DNA of 51,520 nt from Kaiparowitsia implicata GSE-PSE-MK54-09C (lineage in GTDB: Bacteria > Cyanobacteriota > Cyanobacteriia > Elainellales > Elainellaceae), in contig JAHHHI010000099.1 of NCBI GenBank assembly GCA_019359435.1, positions 1 through 51,520 of the forward strand, in the 5' to 3' direction. Below, in pieces: positions 1 to 51,520 of this stretch (position 1 is the first letter of the stretch; each line of letters starts with the position of its first letter). Under the pieces are notes generated by a model. That model saw only the letters and a list, made by a program, of their open reading frames with translations, made no database searches and was not told the origin of the DNA. Made by a program: the position numbers and the translations under genes.

Positions 1-128
1 ATGACCGTTGGGCATCTTGCCATGCTTATGAGCTTTGCTGTGACCGCACAGAGGGCATTCCATCACTTTGTTTCCAGCCGAGGTTCCTCTCTACTCTACC
101 AATCCCACATTAACCTGACGCATCACCA

Positions 129-177
129 AAACCCCTTGATATGTCCTGCGCAATGTACACAACAGATCAAGGGGTTT
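129..177. terminator. candidate bidirectional terminator hairpin
   Basis: A perfect 12-bp stem (129-140 with 166-177, AAACCCCTTGAT and its complement) encloses a 25-base loop. A TTTTT run follows about eight bases later on the plus strand, and TTTT follows directly on the minus strand. It could end minus-strand transcripts from the response regulator. The loop is longer than ideal, so this is inferred from shape only. Confidence 0.4.
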
Positions 178-194
178 GGGCTAGTTTTTGAACG

Positions 195-316
195 CAACAT
201 GAGTTCTGTAGCGATGTCTCAGCTCAGCAGCGCGGGGCTACAACAACGAAAGACCGTGCTGTCTGCAACGCGGGCAGTACGCTCTTATGCATTTGCTGAA
301 CTAACGCTAAACTTAG
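195..316 (-). repeat. dispersed two-hairpin repeat, copy E
   Basis: Read on the minus strand, this matches the other copies of the family: a TTCAGCAAATG-like entry, a GC-rich stem with CTGCC/GGCAG-type arms, then a second stem around AGCCCCGCGCTG. It begins only a few bases after the stop codon of the response regulator. The arms differ from other copies but remain largely complementary. Confidence 0.6.
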
Positions 317-322
317 GCTTAG

Positions 323-1279
323 TCAAGACAGAACAAACATCTGCTTGGCACAGGTAAGCGCTAGGGCCACCTGCTGCACTGAGAGTTGAAGCAGGGTTAG
401 CTCATCCTCATACAGCGTACGGGGCTCTTTCCATTGAATGGAGAGCAGCGCAAGCACCTGTTCCTGAAATACGGCAGGAAAGATTAAGTTGGCCTGCAGA
501 TCTGGGTTGATCGGGTGGGCTGGGGTTGACTGCCCATTGTCGCTGATGTTGTAGGGCACAAGCTGCGGTTTCTGAGTGGCGATCGCCTCTTTTGCTGCAG
601 TTTCCTGAGGCAGGAGGGTTACCATCTCGTTCCCTGCTCCAAACAACCCAATAGCACCAGTTAAGCCGCTGCCTTCTACTAACTGCAGCAGCGATACATC
701 TGCCCCAAAGGTCTTACCACAGGCCGCTGCGATATCGTTCAGCATCGATTCTAGGCTGGCGGGCTGACGCGTAATTTTGACAATAGTGCCCAGCAGTTGG
801 GTTTGTGACTGAGCACGGCGCAAGTCTTCTGTCCGCTGCTTCATGAGGTCGTAAGTTTCAGCAGCACGCTGCACGACGCCTTTGAGTTCATTGGGGTCCC
901 AAGGCTTGGTGATGTACTTGTATACTTGACCGGAGTTGATGGCTTCCACAAGGTCTTCTACGTCGGTAAACCCTGTGAGAATAATCCGCATCGTGTCGGG
1001 AAATTCCGGCACTGTTTTGCTTAAAAATTCAGTTCCCTTCATTTCTGGCATTCGCTGATCAGAAATGATGACGGCCACTTCGCCTTCCTCAGCCAAGATT
1101 TTTAGCGCAAGCAAGCCACTCTCAGCCCGCAGCACGTTGAAATCTCGCCGGAATGTGCGATACAGCAAATCCAGATTGTCTGGTTCATCGTCTACGACTA
1201 GCATCTTAGGCTTGCGCGGGCGCTCCAGGCTCATCAGCTGGCGGCTGATGCTATCTAGCTCTGGAATTCCAGTATCCAT
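323..1279 (-). CDS. response regulator, REC plus GAF domains
   Basis: The N-terminal receiver domain begins with MLVVDDEPDN. The phospho-acceptor Asp is in IISDQRMPEM, followed by the conserved Thr (IILTGF) and Lys (YITKPWD). A short coiled stretch (YDLMKQRTEDLRRAQSQ) leads to a C-terminal GAF-like sensor of about 150 residues. There is no DNA-binding or kinase domain. The role is probably phosphorelay signalling through protein contacts, partner unknown. I chose the ATG at 1279 because AAGGAG sits nine bases upstream (1289-1294); an in-frame ATG at 1360 lacks such a site. The product is 318 residues. No histidine kinase gene is adjacent, so it is an orphan here. Confidence 0.85.
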   Translation of the reverse strand: MDTGIPELDSISRQLMSLERPRKPKMLVVDDEPDNLDLLYRTFRRDFNVLRAESGLLALKILAEEGEVAVIISDQRMPEMKGTEFLSKTVPEFPDTMRIILTGFTDVEDLVEAINSGQVYKYITKPWDPNELKGVVQRAAETYDLMKQRTEDLRRAQSQTQLLGTIVKITRQPASLESMLNDIAAACGKTFGADVSLLQLVEGSGLTGAIGLFGAGNEMVTLLPQETAAKEAIATQKPQLVPYNISDNGQSTPAHPINPDLQANLIFPAVFQEQVLALLSIQWKEPRTLYEDELTLLQLSVQQVALALTCAKQMFVLS

Positions 1280-1596
1280 GACCTTAATCTCCTTGCAATT
1301 CTGGATAAGCGTGGGTTGAGGGGGCGATCGATCGCCCAAGTTAGCAATGCTCAACGCCAATAAGTCGTGTGTGAATGTTGTCCTCTGCTTTATAGTCTTG
1401 ACAGTTTTGCCAAAGTTCTAACGCTGAGCTGTGAAGATTTTGCGATTGACCTATCGCTAGAGCCTAGCGACCATTAAACTCACGTCGTTTCAACACACGT
1501 CGCTGGCACTAAAAAACATGCGCCAGTTCAAAGGAAGCATTGAGCTGCTACCCATGAATTGCCGCATGGACTTACCTGCTGAACTGTGAGATCGAC
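1280..1596. other. intergenic region upstream of the response regulator
   Basis: This contains the ribosome binding site and presumably the promoter of the minus-strand response regulator, and the 3' flank of the next minus-strand gene. No repeat, RNA gene or strong hairpin is visible. Confidence 0.5.
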
Positions 1597-1977
1597 TTAG
1601 AAATTATTTAGCCGGGGTTCAACACTGTCACTGTCAGACTGCGCTACAGACACAGCATCCATCCAGCTCACCCGAGCAGCCTGAGCATTGCTGCTATCAA
1701 ACGATGTATCTGCTGTCACGTCTCCTACCAGCTCTGCAGGAAAGACAAACTCAGTGGATTCATAATAGCGATCGCTCATTTCAGCGCGCAACGCCATCTG
1801 ATCCATATAGCCCACAAAGTGACCCATCAAAAAATACACAGCAACCAGCCCAGCAGCAGCCACAGAAACCAAGCAGCCAGCTAGCATCAAGGAAAATTCC
1901 TTACGATCCATCGCCTGCTCCATCAGATGGAGAGCCCATGCCACGAGGGCAATTACAATGAACAAAATAAGGAACAT
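1597..1977 (-). CDS. small two-helix membrane protein, unknown function
   Basis: A 126-residue protein. A hydrophobic N-terminal helix (about residues 1-17, MFLILFIVIALVAWAL) and a second one (about 31-53, LMLAGCLVSVAAAGLVAVYF) are followed by a polar, acidic C-terminal half (about 60-126) rich in Ser, Asp and Ala. The arrangement suggests an inner- or thylakoid-membrane anchor with a soluble tail. I do not recognise the family. It stands alone, downstream of hisF on the same strand with a gap of about 100 bases, so co-transcription is possible. Codon use includes a HIP1-like site and looks native. Confidence 0.6.
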   Translation of the reverse strand: MFLILFIVIALVAWALHLMEQAMDRKEFSLMLAGCLVSVAAAGLVAVYFLMGHFVGYMDQMALRAEMSDRYYESTEFVFPAELVGDVTADTSFDSSNAQAARVSWMDAVSVAQSDSDSVEPRLNNF

Positions 1978-2080
1978 TATTAAAGCGGGTGTAACGTTTA
2001 TTAATATTTCTCAATTGTAACAGTTCCTCAGATCAAAGGGAAAGGGGATTAAGTGAGTTGTGTCGATGGAATGCATGCAG

Positions 2081-2848
2081 CTAACGCCGCACCTGGATGT
2101 GATGATCTGTAAGATGCTGCTTGATATCGGGGATAGTAAGTTGCCCATAATGCAGCAGCGACGCCAGCAGTGCTGCCTCGGCTTGGCCCTCGGTAAGCGC
2201 TGCGTGGATGTGTTGGCAGGTGCCTGCACCCCCAGACGCAATGACGGGAATAGAAACCTGACTGGCGATCGCCCGTGTCAGCTCTAAGTCATACCCCGCC
2301 TGAGTTCCATCGGCATCCATACTAGTCACCAGTAGCTCACCGGCTCCGCGTTCTGCTACCTCTACGGCCCAGCTCAGCGCATCTTTTCCAGTGTTCTCGC
2401 GCCCCCCGCGCACATATACATCCCAACCCGGATTGGCAGGATCAGTCCGGCGACGCGCATCAATCGCCACCACAATGCACTGTGCCCCAAAGCGATCGCT
2501 CGCCCGATTAATCAAGTCTGGATCTCGCACAGCTGCCGAGTTAACACTGATTTTGTCGGCTCCAGCTCGTAACAATTTCTTAATGGTTTCTAAGGAACTG
2601 ATCCCTCCGCCCACCGTGAGTGGAATAAACACCTGCTCTGCCGTGCGATACACCACGTCATAGATAATGTCACGGTCTTCATGGGTCGCGGTGATGTCTA
2701 AAAACACCAACTCGTCCGCTCCAGCATCGTTGTAGATCTGCGCCATTTCTACCGGATCGCCCGCATCTTTGAGGTTCACAAAGTTGACGCCTTTGACGAC
2801 GCGCCCAGCTTTGACATCGAGACAGGGAAGGATGCGTTTGGCAAGCAT
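2081..2848 (-). CDS. hisF: imidazole glycerol phosphate synthase subunit HisF
   Basis: This is the cyclase subunit of the HisF-HisH complex. It converts PRFAR and ammonia into imidazole glycerol phosphate and AICAR in histidine biosynthesis, in the cytoplasm. The start [20 protein letters not shown] carries the catalytic Asp of the first strand (CLDVKAG). The second catalytic Asp is in [13 protein letters not shown], and phosphate-binding segments (VGGGIS, IASGGAG) follow in the order expected of a TIM barrel. The ATG at 2848 gives 255 residues, the normal family length; an upstream in-frame ATG at 2989 would add a non-homologous extension. hisH is not in the window, as is usual for scattered cyanobacterial his genes. 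Confidence 0.97.
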
Positions 2849-3165
2849 GGTTGGAATTTGTAGTTGGAAGTTGGATATGAAGGATCGGAATTGAACGATA
2901 GGTCGTTGAGCATTGGTGAGCGTTAGAAGGATTGTCGCGGAATAGAGCGTCCCGACCAAATGCTCCATGGCTGGACACAGCACCCCCAAGCCAAGAGGTT
3001 TACTGTATGGGGATTAGACGGCAAGATGAACAACGCTTTGTCCATCCTCATTACACTACAAGACTGACCTAGCCTGTGAGGGCTCTGCTTCGTCAGAAAA
3101 TCGCAGAAACAGGTGCAATACGCTGATACACTGGCATATTGTTTGTCTGAATCCTGGGAGTGGAG
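2849..3165. other. divergent intergenic region between hisF and petP
   Basis: This region must hold the promoters of both hisF (minus) and petP (plus). No clear operator, riboswitch or repeat is visible. Confidence 0.4.
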
Positions 3166-3357
3166 ATGGATATTGGTCAACGGGTGAGGGTTCGTCGGTT
3201 GCGCGATCGGGCACCGGCTGATGTGGTTCAGCGTTTAGGGAAAATGGGTGTCATTAAAGGGTTTAAGATGACCGATGGCAGTGGCGTCGGCGCGGTAGTA
3301 GAGTTTGATGATAAGTTTGTGTCTTGGTTCTTTGAAGATGAGCTAGAAGTTGCCTAA
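3166..3357 (+). CDS. petP: PetP-like (DUF2862) small protein, cytochrome b6f associated
   Basis: A 63-residue soluble protein starting MDIGQRVRVRRLRDR, with the cyanobacterial DUF2862 signature KMTDGSGVGAVVEFDD and the end WFFEDELE. This family (Ssr2998 in Synechocystis) has an SH3-like fold and is described as PetP, a peripheral cytochrome b6f factor affecting electron transport. I place the start at the ATG at 3166 with GGGAG just upstream (3156-3160); a GTG at 3160 overlaps that site. It is a single-gene unit, divergent from hisF. The family assignment is strong; the b6f role rests on published homologues. Confidence 0.85.
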   Translation: MDIGQRVRVRRLRDRAPADVVQRLGKMGVIKGFKMTDGSGVGAVVEFDDKFVSWFFEDELEVA

Positions 3358-3655
3358 CTTGCGGATTTGTTGGGGGTGCCATCTTTGCCATCTCATCTGT
3401 GCTCTCTGTATATCCTCTGTATATGTCATCCATATAAGAGAAAGAGCGCATAGGACTGCCGCTAAACGCATAGTGCAGGGTGGAACTCACGCGGAGCGAG
3501 GGTTCCACCTTGTGATTTCTACCGTAGGGGTTTAGCTGTATCGCCAGAGCGGTTGCTATAGTTCTAGGGGAATGCAGAGGAGCGATCGCCCCTTTTGGCA
3601 TCTCGTTAAGACCAAGACCTGCGAGCGCAATAGTTCAGCGTAAACCACAATCATC
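3358..3655. other. intergenic region after petP
   Basis: About 300 bases with one weak hairpin (3479-3509) and a direct repeat of CTCTGTATAT near 3400-3421. No gene is recognised. The promoter of the downstream ATPase probably lies in the right half. Confidence 0.4.
3479..3509 (+). terminator. weak terminator-like hairpin after petP
   Basis: An 8-bp stem GGTGGAAC (3479-3486) pairs with 3502-3509 around a 15-base loop. Only a broken T tract (TTGTGATTT) follows. It lies about 120 bases past the petP stop, so its assignment is tentative. Confidence 0.3.
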
Positions 3656-4753
3656 ATGAGCCAAATTCTGACATTTCTGGGAAAGGGCGGCACAGGACGC
3701 ACAACTGTGGCGATCGCCGCTGCAAAAAAGCTGGCGGCACAGGGGCAGCGAGTGCTGTTTGCCACTCAGGATGCTAGCCCCGCCACGGGTCTGATGCTGG
3801 GCCTAACGCTGAGTGCTGACCCCCAATCGATCGCCCCTAATCTGACGGGGGTACAGTTTCAAAGTACGGTGCTGATGGAGCGCGCCTGGAATGAGCTAAA
3901 AACGCAAGAGGCTAAGTACTTGCGCAGTCCCTTTTTGAAGGGCGTATATGGTCAAGAGCTGGGCATTTTGCCGGGCATGGATACGGCTCTGGCGCTCAAC
4001 ACGCTGCGAGAGTACGACGCCAGCGGTCAGTATGACACTATTATTTACGATGGGGATGGCAGCCAAACCACGCTGCGAATGCTAGGAATGCCGGAGATCG
4101 CAAGCTGGTATGCACGGCGGTTCCGCACAGTATTTACGGATTCTGATTTTTATCGCGCGGTGTCGCCGTTTATTCAGCCTGTGGCGGCGGCAGTGCTCAA
4201 TGTGAACTGGTCGGGCGATCTATTCAGTCAGCCAGAGGCGCAAGAAGCAACAGGACTGCTGGAGCAAGGGAAAGCCGCAGTCGCTAACCCTCAACGGGTG
4301 CGAGCCTATTTGGTGACAACCGGAGATGAAGGGGCGATCGCCACTGCCAAATATCTGTGGGGCAGTGCTCAGCAGGTGAACCTCACCATTACCGGCGTGA
4401 TCGCCAACCAAGTGCAAGATTCTAGCCCGATCGCAGCGGCCTTTGCGCCCCTCGATGTTAGCCCTATCCCTAACTACAGTGGGCAAGACTGGCAACCCCT
4501 CATCGACGCACTGCCCGACCTCGGCGCTCCGCCCGTCGCCCCACGCCCCATGTCCGTTAATGTCGCTGAGAAAAAAGTGGCCCTGTTTTTGCCAGGGTTT
4601 GATAAATCCCAAGTCACACTCACCCAATATGGCCCTGAGGTGACGGTAGAGGTGGGCGATCAGCGGCATAATTTGGCCCTGCCTACAGCATTAAAAGGCA
4701 AGCAAATCACAGGCGCAAAATTTCAGGATGGCTACTTGATCATTTCGTTTTAA
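3656..4753 (+). CDS. ArsA/GET3-type ATPase with C-terminal HSP20-like domain
   Basis: A 365-residue P-loop ATPase of the anion-transporting ATPase (ArsA/Get3) superfamily. The N-terminal deviant Walker motif is GKGGTGRTT (residues 9-17): the signature Lys10 is present, but the usual second Lys is Arg15. A switch-like segment TIIYDGDGSQTTLRML follows near residue 130. The C-terminal ~65 residues (from about 300, VNVAEKKVALFLPGFDKSQ) resemble the ArsA HSP20-like beta-sandwich. Cyanobacterial members are of unknown function; a chaperone or targeting role is plausible, and arsenite transport is not supported because no pump gene is present. The stop codon overlaps that of the convergent dehydrogenase by 4 bases (4750-4753). 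Confidence 0.85.
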   Translation: MSQILTFLGKGGTGRTTVAIAAAKKLAAQGQRVLFATQDASPATGLMLGLTLSADPQSIAPNLTGVQFQSTVLMERAWNELKTQEAKYLRSPFLKGVYGQELGILPGMDTALALNTLREYDASGQYDTIIYDGDGSQTTLRMLGMPEIASWYARRFRTVFTDSDFYRAVSPFIQPVAAAVLNVNWSGDLFSQPEAQEATGLLEQGKAAVANPQRVRAYLVTTGDEGAIATAKYLWGSAQQVNLTITGVIANQVQDSSPIAAAFAPLDVSPIPNYSGQDWQPLIDALPDLGAPPVAPRPMSVNVAEKKVALFLPGFDKSQVTLTQYGPEVTVEVGDQRHNLALPTALKGKQITGAKFQDGYLIISF

Positions 4754-5826
4754 AGAGTCCGTTGAGGACTTGGGTCGGCAGCCGGATAGAGCAGGATCTT
4801 AAAGGTGTCTGCGGTGGGCGAGGTGGCCTGATTGACGGCTTGCGCTAAGTCTCGTAGCGGCAGGCGATCGCTCACCAGTGCATCCACATCAATACGGCGG
4901 TTAAACACAATATCAGCCGCGAGGGCTTGCAGCTTATAGGACGAGCTGTAGCTGCCAAGCAGATCAATTTCTCGGCGATAGAGCGTATTGGGGTTCAGCG
5001 GAATCTCGACCTCATCGGGAAACTCGGCAAAAAACAAAATCTTGCCTCCTCGGCGGGTGCAATCGAGTGCTTGGAAAAACGCCTTATCGCTGGGCACTGC
5101 CAGAATGGTTGTATCTACCCCCATGCCGTTTGTCAGCGCCTGAATCTGCTGCGGCAGATGGCGATCGCGCGCATCAAACGCGGCTTCTGCCCCCAACTGG
5201 CGGGCTTTGTCAAGGCGAGCAGGAATTAAATCAGTGGCGATCGCCCGCGCCCCAAAATGTTTGATCAACATCACAAACATCAGCCCGATGGGGCCAGCCC
5301 CCGTCACCAGCACGGTTTGTCCGGGCTGCACCTGGGCTTTTTTTACGGCCTTTAGGCAACAGTTAGTCGGCTCTACAAAGCTAGCCTGCTCAAAGGTCAC
5401 CTGATCGGGAATTTCGATGAGCCCGCCATGCTGCACAATATGCCCCGGAACTTTCACATACTCGGCAAAACCGCCGCCACTCGGGCCAAACCCCGCTGTC
5501 GTCGAAATGGTTTTATAGACCTCGCACATGGAATAGTTTTCATTGAGGCAGTACGCGCAGTGCATACAGGGAATGTGGTGTAGCACCACGACCCGCTGCC
5601 CCACATGCCAATGTTGGGTGCGATCGCCCACCGCCACAATCACCCCCGCCATCTCATGCCCAAAGATACGCGGCGGTTCATACAACGGGTAGAGAATCTT
5701 TTTAACATCCGACTGGCATAGCCCCACTACCTGCACCTGCACCAACACCTCGTCGGCCTCTAGTTGTGGCACGGGCACCTCTTCATAGCTCAACTGGTTA
5801 ACGCCCCGAAACACCTGCGCCTTCAT
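4750..5826 (-). CDS. zinc-dependent medium-chain alcohol/polyol dehydrogenase
   Basis: A 358-residue MDR-superfamily enzyme. Catalytic zinc ligands are Cys37 (GLCQSD) and the GHE motif (His57-Glu58). The four structural-zinc cysteines are Cys87, Cys90, Cys93 and Cys101. The Rossmann motif VTGAGPIGL and an acidic residue after the following strand (ATDLIP) suggest NAD preference. It resembles sorbitol, threonine and related dehydrogenases; the exact substrate cannot be read from sequence. I chose the ATG at 5826, preceded by GGGAG, over one at 5856. It converges on the ArsA-like gene with a 4-base overlap of stop codons. Confidence 0.85.
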   Translation of the reverse strand: MKAQVFRGVNQLSYEEVPVPQLEADEVLVQVQVVGLCQSDVKKILYPLYEPPRIFGHEMAGVIVAVGDRTQHWHVGQRVVVLHHIPCMHCAYCLNENYSMCEVYKTISTTAGFGPSGGGFAEYVKVPGHIVQHGGLIEIPDQVTFEQASFVEPTNCCLKAVKKAQVQPGQTVLVTGAGPIGLMFVMLIKHFGARAIATDLIPARLDKARQLGAEAAFDARDRHLPQQIQALTNGMGVDTTILAVPSDKAFFQALDCTRRGGKILFFAEFPDEVEIPLNPNTLYRREIDLLGSYSSSYKLQALAADIVFNRRIDVDALVSDRLPLRDLAQAVNQATSPTADTFKILLYPAADPSPQRTL

Positions 5827-6051
5827 ATGGTTCTCCCTGAGTGACTGTGCAGTCATGGTTTGGCATAGTTCTTAGGCGCAGTAGCAAAATTACTGCGCAC
5901 CCAAATCATCACATGCCTAAAGCTAAGCATGTCACCTGAATTTAGGGCCTAATCCATATTGCGATCGTGACCTATAGGGAGATGTCCTAGAGCTGCACGT
6001 TTCAAAGAGATAAAATCCGATCACTGGATACGCTATTTTCTTGCGCGTCCC

Positions 6052-6888
6052 TTATCGATTTCGGCTGCTTACGGCGATCGCATCACGCTGCAATCTCCGC
6101 TTGAACTCTTGCTGGATTTCAATTGTATAAGATTGAGGTTCTTGCGTATTTGAGACTCTGGCCGCTCGGTTTTGGTAGGCCGCTGGCAAGCCATACCATG
6201 GAAGAAAAGGGTACTCATGGTGCTCCCAATGGTAGCCAAAGTGGTAGCAAGTCAAAAATGAAAGAGCAAGCGGATAATTGCTGCTTGTTGCATGATGACG
6301 GTTTTCAGGGTTCTCTAGGCGATGGGGTAAGTAGGTGCCAAATAGGAATAATTGCATCGAACTCAGCACAATGGGCAGAATCCAAAATAAAAATAAATTA
6401 GAAACAGATACATGGAATCCAAATTGAAGAATTAAATATATGGCTCCTATCCCAAAAAAAAGTATAGTCTTTTGCCTCGAATCTAGGTACCCTTGCATGA
6501 ACTTGAGATACCAAGCAAACAGGTTTCGATGCACACCATCGTGAAAATCTGGATCACCGATTTTCCCAGGAGATTGATGATGCTGCCAATGATTTTGGGA
6601 GAGCTTTTGATAAGGAAGAAGAGCATACAGCGTCGTGACTATTCGCCCTACCCAATGATTCAAGCGAAGATTGCCCGGAAATACAACGCCATGGATTGCA
6701 TCATGAGCCACAATAAATAACCCAGTTTGGAAAAAGGTTCGTACCAACACAGCAGGAACAATCCAAAAAGGCATTAAGTAAGCACTATCAATAGGCAAAA
6801 GAACCACCAAACTGGTGATCCATAAAATCACAATAGCTGTAGCGATCAAAAGCCCTAGAAACGGCTTCGATTTTAGTTCATGTTGCAT
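6052..6888 (-). CDS. crtW: beta-carotene ketolase CrtW
   Basis: A di-iron membrane oxygenase that adds 4-keto groups to beta-carotene rings, giving echinenone or canthaxanthin in the membranes. The 278-residue protein has the family's histidine boxes: HDAIH (62-66), NHWQHH (99-104) followed by GDPDFH, and the C-terminal FGTYLPHR and CYHFGYHWEHHEYPF blocks. Four hydrophobic segments flank these boxes. The bkt-like motif LTCYHFGYH separates CrtW from general acyl desaturases. It is followed on the same strand by no close gene and preceded by a 320-base gap, so it appears monocistronic. Ketocarotenoids are used in photoprotection, including by the orange carotenoid protein. Confidence 0.9.
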   Translation of the reverse strand: MQHELKSKPFLGLLIATAIVILWITSLVVLLPIDSAYLMPFWIVPAVLVRTFFQTGLFIVAHDAIHGVVFPGNLRLNHWVGRIVTTLYALLPYQKLSQNHWQHHQSPGKIGDPDFHDGVHRNLFAWYLKFMQGYLDSRQKTILFFGIGAIYLILQFGFHVSVSNLFLFWILPIVLSSMQLFLFGTYLPHRLENPENRHHATSSNYPLALSFLTCYHFGYHWEHHEYPFLPWYGLPAAYQNRAARVSNTQEPQSYTIEIQQEFKRRLQRDAIAVSSRNR

Positions 6889-7209
6889 GCCAACCTGCTG
6901 GGGGAGTTAGAAGTCTGCGGCTGTCTCGTCATAGTCTGCAAGCCTCAGCTCCATAATCAAGAAAAGATATTCAACCTAAAATCAAAAACTCAAGCTAGAG
7001 CCTTACTTCTTGACTCTATATTTGCACACTGTACTGTAAACCAAGCCATGCTGCCTAAATCTTGAACTCTAGGCAGATCTACCAGTTTTCAATTGCTTAG
7101 ATCTAATCACGTTAAGTGGCTGATTCAAACAAAAGATGCTACTGAAAGCGACCCTCTATGTTGTTCTAGTCCGCCGTTAGAGGTCGTTATAAGGTGTATC
7201 TGAGCATGA
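6889..7209. other. intergenic region upstream of crtW
   Basis: AT-rich, 321 bases, presumably carrying the crtW promoter (minus strand). No hairpin with a T tract and no repeat of the dispersed family is visible. Confidence 0.4.
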
Positions 7210-7998
7210 TTAAGCCTGGTTTACGCTGTTGGTAGGGCGATCGCCCAATGCTTGCTCATAGCCAGGGTCTTGAGTGCCAAGGATTTTATCCCAAAAGGTG
7301 AAATAAAGCCCATAATGCTTGGTGTAATTAATATGGTGAATGGAATGATGGGCTGGACCAATCACCCACCTGCCGAGCCAATGATGAGGGAATAGGGTGG
7401 GTAGGCGATCGAGCCCTAGATGGGTGATCACAGCCCAAACTGTCATGGTTGTCAGTATCGCAATCATTGTGATGAAATGCAGCGGAAGAATAAACACAAT
7501 ACCCACTAAAAATATGGATTGCACAATGGCTTCTTGAGGATCGAAAGCAAACGAAGTCCACGGGGTTGGATGCCGCGATCGATGATGCCCTTGGTGCAAC
7601 CAGCGAAAGAGCGCAGGGTGATGAAAAAGACGATGCGTGAAGTAGATATATGTGTCTTGTAAAACTAACACCACACCATAGCTCACACCTAAGTACCACA
7701 GCCCATATTGATAGGGATCACTATACAGACGGGTAATGTGTTCTCCATAACCAGAGAGAATAAACGACGACGCCAGCGCAAACACACCAGTCGATAAAAT
7801 AGAGAGATTGATATCACGTCGAATTGCACGCCAAGTTGGAGGCCGACACAGTTCTTTCTGATCGACAAAAGATTGGCTCAACGGCGAATAAAATACTAGA
7901 TAGGTTCCTCCTGCAACTAAGAAGTAGCGGAGCAATATAATTCCAAAGAAAGCAATGCTATAAAACCCAAATGAGTGGTCTGTCAAATTAGTCTCCAT
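7210..7998 (-). CDS. fatty acid hydroxylase / sterol desaturase family membrane protein
   Basis: A 262-residue di-iron membrane protein. The three histidine clusters of the superfamily are present: HRLFHH (122-127), HQGHHRSRHP (135-144) and HHSIHHINYTKHYG near the C-terminus. Hydrophobic segments lie at about 13-36, 66-82, 101-119 and 155-190. Members hydroxylate or desaturate lipids, sterols or carotenoids. Its position upstream of crtW on the same strand (320 bases apart) raises a carotenoid link, but it is much longer than CrtZ and does not look like CrtR, so the substrate is undetermined. Confidence 0.85.
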   Translation of the reverse strand: METNLTDHSFGFYSIAFFGIILLRYFLVAGGTYLVFYSPLSQSFVDQKELCRPPTWRAIRRDINLSILSTGVFALASSFILSGYGEHITRLYSDPYQYGLWYLGVSYGVVLVLQDTYIYFTHRLFHHPALFRWLHQGHHRSRHPTPWTSFAFDPQEAIVQSIFLVGIVFILPLHFITMIAILTTMTVWAVITHLGLDRLPTLFPHHWLGRWVIGPAHHSIHHINYTKHYGLYFTFWDKILGTQDPGYEQALGDRPTNSVNQA

Positions 7999-8783
7999 GC
8001 CATTTCCAGGAGCTTCAAATGTAGGTTAATGGCAAATAGTAGTAATAGGTTCTTGAATAAGTGAATGAAAAATAACATCTGTTTAAAGTTATCTCTACTT
8101 TTATTATACTGAATCAAAGATAATAAAAATAAAACTACTTCGACTGATCTGCCTTAATGTATATCATTTATTCATTTATTGATGAAGGCACTGGACAATA
8201 GAAAGGAACTGACTTGAGGATATAGTTTGTCATTAAGTGCTAGTGGGAATGTCCGCTGAACTCTGAAAGCAGAGGAATTTGGCTTAGAGACTTCTTAAAG
8301 TTAAACTTTGAGAGGCGATCGCACAGTATGTTCAGCATGCATCCCAACCGCTAGACTAATTGGATTGATCACTTTTGCATATCCCTGCTGCAATCAGAGT
8401 TATACAAAATAAAATTTCAAACCAATGCTCTGAATGCGATATGAGCAGCCTGATTTCATAACAAGCTATATTCTGTATTTACCGGGCCTATCTTGCGTAG
8501 CATAAAGTCTACAGCGTAAGAGCCATGAAGAATTCAAAGCTTTTACAGCTTTATTCCTGCATGCCATGCCGACCTATGCAATTAATCGAGCTATTCGTTT
8601 GTGCAATTTTCGTGCAGTTTAGACCTGTTCTCGATGGGGTCGCATTGGGCGATCGCACATCGAACACTCACTTATCATATCCGGAGAGTCCGTCCCAAGC
8701 GTCTCTCCAAAGTCTGTAATTGTGTGTCCACATCAACAGAAACCATAGCAGTGCTAGCTGTCACTCGTCATGGCCGCATCAGT
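7999..8783. other. long AT-rich intergenic region
   Basis: About 785 bases without a supported gene. The left part is the AT-rich upstream region of the hydroxylase-family gene. A short open frame (8525-8719, plus) has no recognisable domain or good ribosome site. One HIP1-type site is at about 8316. No tRNA, riboswitch or strong hairpin was found. Confidence 0.5.
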
Positions 8784-9680
8784 CTACAAATCTGGCTGCG
8801 AATCTGGAGAGGCAGTCTTTAACGGTTCAATCGATAGCGTATAGGTTAAGTCGGACTGCGCGCCAACGCCCGTTTTGAGCTGCCCACTGAAGGGAGATGC
8901 GGCGCGAGAACTAGGCGCTGCAACCAGGGCAATGTAGCGATCGCCCACTGCCAATGCCTGAGTTGGGTCATAGCCCCGCCAGCCAGCCCCCGGCAAATAG
9001 ACTTCTACCCAAGCATGAAGATGCCGCTCATCCCAGTCGGGGTCGCCTTCTTGGTAGCCACTGACAAAACGAGCCGCTAGTCCCACCGCCCGACACACCT
9101 CCATAAATAGAATCGCAAAATCGCGACAAGAGCCGCTGCGTTCGGTCCAGGTTATGCCCGGGGGCAGCGGCTCCCCCGTGTCTCTCACCCCATACTTACA
9201 AGATGAGTGAATTAATTCATTTAGATTCCACAAAAAAGGAATGGGATTGCCATTAGCTTCAAGCCAGAGCTGCCGAGATAAGGTAACCGCCACCGGATCT
9301 AGCGAAGGAAAGTTGCCCGCAACCCCACCGAGATAGGGCTGCAGCTGCGCTGCCAACGCTGCGGGGTAGTCAAAGGGGAGTTGACTAGCCCAAGGGTCAA
9401 GCAAAAAGTCAAACGGGTTAGTGCGAAGCGTTTCAACAGTGGAACAAACCGTGATTTGTAGCGTATCTAGCGGCTGAGTGCCAAAATGCAGCTGAACGCG
9501 ATCGTTGCCGTCTAGGTCAATCAAATCGGTTAGACGCTCGGGTGGAGGATCAACCTCCAGAGAAAAGTGTTGCAGGGTTTGAGCTAGGTCGCAGCGGGGT
9601 CGTAACCCCAATACATGTGGCGCTAGCGTGACCGGGCGATCATAGATATACGTCAGATGATGGCGAATGGCATATTTCAT
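8784..9680 (-). CDS. transglutaminase-like protein of the ATP-grasp/alpha-E operon
   Basis: A 298-residue cysteine-protease-fold protein. It has the usual N-terminal beta domain of bacterial transglutaminase-like proteins (IRHHLTYIYDRPVTLAPHVL). The core carries the catalytic Cys in RSGSCRDFAILF, His in ERHLHAWVEVYLPG and Asp in WRGYDPTQ. The family may hydrolyse or form amide bonds; no substrate is proven. The ATG overlaps the stop of the upstream alpha-E gene (ATGA, 9677-9680), showing translational coupling. It is the last gene of a conserved trio thought to build or process an amide-linked product. Confidence 0.9.
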   Translation of the reverse strand: MKYAIRHHLTYIYDRPVTLAPHVLGLRPRCDLAQTLQHFSLEVDPPPERLTDLIDLDGNDRVQLHFGTQPLDTLQITVCSTVETLRTNPFDFLLDPWASQLPFDYPAALAAQLQPYLGGVAGNFPSLDPVAVTLSRQLWLEANGNPIPFLWNLNELIHSSCKYGVRDTGEPLPPGITWTERSGSCRDFAILFMEVCRAVGLAARFVSGYQEGDPDWDERHLHAWVEVYLPGAGWRGYDPTQALAVGDRYIALVAAPSSRAASPFSGQLKTGVGAQSDLTYTLSIEPLKTASPDSQPDL

Positions 9681-10627
9681 ACATGCACGGGCTCAAGCGT
9701 AAAAAAGGTTTCAAAAATTCGTTCGCCTACTGAGTTCAGAGATATCTCGGTTTGATCTAAAAACTCATGCAGCCCGATTTTCGTAATCTCTTCAATCGTG
9801 AGATAGTCTAACTCTGATCGCAGCTTGCCCAACTCGCGTTCTACCGGGTTTTGCCAAACGCCCTGACTGCCGCCCGTAATGCAGTGGAGCGATCGCTCTG
9901 TTTGCAACAAACAAAATTGAATTGACCGCGGAAACTCCCGCTCCAAAATCAAAAAAGATGCTACCTCCTGAGGTGAAATGCGATGCTGCCGTTTGCGATA
10001 CATCTCGTAGCCGCTTACCGATTTCAGCAGCGCAATCCATTGCAAATCGTCTAAGGGAGTCCCCACATCTCGCGGCGACGGCAGCAAAATGTAATACTTC
10101 ACATCCAAAATGCGAGCAGTTTTATCAGCCCGCTCAATCATCCGCCCCATCTCCCCAAAATGCCAGCCCTCATTGTGAGACATGGTGGCATTCATCACCC
10201 CTGCAAACAGGTGACTTGCCATCTTCACTTCATTAAAAAACGGCGAGTATTCAGAGATAGAGGTGACACTGGCATCTTTGACCATCATGTAAAAGTCATT
10301 AACCTGCTCCCACATTTCCGATGAGATGATCTCGCGCACGCTGCGAGCATTTTCGCGTGCTAGCTTTAGGCACGACAGAATAGAGTTGCGATAGCGGGTG
10401 TCAAACGTCAGAAACTGAATCACCGTCTCTACGTTGGCCTCACCATAGTGCTCTTTAAAGAAGCTCTGATCTCCACTGGTGTTAACCAAGGGTGACCATT
10501 GTTGATCGACACCTAAGGGAGAGTCCAACGACAGATTGAGATTGACATCAATGAATCGAGCAATGTTTTCCGCCCGCTCTACATAACGATTCAGCCAGAA
10601 GATAGATTCTGCAACGCGACTCAGCAT
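9677..10627 (-). CDS. alpha-E (DUF403) domain protein
   Basis: An all-helical 316-residue protein. The N-terminus MLSRVAESIFWLNRYVERAENIARF is diagnostic of the alpha-E family, and a second conserved helix block is FGEMGRMIERADKTARILDVKY. Its biochemical role is unknown; it is consistently encoded beside circularly permuted ATP-grasp ligases and transglutaminase-like proteins, as here. Its stop codon overlaps the start of the transglutaminase gene. It lies 210 bases after the ATP-grasp gene. The match is very strong although the function remains inferential. Confidence 0.92.
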   Translation of the reverse strand: MLSRVAESIFWLNRYVERAENIARFIDVNLNLSLDSPLGVDQQWSPLVNTSGDQSFFKEHYGEANVETVIQFLTFDTRYRNSILSCLKLARENARSVREIISSEMWEQVNDFYMMVKDASVTSISEYSPFFNEVKMASHLFAGVMNATMSHNEGWHFGEMGRMIERADKTARILDVKYYILLPSPRDVGTPLDDLQWIALLKSVSGYEMYRKRQHRISPQEVASFLILEREFPRSIQFCLLQTERSLHCITGGSQGVWQNPVERELGKLRSELDYLTIEEITKIGLHEFLDQTEISLNSVGERIFETFFTLEPVHV

Positions 10628-10815
10628 GGTTCTAGATCAAAGATAGGAAAGGGACAGGAAATAGTAACGATATCGATAGAGAGACAGGGCCAGATCAATT
10701 AGAAACAACCATCACGGCATATTCTGAGCAGAGCCTCAAACCAGGTTTTACGCGCATGCTTGACATATGGTGACGATTCTTGGAGAAGCGTGGCAGAACA
10801 GATGGATGGCTCTCA

Positions 10816-10837
10816 CTCCTATAACGCTCCTATAACG
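10816..10837. repeat. tandem 11-bp duplication
   Basis: Two perfect copies of CTCCTATAACG lie head to tail (10816-10826 and 10827-10837), directly after the ATP-grasp stop codon on the minus strand. Probably a small slippage duplication. Confidence 0.7.
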
Positions 10838-12307
10838 CTAGGATTGCGACTGCTGTTGTGAGGGCGATTGCGATGGATTCGCGATTACCCAGGTATCTTT
10901 ACCGCCACCGCCCTGGGACGAGTTCACCACTAGCGATCCTTTCCGCAGAGCCACCCGAGTAAACCCTCCCGGACTGACGTATATCTCTTTCCCATAGAGG
11001 ATATAGGGGCGCAAATCGACATGACAGCCTTCGAAGCGATCGCCCACCAGCGTAGGCACCCGCGACAGCGTCAGCGTTGGTTGCGCAATATAGTTGCGTG
11101 GCTGGGCGCTGATCTTTTCGGCAAAGGCAGCGCGCTCTTCCTCAGTGGCATGGGGGCCAATCAACATGCCATAGCCGCCCGACTCATTCGCGGCTTTCAC
11201 CACCAGCTCATCCAGGTGATCTAGCACATAGGCTTGATCCGCCGGTTCCCAGCAAAGATAGGTGGGCACATTGGGGATGATTTGCTCCTCATTCAAGTAA
11301 TACTCCACCATCTTGGGGACATAGGCGTATATGACCTTGTCGTCTGCGACTCCGGTGCCGGGGGCATTTGCCAGCGCCACCCGGCCTTGCCGATAGACCT
11401 CCATCAGGCCAGGCACCCCCAGCATGGAATCGGAACGAAACGCCTGCGGATCCAAAAAGTCATCATCAATCCGCCGATACACAACATCCACTCGCTGCAA
11501 GCCTTTTGTCGTCCGCATTTGCAGGTAACCATCCGCCACCACCAGATCGCGCCCTTCCACCAGCTCAATTCCCATTTGCTGTGCTAAAAACGAATGCTCA
11601 AAATAGGCAGAGTTATAGGTGCCAGGTGTCATCACCACTACCGTCGGGTCGGGCAGGCCCGAGGGGGCAAGGTTCAGCAGCGTTTCCAGGAGCTGACTGG
11701 GATAGTCATCTACTGGCATGATGGGGAGTTGATTAAACACCAGCGGAAAGGTGGTCTTCATCACTCGCCGGTTTTCGAGCACATAGGACACGCCAGAGGG
11801 GCAGCGCAAATTGTCTTCCAGGACATACCATTGCCCGTCGCGATCGCGCACCAGATCAGTTCCGGTGATATGGCACCAGATGCCATGAGGCGGTGAGAAG
11901 CCTTTGCAGGGTTCTAAAAATCCCTTTGAGGATTGGATGATTTCAGCGGGAATCACGCCATCCTTCAGAATGTTCTGGTCATTGTAAATGTCATCTAAAA
12001 ATAAATTAAGGGCTCGAATGCGCTGCTTCAACCCCCGCTCCAGCCACTCCCAATCGGGTGCTGAGACCACGCGGGGAATAATGTCGAATGGCAGAATGCG
12101 CTCGGTGCCCTGGTTATCGCTATAGACGTTGAATGTAGCCCCCAGCTTGAACAGTGCGCTCTGTGCGGCAGCCTGACGCTGTTGCAGCTCGTCAATACTG
12201 AGAGATTTGATTCGATTGATCAGCGGCGCGGCTTGGGAGCGCGGGGTGCCCACACCTTCAAATAATTCATCATAAAAGTCGCCAGGATCGTAAGTATCGA
12301 TTTGCAC
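10838..12307 (-). CDS. circularly permuted ATP-grasp protein (type 2)
   Basis: About 489 residues of the circularly permuted ATP-grasp family (DUF404/DUF407). Recognisable blocks include [15 protein letters not shown] at the N-terminus, [50 protein letters not shown] and [17 protein letters not shown]. These proteins are predicted to ligate amines to carboxylates at ATP cost; no product is known. I favour the GTG at 12307, which begins at the conserved QIDTYDP block. An ATG at 12361 is in frame but adds an unlike extension. It is the first gene of the trio with alpha-E and transglutaminase genes. Confidence 0.88.
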
Positions 12308-12361
12308 GGTTCTCGGATGCAGGATGGAGTGGACAAGGGAGTGGAACAAGCAAAGCCGCAA

Positions 12362-12891
12362 CAGAGCGATGCACTCCTAAACACGGCTAGGCTCAAGTTC
12401 CCCCTTACACTACCGGAAAAGGGGAGGGGTCTATCAGTGATGAAAGATACCAGATGGAGTTGAACTCGCCCCATTCAGCCGGGAACCAATCTGTAATCAA
12501 TCTTCAGGAATAGGGCCGAGCGCATGACATTTTGTAAAAGAATTTGAATGGGGTTGTGGCTGAGATTTGTGTGAAAGTTTGAAGAAACGCTGCTGGTTGT
12601 TACGACGCAGGTGGGATGTCTAATAACGCCAACTGTTGCAGCAACAAGGGTTTCGGCTGTTCCAGTAGAAAATGGGCGATCGCCCCTGCATTAAATCTTC
12701 TTGCAACATCTCGAGTGTTCCTGCAAAGTGCGCTTGAATGAAGGCGTGCAAGGGAGAAACACGATGAAACGGCATACCCTCCGCACACGGCGCCAATGTA
12801 ACGAAGCTTAACGAGCCTAGTGTTTAACACTCGGCACAGGGCCTCCAGAACTATCGCTGTAATTCATTGCTGCATTAAGGACAGTGGAACC
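12362..12891. other. intergenic region upstream of the ATP-grasp operon
   Basis: Holds the presumed operon promoter (minus strand) and the leader of the plus-strand gene at 12892. A minus-strand open frame at 12600-12830 has no domain and poor context. No RNA gene or family repeat is visible. Confidence 0.4.
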
Positions 12892-13191
12892 ATGAACTGG
12901 TTTGGGCAACTCACAAAACTCATCTTGGATTATTACCGGGAAGACGCGGCACAGTGGCAACAGCTTCAAGAACTGCGCCGATGTCGGGTGTCGCGGCGGT
13001 GGGGCACCCTGCGAATTGACTGCCGCGATCGCCCAACCGCAGAACAACTGGCCGCCGCCGGATTGTTGTTGCGAGAGCCTGTTGCAGCGCTCAGGTTAGC
13101 GCACCATATCAATATTTTGGTGCGGGGTAGATTGATCGCGTCAGTGCCGGTAGATGGCGTCAAGCAGCCCAGTTGGGAGATTCATCAATAG
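12892..13191 (+). CDS. conserved-looking small hypothetical protein
   Basis: A 99-residue protein starting MNWFGQLTKLILDYYREDA. It is polar, with an amphipathic N-terminal helix, a basic middle (LRRCRVSRRWGTLRIDCRDR) and a C-terminal part with beta character (INILVRGRLIASVPV). No family is recognised. The start at 12892 is preceded by GTGGAACC and an AAGGA a little further upstream; the frame is open back to 12820 without a better start. A GATCGC site encodes part of it, suggesting native codon use. It stands alone. Confidence 0.5.
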   Translation: MNWFGQLTKLILDYYREDAAQWQQLQELRRCRVSRRWGTLRIDCRDRPTAEQLAAAGLLLREPVAALRLAHHINILVRGRLIASVPVDGVKQPSWEIHQ

Positions 13192-13655
13192 CGTGCTCAT
13201 CTCCTTACGGTTTGACGTAGGTTTCTCAGGAGGTGTGAAGCTTGATCCTCAGATGCGCCTCATCACAGGGGCAACGTTGCTTAACGCCATTGATGCCTGC
13301 GCTCAGCACCTCTTGCACCAGCCTGCAACATGGAGCAACGTCCATTGCAGAGGGGCAACAGCGCGTGAAATCTCTACAGAGTCAGACTCTCACGACCCCT
13401 CCAACGTTTTATCGCAGGAATACCTGACATAAAAAGCACCCTATGGCGTCATAGAGTGCACGATTGAGAGAGCTATATCGAGAACAGGTTGAACTTGTTT
13501 AGACAATGATTGCGCAGAGTGGAAACGCACTCTGCGCAATCATTGTCTAGATACTATTACCAAGAAAACACTGGGAAAATCCTTAGAACTCTTGTAGTGC
13601 TTTGATGAAGCAAGTGATCGTAGCGAATTAGCTAAGTTAGATTAAGGGCGATCGC
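13192..13655. other. intergenic region with one perfect hairpin
   Basis: No gene is recognised in this 464-base gap. It holds the long perfect inverted repeat at 13501-13548 and, further right, the 3' flank of the DoxX-family gene. Confidence 0.5.
13501..13548. terminator. long perfect hairpin, likely terminator of the DoxX gene
   Basis: A 21-bp perfect stem (13501-13521 with 13528-13548) has a GAAACG loop. It lies between two converging genes, about 110 bases past the DoxX stop on the minus strand. There is no strong T tract on either side (AAACAAG on the minus strand), so it may block transcription or protect 3' ends rather than act as a classical intrinsic terminator. Confidence 0.45.
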
Positions 13656-14177
13656 TCAAGCAGCCTTCGACAGTTCAGCTTGCTTCTCAACTGGGGCTTT
13701 AGACTCGCCAGGTAGCGCTGCGCTCAACCAACCTGCCAGCAAAGAGTCCACAGAGAACAAACCGGCACCATTTGCTAAGAAGAACAGGAACACGGTCGCG
13801 TAGAGCGCCGATAGCTCCAGATAAGGAATGCTAAAACCGGCAACCTTAACATGGTGGTAGATCGCAACCAGCATTGTGAAACAGAGTCCCAACGCTGCAG
13901 GCCGCGTCAAAAAGCCGAGCGCCAACAGCGGAGCGGCAATCAACTCCGTATAGCCCGCCACGTAGCTAAAGAAGATGGGGAATGGTAGACCAATCACCTT
14001 CACATAGGCCTCAGCAAAGCTTTCGATGTTCCCAAGTTTGTCCAAACCGTTGTGAACCATAACAACGCCAGCTACCACGCGCAGAACCGTCCAGGCAATC
14101 TGAGAGGGGTAGTTGGGCACGAAATTCGGTCTGAGTGCAGTTAAGGCAAGAGACGAGAGTCGCTGTTTGAGGGTCAT
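13656..14177 (-). CDS. DoxX family membrane protein
   Basis: A 173-residue membrane protein from the ATG at 14177 (MTLKQRLSSLALTALRPNF). Four hydrophobic helices with the DoxX features are seen: VLRVVAGVVMVHNGLDKLGN near the first helix, YVAGYTELIAAPLLALGFLTRPAA, a His pair in LVAIYHHVK, and ALYATVFLFFLANGAGLFSVD. DoxX-type proteins are linked to redox or thiol stress in other bacteria, but the cyanobacterial role is unknown. An in-frame ATG at 14255 would add an unlike 26-residue extension. It is monocistronic and followed by a long hairpin. Confidence 0.85.
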   Translation of the reverse strand: MTLKQRLSSLALTALRPNFVPNYPSQIAWTVLRVVAGVVMVHNGLDKLGNIESFAEAYVKVIGLPFPIFFSYVAGYTELIAAPLLALGFLTRPAALGLCFTMLVAIYHHVKVAGFSIPYLELSALYATVFLFFLANGAGLFSVDSLLAGWLSAALPGESKAPVEKQAELSKAA

Positions 14178-14640
14178 GGCGGTGTAGTTATGAAGGAGTG
14201 CATCAATATGTAAACTAATATAACAAAAATTTAGGGGTTTCCCCTGATTTTGCAATGCTTTTGGCGCGGTTGACTCAGATTTTCCTAGGGTTTATGAGAG
14301 GCTACGGGATGCAGCCGGAAGCTTAGACAGCATAATTTATGGCTAAAACTCTTGCTGCCAAATGATTTTAAGGCCGAAGCGATGGAAGTTTCTAGGGCTA
14401 GCCTACTCTTTAGGGTTGCTCATAATTATGTTTTTGATGTTAGGTGCGCGTTAGTTCTCTCTGGCTGAATCGTTCAACCCATGAAGGGCATGGCCGTTGG
14501 CATCGCGGTTGGAACCCTCAACGGCCCGTAAGCAATTGCGCTGGACAAGGCTAAACCAAGGTAACGATAGAAGCTAGAACTGGGCTAAGATTGGGCGTGG
14601 CTGATAGGGCAGATTTGTAGTTTTTGGTTTAGAGTGCGCG
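14178..14640. other. intergenic region between DoxX and the glycosidase-like gene
   Basis: The divergent promoters of both neighbours should lie here. A 30-codon plus-strand frame (14362-14454) encodes a basic start and one hydrophobic helix. An 8-bp inverted repeat GGCCGTTG is at 14492-14499 with 14519-14526. Nothing else is visible. Confidence 0.4.
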
Positions 14641-15645
14641 ATGCCAAGATGCAACTGGCAACTGTGTGGGCGATCGCTCGCCTTGCTGAGCAGCGTTAGT
14701 TTGCTGGCGATAAGCTCTTATATGCATCGGCAGCCGGGACGCGAAGCGCCAGCCCTGGCTATGCCAACTGAGGCAACCTCTTCTGTAACAGATAGCGCTG
14801 TAACAGATAGGAATGGGGCGATCGCCCCGGTTCTAGACTCTGCATCCATTACCTATCAAATGCATGTGTTTGAGCACTACACCGTGCATGTGGCGCACAT
14901 TCCGATCAGCCAAGGGTGGGCGATTGTGCCCGCTGTATCAGAGTCTTTACAACCGCTGCCCCAGTTTGTGCAGGCCGAAGTAGGGTCAACTATGCAGCCT
15001 GTCGCAGCAATCAATGCCGGATTTTTCGACCCGCAAAATCAGCTCACCACGTCTCATATCGTGGTGGGCGGAGAATCGGTGGCTGATCCACAAGACAATG
15101 AGCGGCTGATGCAAAACCCCGATCTCACCGTTCACCTGCCGCAGATTTTGAATCGCTCAGAATTTCGTCGCTATCGCTGCCCGACGGGCGATCGCTACGC
15201 CATTGCTCAGCATTTAGAACTCGCTCCGCCCGATTGCGTTCTAATCGATGCTGTGGGTGCAGGGCCGCGCATCTTACCGGATCTGGCGCTTGCCGCTGAA
15301 GCTTTTTTAACGGTGGATGAGGGGGGCACCATGCGGGATGCTCTGGGCAGCAGTGGGCGGAATGCGCGCAGTGCGATCGCCCTATTGCCCAATGGCGATG
15401 TGTTGCTGGCAATGGCAGCACAGCAGTCAGAAGCACCCACTCAGTCAGGAATTTCTTTAGAAGAAATGGCGACGTTTCTGGCCTCTTTAGGGGCTGCCGA
15501 CGCACTCAATCTGGATGGCGGTAGTTCTGCTGGGCTGTGGATTGAGGGACAAGCCATCTATGGACGAGTCAATGGAGCAGGCGATCGCATCGAACGGCCA
15601 ATTAAATCTGTTCTATTAGTAGTACCAGCAGAGTTGGAGCATTGA
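14641..15645 (+). CDS. secreted phosphodiester glycosidase (NAGPA-like) family protein
   Basis: A 334-residue exported protein. A hydrophobic stretch near residues 11-26 (RSLALLSSVSLLAISS) acts as signal or anchor. The NAGPA/DUF2233 core shows VAAINAGFFDP, the central GNARSAIALLPNG-like block (SSGRNARSAIALL) and the hallmark ALNLDGGSSAGLWIEG. Related domains cleave phosphodiester-linked sugars, but bacterial substrates, probably envelope glycans, are mostly unknown. ATG at 14641 was taken because it precedes the signal peptide directly. It is a single gene, followed by a damaged copy of the dispersed repeat. Confidence 0.85.
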   Translation: MPRCNWQLCGRSLALLSSVSLLAISSYMHRQPGREAPALAMPTEATSSVTDSAVTDRNGAIAPVLDSASITYQMHVFEHYTVHVAHIPISQGWAIVPAVSESLQPLPQFVQAEVGSTMQPVAAINAGFFDPQNQLTTSHIVVGGESVADPQDNERLMQNPDLTVHLPQILNRSEFRRYRCPTGDRYAIAQHLELAPPDCVLIDAVGAGPRILPDLALAAEAFLTVDEGGTMRDALGSSGRNARSAIALLPNGDVLLAMAAQQSEAPTQSGISLEEMATFLASLGAADALNLDGGSSAGLWIEGQAIYGRVNGAGDRIERPIKSVLLVVPAELEH

Positions 15646-16083
15646 TAGGGCAAGAACTCCACGCACCTCAAAGCAATATTTGTTGGGCAAATGCGTTCGG
15701 CAAATGCCTAAAACCGTGCTGTTTCTGCTCCACGCTGCAGAGCTGAAACAACGCGCTCGCACCCACGTTTTGTTAGCTGACAGAGCATGACCAGACGCCC
15801 CAAGTCCCTTGCAAACCTGAATTCGACAAGAACCAAAGCTTGAAAGCCTTTCAGAATAAAGAGTCTGGAAGTTGAAGTTTTGGCCTCCTGTCAACAATAG
15901 CTGCTTGTTGAGAAAACTATTCAACTCTCAATCGCGAGCCCTATTGACATAAGGTCGATTGGGTAACGATTCCTAAAACCCTTGTCCTGTAGAAGATTCA
16001 GCGATTAAACTCTATCGAGCTTAAGTCATAGAAGAACTCCTCTGGGTTATCTTTACAGAAAGGTATGGAGTCTGACGCTACTT
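15646..16083. other. convergent intergenic region with repeat copy D
   Basis: Lies between two converging genes and holds copy D of the dispersed repeat (15694-15770). No gene is recognised in the remainder. Confidence 0.5.
15694..15770 (+). repeat. dispersed two-hairpin repeat, internally deleted copy D
   Basis: Shares the family entry TTCGGCAAATGCCTAAAACC and GTGCTG, and the exit GAGCTGAAACAACGCGCTCGC, but lacks the segment between the first loop and the second stem. It looks like an internally deleted member in the gap between the glycosidase-like and NERD genes. Confidence 0.6.
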
Positions 16084-16875
16084 TTAATCTTTGGCGTTCA
16101 CTCGAATGTAGCGAGACAAATGATACGCCACCAGCTTTACATCCTCTGCCGGAATGCGCCGGGGTTCGTTTTCTAGAAATGTTGGCAGCGCCTTGGGGTT
16201 GAGCACCCACACTGGGGATGTCTTAGCCCCAGCTGTTTTTTCAATAAACCAGCCGGGGAAAACCACCACGGGCTTCACTGGGAGATCTCGGCCTGTGGTT
16301 TCTTGGAGCAAATCGTGGAGCCATTTAGCCTGGGCTTTGGCCTGCTGAAGGGCGTCCTTTTGTAGGGGTTTGCCATAAAAGGTAATTTGCTCGCCGTCAA
16401 ATACCAGGGTGGATTGTCCCGATGAGGGCTTGCTGTAGGTTTTGGTTTCGACGGTGAAGATGCCGCGATCGCTCACAATCACATGGTCGATATTGAAGTT
16501 TTTACCGATCACATCGTGGTAAACCCGGTGCCCCTGCTCCCGCAGATCCGATAGGTATTGCCCAACAGCTTTTTCGCCATCCCGCGCCATTTTGAGCCGT
16601 CGAATCGTCTTTCTAGTACCGTAGAGCTGAAATACTGCATATCCCGCCATGATCAGGCAAGGCACTGTAGCCAGAATTGGGTGAGGGTTATAGTCCGTTA
16701 GCCAGCGAAACCACTCATAGGCCGGCCAAAATAATCCCAATAAGAGAAGGATGACCCAAGTAGGGGTGTCCTCATCGAGGATACGACTAATCTCTTCGTC
16801 GAGGGACTGACCTGGGTTGCGGAGGGGATTGTCGGTAAGGGGGGAAATTCTGGCAGGTGGACGTTTATTGAACAT
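16084..16875 (-). CDS. membrane-anchored NERD-domain protein
   Basis: A 263-residue protein. Two hydrophobic segments (about 39-58, WVILLLLGLFWPAYEWF, and 66-84, PILATVPCLIMAGYAVF) precede a NERD (nuclease-related) domain. The domain shows GEKAVGQYLSDL, then NIDHVIVSDRGIFTVETKTYS, the Asp-Glu-Thr-Lys pattern shared with restriction-like nucleases. Nuclease activity has rarely been shown for NERD proteins; DNA processing at the membrane is an inference. The gene is divergent from the small gene at 17274, with a CRP-like site between them. Confidence 0.85.
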   Translation of the reverse strand: MFNKRPPARISPLTDNPLRNPGQSLDEEISRILDEDTPTWVILLLLGLFWPAYEWFRWLTDYNPHPILATVPCLIMAGYAVFQLYGTRKTIRRLKMARDGEKAVGQYLSDLREQGHRVYHDVIGKNFNIDHVIVSDRGIFTVETKTYSKPSSGQSTLVFDGEQITFYGKPLQKDALQQAKAQAKWLHDLLQETTGRDLPVKPVVVFPGWFIEKTAGAKTSPVWVLNPKALPTFLENEPRRIPAEDVKLVAYHLSRYIRVNAKD

Positions 16876-17273
16876 GTGCCGGGAAGTAGGGGACAGGATC
16901 TACCGCTAGGGTGCCCGGGAAGGCGATCGTACCCCTACAATCGTTGAATCTATTTGTACAGATGTGGCAACCGTCAAAGTAAGTGCCGTAAGATTTTCTT
17001 GTTTTCTTGATCTATTTAGGGAGTGGTCTTACGGTTCTACGTTTTCTGCGATCGCCCTTTTACGGAGCAGTATCATAATCCTGTGATCTGTGTCACAGAA
17101 GCGCTTGAATTGTGTCACTACCTGTGTCTATTTCCATCACACACTTTCATCAGATAAATCACGCGCGAAGCCTGGATTCAATCACCCAGAAAATCTAGCA
17201 GACAGGGGATTATGAGAATAACGAATGCGTCGTTGAAACGCGAGTTCCTGAAATCGTTTTTCCCTCCTCAGCC
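16876..17273. other. divergent intergenic region with CRP-like operator
   Basis: A 398-base gap between divergent genes. It contains the perfect TGTGA-N6-TCACA palindrome at 17082-17097 and a second TGTGTCACT half-like motif just downstream. Promoters for both neighbours are expected here. Confidence 0.55.
17082..17097. promoter_or_regulatory. CRP/SYCRP1-type operator
   Basis: The sequence TGTGATCTGTGTCACA is a perfect match to the CRP-family half-sites TGTGA and TCACA with a 6-base spacer. Cyanobacterial cAMP receptor proteins (SYCRP1) recognise this pattern. It lies 177 bases before the start at 17274 and 207 bases before the NERD gene start, so either gene could be the target. Confidence 0.6.
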
Positions 17274-17495
17274 ATGATGCCAATGCAGCTCAACTTAATT
17301 CCTGGGGCGATCGCTGAACTGTTTGCTCACGCTAGCTACACTGGGGAGCTGACTCTAGCCGACCGCTATGCTCTGATGGCCGCTATCTTGACAGACTGTT
17401 TATCAGACGACGAACGTCGCGCTGTTGACCGGCTGTTGCGGGCGGTGTGTCGCGGGCAATTGCGTGCAGTGGATACGCTATCGACAGTCTTGTAG
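17274..17495 (+). CDS. small conserved cyanobacterial-type protein, unknown function
   Basis: A 73-residue helical protein. The core reads ITPG-like start (LIPGAIAELFAHAS), then LTLADRYALMAAILTDCLSDDE and RRAVDRLLRAVCRGQL. This pattern is familiar from small cyanobacterial hypotheticals, but no function is known to me. The start could be either of the first ATGs (17274, 17277) or 17283; none has a strong ribosome site. It is followed by a strong terminator-like hairpin (17572-17616) and preceded by a CRP-like site, which suggests an independently regulated unit. Confidence 0.7.
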   Translation: MMPMQLNLIPGAIAELFAHASYTGELTLADRYALMAAILTDCLSDDERRAVDRLLRAVCRGQLRAVDTLSTVL

Positions 17496-17799
17496 GGCGA
17501 CGCGCTTGAGTTGATCTCAAAATGCAGACCCTAATTGATCCACATATAAACCACATATAAACCACATGCAAAAAAGATATGGGGCATTGTGTAACATGCA
17601 ATGCCCCATATCTTTTATCGCTACATAGCTACTCGTGTGGGTCGCCACAATCCTCTATCAGCAGGTAGTACTAAATTAGCGACCATTTAGTGCGACCGAG
17701 AAAGCCCCATGTCGAAAGTGAATTGGAGGACGGTGCGATCGCCGGCTGCTTCCTACATGCCGTTATAAAAGTTGTTCTGACCTTTGCCTTGCCCAACGC
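17496..17799. other. convergent intergenic region with terminator
   Basis: Contains the terminator hairpin at 17572-17616 and short direct repeats of CCACATATAAA before it (about 17540-17560). It separates converging genes; no further gene is visible. Confidence 0.5.
17572..17616. terminator. bidirectional intrinsic terminator
   Basis: A perfect 18-bp stem (AAAAGATATGGGGCATTG, 17572-17589, with 17599-17616) has a 9-base loop. Its arms end in A4/T4, giving a short T tract on both strands, suited to ending the converging genes at 17274 (plus) and 17800 (minus). Confidence 0.75.
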
Positions 17800-18342
17800 C
17801 TAGGGCGTCGTACGTTTTCCTCGGCCTCGAGTGGAGGAGGTTGCCGTGGTCTTTTTAGCAACGCTGCGAGTTGCAGTCGCCTTAGGCTTTGCTGCTGACC
17901 TAGCTTTAGAGGATGCGGCTGAGCGAGTAGTGCGTTTCGACTCAGTTGCGGCCTCGTCTGTATCTGCAGGGTCAGCCGTAGAGAGTGTAAGGTCGTCTGC
18001 TTCAGCCGCTGTGAGAGCCTCAGCCTTTGAACGAGTGCTCCGTTTGCGCTTAGGCGAGTCTCCGGCAGCGCGGTTTCGGCTCGTGGCGGCTAGATAAGAC
18101 TTGAGTGACGAGGGGCTAATGCGGATTCCCTTCTGGGTCAGCATTTCAGAAACTTCTTCGTGGGTATATCCACGATCTAGTGCAGCCTTGATTGAGTCTT
18201 GCAACTGTTCAATCGCTTCTCGCAGCGACCAAGAGTCTTTTGGTTTTTCGGGTAGATCTTTGAGAAAGTCTGCCGCATTCTCAATGGCGTCTTTGGTTAC
18301 AGCCGTAGCACCGGGCGATCGTCTTCTACCAGCCGTCATCAC
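17800..18342 (-). CDS. HTH-like protein with histone-H1-like basic tail
   Basis: A 180-residue two-part protein. The N-terminal ~90 residues form helices including SLREAIEQLQDSIKAALDRG, then GYTHEEVSEMLTQKGIRISP and SSLKSYL, which look like a helix-turn-helix in which a rule-like element is chosen by rigid order. The C-terminal ~90 residues are low-complexity, rich in Ala, Lys, Arg, Ser and Thr (RSAAKPKATATRSVAKKTT), like eukaryotic H1 tails and bacterial H1-like proteins. A DNA-binding nucleoid or regulatory role is inferred. An acidic patch (AAEADDLTLSTADPADTDEAA) interrupts the basic tail. The gene is single and ends at the bidirectional terminator. Confidence 0.75.
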   Translation of the reverse strand: MMTAGRRRSPGATAVTKDAIENAADFLKDLPEKPKDSWSLREAIEQLQDSIKAALDRGYTHEEVSEMLTQKGIRISPSSLKSYLAATSRNRAAGDSPKRKRSTRSKAEALTAAEADDLTLSTADPADTDEAATESKRTTRSAASSKARSAAKPKATATRSVAKKTTATSSTRGRGKRTTP

Positions 18343-19339
18343 TTATTTCTCCATCTCAAGTGTCTACAGTTCAACAGGAGTTAGCCATAATCTGTCTAAA
18401 AAATCTCTAGAAGACTCAGCTATACGGTCAGAATTCCCAATCATGTACTACTTATATCCTAAATCAAAAAAACTAACGCTAATTCACTCCAAAATCGTTC
18501 TAGCTATCTTCTTTTTTTCATGGAGATATCCGTCTCGACTACTAAGCCTATATTTCTGTTCCCATCCATCGCTATGTTGATGAGTTCATTCTTGATGTTG
18601 ATTGACTCTGTGCTGCTCTGGCACGATTTGGACTGATTGGAATTTTGCTGTCAGCAGATTTGAGACCATTAGACAGACTGCTTATAGAGGAAGGTTCTAT
18701 CAACCCAATGTTCATATAGAACTGTGGGTTCAGCTCATGTTCTTGAGGGGTGTGGCGTTGCAATACTTCTATGCAGCGTCGTGTAGGAATGCGAACTAAA
18801 TGTGAACTATTCGGTGCAATTAAGCTGGCTTGGCGTACCTACAGCGATTCTAAGTGCATAGCGAGGAGGACGGGATGCACCCATTCTGCCTGTTACAATC
18901 CGGCGTATCTACCAGTTGTCGAGGATAGCTGCAACGACGATGCAAGGGGACGAAGCAGTTCATAAAGCAACTTATGTCGCAGTGCAAGAGAATATGACTC
19001 ACTGGATAGATGCTGACTGATGACAGGTAACGTATTGTCTGATTGATCGTTGGGTTGATTAGATGGTTTAAGCTGATTCGTGATTGTTGCTAAAGCGTGG
19101 CAATATGACAGCACTCGTAGCAGCACTGTAAAATACCTCGTGGGGCAGTCTAAGGATGTTAACTTGCTAGAATGTGAAGCTGCGAACCATTGGGGGAATG
19201 TTGCAGCAGGCGAAATCCTTGTGCGGGGTTCCTGGCGATGTTGAGGCGATCGCCCAAGACATGACTGATTGTTTTCTAGTGGCGATCAATGCTTGGTTTG
19301 ACTCAGTGTGGTTGTTTTGATTTTTGTGAGGTGCGGTCT
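18343..19339. other. one-kilobase gap with possible decayed coding remnants
   Basis: No intact gene is supported. Around 18552-18720 the plus strand reads as a protein-like frame with in-frame stops (LCAALARFGLIGILLSADL and following), and another frame continues to about 18800, which could be a decayed gene. Several short frames cross the rest. A TAGAAT-type -10 box at about 19168 could serve the glycosyltransferase gene. Confidence 0.35.
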
Positions 19340-20773
19340 ATGTTGGATAAACGCTCAAGTGCATCAGCCCAATCTCTGGGGCAGTCTCAGCCGCAATCAG
19401 CCGCCGCACACTCATCAATGCGAAATGATGCACCGACTCGGCAGGCGATCGCCCTCATTTCTGATGATGCCGATCCGGCCATTGACACGAACCGACAAGA
19501 AGCTGGTGAGCGCAATATCTACGTACGGCGCGTCGGAGAAGCCTTAGCCAAGGTGGGCTGGCGTGTAGACATGTTTACCCGTAGAACCGACCCGGACGCT
19601 CCTACCGTGGTGCAGCATTCACCCCACTGCCGCACGATCCGCCTTGATGCTGGCCCTGCTGCGTTGATCCCACGCGATCAGCGGTTTGACGTGCTGCCAG
19701 AATTTTTGGAAGACTTTCTCAAGTATCAAAGTAAAGAACACTATCCTCTAGTGCACACCAGCTATTGGACTGCAGGATGGGTGGGGTTGCAGCTTAAGCA
19801 GCAGCATAATTTGCAACTGGTGCATACCTATCATTCGCTAGGCGTGCTGAAATATCAGCCGGGTGTGGCCCGGTCGGCGATCGCCGACCGGCGCATTGAC
19901 ATTGAGCAGCAAGTGCTCGAGTTGGCCGACTGCATCATTGCCACTAGCCCTCAAGAAAAAGATACGTTGCATCAGCTCATGTCGGCCCAGGGCACAGTCG
20001 AAATTGTCCCAGCCGGAACTGACCTTGATACCTTCCACACGATGCCCCAGACAGAGGCACGACAGCGCTTAGGGCTTTCCTCTCAAGAGCCTATGGTGCT
20101 CTATGTGGGCCGGTTTGATGCGCGCAAGGGCATTGAAACGCTGGTGCGAGCCTTTGCCCAACTGCCAGACTCACTTCACAAGGCGCGCTTGGTGATTGTT
20201 GGGGGTGATGATCCGGCTCAAGACAACCGTCAAGAGCGACAGCGGATTGAACGCATTGTTCGCGAGTTGCAGTTGGGCGATCGCATTGATTTTGTCGGAC
20301 AGGTGGGACATGAGCGATTGCCGACCTACTATACCGCTGCCGATGTTTGCGTTATTCCTAGTCAATACGAACCCTTTGGGCTGGTGGCTCTAGAGGCCAT
20401 GGCCTGCGGGACTCCGGTTGTCGCCTCAAATACCGGTGGGCTAAGGTTTACAGTAGTTCCTGAAGAAACAGGATTGCTCGTGCCGCCAGAGGATGTGGCT
20501 GGGTTTGCCAAAGCCATTGAGCGCGTCCTGACTGACCAGATTTGGGCGCAAAAGCTCAAATCTCAAGCCCCTGCTCGTGTCCAACAAAACTTTAGTTGGA
20601 CAGGGGTTGCAGTTCGGCTCAGCGATGTTTATCGCCGCATCATGGCACAGTCGATTAGCCACGAGCAGTTGTGGTGCCCCATCAACCCTGCTGAGCCCGC
20701 TGTTGCGTCAGCCTCGGCATCTGCTGTGGCCCCTGATCAGCCCGAGAGTTCAACGATCCAAACGGTTTCTTAA
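19340..20773 (+). CDS. GT4-family glycosyltransferase
   Basis: A 477-residue GT-B fold enzyme. A Ser/Gln-rich N-terminal stretch (about 1-35) precedes the acceptor domain, whose HTYHSLGVLKYQPG and NRQEAGERNIYVRRVG blocks resemble MshA and sucrose-phosphate-synthase-like enzymes. The donor domain has PAGTDLDTF (about 224), GRFDARKGIETL (about 257) and the E-x7-E motif EPFGLVALEAM (Glu344, Glu352), all typical of retaining GT4 enzymes. The donor and acceptor are not determinable. The ATG at 19340 has GAGG eight bases upstream; a frame start at 19289 lacks one. The C-terminal 40 residues are Ala/Pro/Ser-rich and probably disordered. Confidence 0.88.
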   Translation: MLDKRSSASAQSLGQSQPQSAAAHSSMRNDAPTRQAIALISDDADPAIDTNRQEAGERNIYVRRVGEALAKVGWRVDMFTRRTDPDAPTVVQHSPHCRTIRLDAGPAALIPRDQRFDVLPEFLEDFLKYQSKEHYPLVHTSYWTAGWVGLQLKQQHNLQLVHTYHSLGVLKYQPGVARSAIADRRIDIEQQVLELADCIIATSPQEKDTLHQLMSAQGTVEIVPAGTDLDTFHTMPQTEARQRLGLSSQEPMVLYVGRFDARKGIETLVRAFAQLPDSLHKARLVIVGGDDPAQDNRQERQRIERIVRELQLGDRIDFVGQVGHERLPTYYTAADVCVIPSQYEPFGLVALEAMACGTPVVASNTGGLRFTVVPEETGLLVPPEDVAGFAKAIERVLTDQIWAQKLKSQAPARVQQNFSWTGVAVRLSDVYRRIMAQSISHEQLWCPINPAEPAVASASASAVAPDQPESSTIQTVS

Positions 20774-21243
20774 GCTGGGGCGATCGCCCACCCTAAACAG
20801 TCTGGCTAGAATTGACAAGCTTATGCCTACGGGATCTCCTAACCCTAGATTTGCACCTGATAGCGATGCAGCAGCGTTCTGATCAAGAAACGAAACGCCT
20901 GAGAAGAATGAATATCAGCCGCTGATGCTTGAGTGTCTGCCTCGCCCCTTCCTGCAAGCCCCGTTGAATCTCTTGGGAGGGCCGCTTTTTCCATTCCAGA
21001 GGCTTAATCCGCCTCGCCCCTTCTTGCAAGCCCCGTTGAATCGCCTAAAGACATCCCTCTCCCGATCAAGTGATCTTCTTGTCTAGTAAGAATAAAGCAG
21101 TGGTAAATTTGAGTACTGTCAAGGCCAATTAATTCTTTATTGATTTTCTGGAACTTACCTCGCCTAGAATAATTCAAAATAATCGGATAGCTTCAATATC
21201 TAAATCCAGTTCTATAACTTCTATAGGCGCGTTCAAGATTGCC
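20774..21243. other. intergenic region with CRISPR-like repeat pair
   Basis: Holds the 35-base direct repeat pair (20936-21042). The right part is AT-rich and should contain the promoter of the DUF4168 gene. No gene is recognised. Confidence 0.5.
20936..21042. repeat. 35-base direct repeat pair with 37-base spacer
   Basis: Copies at 20936-20970 and 21008-21042 differ at two positions. The core GCAAGCCCCGTTGAATC is identical. Repeat and spacer sizes fit a minimal CRISPR unit, but only two copies exist, the repeat lacks a clear internal dyad beyond CTTGCAAG, and no cas gene is in the window. It could equally be a short tandem duplication of an unknown intergenic element. Confidence 0.7.
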
Positions 21244-21732
21244 ATGATTCAGTTGTCTCAGGTTTACAAACGTTCAATCCAGCCCGTGGCGCTGCACTTG
21301 CTTACTGTGGGAGCCATCTCTGCATCGACTGTGCTGTTGGGGCTTGTTCCCGATCTCGCCGCCGCTTCAGGTTCATCGGGTTTTAGCTCTGCGGCGATGG
21401 CGCAGGCAGTGTCAGATGCCGAAATTCGAGGCTACGCCCAATCGGTGCTAGAAATCGAAGATCTGCGCCGCAATGCCTATCAAGAGATCCAGAGCCAGAT
21501 GCCCTCTGGTCAGCAACTCCCGAATATTTCCTGTCATCAGCGCGACAGCATCAATGGTCTCAATCGGCAGGCGCGGCAGGTTGCAATCAGCTACTGCAAT
21601 GCCTCAGTACAGGTGGTTGAGCGGTTCAATCTTTCGATCGAAGACTTTAACCGTATTCATGCAGCTCAGCAGAGCGATCGAGCCCTGGCAGATAAGGTTC
21701 GGCGTGAGTTGATACGCCTGCGCTCAAATTAG
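21244..21732 (+). CDS. exported DUF4168 protein
   Basis: A 162-residue secreted protein. A signal peptide spans about residues 1-41 (basic start, hydrophobic LHLLTVGAISASTVLLGLV, Ala-rich cleavage zone). The mature part matches the DUF4168 pattern: VSDAEIRGYAQSVLEIEDLRR near the N-terminus and FNLSIEDFNRIHAAQQSDRALADKV-type C-terminal helices (read as two blocks). Function is unknown; the protein is probably periplasmic. Two cysteines (SCHQ, SYCN) may form a disulfide. It is a single gene with its own AT-rich upstream region. Confidence 0.85.
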   Translation: MIQLSQVYKRSIQPVALHLLTVGAISASTVLLGLVPDLAAASGSSGFSSAAMAQAVSDAEIRGYAQSVLEIEDLRRNAYQEIQSQMPSGQQLPNISCHQRDSINGLNRQARQVAISYCNASVQVVERFNLSIEDFNRIHAAQQSDRALADKVRRELIRLRSN

Positions 21733-21883
21733 TAGAATAAGCTGATGCCATTGACGTATCCAGCCTGACTCAGCTTAACGGGGCACAGGGTCTTGCGCCC
21801 CTACTGAAAACCGTACTATGTCAGGTGTCCTTCAGGTCGGGATGTTCTTTCGTGCCCATCCCTTAGTCCCCATCTTTGAGCCT

Positions 21884-22144
21884 ATGCCGCGCTTTAATCC
21901 ATTTAGTTTGCAGGCGCAAATCTCTCGCATGTTTGTGGAGGGACAATCATTTTTTGCCACCACTCGGGTTCAGGATTGGCTGCGGGAGCATCAACAAGAT
22001 CCTAGCGAGTACGATATTCTCTTTCGCGAAGAACCTGCGCCACCCGGATCAGGCTTGGTGAAGCAGGTTCGGGTCGAACTGCAGCGCAAAGATGGGCATT
22101 CCATTGCTGAGTGGCTGCAATTAGAGCTAGATCAGCTGTCATAG
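21884..22144 (+). CDS. small soluble hypothetical protein
   Basis: An 86-residue protein from the ATG at 21884 (MPRFNPFSLQAQISRMFVEG). It is charged and probably alpha/beta, with FFATTRVQDWLREHQQDPSEYDILFREE and a C-terminal VELQRKDGHSIAEWLQLELDQ. No family recognised. The frame is open upstream with ATGs at 21818 and 21842; the latter has AGGTCGGG just before it, so the true start is uncertain. It lies 150 bases after the DUF4168 gene on the same strand. Confidence 0.5.
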   Translation: MPRFNPFSLQAQISRMFVEGQSFFATTRVQDWLREHQQDPSEYDILFREEPAPPGSGLVKQVRVELQRKDGHSIAEWLQLELDQLS

Positions 22145-22218
22145 AGACTGTAGAACGCCACCACAGTAGAGGGCGGCTGAACCATACACAATGGCGTTAT
22201 TCATACAACCCTCAGTTC

Positions 22219-22330
22219 GATGTCAGTTTGGTAAATGCTCAAAACCTTACTGCTCGCAACGCAGACAGCAAGGTTTAGCAGTGTTTCTGCTCCATGCTGC
22301 GGGGCTGAAACACTGCAATCGAAGGCGCTC
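22219..22330 (+). repeat. dispersed two-hairpin repeat, copy B
   Basis: Begins GATGTCAGTTTGGTAAATG. The first stem pairs AAACCTT (about 22242-22248) with AAGGTTT, continuing with CTG/CAG. The second is a perfect 10-bp stem GCAGTGTTTC (22278-22287) with 22307-22316. Base changes against other copies are mostly compensated in the opposite arm. Confidence 0.7.
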
Positions 22331-22433
22331 TCGTAGCGCGCATTGATAGCAGTACTCAATTCATTGTCATCACCCGCGTTAGACACTGCCGCGATACATA
22401 TCAGTAGGCCACTCCAGCATTAATTCAACGTCA

Positions 22434-22543
22434 GTTCGGGTTAAGAGGCTTTTGGGGCATCGCGCGACGCGCGATGCCCCAAAAGCCTTAATGTGCCGTG
22501 CGCGTCGCGCACGGCACATTAAGGCTTTGAGCTTATCCCGAAC
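22434..22543. repeat. MITE-like element with twin perfect hairpins
   Basis: Terminal inverted repeats GTTCGGGTTAAG (22434-22445) and its complement with one mismatch (22532-22543) bound two hairpins. The first is a 21-bp perfect stem (22446-22466 with 22468-22488). The second is a 23-bp perfect stem (22482-22504 with 22506-22528). They share bases 22482-22488, so the two folds compete. The entry CGTCAGTTCGG resembles the dispersed family. Confidence 0.75.
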
Positions 22544-22580
22544 TCAGGTTAATTCACTGTCCGTTGTTGTTTTTCAATAC

Positions 22581-23546
22581 CTACATCTGCCTTAGATGGT
22601 GGAGGCTGAAGAGCTGCTGCTTATCTACCCACACCTGTACAGGATGGAATCCGGCCTCCATCGCTAGCAGTTGAAACTCGTCGATGGTGTATTTGTAGGA
22701 GTGCTCGGTGCGCAGGGTTTCGCCCTTGCAGAAGGGGATCTCGGCATCGCTCAGGTGGACGGTTTGGTCGCAGAGGCTGGCGATCGCCATCTCGATCCGC
22801 CCTTGGGCTTCGTTATAGTGCGCCCGATACTCAAACTGGCTCAGGTCAAAGTCGGCCTCCAGTTCCCGGTTGATTCTTGTCAGCACATTCAGCGCAAAAG
22901 CGGCAGAAACCCCTTGGGCATCGTCGTAGGCGGGTTCGAGAATAATCGGAGATTTCTTTAGATCTACCCCAACGATTAAATCGCCCAGCACCGCCACGGT
23001 TTTGAGAAAGCTGATCACCTCGGCAGGCTCCAGATTGCCAATCGAAGAGCCGGGGAAAAAGCCGATGGTGGGGTGATTTTGTAGCTCTGGGATGGCAGCG
23101 ATGGGCAGGGGCTGGGTGTAGTCGGCACAGACTGCGATCGCATCCAACCTTTCAAAATCGGCCATCAGCGCTGCGCAGGCCTCTTGCAGGTGCTGCCGCG
23201 AAATATCGACCCCCACGTAGGTCGTTACCTGGAGCGCAGCCTTGAGCAAAATGCGAATCTTCTGGCTGCTGCCGCTGCCCAGTTCCACCAGGGCACTATG
23301 ATCCAACGCCGCCGCAACCTCCCCAGCATTGTCCTGAAGAATCTGCATCTCGGTGCGGGTGAGGTAATACTCCGGCAGCTGGCAAATAGCGTCAAACAGC
23401 TCAGACCCCCGCTTGTCGTAGAGAAACTGAGGCGACAGCATCTTCTGCGGCAGGCTCAGCCCCCGCAGCACCGCGCTGCGGAAGTCTTCTATCGGCGGGT
23501 GAAAGTCGTAGAGCTTAACGGGGGAGGGTTTGGTTTGTGAGGGCAT
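22581..23546 (-). CDS. egtD: L-histidine N-alpha-methyltransferase EgtD
   Basis: Trimethylates histidine to hercynine with S-adenosylmethionine, the first step of ergothioneine synthesis. The 321-residue protein has the family N-terminal block SPQFLYDKRGSELFDAICQL and PEYYLTRTE, the SAM motif LVELGSGSSQK, and GFFPGSSIGNLEP. The C-terminal part contains AFALNVLTRINRELEADFD and the substrate-site region IEMAIASL. Length fits the family. It follows egtB on the same strand with a 76-base gap holding an AT-rich inverted repeat, so the two are probably one operon. Ergothioneine is an antioxidant thiol. Confidence 0.95.
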   Translation of the reverse strand: MPSQTKPSPVKLYDFHPPIEDFRSAVLRGLSLPQKMLSPQFLYDKRGSELFDAICQLPEYYLTRTEMQILQDNAGEVAAALDHSALVELGSGSSQKIRILLKAALQVTTYVGVDISRQHLQEACAALMADFERLDAIAVCADYTQPLPIAAIPELQNHPTIGFFPGSSIGNLEPAEVISFLKTVAVLGDLIVGVDLKKSPIILEPAYDDAQGVSAAFALNVLTRINRELEADFDLSQFEYRAHYNEAQGRIEMAIASLCDQTVHLSDAEIPFCKGETLRTEHSYKYTIDEFQLLAMEAGFHPVQVWVDKQQLFSLHHLRQM

Positions 23547-23584
23547 AGGGATAGATGGGAAAATGGGGATATGGGGAAAGTTTT

Positions 23585-23631
23585 GAGTTTTGAGTTTTGA
23601 ATTGCATGTCCTAATTCAAAACTCAAAACTC
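23585..23631. repeat. AT-rich inverted repeat between egtB and egtD
   Basis: A perfect 19-bp stem (23585-23603 with 23613-23631) is built from iterations of GAGTTTT and overlaps the last codons of egtB. It may stabilise or attenuate the egtB-egtD message. Such GAGTTTTGAGTTTTG iterations are probably slippage-born. Confidence 0.7.
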
Positions 23632-24906
23632 TCTAGCTAAACGCAGGCCGCTAAACTGCCACCGGGCGCTGGGCGGAAAGAAATTGCGGTAGCTGGGGCG
23701 AATATGACCCGGTGGGGTGACGCAGGAGCCGCCGCGCAACACCATTTGGTTGCACATGAACTTGCCGTTGTACTCGCCGACGGCACCGGGGGCGGGGCGA
23801 AAGCCGGGGTAGGGCAGATAGGCGCTTTGAGTCCACTCCCAGGTGTCGCCGTAGAGCTGTTGGAGTTTCTGGTTGCCAGATGTGGGCTGGGGGTGCAGGT
23901 GGTCGGCAGCCAGAAGGTTGCCTTGGATGGATACCCCTGAGGCGGCGACTTCCCATTCGGCTTCGGTGGGCAGGCGATCGCCCCGCCAGGTGGCAAAGGC
24001 ATCGGCCTCGAAGTAGCTCAGGTGGCACACGGGTTCGGCTGGGTTGACGGGCTGCATGCCGACCAGGGTAAACGCCCACCAGTCGCCATCGCGCTGCTCC
24101 CAGTAGAGGGGAGCCTGCCAGGCTTCGCTCTGCACCGTGGCCCAGCCCTCGGCTAGCCAGTGGGCGGCGGTCTGGTAGCCCTTGTCGGCGATGAATTCTA
24201 AATATTCGCCGTTGGTGACAGGACGGTTGGCTAGGGCAAAGTCTTGCAGGTAGACCCGGTGGGCCGGGCCTTCGTTGTCGAAGGCAAACCCAGGGGCCTG
24301 GTGGCCCAGGTCGTACAGCCCGCCGGGGAATTCTACAAACTCCAGCGGCGTTGGGGATATGGATTTTGCCAGGGCGATATCCGGGCGGTAGGCGGGGCGC
24401 AGGGGGTTGAGCGCCAGGTTGTATTTGAGGTCGGTGAGCAATAGTTCCTGATGCTGCTGTTCGTGATGCAGTCCGAGAGTGGTTAGCTCTGCCACGGCGG
24501 GATGGTCGACCTGCTGCAAAAGCTGCTCCATGGCCCTATCCACATAGGCGCGGTACTGGTAGACCTCAGCTACCGTGGGCCGCGACAGCAGGCCGCGCTG
24601 GGGGCGGGGGTGGCGATCGCCCACTGCCTCATAGTAGGAGTTAAATAAATACCCGTAGCCGGGATGAAATTCTCCATAGCCCTCTAGATAGGGGCGCAGC
24701 AAAAAGGTTTCAAAAAACCAGGTGGTGTGTGCCAGATGCCACTTGGGCGGGCTGACATCGGCCATGGCCTGCACGCCGTAGTCTTCAATTTCGAGGGATT
24801 GGCAGAGGACTGCGCTGAGGTGGCGTACGGTCTGATACTGGCCGATTAGATCTGTATTCGCCAGATCGACCGCTAAAACCAGAGCAGCTGGGGAAGAAAG
24901 GGTCAT
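23623..24906 (-). CDS. egtB: ergothioneine sulfoxide synthase EgtB
   Basis: A non-heme iron enzyme that joins hercynine to a thiol with oxygen, forming the C-S bond of ergothioneine. The 427-residue protein has an N-terminal DinB-like domain with candidate iron ligands in WHLAH (57-60) and the pair His148/His152 in HHEQQHQELLLTD. The C-terminal formylglycine-generating-enzyme-like domain shows NRPVTNGEYLEFI, RLPTEAEWEVAA, GDTWEWTQS and VLRGGSCVTPPGH. No egtC or egtA is present, so whether gamma-glutamylcysteine or cysteine is used is open. It is the first gene of an egtB-egtD pair. Confidence 0.95.
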   Translation of the reverse strand: MTLSSPAALVLAVDLANTDLIGQYQTVRHLSAVLCQSLEIEDYGVQAMADVSPPKWHLAHTTWFFETFLLRPYLEGYGEFHPGYGYLFNSYYEAVGDRHPRPQRGLLSRPTVAEVYQYRAYVDRAMEQLLQQVDHPAVAELTTLGLHHEQQHQELLLTDLKYNLALNPLRPAYRPDIALAKSISPTPLEFVEFPGGLYDLGHQAPGFAFDNEGPAHRVYLQDFALANRPVTNGEYLEFIADKGYQTAAHWLAEGWATVQSEAWQAPLYWEQRDGDWWAFTLVGMQPVNPAEPVCHLSYFEADAFATWRGDRLPTEAEWEVAASGVSIQGNLLAADHLHPQPTSGNQKLQQLYGDTWEWTQSAYLPYPGFRPAPGAVGEYNGKFMCNQMVLRGGSCVTPPGHIRPSYRNFFPPSARWQFSGLRLAREF

Positions 24907-25556
24907 TTTGGGGATTTTAGGGAGATTGTTGGCAATTATGGCAGAAAGGGCTCACCGCAAGATGATGACTACCTTAAGCTGCCTGAGCCCTGGCTGAGAG
25001 GGTTCCACCAAGTTCAGATCGAGATCCATACCTGCCTGTAGGAACTTGGAGGAGTTGCCTGCGGGCAAAATTTCACTTTTGAGCTTGGCCTAATACTCAG
25101 CTTGCGGGCTAATCTCAGTGCCAACATCTATCCATAGAACAGCATCTAGATCAATTTAGCGGAACAAAACTCCTCCTCAAACAGCTATCCATTAGGCAAA
25201 AGTCTGTAGAACGATTGCTGGCTGGTGGCTTGAGGCAAAACTTGTAGGCTAAGGGCTGTCATCAATTGACCGCTGATGACCCAAAAATCAGCAGTTGCAG
25301 CCTCTAGCCTGTTTTTGGGTCGGGCGTGGCAACGCTGATGAAATGATGAAAAGGATTTTAGCCAGAGTTGATGACACGCTCTAGTGCAGCATCAGCGCTA
25401 AGAATTAGGGTTGGTATTCCCCGAAAGTCTTCTCCGGCAGGCCTCCCAGAAGGTGGCAACCCTAAAATTAAGTGTTGACGCTGTGCTGCGGAATTAAACC
25501 TTTTGTTTCTGTGCACCTTTCTGCCCCCCGGCATTGGAAACTCGGGTGATTCACTC
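24907..25556. other. 650-base intergenic region
   Basis: Between egtB and the PstS-like gene. It contains an inverted pair TTAGGGTTG/CAACCCTAA around 25405-25470 with a 40-base interior, and a C-rich motif near 25521 (CTGCCCCCCGGCA) that resembles one after dnaX. A CTGAGAGGG motif near 24992 is not a TPP riboswitch. No gene is supported. Confidence 0.4.
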
Positions 25557-26654
25557 TTAACGCAGGGGCACAAATCCCGCGTCAGTGAGAAGAGTTTGCC
25601 CCTCGTCGGTGAGCAAAAGATTGGCATAGGCTTCGCCAGCGCGTTGCTCTTGCTGCCCGTTCTGCTTCACGATCACATACAGTGGGCGAGTAATGGGATA
25701 GTCACCTGTTCTAAAGGCCTCGGTATTCAGCTGATTGCGTGCGGCGGGGCACTGGCTAGCAGGCACCAGCGGTTCCACATAAGGCGCAACAAAATTGCCG
25801 CTCTGCCGCCCCAAAGGTAAGGGTTTGGTGGTGCATTGACCCACCACTTCGGGTGCAGAGGCATAATAGATGCCGCCAAGGTCACTGGCAACGGCTCGCA
25901 GCGCCAAGGTCGTGTTGTCCATATATTGCACATTGCTCCCAAAGCGAGAGCCACCCATTACACTGGTGACAAAAAACTCAACTGTGCCCCCCACATCCTG
26001 TCGAGAGTAGGGCGTGATCGGGAGATTTGGGCCACCGACCTCGCTCCAGTTGGTGATCTGCCCGGTGTAGATCTGCACGAGCTGTTCGGTGGTGATGCCT
26101 GGGACGTTGAGCGTAGGGTGGACGGCGATCGCAATTCCCTCTAACGCTACTGGAATTTGCTGAAGGGTGAACCCGCGCTGCTGGGCTTGCTGATAGTCTT
26201 GATCGCGCAGGGATGAAGACGATTGAGAGAATGCCAATTGCCCGTCTAGCACCATTTGAATGCCAATAGTAGACCCCGGTGGGCGGTTGATGGGGTCAGC
26301 ATAGCGCAGTTGGAACTGGGGAAACGCTTGACGCAGCACCGGGTCAACCTCGCCGCGAATGGGTGCCCAGGTGGTGCTGCCACCGTAGTTAAACAGTCCG
26401 CTAGGCACATCGGCCACCTCTGCCAATGTCTGCCCCGTCGAGGTCTGAGGCTGCACGTTCACCGGCTCAGCCGCTGCGTTGGAGGAGCCTTCAGGGGAGG
26501 CGTCTGGCGACGGAACGGAGGTGTTGGACGTATCGTCCGTGAGACCAGAGATCAGATTGGTTCGAGTCATTACCCACCATCCGCCGCCCACAAGCAACCC
26601 AGTGGTGAGCAGCAGAGACAGCGCCAACGGAAGCATGTCATTCTGTTTAGCCAT
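25557..26654 (-). CDS. PstS-like periplasmic substrate-binding protein
   Basis: A 365-residue protein. A single N-terminal hydrophobic helix (about 10-30, LALSLLLTTGLLVGGGWWVM) anchors or exports it, without a lipobox. A Ser/Pro/Ala-rich linker (about 40-75) precedes the binding domain, which has the PstS-type NYGGSTTWAPIRGEVDP, PPGSTIGIQMVLDGQLAFSQSS, ITTEQLVQIYTGQITNWSEVGG and TPYSRQDVGGTVEFF blocks. Phosphate or another oxyanion is the likely ligand. No pstCAB or phoU is adjacent, so it may be a stand-alone sensor or an extra binding protein. Confidence 0.88.
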   Translation of the reverse strand: MAKQNDMLPLALSLLLTTGLLVGGGWWVMTRTNLISGLTDDTSNTSVPSPDASPEGSSNAAAEPVNVQPQTSTGQTLAEVADVPSGLFNYGGSTTWAPIRGEVDPVLRQAFPQFQLRYADPINRPPGSTIGIQMVLDGQLAFSQSSSSLRDQDYQQAQQRGFTLQQIPVALEGIAIAVHPTLNVPGITTEQLVQIYTGQITNWSEVGGPNLPITPYSRQDVGGTVEFFVTSVMGGSRFGSNVQYMDNTTLALRAVASDLGGIYYASAPEVVGQCTTKPLPLGRQSGNFVAPYVEPLVPASQCPAARNQLNTEAFRTGDYPITRPLYVIVKQNGQQEQRAGEAYANLLLTDEGQTLLTDAGFVPLR

Positions 26655-26937
26655 AGCGCATTGGGGTTAACTACCGTGAGAAGCGTCACATTCACAGGAT
26701 GCTTAATTCTATTGCATTCTGTATCTTTCGTAGGAGGGTGGATCAGAGCCCGTTTACCCTTTTAAGTCGAGATGAACGTTCGTTCTGATAACGTTCGTTC
26801 TGATTCGAAGAGATTTAGGTCTAATCTCAAGCTACGGGATGTTAAGCCAAATTATCTAAGTGCTATTACAAAAGATATTAATCCGATTCCGCATGTGAGC
26901 CGAAGTCGGCAGCAGGTGAGAGGAATTTTCTAGAAGG

Positions 26938-27717
26938 TTATTCGATTGATTTGACCTGATCGCCGATCCGCAGCACTTTTCCCGTTTGATCCGAGGCTAC
27001 GCGAGTATTCAAGGTGAGCTTATAGAAGTGGTTGAACCGAGTGGGTGGGGCATTGGCGGGCAGTGTGGCGCGGCGCTGAGCTATGAAGTGAGCCTGAAAC
27101 TGTGGCGTGCGATCGCCCGTTTGAGAATCGCGAGTTGGCACAATGCAGCGCTGACAGGGGTTGCTGCTCATCAGCCTCACGTCACCGACGTGCAGCGGTA
27201 GTGGATCGCCCATAGCGGTAAACTGCTCATCCTCCCAGAATGCGGGTGCATCCTCTAGCTCTAGATTGGTGCGAAAGCGCTGGCGGGCTTCAGTCAGCGT
27301 CATCGGCGGAAACCAGGTGGCCACCGTGGTGAGTGTGGCCACACTCACCAGCGTTGGGCCAGAGGCCTCGCAGTCATCGGGGAATCCCTGGTGTGTGTTT
27401 TGGGCCAACTGCACCGGGTAGCCAAAGTAGTCGCTAAACCAGGCCTCGAGGTCAGCCCGTTGCTGATCAAGGTGAAAGGTTTGGGGGGCGATCGCCCGAG
27501 TCCATAGCTGAACCTGTCGTGCCGCTCGATCAAACTGGGCGCGAATGGCGTGGATGGCTTCAGTGCGCTTGCCATTGACGAATTTCCCCTCACGATCCAC
27601 CAAGGCAAACTCGCGATCGCCCTGCAGTGCCCCTCCGGGCAGCACCGCCGCCGCGTCCACTGCTACACCATCCAGCGATTTGATGGGATAGAGCATGATC
27701 TTTGACAGAGTTGGCAT
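26938..27717 (-). CDS. MOSC-domain protein with N-terminal beta-barrel
   Basis: A 259-residue soluble protein. The N-terminal MOSC beta-barrel starts MPTLSKIMLYPIKSLDGVAV and includes GDREFALVDREGKFVNGKR. The C-terminal MOSC domain has RFRTNLELEDAPAFWEDE and a conserved Cys region SNPCQRCIVPTRD. MOSC proteins bind the molybdenum cofactor and move sulfur (as in MOCO sulfurase, YcbX and YiiM). This architecture suggests molybdenum-dependent reduction of N-hydroxylated compounds, but no partner is visible. It follows the TPR-CPBP gene on the same strand after a 160-base gap with a hairpin and tandem repeats. Confidence 0.88.
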   Translation of the reverse strand: MPTLSKIMLYPIKSLDGVAVDAAAVLPGGALQGDREFALVDREGKFVNGKRTEAIHAIRAQFDRAARQVQLWTRAIAPQTFHLDQQRADLEAWFSDYFGYPVQLAQNTHQGFPDDCEASGPTLVSVATLTTVATWFPPMTLTEARQRFRTNLELEDAPAFWEDEQFTAMGDPLPLHVGDVRLMSSNPCQRCIVPTRDSQTGDRTPQFQAHFIAQRRATLPANAPPTRFNHFYKLTLNTRVASDQTGKVLRIGDQVKSIE

Positions 27718-27757
27718 AACACCTTGGTGTATGGATAGGACTTACGCAGTTGGGCGA

Positions 27758-27784
27758 TTGTGGAGAGGCTAAGCCTCTCCACAA
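27758..27784. terminator. perfect hairpin before the MOSC gene
   Basis: A 12-bp perfect stem TTGTGGAGAGGC (27758-27769 with 27773-27784) with a 3-base loop. It lies between the TPR-CPBP stop and the MOSC start on the minus strand. No T tract follows, so it may be an attenuator or repeat rather than an intrinsic terminator. The neighbouring GGACTTACGCAG is a motif often seen at cyanobacterial repeat ends. Confidence 0.4.
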
Positions 27785-27828
27785 AATCGTTTAAGATTCC
27801 CAGAACGCGGCACAACGTGTGCCCATCC

Positions 27829-27884
27829 TGATGGAATCAGATTAATGGAATCAGCTTGATGGGATTAGGTTAATGGAATCAGGA
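27829..27884. repeat. four imperfect 14-bp tandem repeats
   Basis: Units at 27829, 27843, 27857 and 27871 follow TRATGGAATCAGNN; the third has two changes in this core. The array overlaps the 3' end of the TPR-CPBP gene by two codons. Likely a slippage-prone minisatellite. Confidence 0.75.
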
Positions 27885-29609
27885 CGGAATCATCAAGAGG
27901 GCAAACACAGCTAAGCTGACTAAAATTGCATTGTAAACCGCGTGGTCAGCCGTACTGGCGGTGACGCCCGCTTCTTGCGCTTGCCAGAGGTCGCCCGTTT
28001 GGCGAAACGTGCGATCGCGCACCGTCTTATAGCGGCAGGCAAAGAGAAACCCCGGCAGAATTAGCACCAACCCCCCCAAGATGGGAATGCCTGCCACCAG
28101 GTGAATCAGCCCAAACTGAGTAGAGCGCACGGCAATCTGTCGCCAGGTATCGCCGCCGCGCCGAAAGATGCGCTCCTCTAGCCGCGCCCAGAGCGGAATG
28201 CCCAGCAGCATCAGTCCCCAAAACAGCAAAATAAACACCTTGGCCCAGTCGAGGCTCCAGCCAGCGGCCTCTCCCCCAACAGGCGCGTCCTCTGCGAGAG
28301 AGGCTGCCGCCATGCTCAAGGGTTGAAATATCACGTTTCCCGGCTGCCCAAACACCAGGTTGCCCCAGCCCCATAGCAAGAACCGGGGGGCGATAGATTC
28401 AGCCACGGTATACGTCACCAGCGTTAGCACCACTGTGCCCAGCGCTCGCAGGTAGGTGAGCCACGAGTTGCCGATATAGGTGCGCCATACGAGGCGCAGC
28501 CGGCTGCGGTGAACCCACAAATCTAGCCCGACGAGCCCCACGATCCCAGCCGAGAGTAGTAGGGGCAGCCAATCGCGCACCGTTTGTGCCCAGGCGCCTT
28601 GCCCCAGCGTAATCAGCAGCACCACTCCCCCCAACACCAGCAGCCGCAGTTTAAGAAAATTGAGGATTGTGCCGCTATCCCGTCGCAGCCGTTGACGCTC
28701 GGCAGGTTGGCGCAGGTGCGTCACCAGTTGGCCGCTGAGGGCAATGCAAGCCAGGCGATAGAGCGTGGCCGTATAGGAACGCGGCTGAAGCTGTAAGGCG
28801 CGCTCAAGCGGGGCGATCGCCCGCTGAAACTCTCCTTGTCGCAGGTGAGCATAGCCTAGGTTCGTCCAAGCAAAGGCGTGCCATGCCGCGAGGGAATGCG
28901 CCGTGAGCGATCGCTCCAAACTCTCGATAGCCTCGGGATAGCGCTCTAGCCGAACCAGCGCAGTGCCCCGGTTGCACCAAGTGCGATCAATCTTGGGATC
29001 TAGGGCGATCGCCTGGTCAAAGCAGCCCAATGCTGCCTCTAGCCGATTTAACACCAGCAGCGCTACGCCTTTACTATTCCAGGCGTCTGCAAGATCTGGC
29101 TGTAATGCAAGGGCACGCTCGCAGATGGCTAGAGCGGGCTTAGGCTGACCCGTTACCGCCAGCAGTGACCCCTGAGCGCTGAGCCACGTGGCATGGTTGG
29201 GCTGCAGCGTCAGCGCTTGGGTATAGCAGGCGATCGCCCCTTTATACTGGCCCATGTTCCGCAATGCTTCGCCCCGCTTGCCCCACAGCAGCGCCGCAGG
29301 CTGAAATGCGTGGGCGATCGCCCGATTAAAGTCCTTAGCAGCGCCTGACCACTGCCCCAGCGCCATCAGTGCCAACCCCCGCACACCATAGGCCTGAGAT
29401 GCATCCGGCTGAAGCTGGAGGGCGGCATCACAGTGGGCGATCGCCTCAATGGGCTGATCTCCCTGCAGCCGCAGCTGTGCGAGCTGGATCAGGAGGGGCG
29501 ATCGCTCTACCGGGGTCAGCCATTGGTTTTTCAACTGCCGTTCACAGTCCGATACCGTCAGCCCTGGCAACGGGCCACCCCACTCCTCAGCATCCACCGT
29601 ATGCGTCAT
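27879..29609 (-). CDS. TPR protein fused to a CPBP intramembrane protease domain
   Basis: A 576-residue fusion. Residues from about 45 to 285 hold six or seven tetratricopeptide repeats (for example AIAHCDAALQLQPDASQAYG and AIACYTQALTLQPNHATWL). The C-terminal half is a multi-helix membrane domain starting near 325. It carries the three CPBP (Rce1/ABI-like) motifs: EExxxR at 478-483 (EERIFR), FxxxH at 499-503 (FGLIH) and HxxxN at 556-560 (HAVYN). These are expected to form a glutamic-type intramembrane protease. TPRs may recruit protein substrates. The fusion order, TPR then CPBP, is unusual enough to flag. Substrate and role are unknown. Confidence 0.85.
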   Translation of the reverse strand: MTHTVDAEEWGGPLPGLTVSDCERQLKNQWLTPVERSPLLIQLAQLRLQGDQPIEAIAHCDAALQLQPDASQAYGVRGLALMALGQWSGAAKDFNRAIAHAFQPAALLWGKRGEALRNMGQYKGAIACYTQALTLQPNHATWLSAQGSLLAVTGQPKPALAICERALALQPDLADAWNSKGVALLVLNRLEAALGCFDQAIALDPKIDRTWCNRGTALVRLERYPEAIESLERSLTAHSLAAWHAFAWTNLGYAHLRQGEFQRAIAPLERALQLQPRSYTATLYRLACIALSGQLVTHLRQPAERQRLRRDSGTILNFLKLRLLVLGGVVLLITLGQGAWAQTVRDWLPLLLSAGIVGLVGLDLWVHRSRLRLVWRTYIGNSWLTYLRALGTVVLTLVTYTVAESIAPRFLLWGWGNLVFGQPGNVIFQPLSMAAASLAEDAPVGGEAAGWSLDWAKVFILLFWGLMLLGIPLWARLEERIFRRGGDTWRQIAVRSTQFGLIHLVAGIPILGGLVLILPGFLFACRYKTVRDRTFRQTGDLWQAQEAGVTASTADHAVYNAILVSLAVFALLMIPS

Positions 29610-29801
29610 GCCTTACCCAACTTTCAGTGTGACTCGCAGGCGCTCAAGGGCGTCCCCTCAAAATGATAGCCTGTACAGTTGGGGCTGTTGCCTACGCGAG
29701 CGTTCACGGTTTGGTTCTGTTGGCGTGGCCGTCCCAGAGAGGCCAAGAGAATCGCCCTTTGCACTTGCACTCCAGACTATCTATCTACAGGAGAGAAAAT
29801 T

Positions 29802-30515
29802 ATGCCAGCAGAGACTGATCCCACTAAGTTAATGAAACAGCAAGTCGGCAAAGCTGCCGCCGACCGAGTCGTGTCAGGGTCGATTGTGGGCCTGGGAACA
29901 GGCTCTACTGCCGCCTACATGATCGAGTTTTTAGGCGAAAAGCTCAAGTCGGGGGAGCTGAAAGACATTAAGGGCATTCCCACCTCGTTTCAGGGCACGG
30001 TGCTGGCTAAGCAGTACGGCATTCCCCTCACAACGTTAGACGAAGCCGACCGGATTGACATCGCCATCGACGGGGCCGATGAAGTTGATCCCCAAAAGAA
30101 CCTGATTAAGGGTGGCGGCGCCGCTCACACCCAAGAAAAGATTGTAGACTGCCTAGCAGAAACCTTTATCGTGGTGGTCGACAGCTCCAAACTAGTAGAC
30201 AAGCTGGGCACCACGTTTCTGTTGCCGGTGGAAGTGATCCCGATGGCGATCGCCCCTGTCATGCGCAAGATTGAAGCCCTAGGCGGTCAGCCAACCCTTC
30301 GCATGGGCGTAAAAAAGGCCGGCCCCGTCGTGACTGACAACGGCAATCTGATTGTGGACGTGAAGTTTGACCAAGGCATCGACGATCCTGCTGGGTTAGA
30401 CACCATCCTCAACAATATTCCGGGTGTGCTAGAAAACGGCCTATTTGTGGGCGTGACCGACACCGTGCTGATTGGTGAAATTGTTGATGGAACGCCCATC
30501 GTGCGCGAGTTATAG
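29802..30515 (+). CDS. rpiA: ribose-5-phosphate isomerase A
   Basis: Interconverts ribulose-5-phosphate and ribose-5-phosphate in the Calvin and pentose phosphate cycles, in the cytoplasm. The 237-residue protein shows the phosphate loop [17 protein letters not shown], the catalytic Asp region [26 protein letters not shown] and the active-site [11 protein letters not shown]. The ATG at 29802 has AGGAG eight bases upstream (29789-29793); the frame is open further upstream without homology. It appears monocistronic, with a hairpin 70 bases past its stop. Confidence 0.97.
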
Positions 30516-30583
30516 GTTGCAACCCTGTGGAGCCATGAATCTATCGGTCAATGCTCCCCAGCCGTGAAGAATGCTGCTAGCTT

Positions 30584-30624
30584 GAAAAGGGCAGATTTTG
30601 ATTGCATCGTCGGCTGCCCTTTTC
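30584..30624 (+). terminator. terminator-like hairpin after rpiA
   Basis: GAAAAGGGCAG (30584-30594) pairs perfectly with 30614-30624 (CTGCCCTTTTC) around a 19-base loop; the TTTT of the right arm supplies a short T tract. It separates rpiA from the aldo/keto reductase, supporting a start at 30654 for the latter. Confidence 0.5.
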
Positions 30625-30653
30625 ACCGTTATCCCAAACATCAACGCCACGGT

Positions 30654-31835
30654 ATGGACTATCGCAGATTTGGCCGCACTGAGTTGCCGATGCCCGTTTT
30701 TTCCTGCGGCGGCATGCGCTATCAATATCAATGGAAGGACATGCCCTTAGGGCGCATCCCCAAAGACAGCCAGGATAATCTGGCCGCCACAATTCGCCGG
30801 GCACTGGAGATGGGGATCACCCATATCGAAACGGCACGGGGCTATGGTACATCAGAGCTTCAACTCGGGCAGGTGTTGCCCACGCTACCGCGCGATCGCC
30901 TGATCGTGCAAACCAAGGTGTCGCCCAAGGCTGACCCCAAGGAGTTTAAGCTCAAGCTGGATCAGTCTCTGGCGAATCTCAAGCTCGACTACATTGACCT
31001 GCTGGGCCTCCACGGCATTAACACACCAGAAATTTTAGAGTGGGCCGTGCGAGCGGGCGGCTGTTTGGATGTGGTACGGCGCTATCAGGCGGCGGGGCGA
31101 ATTCGCCATGTGGGCTTTTCGACCCATGGCCCTACCGAGGTGATTGTGCAGGCGATCGCCACCAACCAGTTCGACTATGTCAATCTGCATTGGTACTATA
31201 TCAACCAGCTCAACTGGCCTGCGATCGAAGCCGCGCAGCAGCATGATATGGGCGTGTTTATCATTAGCCCTTCTGATAAAGGCGGCATGCTCTACAAGCC
31301 ATCTCAACGTCTCGTAGACCTGTGTGCGCCTCTCAGTCCACTGGTCTTTAATGACCTCTTTTGCCTCAGCCATCCCCAGGTGCACACCCTGAGCATTGGG
31401 GCGTCTCGGCCTGAAAATTTTGACGAACACCTCAAAACCTTGCCGTTGCTCAATCAGGCTTCTGCGGTACTGTCGCCTATTTTGCAGCGACTAGAGCAGG
31501 CTGCCATTGAGCGCTTGGGTGAAACTTGGTACAAAACTTGGGACGCGGGCTTACCTAAGTTAAAGGACACCCCAGGCGGCATCAATGTGTGGATGATTCT
31601 GTGGTTGCGGAATCTGGCGATCGCCTTTGATATGGAAGAATTTGCCCGCGCCCGCTATGGCATGTTGGGCAACAGCGGTCACTGGGTGCCTGGCAATAAC
31701 GCCGCGCAGGTAAATCCCAATCTGTTGCGAGCGTGTCTTAGCCACAGTCCCCACGCCGATCACATTCCCACGCTACTAACCGAAACACATCAGTTGCTGA
31801 GCGGCGAAGTGCGACAGCCCCTCTCTCAGCATTAG
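30654..31835 (+). CDS. aldo/keto reductase (MocA-like subfamily)
   Basis: A 393-residue oxidoreductase with an AKR TIM barrel (MDYRRFGRTELPMPVFSCGG). Catalytic features: Tyr in TARGYGTSELQLG, Lys in LIVQTKVSPK and His in LLGLHGINTP. The barrel's usual Asp in the DTA motif is Glu here (HIETARGYG), which seems a property of this cyanobacterial subfamily, though I cannot confirm it. A C-terminal extension (from about 280) ends with RARYGMLGNSGHWVPGNNA but lacks the four cysteines of the iron-sulfur variant. Substrate unknown. The ATG at 30654 is preferred over 30564, which lies in the rpiA terminator. Confidence 0.85.
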   Translation: MDYRRFGRTELPMPVFSCGGMRYQYQWKDMPLGRIPKDSQDNLAATIRRALEMGITHIETARGYGTSELQLGQVLPTLPRDRLIVQTKVSPKADPKEFKLKLDQSLANLKLDYIDLLGLHGINTPEILEWAVRAGGCLDVVRRYQAAGRIRHVGFSTHGPTEVIVQAIATNQFDYVNLHWYYINQLNWPAIEAAQQHDMGVFIISPSDKGGMLYKPSQRLVDLCAPLSPLVFNDLFCLSHPQVHTLSIGASRPENFDEHLKTLPLLNQASAVLSPILQRLEQAAIERLGETWYKTWDAGLPKLKDTPGGINVWMILWLRNLAIAFDMEEFARARYGMLGNSGHWVPGNNAAQVNPNLLRACLSHSPHADHIPTLLTETHQLLSGEVRQPLSQH

Positions 31836-31971
31836 AAGCTACAGCATTAGGACAAACCTTCCCCCCTGCTAAGTCCCGAATGGTATCCATGTAGCGACGC
31901 TAAGCAAGAGGCATAAGCCACTTGCCTGCGTAACTCAGGGTGGTGAGACTGGGGATTTTTGCCGCTGGGGC

Positions 31972-33441
31972 TTACTCTTCTTGTCGAATCGTCAGCTGAA
32001 AGGAGCCGCGACCACTAGGACGGTACGCATTTGCCACAATGCGATAGGATCCCGAAGTCGGCAGGCTGACCAAAATACTGGAATTGGGACGCTCTGGAGT
32101 GGGAATACTGCTCCGATCCACCAAGCTACCATCTTCCCCAAACAGCATTAAATAGGTCTCAAACTCGCTACTCTCCATGCTGATGCTGATAACCTGCCCC
32201 GCTTCTCCTTCAAACATAAAGTCTTGATAGGGGCTGCCGTCTTCGGGCCACCGCTCAGACTGAGGCCCCAAGCTGCTGCGTTCTTCTAACACGACGGTAG
32301 ATGGAGTAGCAGCGGCATTGGATGGATCGGGAGCGATCGCTCGCAGCATATAGCGGCCAGTTTCTCCAGCATTGCGAGAATTCGCCAGAATGGTATATAG
32401 CCCGCCATCGGGCAACACCGTGACAACGCGTGCATTGGTGCTACCGCTGCCGCCATCCTGTGCCAAGTCCGTTCCATCAGGCTGCAGCAAAATCAGGTAA
32501 GGGTTTAGCTCATCGCTATTCATTTCAATAATCACCCTCTGCCCGGCCTGCCCTTCAAAGGTGTAGGCATTGAAATAGCTGCCGTCTGATGGCAGCACAT
32601 TGCTGTCATCCGCTAGGCTGCCTTCGACAGGGTTGGCATTTAAGCGAATCCGCTGGGCTGCCTTTTCTCCACCGCCTAGCATGGGTGACTGCTGCGCGAC
32701 TCGCGGGGCACGACCTTCGCGCACTGCCGTGAGAAACGGAGCCACCCGATTCATCGAAATAGCAAACCCAATGCCCGTGTTGCCAGACCGCCCTCGAGGC
32801 GAAAAGATGGCAGAGTTCACCCCAATCATCTGCCCTTGACTGTTAAGCAAAGGCCCGCCAGAATTACCGGGGTTAATGGCCGCATCCGTCTGCAGTAGTC
32901 CCCGATTCGTATCAATGCGGCTCACAATGCCAGTTGTAAACGTTCCCTGAAAGCGACCGAAGGGGTTGCCGATGGCGAAGGCGCGCTGACCGACCTGAAT
33001 GCTGTCGGCCGCTGCTAGTTCTATAACAGGCAGGTCGCGCTGATTGGGAATGCGCACGGCAGCCAGGTCTAGCCCTGCTTCCCCAAAGGCCACTACATCG
33101 CCCTCTAACCGCCGCCCGTCAGACAAAACTACGGTCACCGTTTCGACATCGTTGACCACATGCGCGTTAGTGAGAATGAGCCCATCCGCACTGATGATGC
33201 TGCCGCTACCGTTGCCGCTGGGCGTTTCGATCGACACCACAGCCGCACTGGCAGCGCTATAGACGCGAATGTTGACGCTTTCTTCGGCATCTTGAGCAAG
33301 AGCCTGACTGGTGTGCCCCCAGTGAGAGAGGGTAAGCCACTGGCGTGGGGCGGCCGCCTCAGCCATAAGCAGCGTGCTGGCAAACAATGCCGTAGCTGTC
33401 ATCAATGAGCCGGAGAAGCGAATGGGTGTGCGATGATTCAT
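31972..33441 (-). CDS. HtrA/Deg-type serine protease with two PPC domains
   Basis: A 489-residue exported protein: signal peptide about 1-31 (LMTATALFASTLLMAEAAA), trypsin-like protease, then two tandem pre-peptidase C-terminal beta domains. The catalytic triad is visible as His94 (TNAHVV), Asp125 (LDLAAV) and Ser194 (GNSGGPL). No PDZ domain is present, unlike HhoA, HhoB and HtrA. The PPC domains (about 270-370 and 390-487) repeat the pattern GSYFNAYTFEGQAGQ / GSPYQDFMFEGEAGQ and LPDGGLYTILANS / LPTSGSYRIVANA. It is probably a periplasmic or secreted quality-control protease with a non-PDZ substrate-binding tail. Confidence 0.9.
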   Translation of the reverse strand: MNHRTPIRFSGSLMTATALFASTLLMAEAAAPRQWLTLSHWGHTSQALAQDAEESVNIRVYSAASAAVVSIETPSGNGSGSIISADGLILTNAHVVNDVETVTVVLSDGRRLEGDVVAFGEAGLDLAAVRIPNQRDLPVIELAAADSIQVGQRAFAIGNPFGRFQGTFTTGIVSRIDTNRGLLQTDAAINPGNSGGPLLNSQGQMIGVNSAIFSPRGRSGNTGIGFAISMNRVAPFLTAVREGRAPRVAQQSPMLGGGEKAAQRIRLNANPVEGSLADDSNVLPSDGSYFNAYTFEGQAGQRVIIEMNSDELNPYLILLQPDGTDLAQDGGSGSTNARVVTVLPDGGLYTILANSRNAGETGRYMLRAIAPDPSNAAATPSTVVLEERSSLGPQSERWPEDGSPYQDFMFEGEAGQVISISMESSEFETYLMLFGEDGSLVDRSSIPTPERPNSSILVSLPTSGSYRIVANAYRPSGRGSFQLTIRQEE

Positions 33442-33778
33442 GCGGCGATCGCCTTTTAGTTCTGCATGGGCTACTTAGTACCTAGCAAATTGGACGGTAC
33501 AAGCTGCTTCTATTGTGGCAATAAGGCTATCAATCGTCATCGGATCTGCCCATGAGAATTGGATGAATTTTCATGGCTTTGATGATCGCCATCCAATCCG
33601 TCTCATTTTTGCGCGTAGCAATGTCGATCAAACCCCCAAAAACCTGTGGGTGTAGAGATCGGCACCGATCTCTACACCCACTGGCTTAATTTATACGCCT
33701 CGTTGAACAAGGCTATTGGAAAGGACAGGGCGTTTAACTGGCTTTAAAGCTGAGAAAAACTGAGAGGAGAGCTAGGGA
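33442..33778. other. intergenic region between Ycf66 and the HtrA-like gene
   Basis: Holds the Ycf66 terminator (33646-33681) and presumably the HtrA-like gene promoter. No further gene or repeat is visible. Confidence 0.45.
33646..33681 (-). terminator. intrinsic terminator of the Ycf66-family gene
   Basis: A 17-bp perfect stem (GTGGGTGTAGAGATCGG, 33646-33662, with 33665-33681) is followed on the minus strand by AGGTTTTTGGGGG, giving a TTTTT tract. It lies about 100 bases past the Ycf66 stop. Confidence 0.7.
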
Positions 33779-34624
33779 CTAAAAGGAGCGATCAGCATCG
33801 CCATCGGTGTAATCGACGTAATCGACGTAGTTTGCAGGGGGTTCATCTTCAATAGGGCGGCGGCGAGGGTTGCCCGCAGGCCCAGAGGGACGGGGACGAC
33901 GAGGCCGCTCTGATCCGCTGCTGCGGCTCGGGCGAGAGGGCATGTCGCTGTAGCCGCCAGAGGATGAACCCTTGCCTTCATCCCACAAGCTGCTGTCTGC
34001 GCGCGATCGCTCACTGCTCCGGCTACTGCCATAATCGCTGTCACGGTCATAGGCGCTGGGGCGATTGGCCGAGCGGCTGTCTTCTGGACGCGAGGCTGGT
34101 CGTCGTCGCCGAGTGCTGTTAAGCCGATCGTTCCGAGATGACGTGCGCCGTCCATCGTCTGTGTAATCTTCGGCATCGGTTGAGCGATAGTCGCGACTGG
34201 CACGAATGCGACGAGTGGCGGAGCGCGCATCGGTCATGGGCATCTCGTCAATCTCGGCTTGATAGACCGGACTGACATCGCGATCTTCATCCACAACGGG
34301 GGAATAGCGCTTGGCTTGCTCAGTAGCCGCGCCGCGCATCTTGATGGCCTCAAACGCAAAGAACCCAGCCGCACCAGCCATTAAGTAATAGCCAAAGGTC
34401 AGAATCGGGTCAAGTCGCCAGCCCTGAAAGAATAGGATAGACCCTGCCAGGAGGGCGATCGCCGCCAGTGCAATATCATAATCCCGCGCGAGCTGGGGTC
34501 TCATGGTGCGCATGAAGTAGAGCCCAGCGCCACTCAGGGCCAACACGATGCCCAGCAAAGCAGCAGGGTTTCCGCCCACATTTACCTGAGCCAAAACGGG
34601 CTGGAAAAAAAATAAGCTTGTCAT
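33779..34624 (-). CDS. Ycf66 family protein
   Basis: A 281-residue protein. The N-terminal ~95 residues match the Ycf66 family: NPAALLGIVLALSGAGLYFM, RTMRPQLARDYDIALAAIALL, AGSILFFQGWRLDPILTFGYYL and FFAFEAIKMR, forming three hydrophobic helices. The remaining ~185 residues are disordered, rich in Arg, Ser, Asp and Pro. Ycf66 is found in cyanobacteria and some plastids, and its function is unknown. A short triple repeat CTAGATACT occurs in its leader (34664-34694). It is single and followed by an intrinsic terminator. Confidence 0.9.
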   Translation of the reverse strand: MTSLFFFQPVLAQVNVGGNPAALLGIVLALSGAGLYFMRTMRPQLARDYDIALAAIALLAGSILFFQGWRLDPILTFGYYLMAGAAGFFAFEAIKMRGAATEQAKRYSPVVDEDRDVSPVYQAEIDEMPMTDARSATRRIRASRDYRSTDAEDYTDDGRRTSSRNDRLNSTRRRRPASRPEDSRSANRPSAYDRDSDYGSSRSSERSRADSSLWDEGKGSSSGGYSDMPSRPSRSSGSERPRRPRPSGPAGNPRRRPIEDEPPANYVDYVDYTDGDADRSF

Positions 34625-35026
34625 GCCACTCCAGTTCAGACCAACCTTTATACAACAGACTTTCTAGATACTCTAGATACTATTTCTAGATACTATTTAC
34701 TGTAACTAGAACTAAGACCAAGCCACTGTAGCTAATACTGCAATGCGATCGCTGGCTACGAGTCCATCACAGACCTGACCCCAGACAACGCTGCCCGCTG
34801 AAAATCCAGACTATAGACAGGGCTAGCCCTTAATAAAGACCCACAGTTTAGGCAAGTATGTCTCAATCTTAGCGTTTTATCAATAGCAACGCCTATATCA
34901 ATCAGCTCTAAACACTTAGGGCGCACTGCATCGCAGTACGCCCTAAGCTACAGATCGACCGAGTTCTAATCCTGAGCGCATACGCTAGGGTTCTGGCCAG
35001 TGTTGCCAACGCAGCGACAGGCAGAA
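34625..35026. other. intergenic region between psbX and the Ycf66-family gene
   Basis: Contains three copies of CTAGATACT (34664-34672, 34673-34681, 34686-34694) close to the Ycf66 start and the psbX hairpin (34915-34947). No gene is visible in the rest. Confidence 0.5.
34915..34947 (-). terminator. terminator-like hairpin after psbX
   Basis: CTTAGGGCG pairs with CGCCCTAAG, then one mismatch, then ACTGC with GCAGT around a 3-base loop (34915-34947). It lies 80 bases past the psbX stop on the minus strand; the following TGTTTAG is a weak T tract. Confidence 0.5.
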
Positions 35027-35149
35027 TTAGCCATTGCGCTGAATTTTGTCTTTCTGGCTAATAAAGACCAACCCGACAACCACAGGAATCGCGATGATTA
35101 CGATGCCAGCCAGCAGGCTATAGAAGAAGTTCATGAGAGATGGAGTCAT
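35027..35149 (-). CDS. psbX: photosystem II protein PsbX
   Basis: A 40-residue single-helix protein of photosystem II, located in the thylakoid near cytochrome b559, affecting quinone exchange at the QB site. The sequence starts MTPSLMNFFYSLLAGIVIIA and continues with IPVVVGLVFISQKDKIQRNG, the standard PsbX pattern (MTPSL-N-F start, helix, ISQ-D-I-R end). The ATG at 35149 has AAGGA upstream. It is a monocistronic unit divergent from the YggT-family gene, with a hairpin 3' of it. Short length alone hides it from ordinary open-frame scans. Confidence 0.93.
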   Translation of the reverse strand: MTPSLMNFFYSLLAGIVIIAIPVVVGLVFISQKDKIQRNG

Positions 35150-35624
35150 GGAACGTAATCCTTTTTTAAATCTTTGATACCTCGTCTAAGTTTTATTCTA
35201 TCGGTCTAGTTCCCTCTTGAGAAGCAGATGGTTCTAGAACTTAGGCGGGCTGCTCCGATCTGGTTTCTTAGAAGGCTGCTCTATCAACGGGTGTAGCTGA
35301 GGGCTGAGCAAACTGCGTTTGAAGAAAGTGCGATCGCCGTCAATCATTTGGCCCAAAATTCAAAACGATAGCTCGGAACTCACCGCTTAGAATAAACATA
35401 GAATGAGCCTAATTCTCATTTATTCAGTTAGTTAGCGATAAACCTATCCATGAATAGCTCTGTGAATTTTATAAATTTTCTTGAGTGCTAAGGATGGCTT
35501 CAGGTCTTGTGGCCTGTTCACGAATTGGTCATGGTCTAGATTGGCTCGATTTGGATTGTGGGTTCTAAGGTTTAAGCGTGATTGTTGTGTTATTCATAGC
35601 CCGGCTTAGGCTATCTAATGTGTT
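35150..35624. other. divergent promoter region of psbX and the YggT gene
   Basis: 475 AT-rich bases. A TAGAAT-like -10 box for psbX (minus strand, near 35200) is visible. A weak inverted repeat GAATAAA/TTTATTC lies near 35391-35425. No gene is supported. Confidence 0.4.
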
Positions 35625-35921
35625 ATGACGATGACTCCAGTGGCGATCGCCTCGTTATGCTTAGGGATTGTGTTTGGTCTGATGATTCTGCTGTTCATCT
35701 TTAGAATTGTGCTGACCTGGTATCCTCAGGTGAGCTTGCAGACCATGCCCTTTAAGCTCATTGCCCTCCCCACCGAGCCGTTCTTGGCTCCGTCTCGTAA
35801 GCTGGTGCCGCCGTTGGGGGGCGTAGATATTACACCTATTCTTTGGGTCGGCGTGTTTAGCCTGCTGCGTGAGTTGCTAGTTGGGCAACAAGGCCTGCTG
35901 ATTATGATGAATCGTCTGTAG
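35625..35921 (+). CDS. YggT family membrane protein
   Basis: A 98-residue membrane protein with two main hydrophobic segments (about 8-32 and 69-85) and the YggT signature: FRIVLTWYPQV, then LPTEPFLAPSRKLVPPLGGVDITPILWV. YggT proteins (Ycf19 in plastids) are linked to membrane-protein assembly, cell division and chloroplast or nucleoid distribution; no precise role is fixed. The start could be either of two ATGs at 35625 and 35631. It converges on accC with 45 bases between the stops. Confidence 0.9.
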   Translation: MTMTPVAIASLCLGIVFGLMILLFIFRIVLTWYPQVSLQTMPFKLIALPTEPFLAPSRKLVPPLGGVDITPILWVGVFSLLRELLVGQQGLLIMMNRL

Positions 35922-35937
35922 TTTAATCCGCTAACTG

Positions 35938-35969
35938 GGAGTGCCGCGCTATATCGGAGTGCCGCGCTA
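35938..35969. repeat. short direct repeat between YggT gene and accC
   Basis: GGAGTGCCGCGCTA occurs at 35938-35951 and 35956-35969 (18-base period). The second copy covers the accC stop codon. Confidence 0.6.
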
Positions 35970-37325
35970 CAGCTTGCCTTCGTTTTTGAGCATCTGCTCC
36001 ACAAAGTTGGTATAAACTTGCCCTTCATTAAACTCGCGGGTTTCGAGCACTCGCTGATGGAAGCCGATTGTGGTGGGCAGTCCTGTGATGGCGCATTCGC
36101 GGAGTGCCCGTTTCATCCGTCGGATGGCTGAGGGGCGATCGGGGCCCCATACAATCAGTTTGCCGATGAGAGAATCGTAATAGGGCGGAATTTCATAGTC
36201 CGTATAGACATGGGAATCCATTCTCACGCCGGGGCCGCCAGGGGGCAGGTAGCCGCTGATGCGACCGGGCGCGGGGCGGAAGTTTTGCTCGGGGTCTTCT
36301 GCATTAATGCGGCACTCGATGGTGTGTCCTACCATCCGTACTTGGTCTTGAGTCAGCTGCAGGCGATCGCCCTGGGCTACCCGAATCTGCTCGGCGATCA
36401 GATCTAGCCCGGTGATCATTTCTGTCACCGGGTGCTCTACCTGGATGCGAGTGTTCATTTCCATAAAGTAAAAGTTGCCCGTTTGATCGAGCAAAAACTC
36501 AATCGTTCCCGCACCGATATACTTGATTGCCTTGGCCACCTTGACGGCGGCATTCCCCATTTTGGCTCGGAGCTTTGGCGTTAGGGCTGGGCTAGGGGAT
36601 TCTTCCAAGAGCTTTTGGTGCCGCCGCTGGATGGAGCAGTCGCGTTCGCCTAGGTGAATCACGTGGCCATGGGCATCCGCCAAGATCTGAAATTCCACAT
36701 GGCGAGGGCGCTCGATGAATTTCTCCATGTACACGCCGGGGTTGCCAAACGCCGCTTCAGCTTCTCCCTGAGCGGCCAAAAAGGACTTCACCAGCAGACT
36801 CTCATCGCGTACGAGGCGCATGCCTCTGCCGCCGCCGCCTGCTGTGGCTTTAACCATCACGGGGTAGCCAATGTCGCGAGCGATCGCCAACGCGGCTGTT
36901 TCATCGGCTAACAGGCCATCACTGCCCGGCACCGTAGGCACCCCCAGCCGGAGCATGGTTTCTTTAGCCGTAGACTTGTCTCCCATTGCCCTCATGGATT
37001 CAGGGCTGGGGCCGATAAAGGTAATTTGGTGGTCGGCGCAGATTTCGGCAAAGCGGGCATTTTCTGCTAAGAACCCGTAGCCCGGATGAATGGCGCTGAC
37101 ATTACGAGTCAGGGCCGCCGCGATGATATTAGGCACGTTGAGATAGCTTTTGCTGCTGGGGGGTTCGCCAATGCAAACCGCTTCGTCCGCCAACTGCACA
37201 TGCAGCGCATTGCGGTCGATTGTGGAATGTACCGCAACGGTTGAGATGCCCATCTCTTCGCAGGTTCTCAGGATTCGTAGGGCGATCTCACCCCGATTGG
37301 CGATCAAAATTTTGTCGAAGCGCAT
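35967..37325 (-). CDS. accC: acetyl-CoA carboxylase biotin carboxylase subunit
   Basis: ATP-dependent carboxylation of biotin on the carrier protein AccB, the first half-reaction of acetyl-CoA carboxylase in fatty acid synthesis. The 452-residue ATP-grasp protein shows [34 protein letters not shown], the glycine-rich ATP loop [12 protein letters not shown], the catalytic region [18 protein letters not shown] and RINAEDP. The ATG at 37325 gives the normal length; one at 37370 would add a non-homologous leader. It is a single gene here; the other acc subunits are not in the window, as is usual in cyanobacteria. Confidence 0.97.
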
Positions 37326-37608
37326 TGCAGCTTGGCAGAAACGAAGTACCCAATGTGTCAGCTTGTTCAACCCGATGAGGGCAGGTTGTAGTAGCCAATG
37401 TTCTGAATTTTACGTCGAATCGGTATGGCAAAAATGCAATGGTAGGAATTTGCCAGATTTTCGCCTAGAGTCGGGGTGGATGAATCGAGCGGGCGATCGC
37501 CCCATGATGCTCCATCGTGGAATGTGTCCCAGACTGTCTTCCAGCAATGGGGCTATCGAATTTATTTGAGTTTATTTAGTTGAACTTATTAGACATTCTG
37601 CCTAGGTC

Positions 37609-38661
37609 ATGCTGCCCATGCTCAACCCACAGGATCGCGTCGCCATTTTGCTGCATGGCGGCACCACGTCGTCTCGCGGCAAAACTGGACTTTCTCTATT
37701 GCGCTATTGCGATCTGCCTATTGTGGCGGTGATCGATCACACCTGTGCTGGCGAAGATTTGATGGCTCTAACGGGGATTCCACGCGCGGTGCCCATTGTG
37801 CCTTCCGTCAGCGCAGCGCTGGAGTATTCCCCAACGGTGCTGAGTTTGGGGATTGCGCCCCTGGGTGGCGCGTTGCCAGAGCCTTGGCAACAGGAGGTGC
37901 GAGAGGGCGTTGCTGCCGGGCTGAGCGTGGTAAATGGGCTGCATGTGGCGATGGCGACCGATCCCACTCTGTCAGCGCAGCTAAAACCAGGCCAGTGGAT
38001 TTGGGATGTGCGGCAGGAGCCCGCAGGGCTGATCTCTGGCAGCGGCAAGGCGCGATCGCTCGGCTGTCGTCGCGTGTTAACGGTTGGCACCGATATGAGC
38101 GTGGGCAAAATGTCTACGAGCTTAGAGCTGCACCGCACCTGTCAGCAGCGGGGGCTGCGATCGCACTTTATAGCGACGGGCCAAACGGGGCTGATGCTGG
38201 GGCATGACGGCATCCCGTTAGATGCAATTCGGGTAGATTTTGCCTCGGGCGCGGTAGAGCAGGCAGTGCTGCGGCAGGGGGCCGATTGCGATGTGGTGCA
38301 TATTGAGGGGCAGGGAGCACTGATGAACCCCGCTTCGACAGCAACGCTGCCGCTGTTGCGGGGCAGCCAGCCAACCCATCTCGTCTTGGTGCATCGCGCA
38401 CAGCAAACTCACATCCACAATTTCCCTGAGGTGCCCATTCCGCCCTTGCCGGAAGTAGTTCGGGTGTATGAAACGGTGGCGGCGGCTGGGGGAGCGTTTG
38501 CAGAGACGAGGGTGGTGGCGATCGCGCTCAATACCTTCCACTTAAGTGATGACGAGGCCACACGGGCGATCGCCCAAGTGCATGACGAAACAGGTCTGCC
38601 CTGTACCGATGTGATTCGGTATGGAGCAGACCCAGTGGTAGATGCCCTATTCATAGATTGA
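37609..38661 (+). CDS. DUF1611 P-loop protein
   Basis: A 350-residue protein of the DUF1611 family (related to DgcN). A Rossmann-like N-terminal half includes AILLHGGTTSSRGKTGLSLLRY and VVNGLHVAM. The C-terminal P-loop domain has the motif VGTDMSVGKMSTSLEL, then SHFIATGQTGLMLG and DCDVVHIEGQGALMNPAS. DUF1611 proteins often sit beside dipeptide epimerase genes and one relative is tied to D-glutamate/D-amino-acid metabolism; here neither partner is adjacent. ATG at 37609 has a weak ribosome site (AGG); 37618 is an alternative. Confidence 0.88.
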   Translation: MLPMLNPQDRVAILLHGGTTSSRGKTGLSLLRYCDLPIVAVIDHTCAGEDLMALTGIPRAVPIVPSVSAALEYSPTVLSLGIAPLGGALPEPWQQEVREGVAAGLSVVNGLHVAMATDPTLSAQLKPGQWIWDVRQEPAGLISGSGKARSLGCRRVLTVGTDMSVGKMSTSLELHRTCQQRGLRSHFIATGQTGLMLGHDGIPLDAIRVDFASGAVEQAVLRQGADCDVVHIEGQGALMNPASTATLPLLRGSQPTHLVLVHRAQQTHIHNFPEVPIPPLPEVVRVYETVAAAGGAFAETRVVAIALNTFHLSDDEATRAIAQVHDETGLPCTDVIRYGADPVVDALFID

Positions 38662-38693
38662 GCCTATGGATTGAACCGATTTGCCGATGTGGA

Positions 38694-39551
38694 TCAATTC
38701 ACTCGGTTGCGGCTGCGCCATAGATCAATCAACCGCTGCCGCTCGTTGACTCGGCGGATCGGTGCATCAGACCGAGACTCAGAATTGTCAGGGCGACCCA
38801 ACTCATCTCGATAAAAGTATCCGTCGTCGCTGCGGCGCACGTCCACATCACGCGTGTCGCGCACATCGCGCCCATCACCGGGTCGTAGGGCGCTACCGCT
38901 CAACACCTCAAAGTCTGACGTAAGCTGGAGGTCGAGATCGGTTTCAGGAAAGACCACCACGACTTCTACCTCTCGCTGGCGCGTTAGCAATAGCTCGCCT
39001 AATACGCCGAGCCCAGCCCCTGCCAGCACATCTACAAAATCAATCCGGCCAAAAACTTCAGCGACGACTGCGGCGGCGGCACTGCCAACGGCCGCACCAC
39101 GCAGAACGTCGGGGTTTGTCCGGCGTGACACCACTTGCCGTCGGGTCACGATATTAGAATCGGCATCTAATGCCAGCCGTTCGTTGGTGCCGCGCAGGAT
39201 CACCTCTTGGGCGAAGAACTGCGTACCCGAGCGGGCGGGGCGCAGTTCCCCTTCGATGATGCTGCCAGCGGGGATGACGACGATGCCTTGGCGATCGCGC
39301 ACATTTTCAGCCACCGTCAGGCGGAGACTGGTGGTTTCTTCAGGGGTCACAATCACCCGTTCGTTTTCAGCAAACACCTCAATTTGGGTGCCCCGAGGCA
39401 GCGTCGCGCGGGTGTCAATGCGCTGGGCCAATCGGGTCGAGTCTTGTGCCATAGCGGGAATAGCCAGCACGGCGGGCAGCATCGTAGTCGTTGTGACTCC
39501 CAATGCCATCAGCAAAGCAGCAGGGGAGCGCCAGCGGTTTAACCTCAACAT
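38694..39551 (-). CDS. exported hypothetical protein, cyanobacterial type
   Basis: A 285-residue secreted or membrane-associated protein. The signal peptide spans about residues 1-36 (MLRLNRWRSPAALLMALGVT...AMA). The middle is beta-rich, with TLPRGTQIEVFAENERVIVT and VVIPAGSIIEGELRPARSG, a pattern reminiscent of VirB10/TrbI-like beta domains. A glycine/alanine-rich hydrophobic stretch near 150-190 may insert in or contact the membrane. The C-terminal ~75 residues are Asp/Arg-rich and disordered. I chose the ATG at 39551, which has TGAGGA eight bases upstream, over 39566. Function unknown. Confidence 0.75.
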   Translation of the reverse strand: MLRLNRWRSPAALLMALGVTTTTMLPAVLAIPAMAQDSTRLAQRIDTRATLPRGTQIEVFAENERVIVTPEETTSLRLTVAENVRDRQGIVVIPAGSIIEGELRPARSGTQFFAQEVILRGTNERLALDADSNIVTRRQVVSRRTNPDVLRGAAVGSAAAAVVAEVFGRIDFVDVLAGAGLGVLGELLLTRQREVEVVVVFPETDLDLQLTSDFEVLSGSALRPGDGRDVRDTRDVDVRRSDDGYFYRDELGRPDNSESRSDAPIRRVNERQRLIDLWRSRNRVN

Positions 39552-39734
39552 GGAAAATGTCCTCAAATGGTGCTAAGTGGTGTGACCCGAACAGGCAGGT
39601 AGGTGTTCCCACTGAGTGATTGAGGCATTTAACGCGGCTAGGACGGCAGTGATTTAGTGCATTTGTTTTCGTAGGGCGATCGCGTACTCTAAATAAAGAG
39701 CACATTCCCGCGTGCCCACAGGTCTTCATTGCTC

Positions 39735-41777
39735 ATGCCTTACGAACCGCTGCATCATAAATATCGGCCTCAGTCTTTTGCAGAATTGGTGGGGCAAGAG
39801 GCGATCGCCACAACGCTCTCGAACGCTTTGCGGCAGCGGCGCATTGCCCCTGCTTACCTGTTCACAGGCGCACGCGGCACAGGCAAAACCTCCAGCGCTC
39901 GCATTTTTGCAAAATCCCTCAATTGCCTCAGCGCAGCGCAGCCCACGCCAGAACCCTGCGGGCAGTGTCAGGCCTGTCGCGACATCACCCGAGGCAGCTC
40001 GCTCGACGTGATCGAAATTGACGCAGCCAGCAACACTGGTGTAGACAACATCCGTGAACTGATTGAGCGGGCGCAGTTTGCCCCGGTGCAGTGTCGGTAC
40101 AAGGTGTATGTGATTGACGAAGTGCACATGCTGTCGAATGCCGCGTTTAATGCACTGCTAAAAACGCTAGAAGAACCGCCGGATCGGGTGGTGTTTGTGC
40201 TGGCTACGACCGATCCGCAGCGGGTGCTCCCCACGATCATTTCGCGCTGTCAGCGGTTCGATTTTCGCCGCATTCCCCTAGAAGCGATGGCACAGCATTT
40301 GCGGGCGATCGCCCAGAAAGAAGCGATTCCCATTCAGGACGACGCGGTGCAACTCGTCTCGCAAATTGCCCAGGGCGGGCTGCGCGATGCCGAGAGTTTG
40401 CTAGATCAGCTGAGCTTGTTAGAGGGCGACATCACCACCGAGCGCGTGTGGGATTTGGTGGGGGCAGTGCCCGAGCGAGATTTGCTCGATCTGGTGCGGG
40501 CGATCGCCCAATCTCAACCCGAGTCGATTCTCGACAGCGTTCGTCGCCTGATGGATCGAGGCAGAGAGCCGCTAATCGTGCTGCAAAACCTCACCAGCTT
40601 TTATCGAGACCTATTGATTGCCAAAACTGCGCCCAGCCGCAGCGACTTGGTCGCCATTACGGCGCCCACCTGGGCCGACATGTGCGCGCTGGTGCAGCCC
40701 TTGCCATCAGAGTGGTTGCAGCATAGCCAGCGACATTTGCAGGATCACGAAATTCAAGTGCGCAACAGCTCACAACCTCGACTGTGGCTAGAAGTCACGC
40801 TGATGGGGTTGTTGCCCACTGCTCAACCTGTGGCTGCAACCGGGGCGATCGCCGTTCTGCCTCCGCCCGCCTCACCGACGACTCCGGTCAGGGCTGCCAC
40901 AGCACCCGCAGTAACAGCCGTGACCGAAATCCCCATTCCGGTCGCTCCACCCGCCCCTTCAATGGCTCCTCACCCACTATCATCGGCAGCTACCGCGAAC
41001 TCGCCTTCTGCGCCGACCCAGCCGCTACCAGTTCCTGCACCCGACCCACCCCCTGCAGCACCGACGCAGCCACCCAAACATCCAGAGTCAGTGAATTTGG
41101 ATGAGCTTTGGCAGCAAGTGTTGGCGCAGGTCAAGCCCTTTTCGACCCAAACAATGCTGCGACAGCAGTGCCGCCTGTTGGACTTTAAGGCCACCGAGGC
41201 ACGCATTGGGGTCAATTCTCAGCCCTTGTTCAAAATGGCGAAGGATCGACTGCCCAATATTGAAGCCGCCTTTAAGGAGCTGACTGGAACAACGGTTCGG
41301 GTGTCGTTGGAGGTGGCGATCGCACCCAGTGAGGCCGCTCCTGCCCCAGCCTCTGCGCCTGCCTCTACGCCAGTCTCTGCACCCGCCTCTACGCCTGCCC
41401 CCTCCCCAGTGTCCTCTGCCCCCGCTATCGCACCGTCTACGACAGAAGCACCAGCGCCAGCCGCAGACTCCCCTAGTGCCCCCGCCGCCGCTCCTACGGC
41501 TGCCAGCAGTGAGGCTCTAAGACCTGTGTCATCTCCGCGTCCAGAAGGGTCTCCTACCCCGGTTCCCACCCCCTCAGCCCCGCCGCCCACCGAGGCCAGT
41601 CCCACCCCAGGTTGGATTGAAGAGGACGAAGTGTTACGGGCTGCCAAAAGCTTTGCAGACATGTTCAACGGACAGATCGTTAATTTTGATGATTCAAGCA
41701 CTGCCATTGAGCCACTCGACGCCCCGGCTACAGACCTGAATCTAGACGATGATGACGACAATGACCTGCCCTTTTAA
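39735..41777 (+). CDS. dnaX: DNA polymerase III subunits gamma and tau
   Basis: Clamp-loader ATPase subunit of the replicative polymerase. The N-terminus MPYEPLHHKYRPQSFAELVG leads into Walker A GARGTGKTSSARIFAKSLNC, a zinc-binding set of cysteines (CGQCQACRDIT and the preceding Cys), Walker B YVIDEVHML and the sensor region FVLATTDPQRVLPTIISRCQ. A Pro/Ala-rich linker (about 365-450) and a tau-like domain (VNLDELWQQVLAQVKPFS) follow, then a second Ala/Pro/Ser-rich linker and an acidic tail. 680 residues in total. Some cyanobacterial dnaX genes hold an intein; none is present. ATG at 39735 is preferred to a TTG two codons earlier. Confidence 0.95.
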   Translation: MPYEPLHHKYRPQSFAELVGQEAIATTLSNALRQRRIAPAYLFTGARGTGKTSSARIFAKSLNCLSAAQPTPEPCGQCQACRDITRGSSLDVIEIDAASNTGVDNIRELIERAQFAPVQCRYKVYVIDEVHMLSNAAFNALLKTLEEPPDRVVFVLATTDPQRVLPTIISRCQRFDFRRIPLEAMAQHLRAIAQKEAIPIQDDAVQLVSQIAQGGLRDAESLLDQLSLLEGDITTERVWDLVGAVPERDLLDLVRAIAQSQPESILDSVRRLMDRGREPLIVLQNLTSFYRDLLIAKTAPSRSDLVAITAPTWADMCALVQPLPSEWLQHSQRHLQDHEIQVRNSSQPRLWLEVTLMGLLPTAQPVAATGAIAVLPPPASPTTPVRAATAPAVTAVTEIPIPVAPPAPSMAPHPLSSAATANSPSAPTQPLPVPAPDPPPAAPTQPPKHPESVNLDELWQQVLAQVKPFSTQTMLRQQCRLLDFKATEARIGVNSQPLFKMAKDRLPNIEAAFKELTGTTVRVSLEVAIAPSEAAPAPASAPASTPVSAPASTPAPSPVSSAPAIAPSTTEAPAPAADSPSAPAAAPTAASSEALRPVSSPRPEGSPTPVPTPSAPPPTEASPTPGWIEEDEVLRAAKSFADMFNGQIVNFDDSSTAIEPLDAPATDLNLDDDDDNDLPF

Positions 41778-42271
41778 CCCGAGGGTGGCGCTAAAGCTGG
41801 AGTCAGCTCTAGAAGCGGGTGCAGCTTAAATTTAAGATGAGTTGGATAGCGTTGGTTCCTTTGAATCTTCCTGCCCCCCGCAGTGGGGACTCAGGTTAAA
41901 TCTGTTAAGTTTACGAATAATCTGTTTTTTTTAATTTTGATTTACATAGAGGCATAAATAGAAGGCGCGATCGCCCTTAGCAGCACCCTATCCACTGGCT
42001 TTGACACCCAAAGGTATGCCACCTTGCTCGGGTGACCTGCAAAGCATTGACCCTGGAACTGAGACGATCAAAAATGGCATCACCGTTCCACAACCCATAA
42101 AGGACAGGTGATGCCATCTTGAGGAAGTTATCAATCCAATACTTCAGCCTGGGGGCAACGTTAGAACTCTCGCTCCTGCACCGACCATCCGTTGGAGTGC
42201 AGCTCTGAGATTTAGAGCATGGCATCGTCAAACCTAGCCTTAGCGCTCAATCGACTCAACAGTGCGCACAG
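41778..42271. other. convergent intergenic region between dnaX and the RlpA-like gene
   Basis: Contains a C-rich motif CTGCCCCCCGCAGTGGGG near 41870, a TTTTTTTT run near 41926, and a minus-strand terminator (42069-42117). An apparently unannotated transcript tail of about 155 bases between the RlpA stop and that terminator is possible. No gene is supported. Confidence 0.45.
42069..42117 (-). terminator. intrinsic terminator of the RlpA-like gene
   Basis: An 11-bp perfect stem (ATGGCATCACC, 42074-42084, with 42107-42117) with a 22-base loop is followed on the minus strand by TTTTTGATC. It lies 155 bases beyond the RlpA stop codon. Confidence 0.65.
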
Positions 42272-43480
42272 CTATTGCATGACTTCAACCCGGACAGGCG
42301 CGACGCCAGAGTTAAGCATGCCAATCGCTCGAGCGGCAGCGGCAGATAGATCAATTACCCGGCCTCCAGTGAAGGGTCCACGATCATTGATACGCACCAC
42401 CACAGACTGCCCATTGTTCAGGTTAGTCACCCGTACCTGGGTGCCAAAGGGCAAGGTGCGATGCGCCGCAGTCATCTCGTTTTGGTCGAATACCTCGCCA
42501 CTGGCAGCGCGGTTGCCGTGGAATCCGGGGCCGTACCAAGACGCCATGCCTCTCAGTCCACCAGATTCCTGGGCTTGGGCTACGAGCTGAGGCTGACCCT
42601 CAATGGTGCGCAGGGGGGCTGCACCACCCAAGAGGCGTCGAAGTCGATTAGCGGCTTGCAACGCATCTTCTGCGGCATCTTGCGTGGTGTCTGTCAGCCT
42701 AACGCGATCGCCCAACTCCACAATGTCAGCGCCATCAGCGTGGATGACATAGGTGCGGCGATCGCCTTCCCAACGGACATTGATTTGCTCCGCATCCACA
42801 CTATCGCGGTGCAGTTGGTTAATCCGAGCGGCAATGGTCGAGGCTTCTGGTAGGGGGTCTACACGAGAATCCGCCGCAGCTAGCGTCTCAGACGGTGAGG
42901 TTTGTTGCCAAGTCGCATCTGCGAAAGCAATCTGGCTTTTAACATCCGATGAAGGCAATTTGATGTCGTTGCCTGCGTTTGCCAGCGCAGGAGACCCTAA
43001 TTCCACAGACTCGATGGAAAACATGCCCACCGACAGCTCAGCCGTACTGGGAGTCGGGGTGGCTTCTTCGTCCCCAACAACCGTAAACACAGGAATGCTG
43101 CGAACTTGCAGAGTGGCAGCTGGGCGATCGCCCAACCGATGGGGGTAGATGGTCACAATGGCGATCGCACCGTCATTCTGAGCTTCATCTGATTGATATT
43201 CACCGACTTTACTCACATCGCCATAGATCCGTGCCGTATCTTGGGTAGAAAGTTTTGAACCCAGATTTGGATTGGACAGGTCAGCGAGTTGCGGTGTAGC
43301 CTCCGCATCTGAAGAGGGCGGCAATGCGCCTTGAAGGTGAGTCGCGACAGATTGCACTGAACGACGACTTCGAGGAACCTCATCCCCTTCGCTGGGAAGC
43401 GTGGCGCTGCCAGGAGCGATCCCAAGAGCAGCAACCGAAACCGTGGCAGTAACTAAGCTGCCCCAAATTGACTGTTTCAT
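42272..43480 (-). CDS. RlpA-like septal ring lytic transglycosylase family protein
   Basis: A 402-residue exported protein. The signal peptide (MKQSIWGSLVTATVSVAALG) is followed by a long low-conservation middle region (about 25-300). The C-terminal ~95 residues form the double-psi beta-barrel of RlpA: GMASWYGPGFHGNRAASGEVF, the block AAHRTLPFGTQVRVTNL, then VVVRINDRGPFTGGRVIDLS. RlpA domains cleave peptidoglycan strands lacking stem peptides or bind septal glycan. The start could be the ATG at 43480 (GGAG just upstream) or 43489. An SPOR domain, present in E. coli RlpA, is absent. It is followed by a good terminator. Confidence 0.88.
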   Translation of the reverse strand: MKQSIWGSLVTATVSVAALGIAPGSATLPSEGDEVPRSRRSVQSVATHLQGALPPSSDAEATPQLADLSNPNLGSKLSTQDTARIYGDVSKVGEYQSDEAQNDGAIAIVTIYPHRLGDRPAATLQVRSIPVFTVVGDEEATPTPSTAELSVGMFSIESVELGSPALANAGNDIKLPSSDVKSQIAFADATWQQTSPSETLAAADSRVDPLPEASTIAARINQLHRDSVDAEQINVRWEGDRRTYVIHADGADIVELGDRVRLTDTTQDAAEDALQAANRLRRLLGGAAPLRTIEGQPQLVAQAQESGGLRGMASWYGPGFHGNRAASGEVFDQNEMTAAHRTLPFGTQVRVTNLNNGQSVVVRINDRGPFTGGRVIDLSAAAARAIGMLNSGVAPVRVEVMQ

Positions 43481-43918
43481 ACACTCCATTAGTGCCCTAC
43501 AGCAGTGAGCCGAGACCCAAACACTTGTCACTCCAGAACAGCCAGACCTGCTGCCACCAAAGGGGCGAACGATATCACTTCGCCACGCAAGGTTTTTTGA
43601 ACGTTTGGAGCCACTCTGAGCAATCCCAAAATTGAGAGATTTTTCACAGAGCAGACGCCTTTACTAATCAAGGCGCACCCATCCATTAACTCGAACTCGT
43701 TACGTGTTCACTCTTGGGTTGTGGAACTGAATCAACTTATCACGAAAAAAATAAAACCGGGATCGGGAGGTCGGGGTTACACCCTTTAACTTTACATAAA
43801 TTTTATATTACTGGATTGAGGTCAACTGCTTTGCTAGCAAGAGATAAGACGTAAATCCTAAGGTTAATTGCTTCATGAAAACTTTACTTTAACTTTCTTT
43901 TTTCTTAACAATCTCTCA

Positions 43919-43948
43919 TTTAGGCTGTGATACCGATCACAGCCTAAA
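43919..43948. promoter_or_regulatory. extended CRP/SYCRP1-type palindrome
   Basis: The core TGTGATACCGATCACA (43926-43941) is a perfect TGTGA-N6-TCACA site. The arms extend to a 12-bp inverted repeat (TTTAGGCTGTGA and its complement). It could be a regulatory site for the RlpA-like gene 440 bases away or a hairpin; no T tract follows on either strand. Confidence 0.5.
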
Positions 43949-44051
43949 TCACGCCCTAGAAGAAATTAAATATAATTAACCTTAATATTTCCGCAAATAA
44001 ACACGACTATCACCTAATCAATGGCGACTCTTCTTTCGGTGAGCTGAACAC

Positions 44052-44090
44052 ACAAGGTGAAGCCCTTGCTATATAAGGGTTTCACCTTGT
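44052..44090. terminator. hairpin downstream of arsS
   Basis: A 16-bp stem with one G-T pair (44052-44067 with 44075-44090) and a 7-base loop; the core is CAAGGTGAAGCCCTT. Only TGTTCTG follows on the plus strand. It lies 200 bases past arsS on the minus strand, beyond repeat copy C. Confidence 0.5.
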
Positions 44091-44164
44091 TGTTCTGCCA
44101 CAGCTTTGCAATATCAAGAGACTGAGCATGATGCCGTTAAAAGTGCTCTGGTTAGTTGTGAAAA

Positions 44165-44290
44165 AAGTGACGTTAACGTCACTTCAGCAAATGTATAAAA
44201 CCGTTCTGCTCGCGACGCAGGCAGGATGGTTTTGCGCTGTTTTAGCCCCGCGCTGTGAAGCCAAAACAACGCGATCGCACTTACGTGACT
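44165..44290 (+). repeat. dispersed two-hairpin repeat, copy C, with flanking palindrome
   Basis: A 20-bp perfect palindrome (44165-44184) abuts the family entry TTCAGCAAATGTATAAAACC. The first stem pairs 44197-44209 with 44221-44233 (11 of 13). The second pairs GCGCTGTTTT (44234-44243) with 44263-44272 (9 of 10). The element ends at the arsS stop codon. Confidence 0.7.
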
Positions 44291-45441
44291 TAAGTATCCA
44301 GCGCGCCACCGCAAGAACTGCCTGCTCCTGCCGTGCAGCCAAAGCAATGTCGAGCCGTGCGAATTTGACGGGCAGACAGCGAAGTGGGTTCAAAGTCTTG
44401 AATATGGGTAGAACCGCCGTCAGATAGTGCGCCCTCCATATCCAGCATTTGGTTAAAATCGCAGTCGTACAGCCGTCCATCCCAGGAAATAGATAGGGTG
44501 TTGCGACACATTAGACCGCTGATGGTGGCGGGGTTAAAGGCGTTGACCAGCAGCTCCATATATCGATTCAGGTTGCCCGATTCTTGCAGCCACTCTAAGT
44601 AACGGGAAATCGGCATGTTGTTGAGAGTAATCAGCCGATCAAATCGAATTCCATAGTTGTTGGCTAGTCCCGCTTTCCATTCAGTTTCAAGCTTGCTCTG
44701 GCTGCTAGCGAGAAATGCACCCACAGGATTAGAGACGAGGGTCAGCCGTCGCTGTGGATGCCCATCGCCATAGCCTACGGCGTTGAGCCGCCGCAGGGCT
44801 TCGATGGATTTTTCGAAGGTGCCGTCGCCGCGCTGGGCGTCGGTGTTGCGACGGCGATAATGGGGCAGTGAGCAGACGATTTCGACATTGCGTTCGGCAA
44901 GCCAGTGAGGCAAATCATCCATTGTGGGCAATAGCAGCACGGTGAGGTTGCAGCGGTCGATCACATGCTTGCCGCGTTTAGTGCATTCTTCCACTACATA
45001 GCGGAAGTGGGGATTGAGTTCTGGAGCCCCGCCTGTAAGGTCAACGGTGTGGGCGGTGGTTTGATCGAGTGCGCGGAGGCAGGCGTCTACCGTATTTCGC
45101 GTCATAACTTCGCGGCGATCGGGGCCCGCATCCACATGGCAGTGGCGACAGGTCATGTTGCATAACTTGCCTAGGTTCATTTGAAAGATTTCTAGAGACT
45201 GCGGGGTTAGTGTGGCGCAGCCGTGTGCGGCTAGGGTGGCATCAAAGTCGCCGCTGTCTGCGGCTAAGGGCACCTGCTCAAGGAGGGCGAGTTGTGCTTG
45301 GGGATCTGCCAAGGGCGATCGCCGGTTTAGCAAGGATGATGGGGCGGGCGTACCAGTCTGGGAAAACCCTGACGTCTCCAGTGATTTGGCAGCCGGTGGG
45401 GTTGGATGGAGATTGGTCAATGTAGTCCGAGAATCAGTCAT
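44290..45441 (-). CDS. arsS: arsenosugar biosynthesis radical SAM protein ArsS
   Basis: A 383-residue radical SAM enzyme implicated in adding the adenosyl part to methylated arsenic on the way to arsenosugars. The 4Fe-4S cysteines are in LCNMTCRHCHVDAGP. Downstream blocks DLTGGAPELNPHFRY, CNLTVLL and MCRNTLSISWDGRLYDCDFNQ, and the C-terminal cysteine region HCFGCTAGAGSSCGG, fit ArsS with its DUF3641-like end. The ATG at 45441 has AAAGG eight bases upstream. It follows a CMD-like gene on the same strand with a 256-base gap. No arsM methyltransferase is in the window. Confidence 0.93.
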   Translation of the reverse strand: MTDSRTTLTNLHPTPPAAKSLETSGFSQTGTPAPSSLLNRRSPLADPQAQLALLEQVPLAADSGDFDATLAAHGCATLTPQSLEIFQMNLGKLCNMTCRHCHVDAGPDRREVMTRNTVDACLRALDQTTAHTVDLTGGAPELNPHFRYVVEECTKRGKHVIDRCNLTVLLLPTMDDLPHWLAERNVEIVCSLPHYRRRNTDAQRGDGTFEKSIEALRRLNAVGYGDGHPQRRLTLVSNPVGAFLASSQSKLETEWKAGLANNYGIRFDRLITLNNMPISRYLEWLQESGNLNRYMELLVNAFNPATISGLMCRNTLSISWDGRLYDCDFNQMLDMEGALSDGGSTHIQDFEPTSLSARQIRTARHCFGCTAGAGSSCGGALDT

Positions 45442-45697
45442 GCGATCGCCTTTGCGGTGTTTTTTTGAACCAGTGAAAAGTTGAACAACGGTGAACTAAG
45501 GTGAGTTAGGAATACGGTTTTCTGTGGAATTTGGATGGTTGTGGGCCAGACCTGGGGGATGGATACGCCAAAGGTGCCGAACCATCCCACAGGTCTCGCC
45601 CGCGCACGCCACACGATTGCACAAGCTACACTCGGTCGGAGCAACGTAGTCTGCACACTGTAAACGCGCACCATAGACGAACCATTTAGATTCAGGC
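45442..45697. other. gap between the CMD-like gene and arsS with a cysteine-rich frame
   Basis: The minus strand has an open frame (45496-45741) with the spaced cysteines LQCADYVAPTECSLCNRVAC and AGETC, resembling a small metal-binding protein. No clean start codon exists between the upstream stop and this block, and another frame (45438-45674) is also open and overlaps the arsS start. Either may be real; neither has a good ribosome site. Confidence 0.3.
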
Positions 45698-46030
45698 CTA
45701 CATGCCGAGTTGCTTGACCTGATCGAGCATTTGCAGCCCATGAACCAGAGACGCCCCGCCCCGAATAGCAGTGGCTACATGCACGGCTTCTGTCATCTGC
45801 TCTAGGTCGGCTCCTTCTTGTAGACTGGCTTTGCTGTAGGCGTCAATGCAGTAAGGGCATTGCACTGTGTGGGACACCGCTAGCGCAATCAGCGCTTTTT
45901 CACGAGATGAGAGCGCACCTTCTGCAAAAACGGCGCTGTAATAGTCAAAAAACTTTTTCGCTAGTTCTGGGCTGCCCTCGCTAATGCTGCCAAACTGATC
46001 CAGATGTTCTGGCTTGTAGTACTGATCCAT
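45698..46030 (-). CDS. carboxymuconolactone-decarboxylase-like protein of the arsenosugar operon
   Basis: A 110-residue AhpD/CMD-fold protein. The redox motif CPYCIDAYSKASL follows the helix AVSHTVQ; the conserved block MTEAVHVATAIRGGASLVHG is at the C-terminal half. Proteins of this type are found with arsS in cyanobacteria and are annotated as arsenosugar-biosynthesis-associated peroxidase-like; the CxxC pair suggests thiol redox chemistry. It lies 256 bases upstream of arsS on the same strand, so the two are probably co-transcribed. The ATG at 46030 gives the standard N-terminus (MDQYYKPEHLDQFG). Confidence 0.9.
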   Translation of the reverse strand: MDQYYKPEHLDQFGSISEGSPELAKKFFDYYSAVFAEGALSSREKALIALAVSHTVQCPYCIDAYSKASLQEGADLEQMTEAVHVATAIRGGASLVHGLQMLDQVKQLGM

Positions 46031-46387
46031 AGTTGAGTTTGTAGGGGTTAAGAAGATTGCTTTGGGCGCATGCTTGAGCTTTTAGCGTTGCACATTCAGG
46101 GTGAGACGGCATGGCAGCATCAAAAACTGCCTCATGCCTGTTCTGTTATCTCAGGTTGATCATTGCCATTCTGCCGTACACCGAGTTAATCCCGTCTTTC
46201 AGCTTTCCTGTTATTTTGGGTTTGTGCTTCATTAAACTGGATCAAGCTTAAAACGGGCTGAGATAACGTAAATTCGGCAAATTTCTAAAACCGCTTTAGA
46301 AAGCTGGGCATAATAAGCTAGGAATTTTGATGCTGTTGCAGGGGCGATCGCCCTTGAATGGCGCATACAACGTGCAGGAATAGGGCA
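46031..46387. other. divergent intergenic region with truncated repeat F
   Basis: Between the CMD-like gene (minus) and the triple-repeat gene (plus). It contains a truncated copy of the dispersed repeat (46269-46300). Promoters for both are expected here. No gene is supported. Confidence 0.45.
46269..46300 (+). repeat. dispersed repeat, truncated copy F
   Basis: Shares the family entry AAATTCGGCAAAT and TCTAAAACCG, then diverges. It lacks the second stem. Given short length, this assignment is less sure than for the other copies. Confidence 0.4.
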
Positions 46388-47680
46388 GTGCCGCTTTCCG
46401 TCGAAGATATTGTTTATGAATTTGAACAAGACCAGAGCTTACGGATTAAGAAGCTGCTGGTCTATGCCTGCAAGAACATTTGGGAAAGCGATTCTTATCG
46501 GCTCGACTATTTTGATGTGTCAAGTTTGGTGCGAGAGCTGATGCAGCTAGCGCCGACGGCGGAGCATCTAGAGGAGCGGTTGAACCAAGCGGTTGCCAGT
46601 TTAAGTAAAGCGGCTGAATATCGACTGGTGGCCCAGGCTATTCTGGCTCAGGTGTCCCTGTTGTATCCGACGGTGGCGGCTAGAACAGATGCGGCGGAGA
46701 ATGCAAACCTAGCGCCTGAGGTGGTTGCAGCGGCGGCTGCACTAGACGCTGAGGCCGAGCACCACCGGATGAAGAAGCTGCTCTATTGCGCCTGCCGCCA
46801 GCTTTGGGAGAATGATCCAATCGTGCTGGGACAGGTGCAGATGGCAGAGTTGGTGCAGGAGGTGCGATCGCTCGCTGCAGATCTGCCGACGCTAACGCAG
46901 GCGCTAGAGAGCATTGTGGACTCGCTGAACCGTCGGGCTGAGTATACCCAGATTGCGCAGACGGTCTTAGGGGCGATCGCCCCCCTCTATCCCTCTGGTT
47001 CCCCCTCGGCTGATCCGCCTAGTGGTGACTCGACAACAGTTACGGCGATCGCCATCGGACGCCCGCTGCCGCCGCCATCCAAACTGGGCAGAGGTGCTGG
47101 CGCAGGGCTACACAATGCCCCCACGCCCCTCACACCTAGCGCTGCGCCGATGCCTGCGGACACGCAGCCGCAGCACCCAGATAGCCACAGGGTGGCTGGA
47201 AATAGCGCAACTAGAAACGGGGCGATCGCTCTCAGCCTTAGATCGCACGGGCGATCGCCCGACGCCGCTACCCTAATGGATCTGCGGCTAGAGGTCATGA
47301 ACTACTGCAACCCCCTACGGGCCAAGGTGTTGCTCTATTCCGCCCTACATACGCCCCTGCCACCCCAGCTAGAGGGTTGGGAAGTGCTGCGCGCTCACAA
47401 TTTAGCAAGCCTGTTGCAGGCATTGGTGCAGCGGTATAGCAGCTATGCTGTGTTGCAAACTCAGATGCAGCAAACTGCTGAGCTTCTAGAACCGACTGAG
47501 GTTTACCAGCAAGCAGCCAGCGCAATTTTGAGGGCCGTGCGATCGCTCTATCCAGGTGCCTCAGACCCAGATCCTGCAGCTCATTTACCCGCTATCCAGA
47601 TAGAACATGCCGCCTCGGTGCCCCCAGCAGACCGCCACCCGACGACGGGAGAACCTGCCAAAACACACTTGAGTCCTTAA
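46388..47680 (+). CDS. protein with three tandem helical repeats, unknown function
   Basis: About 430 residues built from three copies of an ~78-residue all-helical unit: repeat 1 (about 17-94), repeat 2 (126-202) and repeat 3 (310-389). Each has a KKLLVYACK / KKLLYCACR / AKVLLYSAL opening and ends with LYP (SLLYP, PLYP, SLYP). Repeats 2 and 3 are separated by a Pro/Ala/Ser-rich linker of ~105 residues. I do not recognise the unit. The GTG at 46388 begins VPLSVEDIVYEFEQDQ; an in-frame ATG lies at 46358. Only 12 bases separate its stop from the pentapeptide gene, so they form an operon. Confidence 0.75.
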   Translation: MPLSVEDIVYEFEQDQSLRIKKLLVYACKNIWESDSYRLDYFDVSSLVRELMQLAPTAEHLEERLNQAVASLSKAAEYRLVAQAILAQVSLLYPTVAARTDAAENANLAPEVVAAAAALDAEAEHHRMKKLLYCACRQLWENDPIVLGQVQMAELVQEVRSLAADLPTLTQALESIVDSLNRRAEYTQIAQTVLGAIAPLYPSGSPSADPPSGDSTTVTAIAIGRPLPPPSKLGRGAGAGLHNAPTPLTPSAAPMPADTQPQHPDSHRVAGNSATRNGAIALSLRSHGRSPDAATLMDLRLEVMNYCNPLRAKVLLYSALHTPLPPQLEGWEVLRAHNLASLLQALVQRYSSYAVLQTQMQQTAELLEPTEVYQQAASAILRAVRSLYPGASDPDPAAHLPAIQIEHAASVPPADRHPTTGEPAKTHLSP

Positions 47681-47692
47681 GGGGTAGTCGTT

Positions 47693-48685
47693 GTGGATAT
47701 TCAGGAACTACTCCAGCGTTACGCAGCAAACCAAATCAACTTTTCTGGCATTAGTCTCACAGGGAGCGACCTGACCGCCGCTGATTTAATTGGCATTGAC
47801 TTGAGCCAGGCAGACTTGCGCCACAGCACCTTGGCCCTGGCCTATCTCAACCGTGCCGACCTCAGCCGGGCGACTCTAGCTCGCGCTAATCTCATGGGCA
47901 TTAATCTGAGTCAAGCTAACTTAGTGGGCGCTATTTTGCGCGATGCCGACTTGCATGGGGCTACGCTGCGCGGGGCCGACCTCCGCAGTGCCGATCTGTC
48001 TCTCGCGAATCTGTGTGATGCGGATCTGTGCGACGCGGATTTACGCAATACAGAACTCAGCGGTGCCAACCTGTCTGGAGCCTGCCTCCGTGGCGCGAAC
48101 CTGCGTGAGGAAAACCGCCGCTACGTGGCCAACCTGCGGGGTGCCAACCTTTGTCATGCCGACTTGCGTGGGGCTAATTTAACCGGAGCCGACCTGGCGC
48201 AAGTTAATTTGCAAGGAGCCGATTTGCGCGAAGCTATGCTGCGCGGGGCGGATCTGCGTGGCGCCAACTTAAATGAGGTGAACCTCAGCGGAGCCTTTTT
48301 GACGGAAGCCGTGCTGACCCAAGCCAGCCTCTATCGCGCCACCCTCACCCAGGCAAAGCTAGAACGGGCTCAGCTGCAAGAGGTTGATTTGAGTGAGGCA
48401 AACCTTGACCGCGCCATTTTGCCAGATGCCAAGCTGACCAAGGCGCGTCTGGTGCGAGCGGTGCTCACCCAAGCTCAGCTAAGCCGTGTCGATCTGAGTC
48501 GAGCCACGCTTCGCAGCGCTAACCTCACGGCAGCTCATTTGACCGATGCCTATCTGGCGCGGGCTGATTTTACGGATGCTGATCTGACCGATGCCAACTT
48601 AACCCGAGCTGAACTCAGCAGCAGCCACTTGACCCGGGCCATCTTAACTAGGGCGACCATGCCAGACGGCTCCATTCATGAATGA
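47693..48685 (+). CDS. pentapeptide-repeat protein
   Basis: A 330-residue protein almost wholly made of pentapeptide repeats (A(D/N)LXX), for example SQADLRHSTLALAYLNRADL and RGADLRSADLSLANLCDADL. They should form a right-handed quadrilateral beta-helix. The N-terminal ~20 residues (MDIQELLQRYAANQINFSGI) are helical, a common cap. The repeat register is briefly broken at about residue 140 (REENRRYVAN). The GTG at 47693 has AAGGGG upstream. Cyanobacterial pentapeptide proteins are often of unknown function; this one follows the triple-repeat gene by 12 bases and probably shares its role. Confidence 0.9.
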   Translation: MDIQELLQRYAANQINFSGISLTGSDLTAADLIGIDLSQADLRHSTLALAYLNRADLSRATLARANLMGINLSQANLVGAILRDADLHGATLRGADLRSADLSLANLCDADLCDADLRNTELSGANLSGACLRGANLREENRRYVANLRGANLCHADLRGANLTGADLAQVNLQGADLREAMLRGADLRGANLNEVNLSGAFLTEAVLTQASLYRATLTQAKLERAQLQEVDLSEANLDRAILPDAKLTKARLVRAVLTQAQLSRVDLSRATLRSANLTAAHLTDAYLARADFTDADLTDANLTRAELSSSHLTRAILTRATMPDGSIHE

Positions 48686-49142
48686 CCTCATCGCCGCAGT
48701 TTTAGAGTGTTCCAAGGAAATAGTGATCCAGTTGAGAGGCCTCCCTTCAGTCGGATCAGTCGGAATGACACGCAATGTCAGGTTGAGCGAGGCGAAACAT
48801 CTCTGACGATGGACGTTTACGCTGAACGCTGATTATATTGGAGCATTCTTTACAGAGATGTCAGTTCGGCAATAGTCTAAAACCGTGCTGCCTGCGTCGC
48901 GGGCGGCACGGCGTTGTTTCAGCCTCGCCGCGCGGAACTGCAACAGCCCGATCGAACTCACGGTGCAGAGGAGCCTGTGGATGGGGAGAAGCGCTCCCTG
49001 CCTATCCAAAACCCTTCCAAAATCCTTCCGAAATTCTTGTGTGTTTAAGCCTAACCGATCGGTAAATGTTCATTAAAAGAGGCGGGGGTTTCAGCTCGCT
49101 GTTAGAATTTGTCAATCTGCTGATTCCTTTTCTAATGGGCTC
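48686..49142. other. intergenic region with repeat copy A
   Basis: Contains copy A of the dispersed repeat (48858-48965) and the upstream region of the ABC ATPase gene, including a TAACCGATCGGTAAA palindrome near 49050. No gene is supported. Confidence 0.5.
48858..48965 (+). repeat. dispersed two-hairpin repeat, copy A
   Basis: Entry TGTCAGTTCGGCAATAG. The first stem pairs CCGTGCTGCC (48883-48892) with 48902-48911 (one G-T pair) around TGCGTCGCG. The second, weaker stem spans about 48913-48944 around CCTCGCCGCGCGG. It ends AGCCCGATCGAACTCACGG. Confidence 0.65.
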
Positions 49143-51068
49143 ATGAGCAATACGGTTCTGGATGTTCGCAATCTGGCGGTGGAGTTTCGGTCTGATAGCC
49201 GGTTGGTGCGCGCTGTAGACGGCATTTCCTTGAGCTTGCAGCGAGGGCAAACGTTAGGGATTGTGGGCGAATCTGGCTCAGGAAAATCGGTGACGGCGCT
49301 GTCGATTATGGGGCTGGTGCCCAATCCGCCAGGCAAAATTGTGGGTGGCGAAATCTGGTTTCGGGGAGAAAACCAACCGGCGGTGGATCTAGTAGGGTTG
49401 CCGCTAGAATGGCTGCGCGAGTTTCGCGGCGGGCAGATTTCAATGATTTTTCAGGAGCCGATGACGTCGCTGAATCCGGTGTATACCTGCGGGTTTCAGC
49501 TTACAGAGGCGATTTTGCAGCATGAAAACATTCCCATGGCTGAGGCGCGGCGGCGCGCGATTACCCTGCTGCAGGAGGTGAAGCTACTGCAAGCGGATGA
49601 AGAACTAGAGGAAGCTTATTTGCAGGAGTGGTATGAGCGACGGCTGACGGCTAGCAGGCAGCAAGTGGAGCAGCCTTCGCAGCGTGAGATTCAGCAGGCG
49701 GTGAGCCGCCGCAAACAGTCGCTTTTGGATCGCTATCCCCATGAGCTGTCAGGAGGGCAGTTGCAGCGGGTGATGATTGCGATGGCGATCGCCTGTAATC
49801 CTGCGGTGCTGATTGCTGATGAGCCAACGACGGCGCTGGATGTGACGGTGCAAGCCAAGATTTTGGGACTGCTGCGAGAATTGCGCGATCGCCGCCAAAT
49901 GTCCATTGTGTTTATCACCCATGACCTAGGCATCATTGCCGAAATTGCCGACTATGTGGCGGTGATGTATCGCGGCAAGGTTGTGGAGCATGGCCCTGTG
50001 CTGGATATTTTTTCGCAGCCTCAGCATCCCTACACGAAAGGATTGCTCACCTGCCGCCCCCAGCCCGATCGCCGTTTGCACCACCTGCCCACCGTCGCCG
50101 ACTTTATGGAGGTAAGCACCAGCCCCACCGGCGAAACTATCGTCAAGGAAAAGGAACTGGATGTCGCTCAGGCGCTGCGCATTCACGCCACTATCAGCGA
50201 TGAGGATATCGACCAGCGGCTCTTGCAGCTTCAGGCCCAACCGCCGCTGCTCACCGCCTCAAACCTACAGGTGGGGTTTCCGATCCGGGGGGCGCTGGGG
50301 CAAACTCAGCGCTATGTCATGGCGGTCAACGGCGTGTCCTTTGAGGTGTATCCGGGAGAAACCCTGGGGTTGGTGGGTGAGTCTGGCTGCGGCAAATCTA
50401 CCCTGGCGCGCACCCTGCTACAACTGATTCCGTCGATGGGCGGGTCTATCGTGTTTGAAGGCGTGGATCTCGCGCAGGCCAATCGCAATACACTGCGACA
50501 CCTGCGCCGTGACATGCAGATTATTTTTCAGAATCCGTTTGGTTCGCTTGACCCGCGCATGACGATCAAGCAGGCTGTGATGGAGCCCTTGACAATTCAC
50601 GGCGTTGCCAAAACCCGCGGCAATTTGGCAGAGCGTGTAGCCTATCTGCTAGATCGGGTGGGGTTGCTGCCTGCGTGGGGCGATCGCTATCCTCACGAAT
50701 TTTCAGGTGGGCAGCGGCAGCGGGTGTGCATTGCCCGAGCCCTAGCGCTCAACCCTAAGTTCATTATTTGTGATGAGTCGGTGTCTGCACTGGATGTGTC
50801 GGTGCAGGCGCAAGTGCTCAACCTACTGAAAGAATTGCAGGGTGAGTTTAATCTCACCTACATTTTTATTTCCCATGACCTAAGTGTAGTGAAGTTTATG
50901 AGCGATCGCATTATGGTCATGAACCGAGGCAAGGTCGAAGAGATTGGCCCCGCCGAGCAAGTTTACCGTCACCCTCAATCAGCCTATACCCAGCAGTTGA
51001 TCGCGGCAATTCCCAAAGGCAGTATCGACGCCATTCGCGATCGCCAATTGCAACGCGGGTTTGGCTGA
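49143..51068 (+). CDS. fused double-ATPase of a peptide-type ABC transporter
   Basis: A 641-residue protein joining two ABC ATPase domains, like the DppD-DppF or GsiA type. Domain 1: GESGSGKSVTALSI, Q-loop FQEPMTSLNP, signature ELSGGQLQR, Walker B VLIADEPTTALD. Domain 2: GESGCGKSTLART, FQNPFGSLDP, FSGGQRQRVCI and FIICDESVSALDVS. Each is followed by an oligopeptide-type C-terminal extension (PQHPYTKGLLTCRP, HPQSAYTQQLIAAIP). Domain 1 has an extra ~40-residue charged insert between Q-loop and signature (QADEELEEAYLQEWYERR). Permease and binding-protein genes are not adjacent. The role is probably uptake or export of peptides or glutathione-like solutes. Confidence 0.95.
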   Translation: MSNTVLDVRNLAVEFRSDSRLVRAVDGISLSLQRGQTLGIVGESGSGKSVTALSIMGLVPNPPGKIVGGEIWFRGENQPAVDLVGLPLEWLREFRGGQISMIFQEPMTSLNPVYTCGFQLTEAILQHENIPMAEARRRAITLLQEVKLLQADEELEEAYLQEWYERRLTASRQQVEQPSQREIQQAVSRRKQSLLDRYPHELSGGQLQRVMIAMAIACNPAVLIADEPTTALDVTVQAKILGLLRELRDRRQMSIVFITHDLGIIAEIADYVAVMYRGKVVEHGPVLDIFSQPQHPYTKGLLTCRPQPDRRLHHLPTVADFMEVSTSPTGETIVKEKELDVAQALRIHATISDEDIDQRLLQLQAQPPLLTASNLQVGFPIRGALGQTQRYVMAVNGVSFEVYPGETLGLVGESGCGKSTLARTLLQLIPSMGGSIVFEGVDLAQANRNTLRHLRRDMQIIFQNPFGSLDPRMTIKQAVMEPLTIHGVAKTRGNLAERVAYLLDRVGLLPAWGDRYPHEFSGGQRQRVCIARALALNPKFIICDESVSALDVSVQAQVLNLLKELQGEFNLTYIFISHDLSVVKFMSDRIMVMNRGKVEEIGPAEQVYRHPQSAYTQQLIAAIPKGSIDAIRDRQLQRGFG

Positions 51069-51074
51069 TTGAGG

Positions 51075-51233
51075 CTAATCTTTCATGCACCAGCTAAACA
51101 GCGCTAGCCCGGCCCCCAATATGACCCAGGTCGGCAGGTGCAGCGACTCCCAGAGATAAAGCGGGAACAGGGCGATCGCCTGCATTACCGCAAGACAGAG
51201 GATTAACAACAACGCACTCAGCGCTAACACCAT
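51075..51233 (-). CDS. tiny two-helix hydrophobic protein
   Basis: A 52-residue, strongly hydrophobic protein: MVLALSALLLILCLAVMQAI begins the first helix, then LFPLYLWESLHLPTW, and a second helix VILGAGLALFSWCMKD. An AGGA lies about nine bases before the ATG at 51233. It converges on the ABC ATPase gene with only six bases between stops. The GGCGATCGCC HIP1 site is used as coding DNA (QAIAL). I do not recognise the family; it may be a small membrane accessory protein. Confidence 0.5.
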   Translation of the reverse strand: MVLALSALLLILCLAVMQAIALFPLYLWESLHLPTWVILGAGLALFSWCMKD

Positions 51234-51393
51234 TGCTTTTATTCCTGATTGCAACTGATGAATTAGTAGGATAAGTATGTTCGCAAAGCCCTCTCTAAGA
51301 GCCTGTTTTTAAAGAAGTATTGAGTTAATGGCTGCTCATTCAATGCTGGCTGCAGTCAACCACTAAACAATAAGATGACTGGCTTCCAAAATC

Positions 51394-51417
51394 GGCGTTG
51401 CTGAATCAAGGGATGAA
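51394..51417. mobile_element. terminal repeat of an insertion sequence
   Basis: GGCGTTGCTGAATCAAGG at 51394 sits just past the stop codon of the partial transposase and looks like the terminal inverted repeat of the element. Its partner must lie beyond the window. Confidence 0.6.
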
Positions 51418-51520
51418 CCTTGGAGGGACCGGGACATCGCCGAACTTGAGGTAGTGAAGTAACAGTCGGATCGAGTGAGCTAGCATTTCTACGGACTTAG
51501 AGTAGCAAAGCGTTTTGCGA
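51406..51520 (-). CDS. IS1-family transposase, C-terminal fragment at window edge
   Basis: The minus strand, entering from the right edge, reads RKTLCYSKSVEMLAHSIRLL then LHYLKFGDVPVPPRFIP and a stop at 51406. This is the C-terminal end of IS1-type (InsAB') transposases, where RKT-x-C-SKS is conserved. The gene continues outside the window, so completeness cannot be judged. It catalyses IS transposition. Confidence 0.8.
   Translation of the reverse strand, partial: RKTLCYSKSVEMLAHSIRLLLHYLKFGDVPVPPRFIP

Follow-up and report, generated by a model that had tools for sequence, protein, structure and literature searches.

Some cyanobacteria carry dozens of pentapeptide-repeat proteins (PMC7337050, in its available text), the biochemical functions of which a 2021 review, in its available part, calls almost completely unknown (PMC8145042). 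Among the closest described systems is that of HetL which, in the available portion of its description, binds the hood domain of HetR and sets a precedent for the binding of a regulator by a pentapeptide protein; the same source called this pair, in 2020, the second protein complex identified for the pentapeptide family (PMC7476756). The accessible text of a pan-genome study also reports a co-occurrence module made up of a pentapeptide protein, a Ser/Thr kinase and an enzyme of the proline pathway, the proteins of which may or may not be those described here (PMC5862535). The gene pair studied here, A and B, was picked out by the original prediction as a candidate for an undescribed two-component system. 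It is a real and widely kept two-gene module, and apparently an undescribed one: no account of it was found in the open-licence literature searched (pentapeptide proteins and their neighbours, cyclases, conservation and partners). Slr1818/slr1819 were considered as its Synechocystis counterparts; no claim is made for them, and one paper calls slr1819 a hypothetical protein.

The pair lies in a stretch of 51,520 nucleotides from Kaiparowitsia implicata GSE-PSE-MK54-09C, hereafter the window, and both genes are on its forward strand. Gene A (46388-47680) encodes an apparently adaptor-like protein with three six-helix units, of 430 amino acids when counted from GTG 46388; the open frame extends to an ATG at 46358 (440 amino acids) and ends with a TAA stop at 47678-47680. 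The GTG seems the likelier start, since the resulting MPLSVEDIV... fits the starts of relatives (VVLSISNPV in locus L040, MKALSILDEV in L123). With residues counted from 46358, the unit HMM places two type-1 units at 46409-46666 (residues 18-103, also seen in the AlphaFold model) and 46730-46990 (residues 125-211). They are followed by a mostly low-confidence linker rich in Pro, Ala and Ser (46991-47281, residues 212-308) and by a third unit, of the C-type, with the motif NPLRAK (47282-47551, residues 309-398), whose presence tracks that of B. The three helical units first read from the sequence are thus recovered, but their length is about 86-90 residues rather than about 78, and the third belongs to a separate subtype instead of being a further copy. 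AlphaFold modelling, which had been suggested as a check, predicts six helices in each unit, with pLDDT mostly >90; modelled alone from a 71-sequence alignment, residues 112-217, which hold the second unit, reach a mean pLDDT of 91.4 and a pTM of 0.83.

Exactly 12 bases (47681-47692) separate the stop of A from the GTG of B at 47693, as had been noted at the outset, and a consensus scan predicted no terminator between the two genes. Gene B (47693-48685) encodes a protein of 330 amino acids whose assignment to the pentapeptide-repeat proteins is borne out by PF00805 (E = 4.7e-99, 323.7 bits for a cut-off of 20.2, in 12 stretches). Its five-residue register is broken by the family-conserved EENRRYV (48107-48127, residues 139-145), assumed to be a loop, and a conserved motif, MPDG, lies close to the C-terminus (48659-48670, residues 323-326). 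In the first alignment, of 35 B sequences, identity to the B of the window ranges from 47 to 70% and length hardly varies. In a larger alignment of 131 sequences, several of the best-conserved positions fall outside the A(D/N)LXX pattern, among them H88, C131, Y51, Y144, Y287, E140, E307, R93, R133, R138 and the terminal MPDG, and the outward positions have a mean conservation score of 2.89 in pentapeptides 13-25, against 2.27-2.44 elsewhere. This pattern fits what would be expected of a binding surface, which is not to say that it proves one.

Among named pentapeptide families, B scores 208.6 bits against the HetL equivalog (NF047416), below the cut-off of 260, and 228.9 bits against the Alr5209 equivalog (NF052603), above the cut-off of 125. 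The Alr5209 model matches all 35 of the B relatives scanned. This looks like over-calling, since the model covers 113 positions, compared with the 330 residues of B, and apparently sums over repeats; 330-residue proteins of the B type may carry a wrong Alr5209 name in public annotation. In a PDB sequence search with B, HetL (3du1, All3740, 165 bits) is the best entry other than 'beta1' constructs, which we take to be designed proteins.

The repeat unit of A, which could not be placed when the sequence was first read, has found no described family since. For the A of the window, Pfam offers nothing below E = 0.4, and neither NCBIfam nor the PDB sequences yield a match; among 48 units compared with Pfam one by one, no family recurs in a second unit (best E 0.0026). 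A profile of the unit retrieves from the PDB sequences four best rows (E = 1.9e-6 to 0.0016, over 32-37 positions) that correspond to a designed helical repeat protein and coiled-coil constructs; none of the stretches passes alone, and these are taken for helix-composition matches. Fold searches with the whole A and with one unit (Foldseek against the PDB, and VIA-align 2) and with one unit (viral library) returned nothing significant. The best VIA Z scores are 4.7 for the whole A model and 4.1 for the unit, values that mean little for helical bundles and do not prove the fold to be new; the best E is 0.69, in the viral library, where the most probable match (0.72) is nameless. The weak matches, none of them significant, include the FAS death domain (Z 2.6) and Pyrin entries (a viral one with probability 0.60 and TM 0.42, and the NALP3 PYD at 0.30), which makes a Death-like six-helix fold for the unit a lead, not a result. 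As far as searched, the unit is a helical domain absent from the family libraries used here, and it comes in two subtypes.

The first search covered 40 genomes, among them that of the window, and found gene A in 34. B adjoins A in 34 of the 35 A-type loci from genomes other than that of the window; the exception, L066, encodes a two-unit protein in a genome that also has a normal pair (L067). The six genomes devoid of A also lack B: three have lesser pentapeptide proteins (≤219.7 bits) and three have nothing at E ≤ 1e-40. Over 93 loci, the window among them, A is followed by B on one strand in 78. Of the other 15, ten encode unit proteins other than A (five have a kinase layout at the N-terminus, three are fused to ComFB, one is a WD40 protein and one is L066), two have B ahead of A (L140, L155) and in three B lies elsewhere in the genome (L136, L152, L157); with G106, the last three make up the four genomes in which A and B are unlinked.

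An initial scan of named genomes with the A of the window gave no match. When loci were found via B, A lay upstream in 77 of the 80 best among 347 named loci, with a median gap of 47 bases (extremes -56 and 1492), in organisms including Leptolyngbya sp. PCC 6406, Spirulina subsalsa, Anabaena sp. UHCC 0187 and Roseofilum halophilum. Of the three misses, L191 is genuine; L189 begins where its contig does, and the 454 bases available upstream in L180 translate, by eye, into the last part of a C-type unit. The 77/80 and 78/93 counts are not independent, because many of the named loci are from the same genomes as the other loci. No direct fusion of A with B occurs in the open frames of the 93 loci. 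Nor is there a conserved third gene in the 83 of these loci that remain once the ten with a non-A-type protein are left out: the largest neighbour cluster, sensor-like by eye, is found in 15, and an ABC transporter gene in 12.

Some peculiar arrangements were also observed. Two loci of one family have two different B copies flanking A (L141, 4894-8308; L156, 4822-8303). In a metagenome-assembled genome (L185, 2921-4148), A lies in three overlapping frames beside an intact B, which may reflect a sequencing error or a decaying gene. Upstream of the pair, the window holds what are presumably an arsenosugar-type radical SAM enzyme-like gene and a small peroxidase-like gene (44290-45441 and 45698-46030, minus strand), and the radical SAM-like gene recurs near the pair in 4 of the 83 loci. 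Further away, two adjacent genes (22581-24906, minus strand) resemble, in our estimation, an ergothioneine-type methyltransferase and sulfoxide synthase.

Genome-wide counts extend the association beyond adjacency. Of the 388 genomes sampled in the class, 249 contain A units and 238 contain B, for which the threshold was E ≤ 1e-75: 238 have both, 11 have A units only, none has B only and 139 have neither. Two drafts barely pass the cut-off for B (G565, 3.4e-76; G576, 5.3e-76), and 236 remain without them. The sample of the phylum gives 90 genomes with both, four with A only, none with B only and 292 with neither, out of 386, and there the B orthologues are separate from other pentapeptide proteins (weakest E = 9.4e-79, best other 3.9e-69). 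Of the two samples, that of the class is preferable, since that of the phylum also includes non-photosynthetic groups (55 of 98 listed as 'same phylum' only). The pairing of A and B is far beyond chance; the counts come from related genomes and no p-value is claimed for them. The joint function first proposed from the tight spacing agrees with this behaviour, the genes being kept and lost together as a unit. Conservation of the pair across cyanobacteria, which was to be checked, is borne out, A units being present in every one of the 238 B-bearing genomes of the class. Neither outcome named beforehand as refuting the first reading, a unit that matches a well-known domain or a pair kept in none of its relatives, was observed.

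The 11 genomes with A units only are informative in themselves. Four (G060, G150, G188, G262) contain only pieces of A, and in two of these (G188 and G262) a remnant of the last quarter of B lies beside the pieces, within the approximately 1.5 kb seen on each side. In another (G577), B is cut by a contig end. The other six (G428, G440, G461, G528, G557, G579) belong to one genus, whose A is made up of a cyclase followed by two type-1 units, without a C-type unit; a second unit gene in G528 likewise has none. This genus, devoid of B and of exactly the C-type unit, amounts to a natural experiment.

The distinction between subtypes was assessed with HMMs trained on 34 loci from relatives and tested on held-out loci, that of the window among them (training loci, L066 and identical sequences were omitted, and three single-piece units from L185 and L187 are outside the 104 that follow). 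Beside B, the last unit is of the C-type in 103 of 104 cases and the inner units are of type 1 in 161 of 161; the sole exception, L185, is a gene split over three frames whose last piece is C-type. All units of the ComFB and WD40 proteins and of L066 are of type 1, and these proteins have no adjacent B, which is found elsewhere in their genomes. In eight cases a C-type protein has no B within the stretch read, and each time its genome has one elsewhere. Judging from these sequences, it is the C-type unit, rather than the unit in general, that goes with B. A mirror-tree comparison over 129 loci, from which shared ancestry was not removed, gives a distance correlation with B of r = 0.64 for the first unit and r = 0.56 for the C-type unit; this co-evolution test fails to single out the C-type unit and does not favour it as the contact.

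Most of the domains joined to the units are signalling parts, which is why an adaptor or signalling reading is proposed. Pfam finds a class III cyclase domain (PF00211) at the N-terminus of 6 of 36 A proteins, and an HMM detects the cyclase in 10 of the 80 best loci among the 347 named ones. Two Asp, a Lys, an Asn and an Arg, presumably the catalytic positions, are kept in all 15 distinct cyclase sequences aligned. Of the five proteins with the kinase layout, Pfam confirms a Ser/Thr kinase domain in the three scanned (L129, L138 and L139), the other two being L142 and L154. Type-1 units also occur in WD40 proteins and in ComFB proteins, and the available text on the ComFB of Synechocystis has it bind c-di-AMP and c-di-GMP (PMC12313861). 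The A of the window has no match to PF00211 and no enzyme domain. In two families, A has an extra C-terminal region of about 80 residues (L123, 5319-7010; L137, 6342-8069; L148, 6159-7832; L143, 6292-8142); these regions are alike by eye, three of them share 'KVHGRQLGNK..W', and those of L123 and L143 have no Pfam match above cut-off. In L118, the middle part looked by eye like a CHAT protease, but Pfam did not bear this out.

The joint function of A and B is close to certain. The explanation that we favour, with about even confidence, is that they are two parts of one intracellular cyanobacterial signalling module, in which A would be the adaptor and its C-type unit would bind B. We infer three components here: binding, regulation of A by B and a second-messenger output. 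Direct docking of the beta-helix of B by the C-terminal six-helix unit is likely, judging from sequence patterns, and the main reason to propose this unit is that it, and not the units in general, tracks B. The type-1 units would couple A to further components of signalling. Several lineages have an A with an N-terminal class III nucleotide cyclase, which would be its own output enzyme; in others, A-like proteins bear an N-terminal Ser/Thr kinase instead; and the enzyme-less A of the window lineage would work in trans. By occupying a helical docking surface, B could control the assembly or the activity of A, in the manner of HetL towards HetR. The signalling output itself is put forward as a hypothesis which, for the enzyme-less A of the window, draws on the fusions found in other lineages. 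In its broadest form, this scenario would make the C-type unit a dedicated receptor domain of a new family and the beta-helix an on/off partner of cyclases and kinases across the Cyanobacteria, that is, a class-wide two-protein system, a generalization that we consider possible but slightly doubtful.

Several other scenarios may explain the pairing. One possibility, which seems unlikely, is that B is the working part, with another target, and that A is an assembly or stability factor whose C-type unit caps the open beta-helix. It would account for the absence, in the genomes read, of any intact A with a C-type unit where B is gone, and for B being far better conserved than A (mean identity of 58%, compared with 37-39% for the units). 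Yet it leaves unexplained the fusions of the units to cyclase, kinase, ComFB and WD40 domains, as well as the persistence of the cyclase-type1-type1 protein in the genus that lacks B.

Alternatively, A could belong to a cell-death or anti-phage system as an effector-associated, Death-like adaptor, with B as its partner. A six-helix unit joined to diverse enzymes does recall the published effector-associated domains (EADs; PMC7159879, in its available part), Pyrin-domain entries are among its weak fold matches, the kinase-fused protein of L129 (5912-7660) scores up to 338 bits with the PADLOC PD-T4-6 anti-phage kinase models, and Pycsar cyclase models give a weak match to the cyclase of L071 (best E = 5.4e-9). 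Nevertheless, none of the fold matches is significant, and the PADLOC kinase and cyclase models, in our judgement, also catch ordinary members of these enzyme families. Membership of EAD1 (PF19955) was rejected, as hhalign gave probabilities of only 8.1 and 12.0% against a set of nine EAD1 domains from cyanobacteria that included two divergent ones. Pfam gave no EAD match for the unit, either in the A of the window or in the 48 single units, and a search for EAD7 was uninformative, its controls having likewise zero matches. Moreover, the A and B of the window match no PADLOC model at E ≤ 0.01, B is mostly single-copy per genome in the class sample, and a comparison of the A of the window with 72,556 plasmid and 50,697 phage records drew no match. 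A defence role thus seems improbable for the pair itself; for the kinase- and cyclase-fused relatives it is conceivable, given their matches to the anti-phage kinase and Pycsar models. Independently of the pair, the window's own genome has two EAD1 matches over cut-off (L248 and L252, contig C6, 16525-21272), possibly an effector-associated system.

The idea of a scaffold or DNA-mimic complex, raised when the pair was first noticed, fares differently in its two halves. A static structural scaffold without signalling, for instance at a membrane surface, would suit two repeat proteins of which one, B, is nearly constant in length with rows of conserved outward residues; we give it only a slim chance, as the enzyme fusions, with cyclases that keep their catalytic positions, point to signalling. 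DNA mimicry, by a gyrase-binding B of the Qnr/MfpA kind under the control of A, is very improbable and was dropped as a leading idea: the fold family is the same and both models match B, but far below their cut-offs (Qnr, 98.6 bits for 240; MfpA, 80.1 for 360), and B is only mildly acidic (net charge -7, with -12 to +6 over 35 family members).

With this pair, one cyanobacterial pentapeptide-repeat protein gains a predicted docking unit and a predicted partner, the latter open to direct testing, and the signalling enzymes fused to relatives of A hint at what to assay.

In comparison with known systems, some A proteins share their N-terminal PF00211 domain with the class III nucleotide cyclases and differ in that the cyclase is followed by six-helix units; the A of the window has no cyclase. 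EADs and the bacterial Death-like domains are, in the available parts of their descriptions, small helical adaptors joined to diverse signalling and effector enzymes (PMC7159879, PMC8195603), and the unit resembles them as one small non-enzymatic domain fused to cyclase, Ser/Thr kinase, ComFB and WD40 partners. Unlike them, it showed no sequence relation to EAD1 and no Pfam match to an EAD, and no conserved third gene accompanies the pair. Alr5209 (Nostoc PCC 7120, 6OMX) resembles B through the NCBIfam model that bears its name, but has 129 residues and is encoded, according to the available text, in alr5208-alr5212 together with a hybrid sensor and an NADH dehydrogenase (PMC7337050). A further parallel is HetL-HetR of Nostoc PCC 7120, also a pentapeptide-repeat protein with a regulatory partner, from which the pair described here differs in that B has 330 amino acids, its own register break and end motif and a score below the HetL cut-off, and in that its proposed partner, A, is its operon neighbour.
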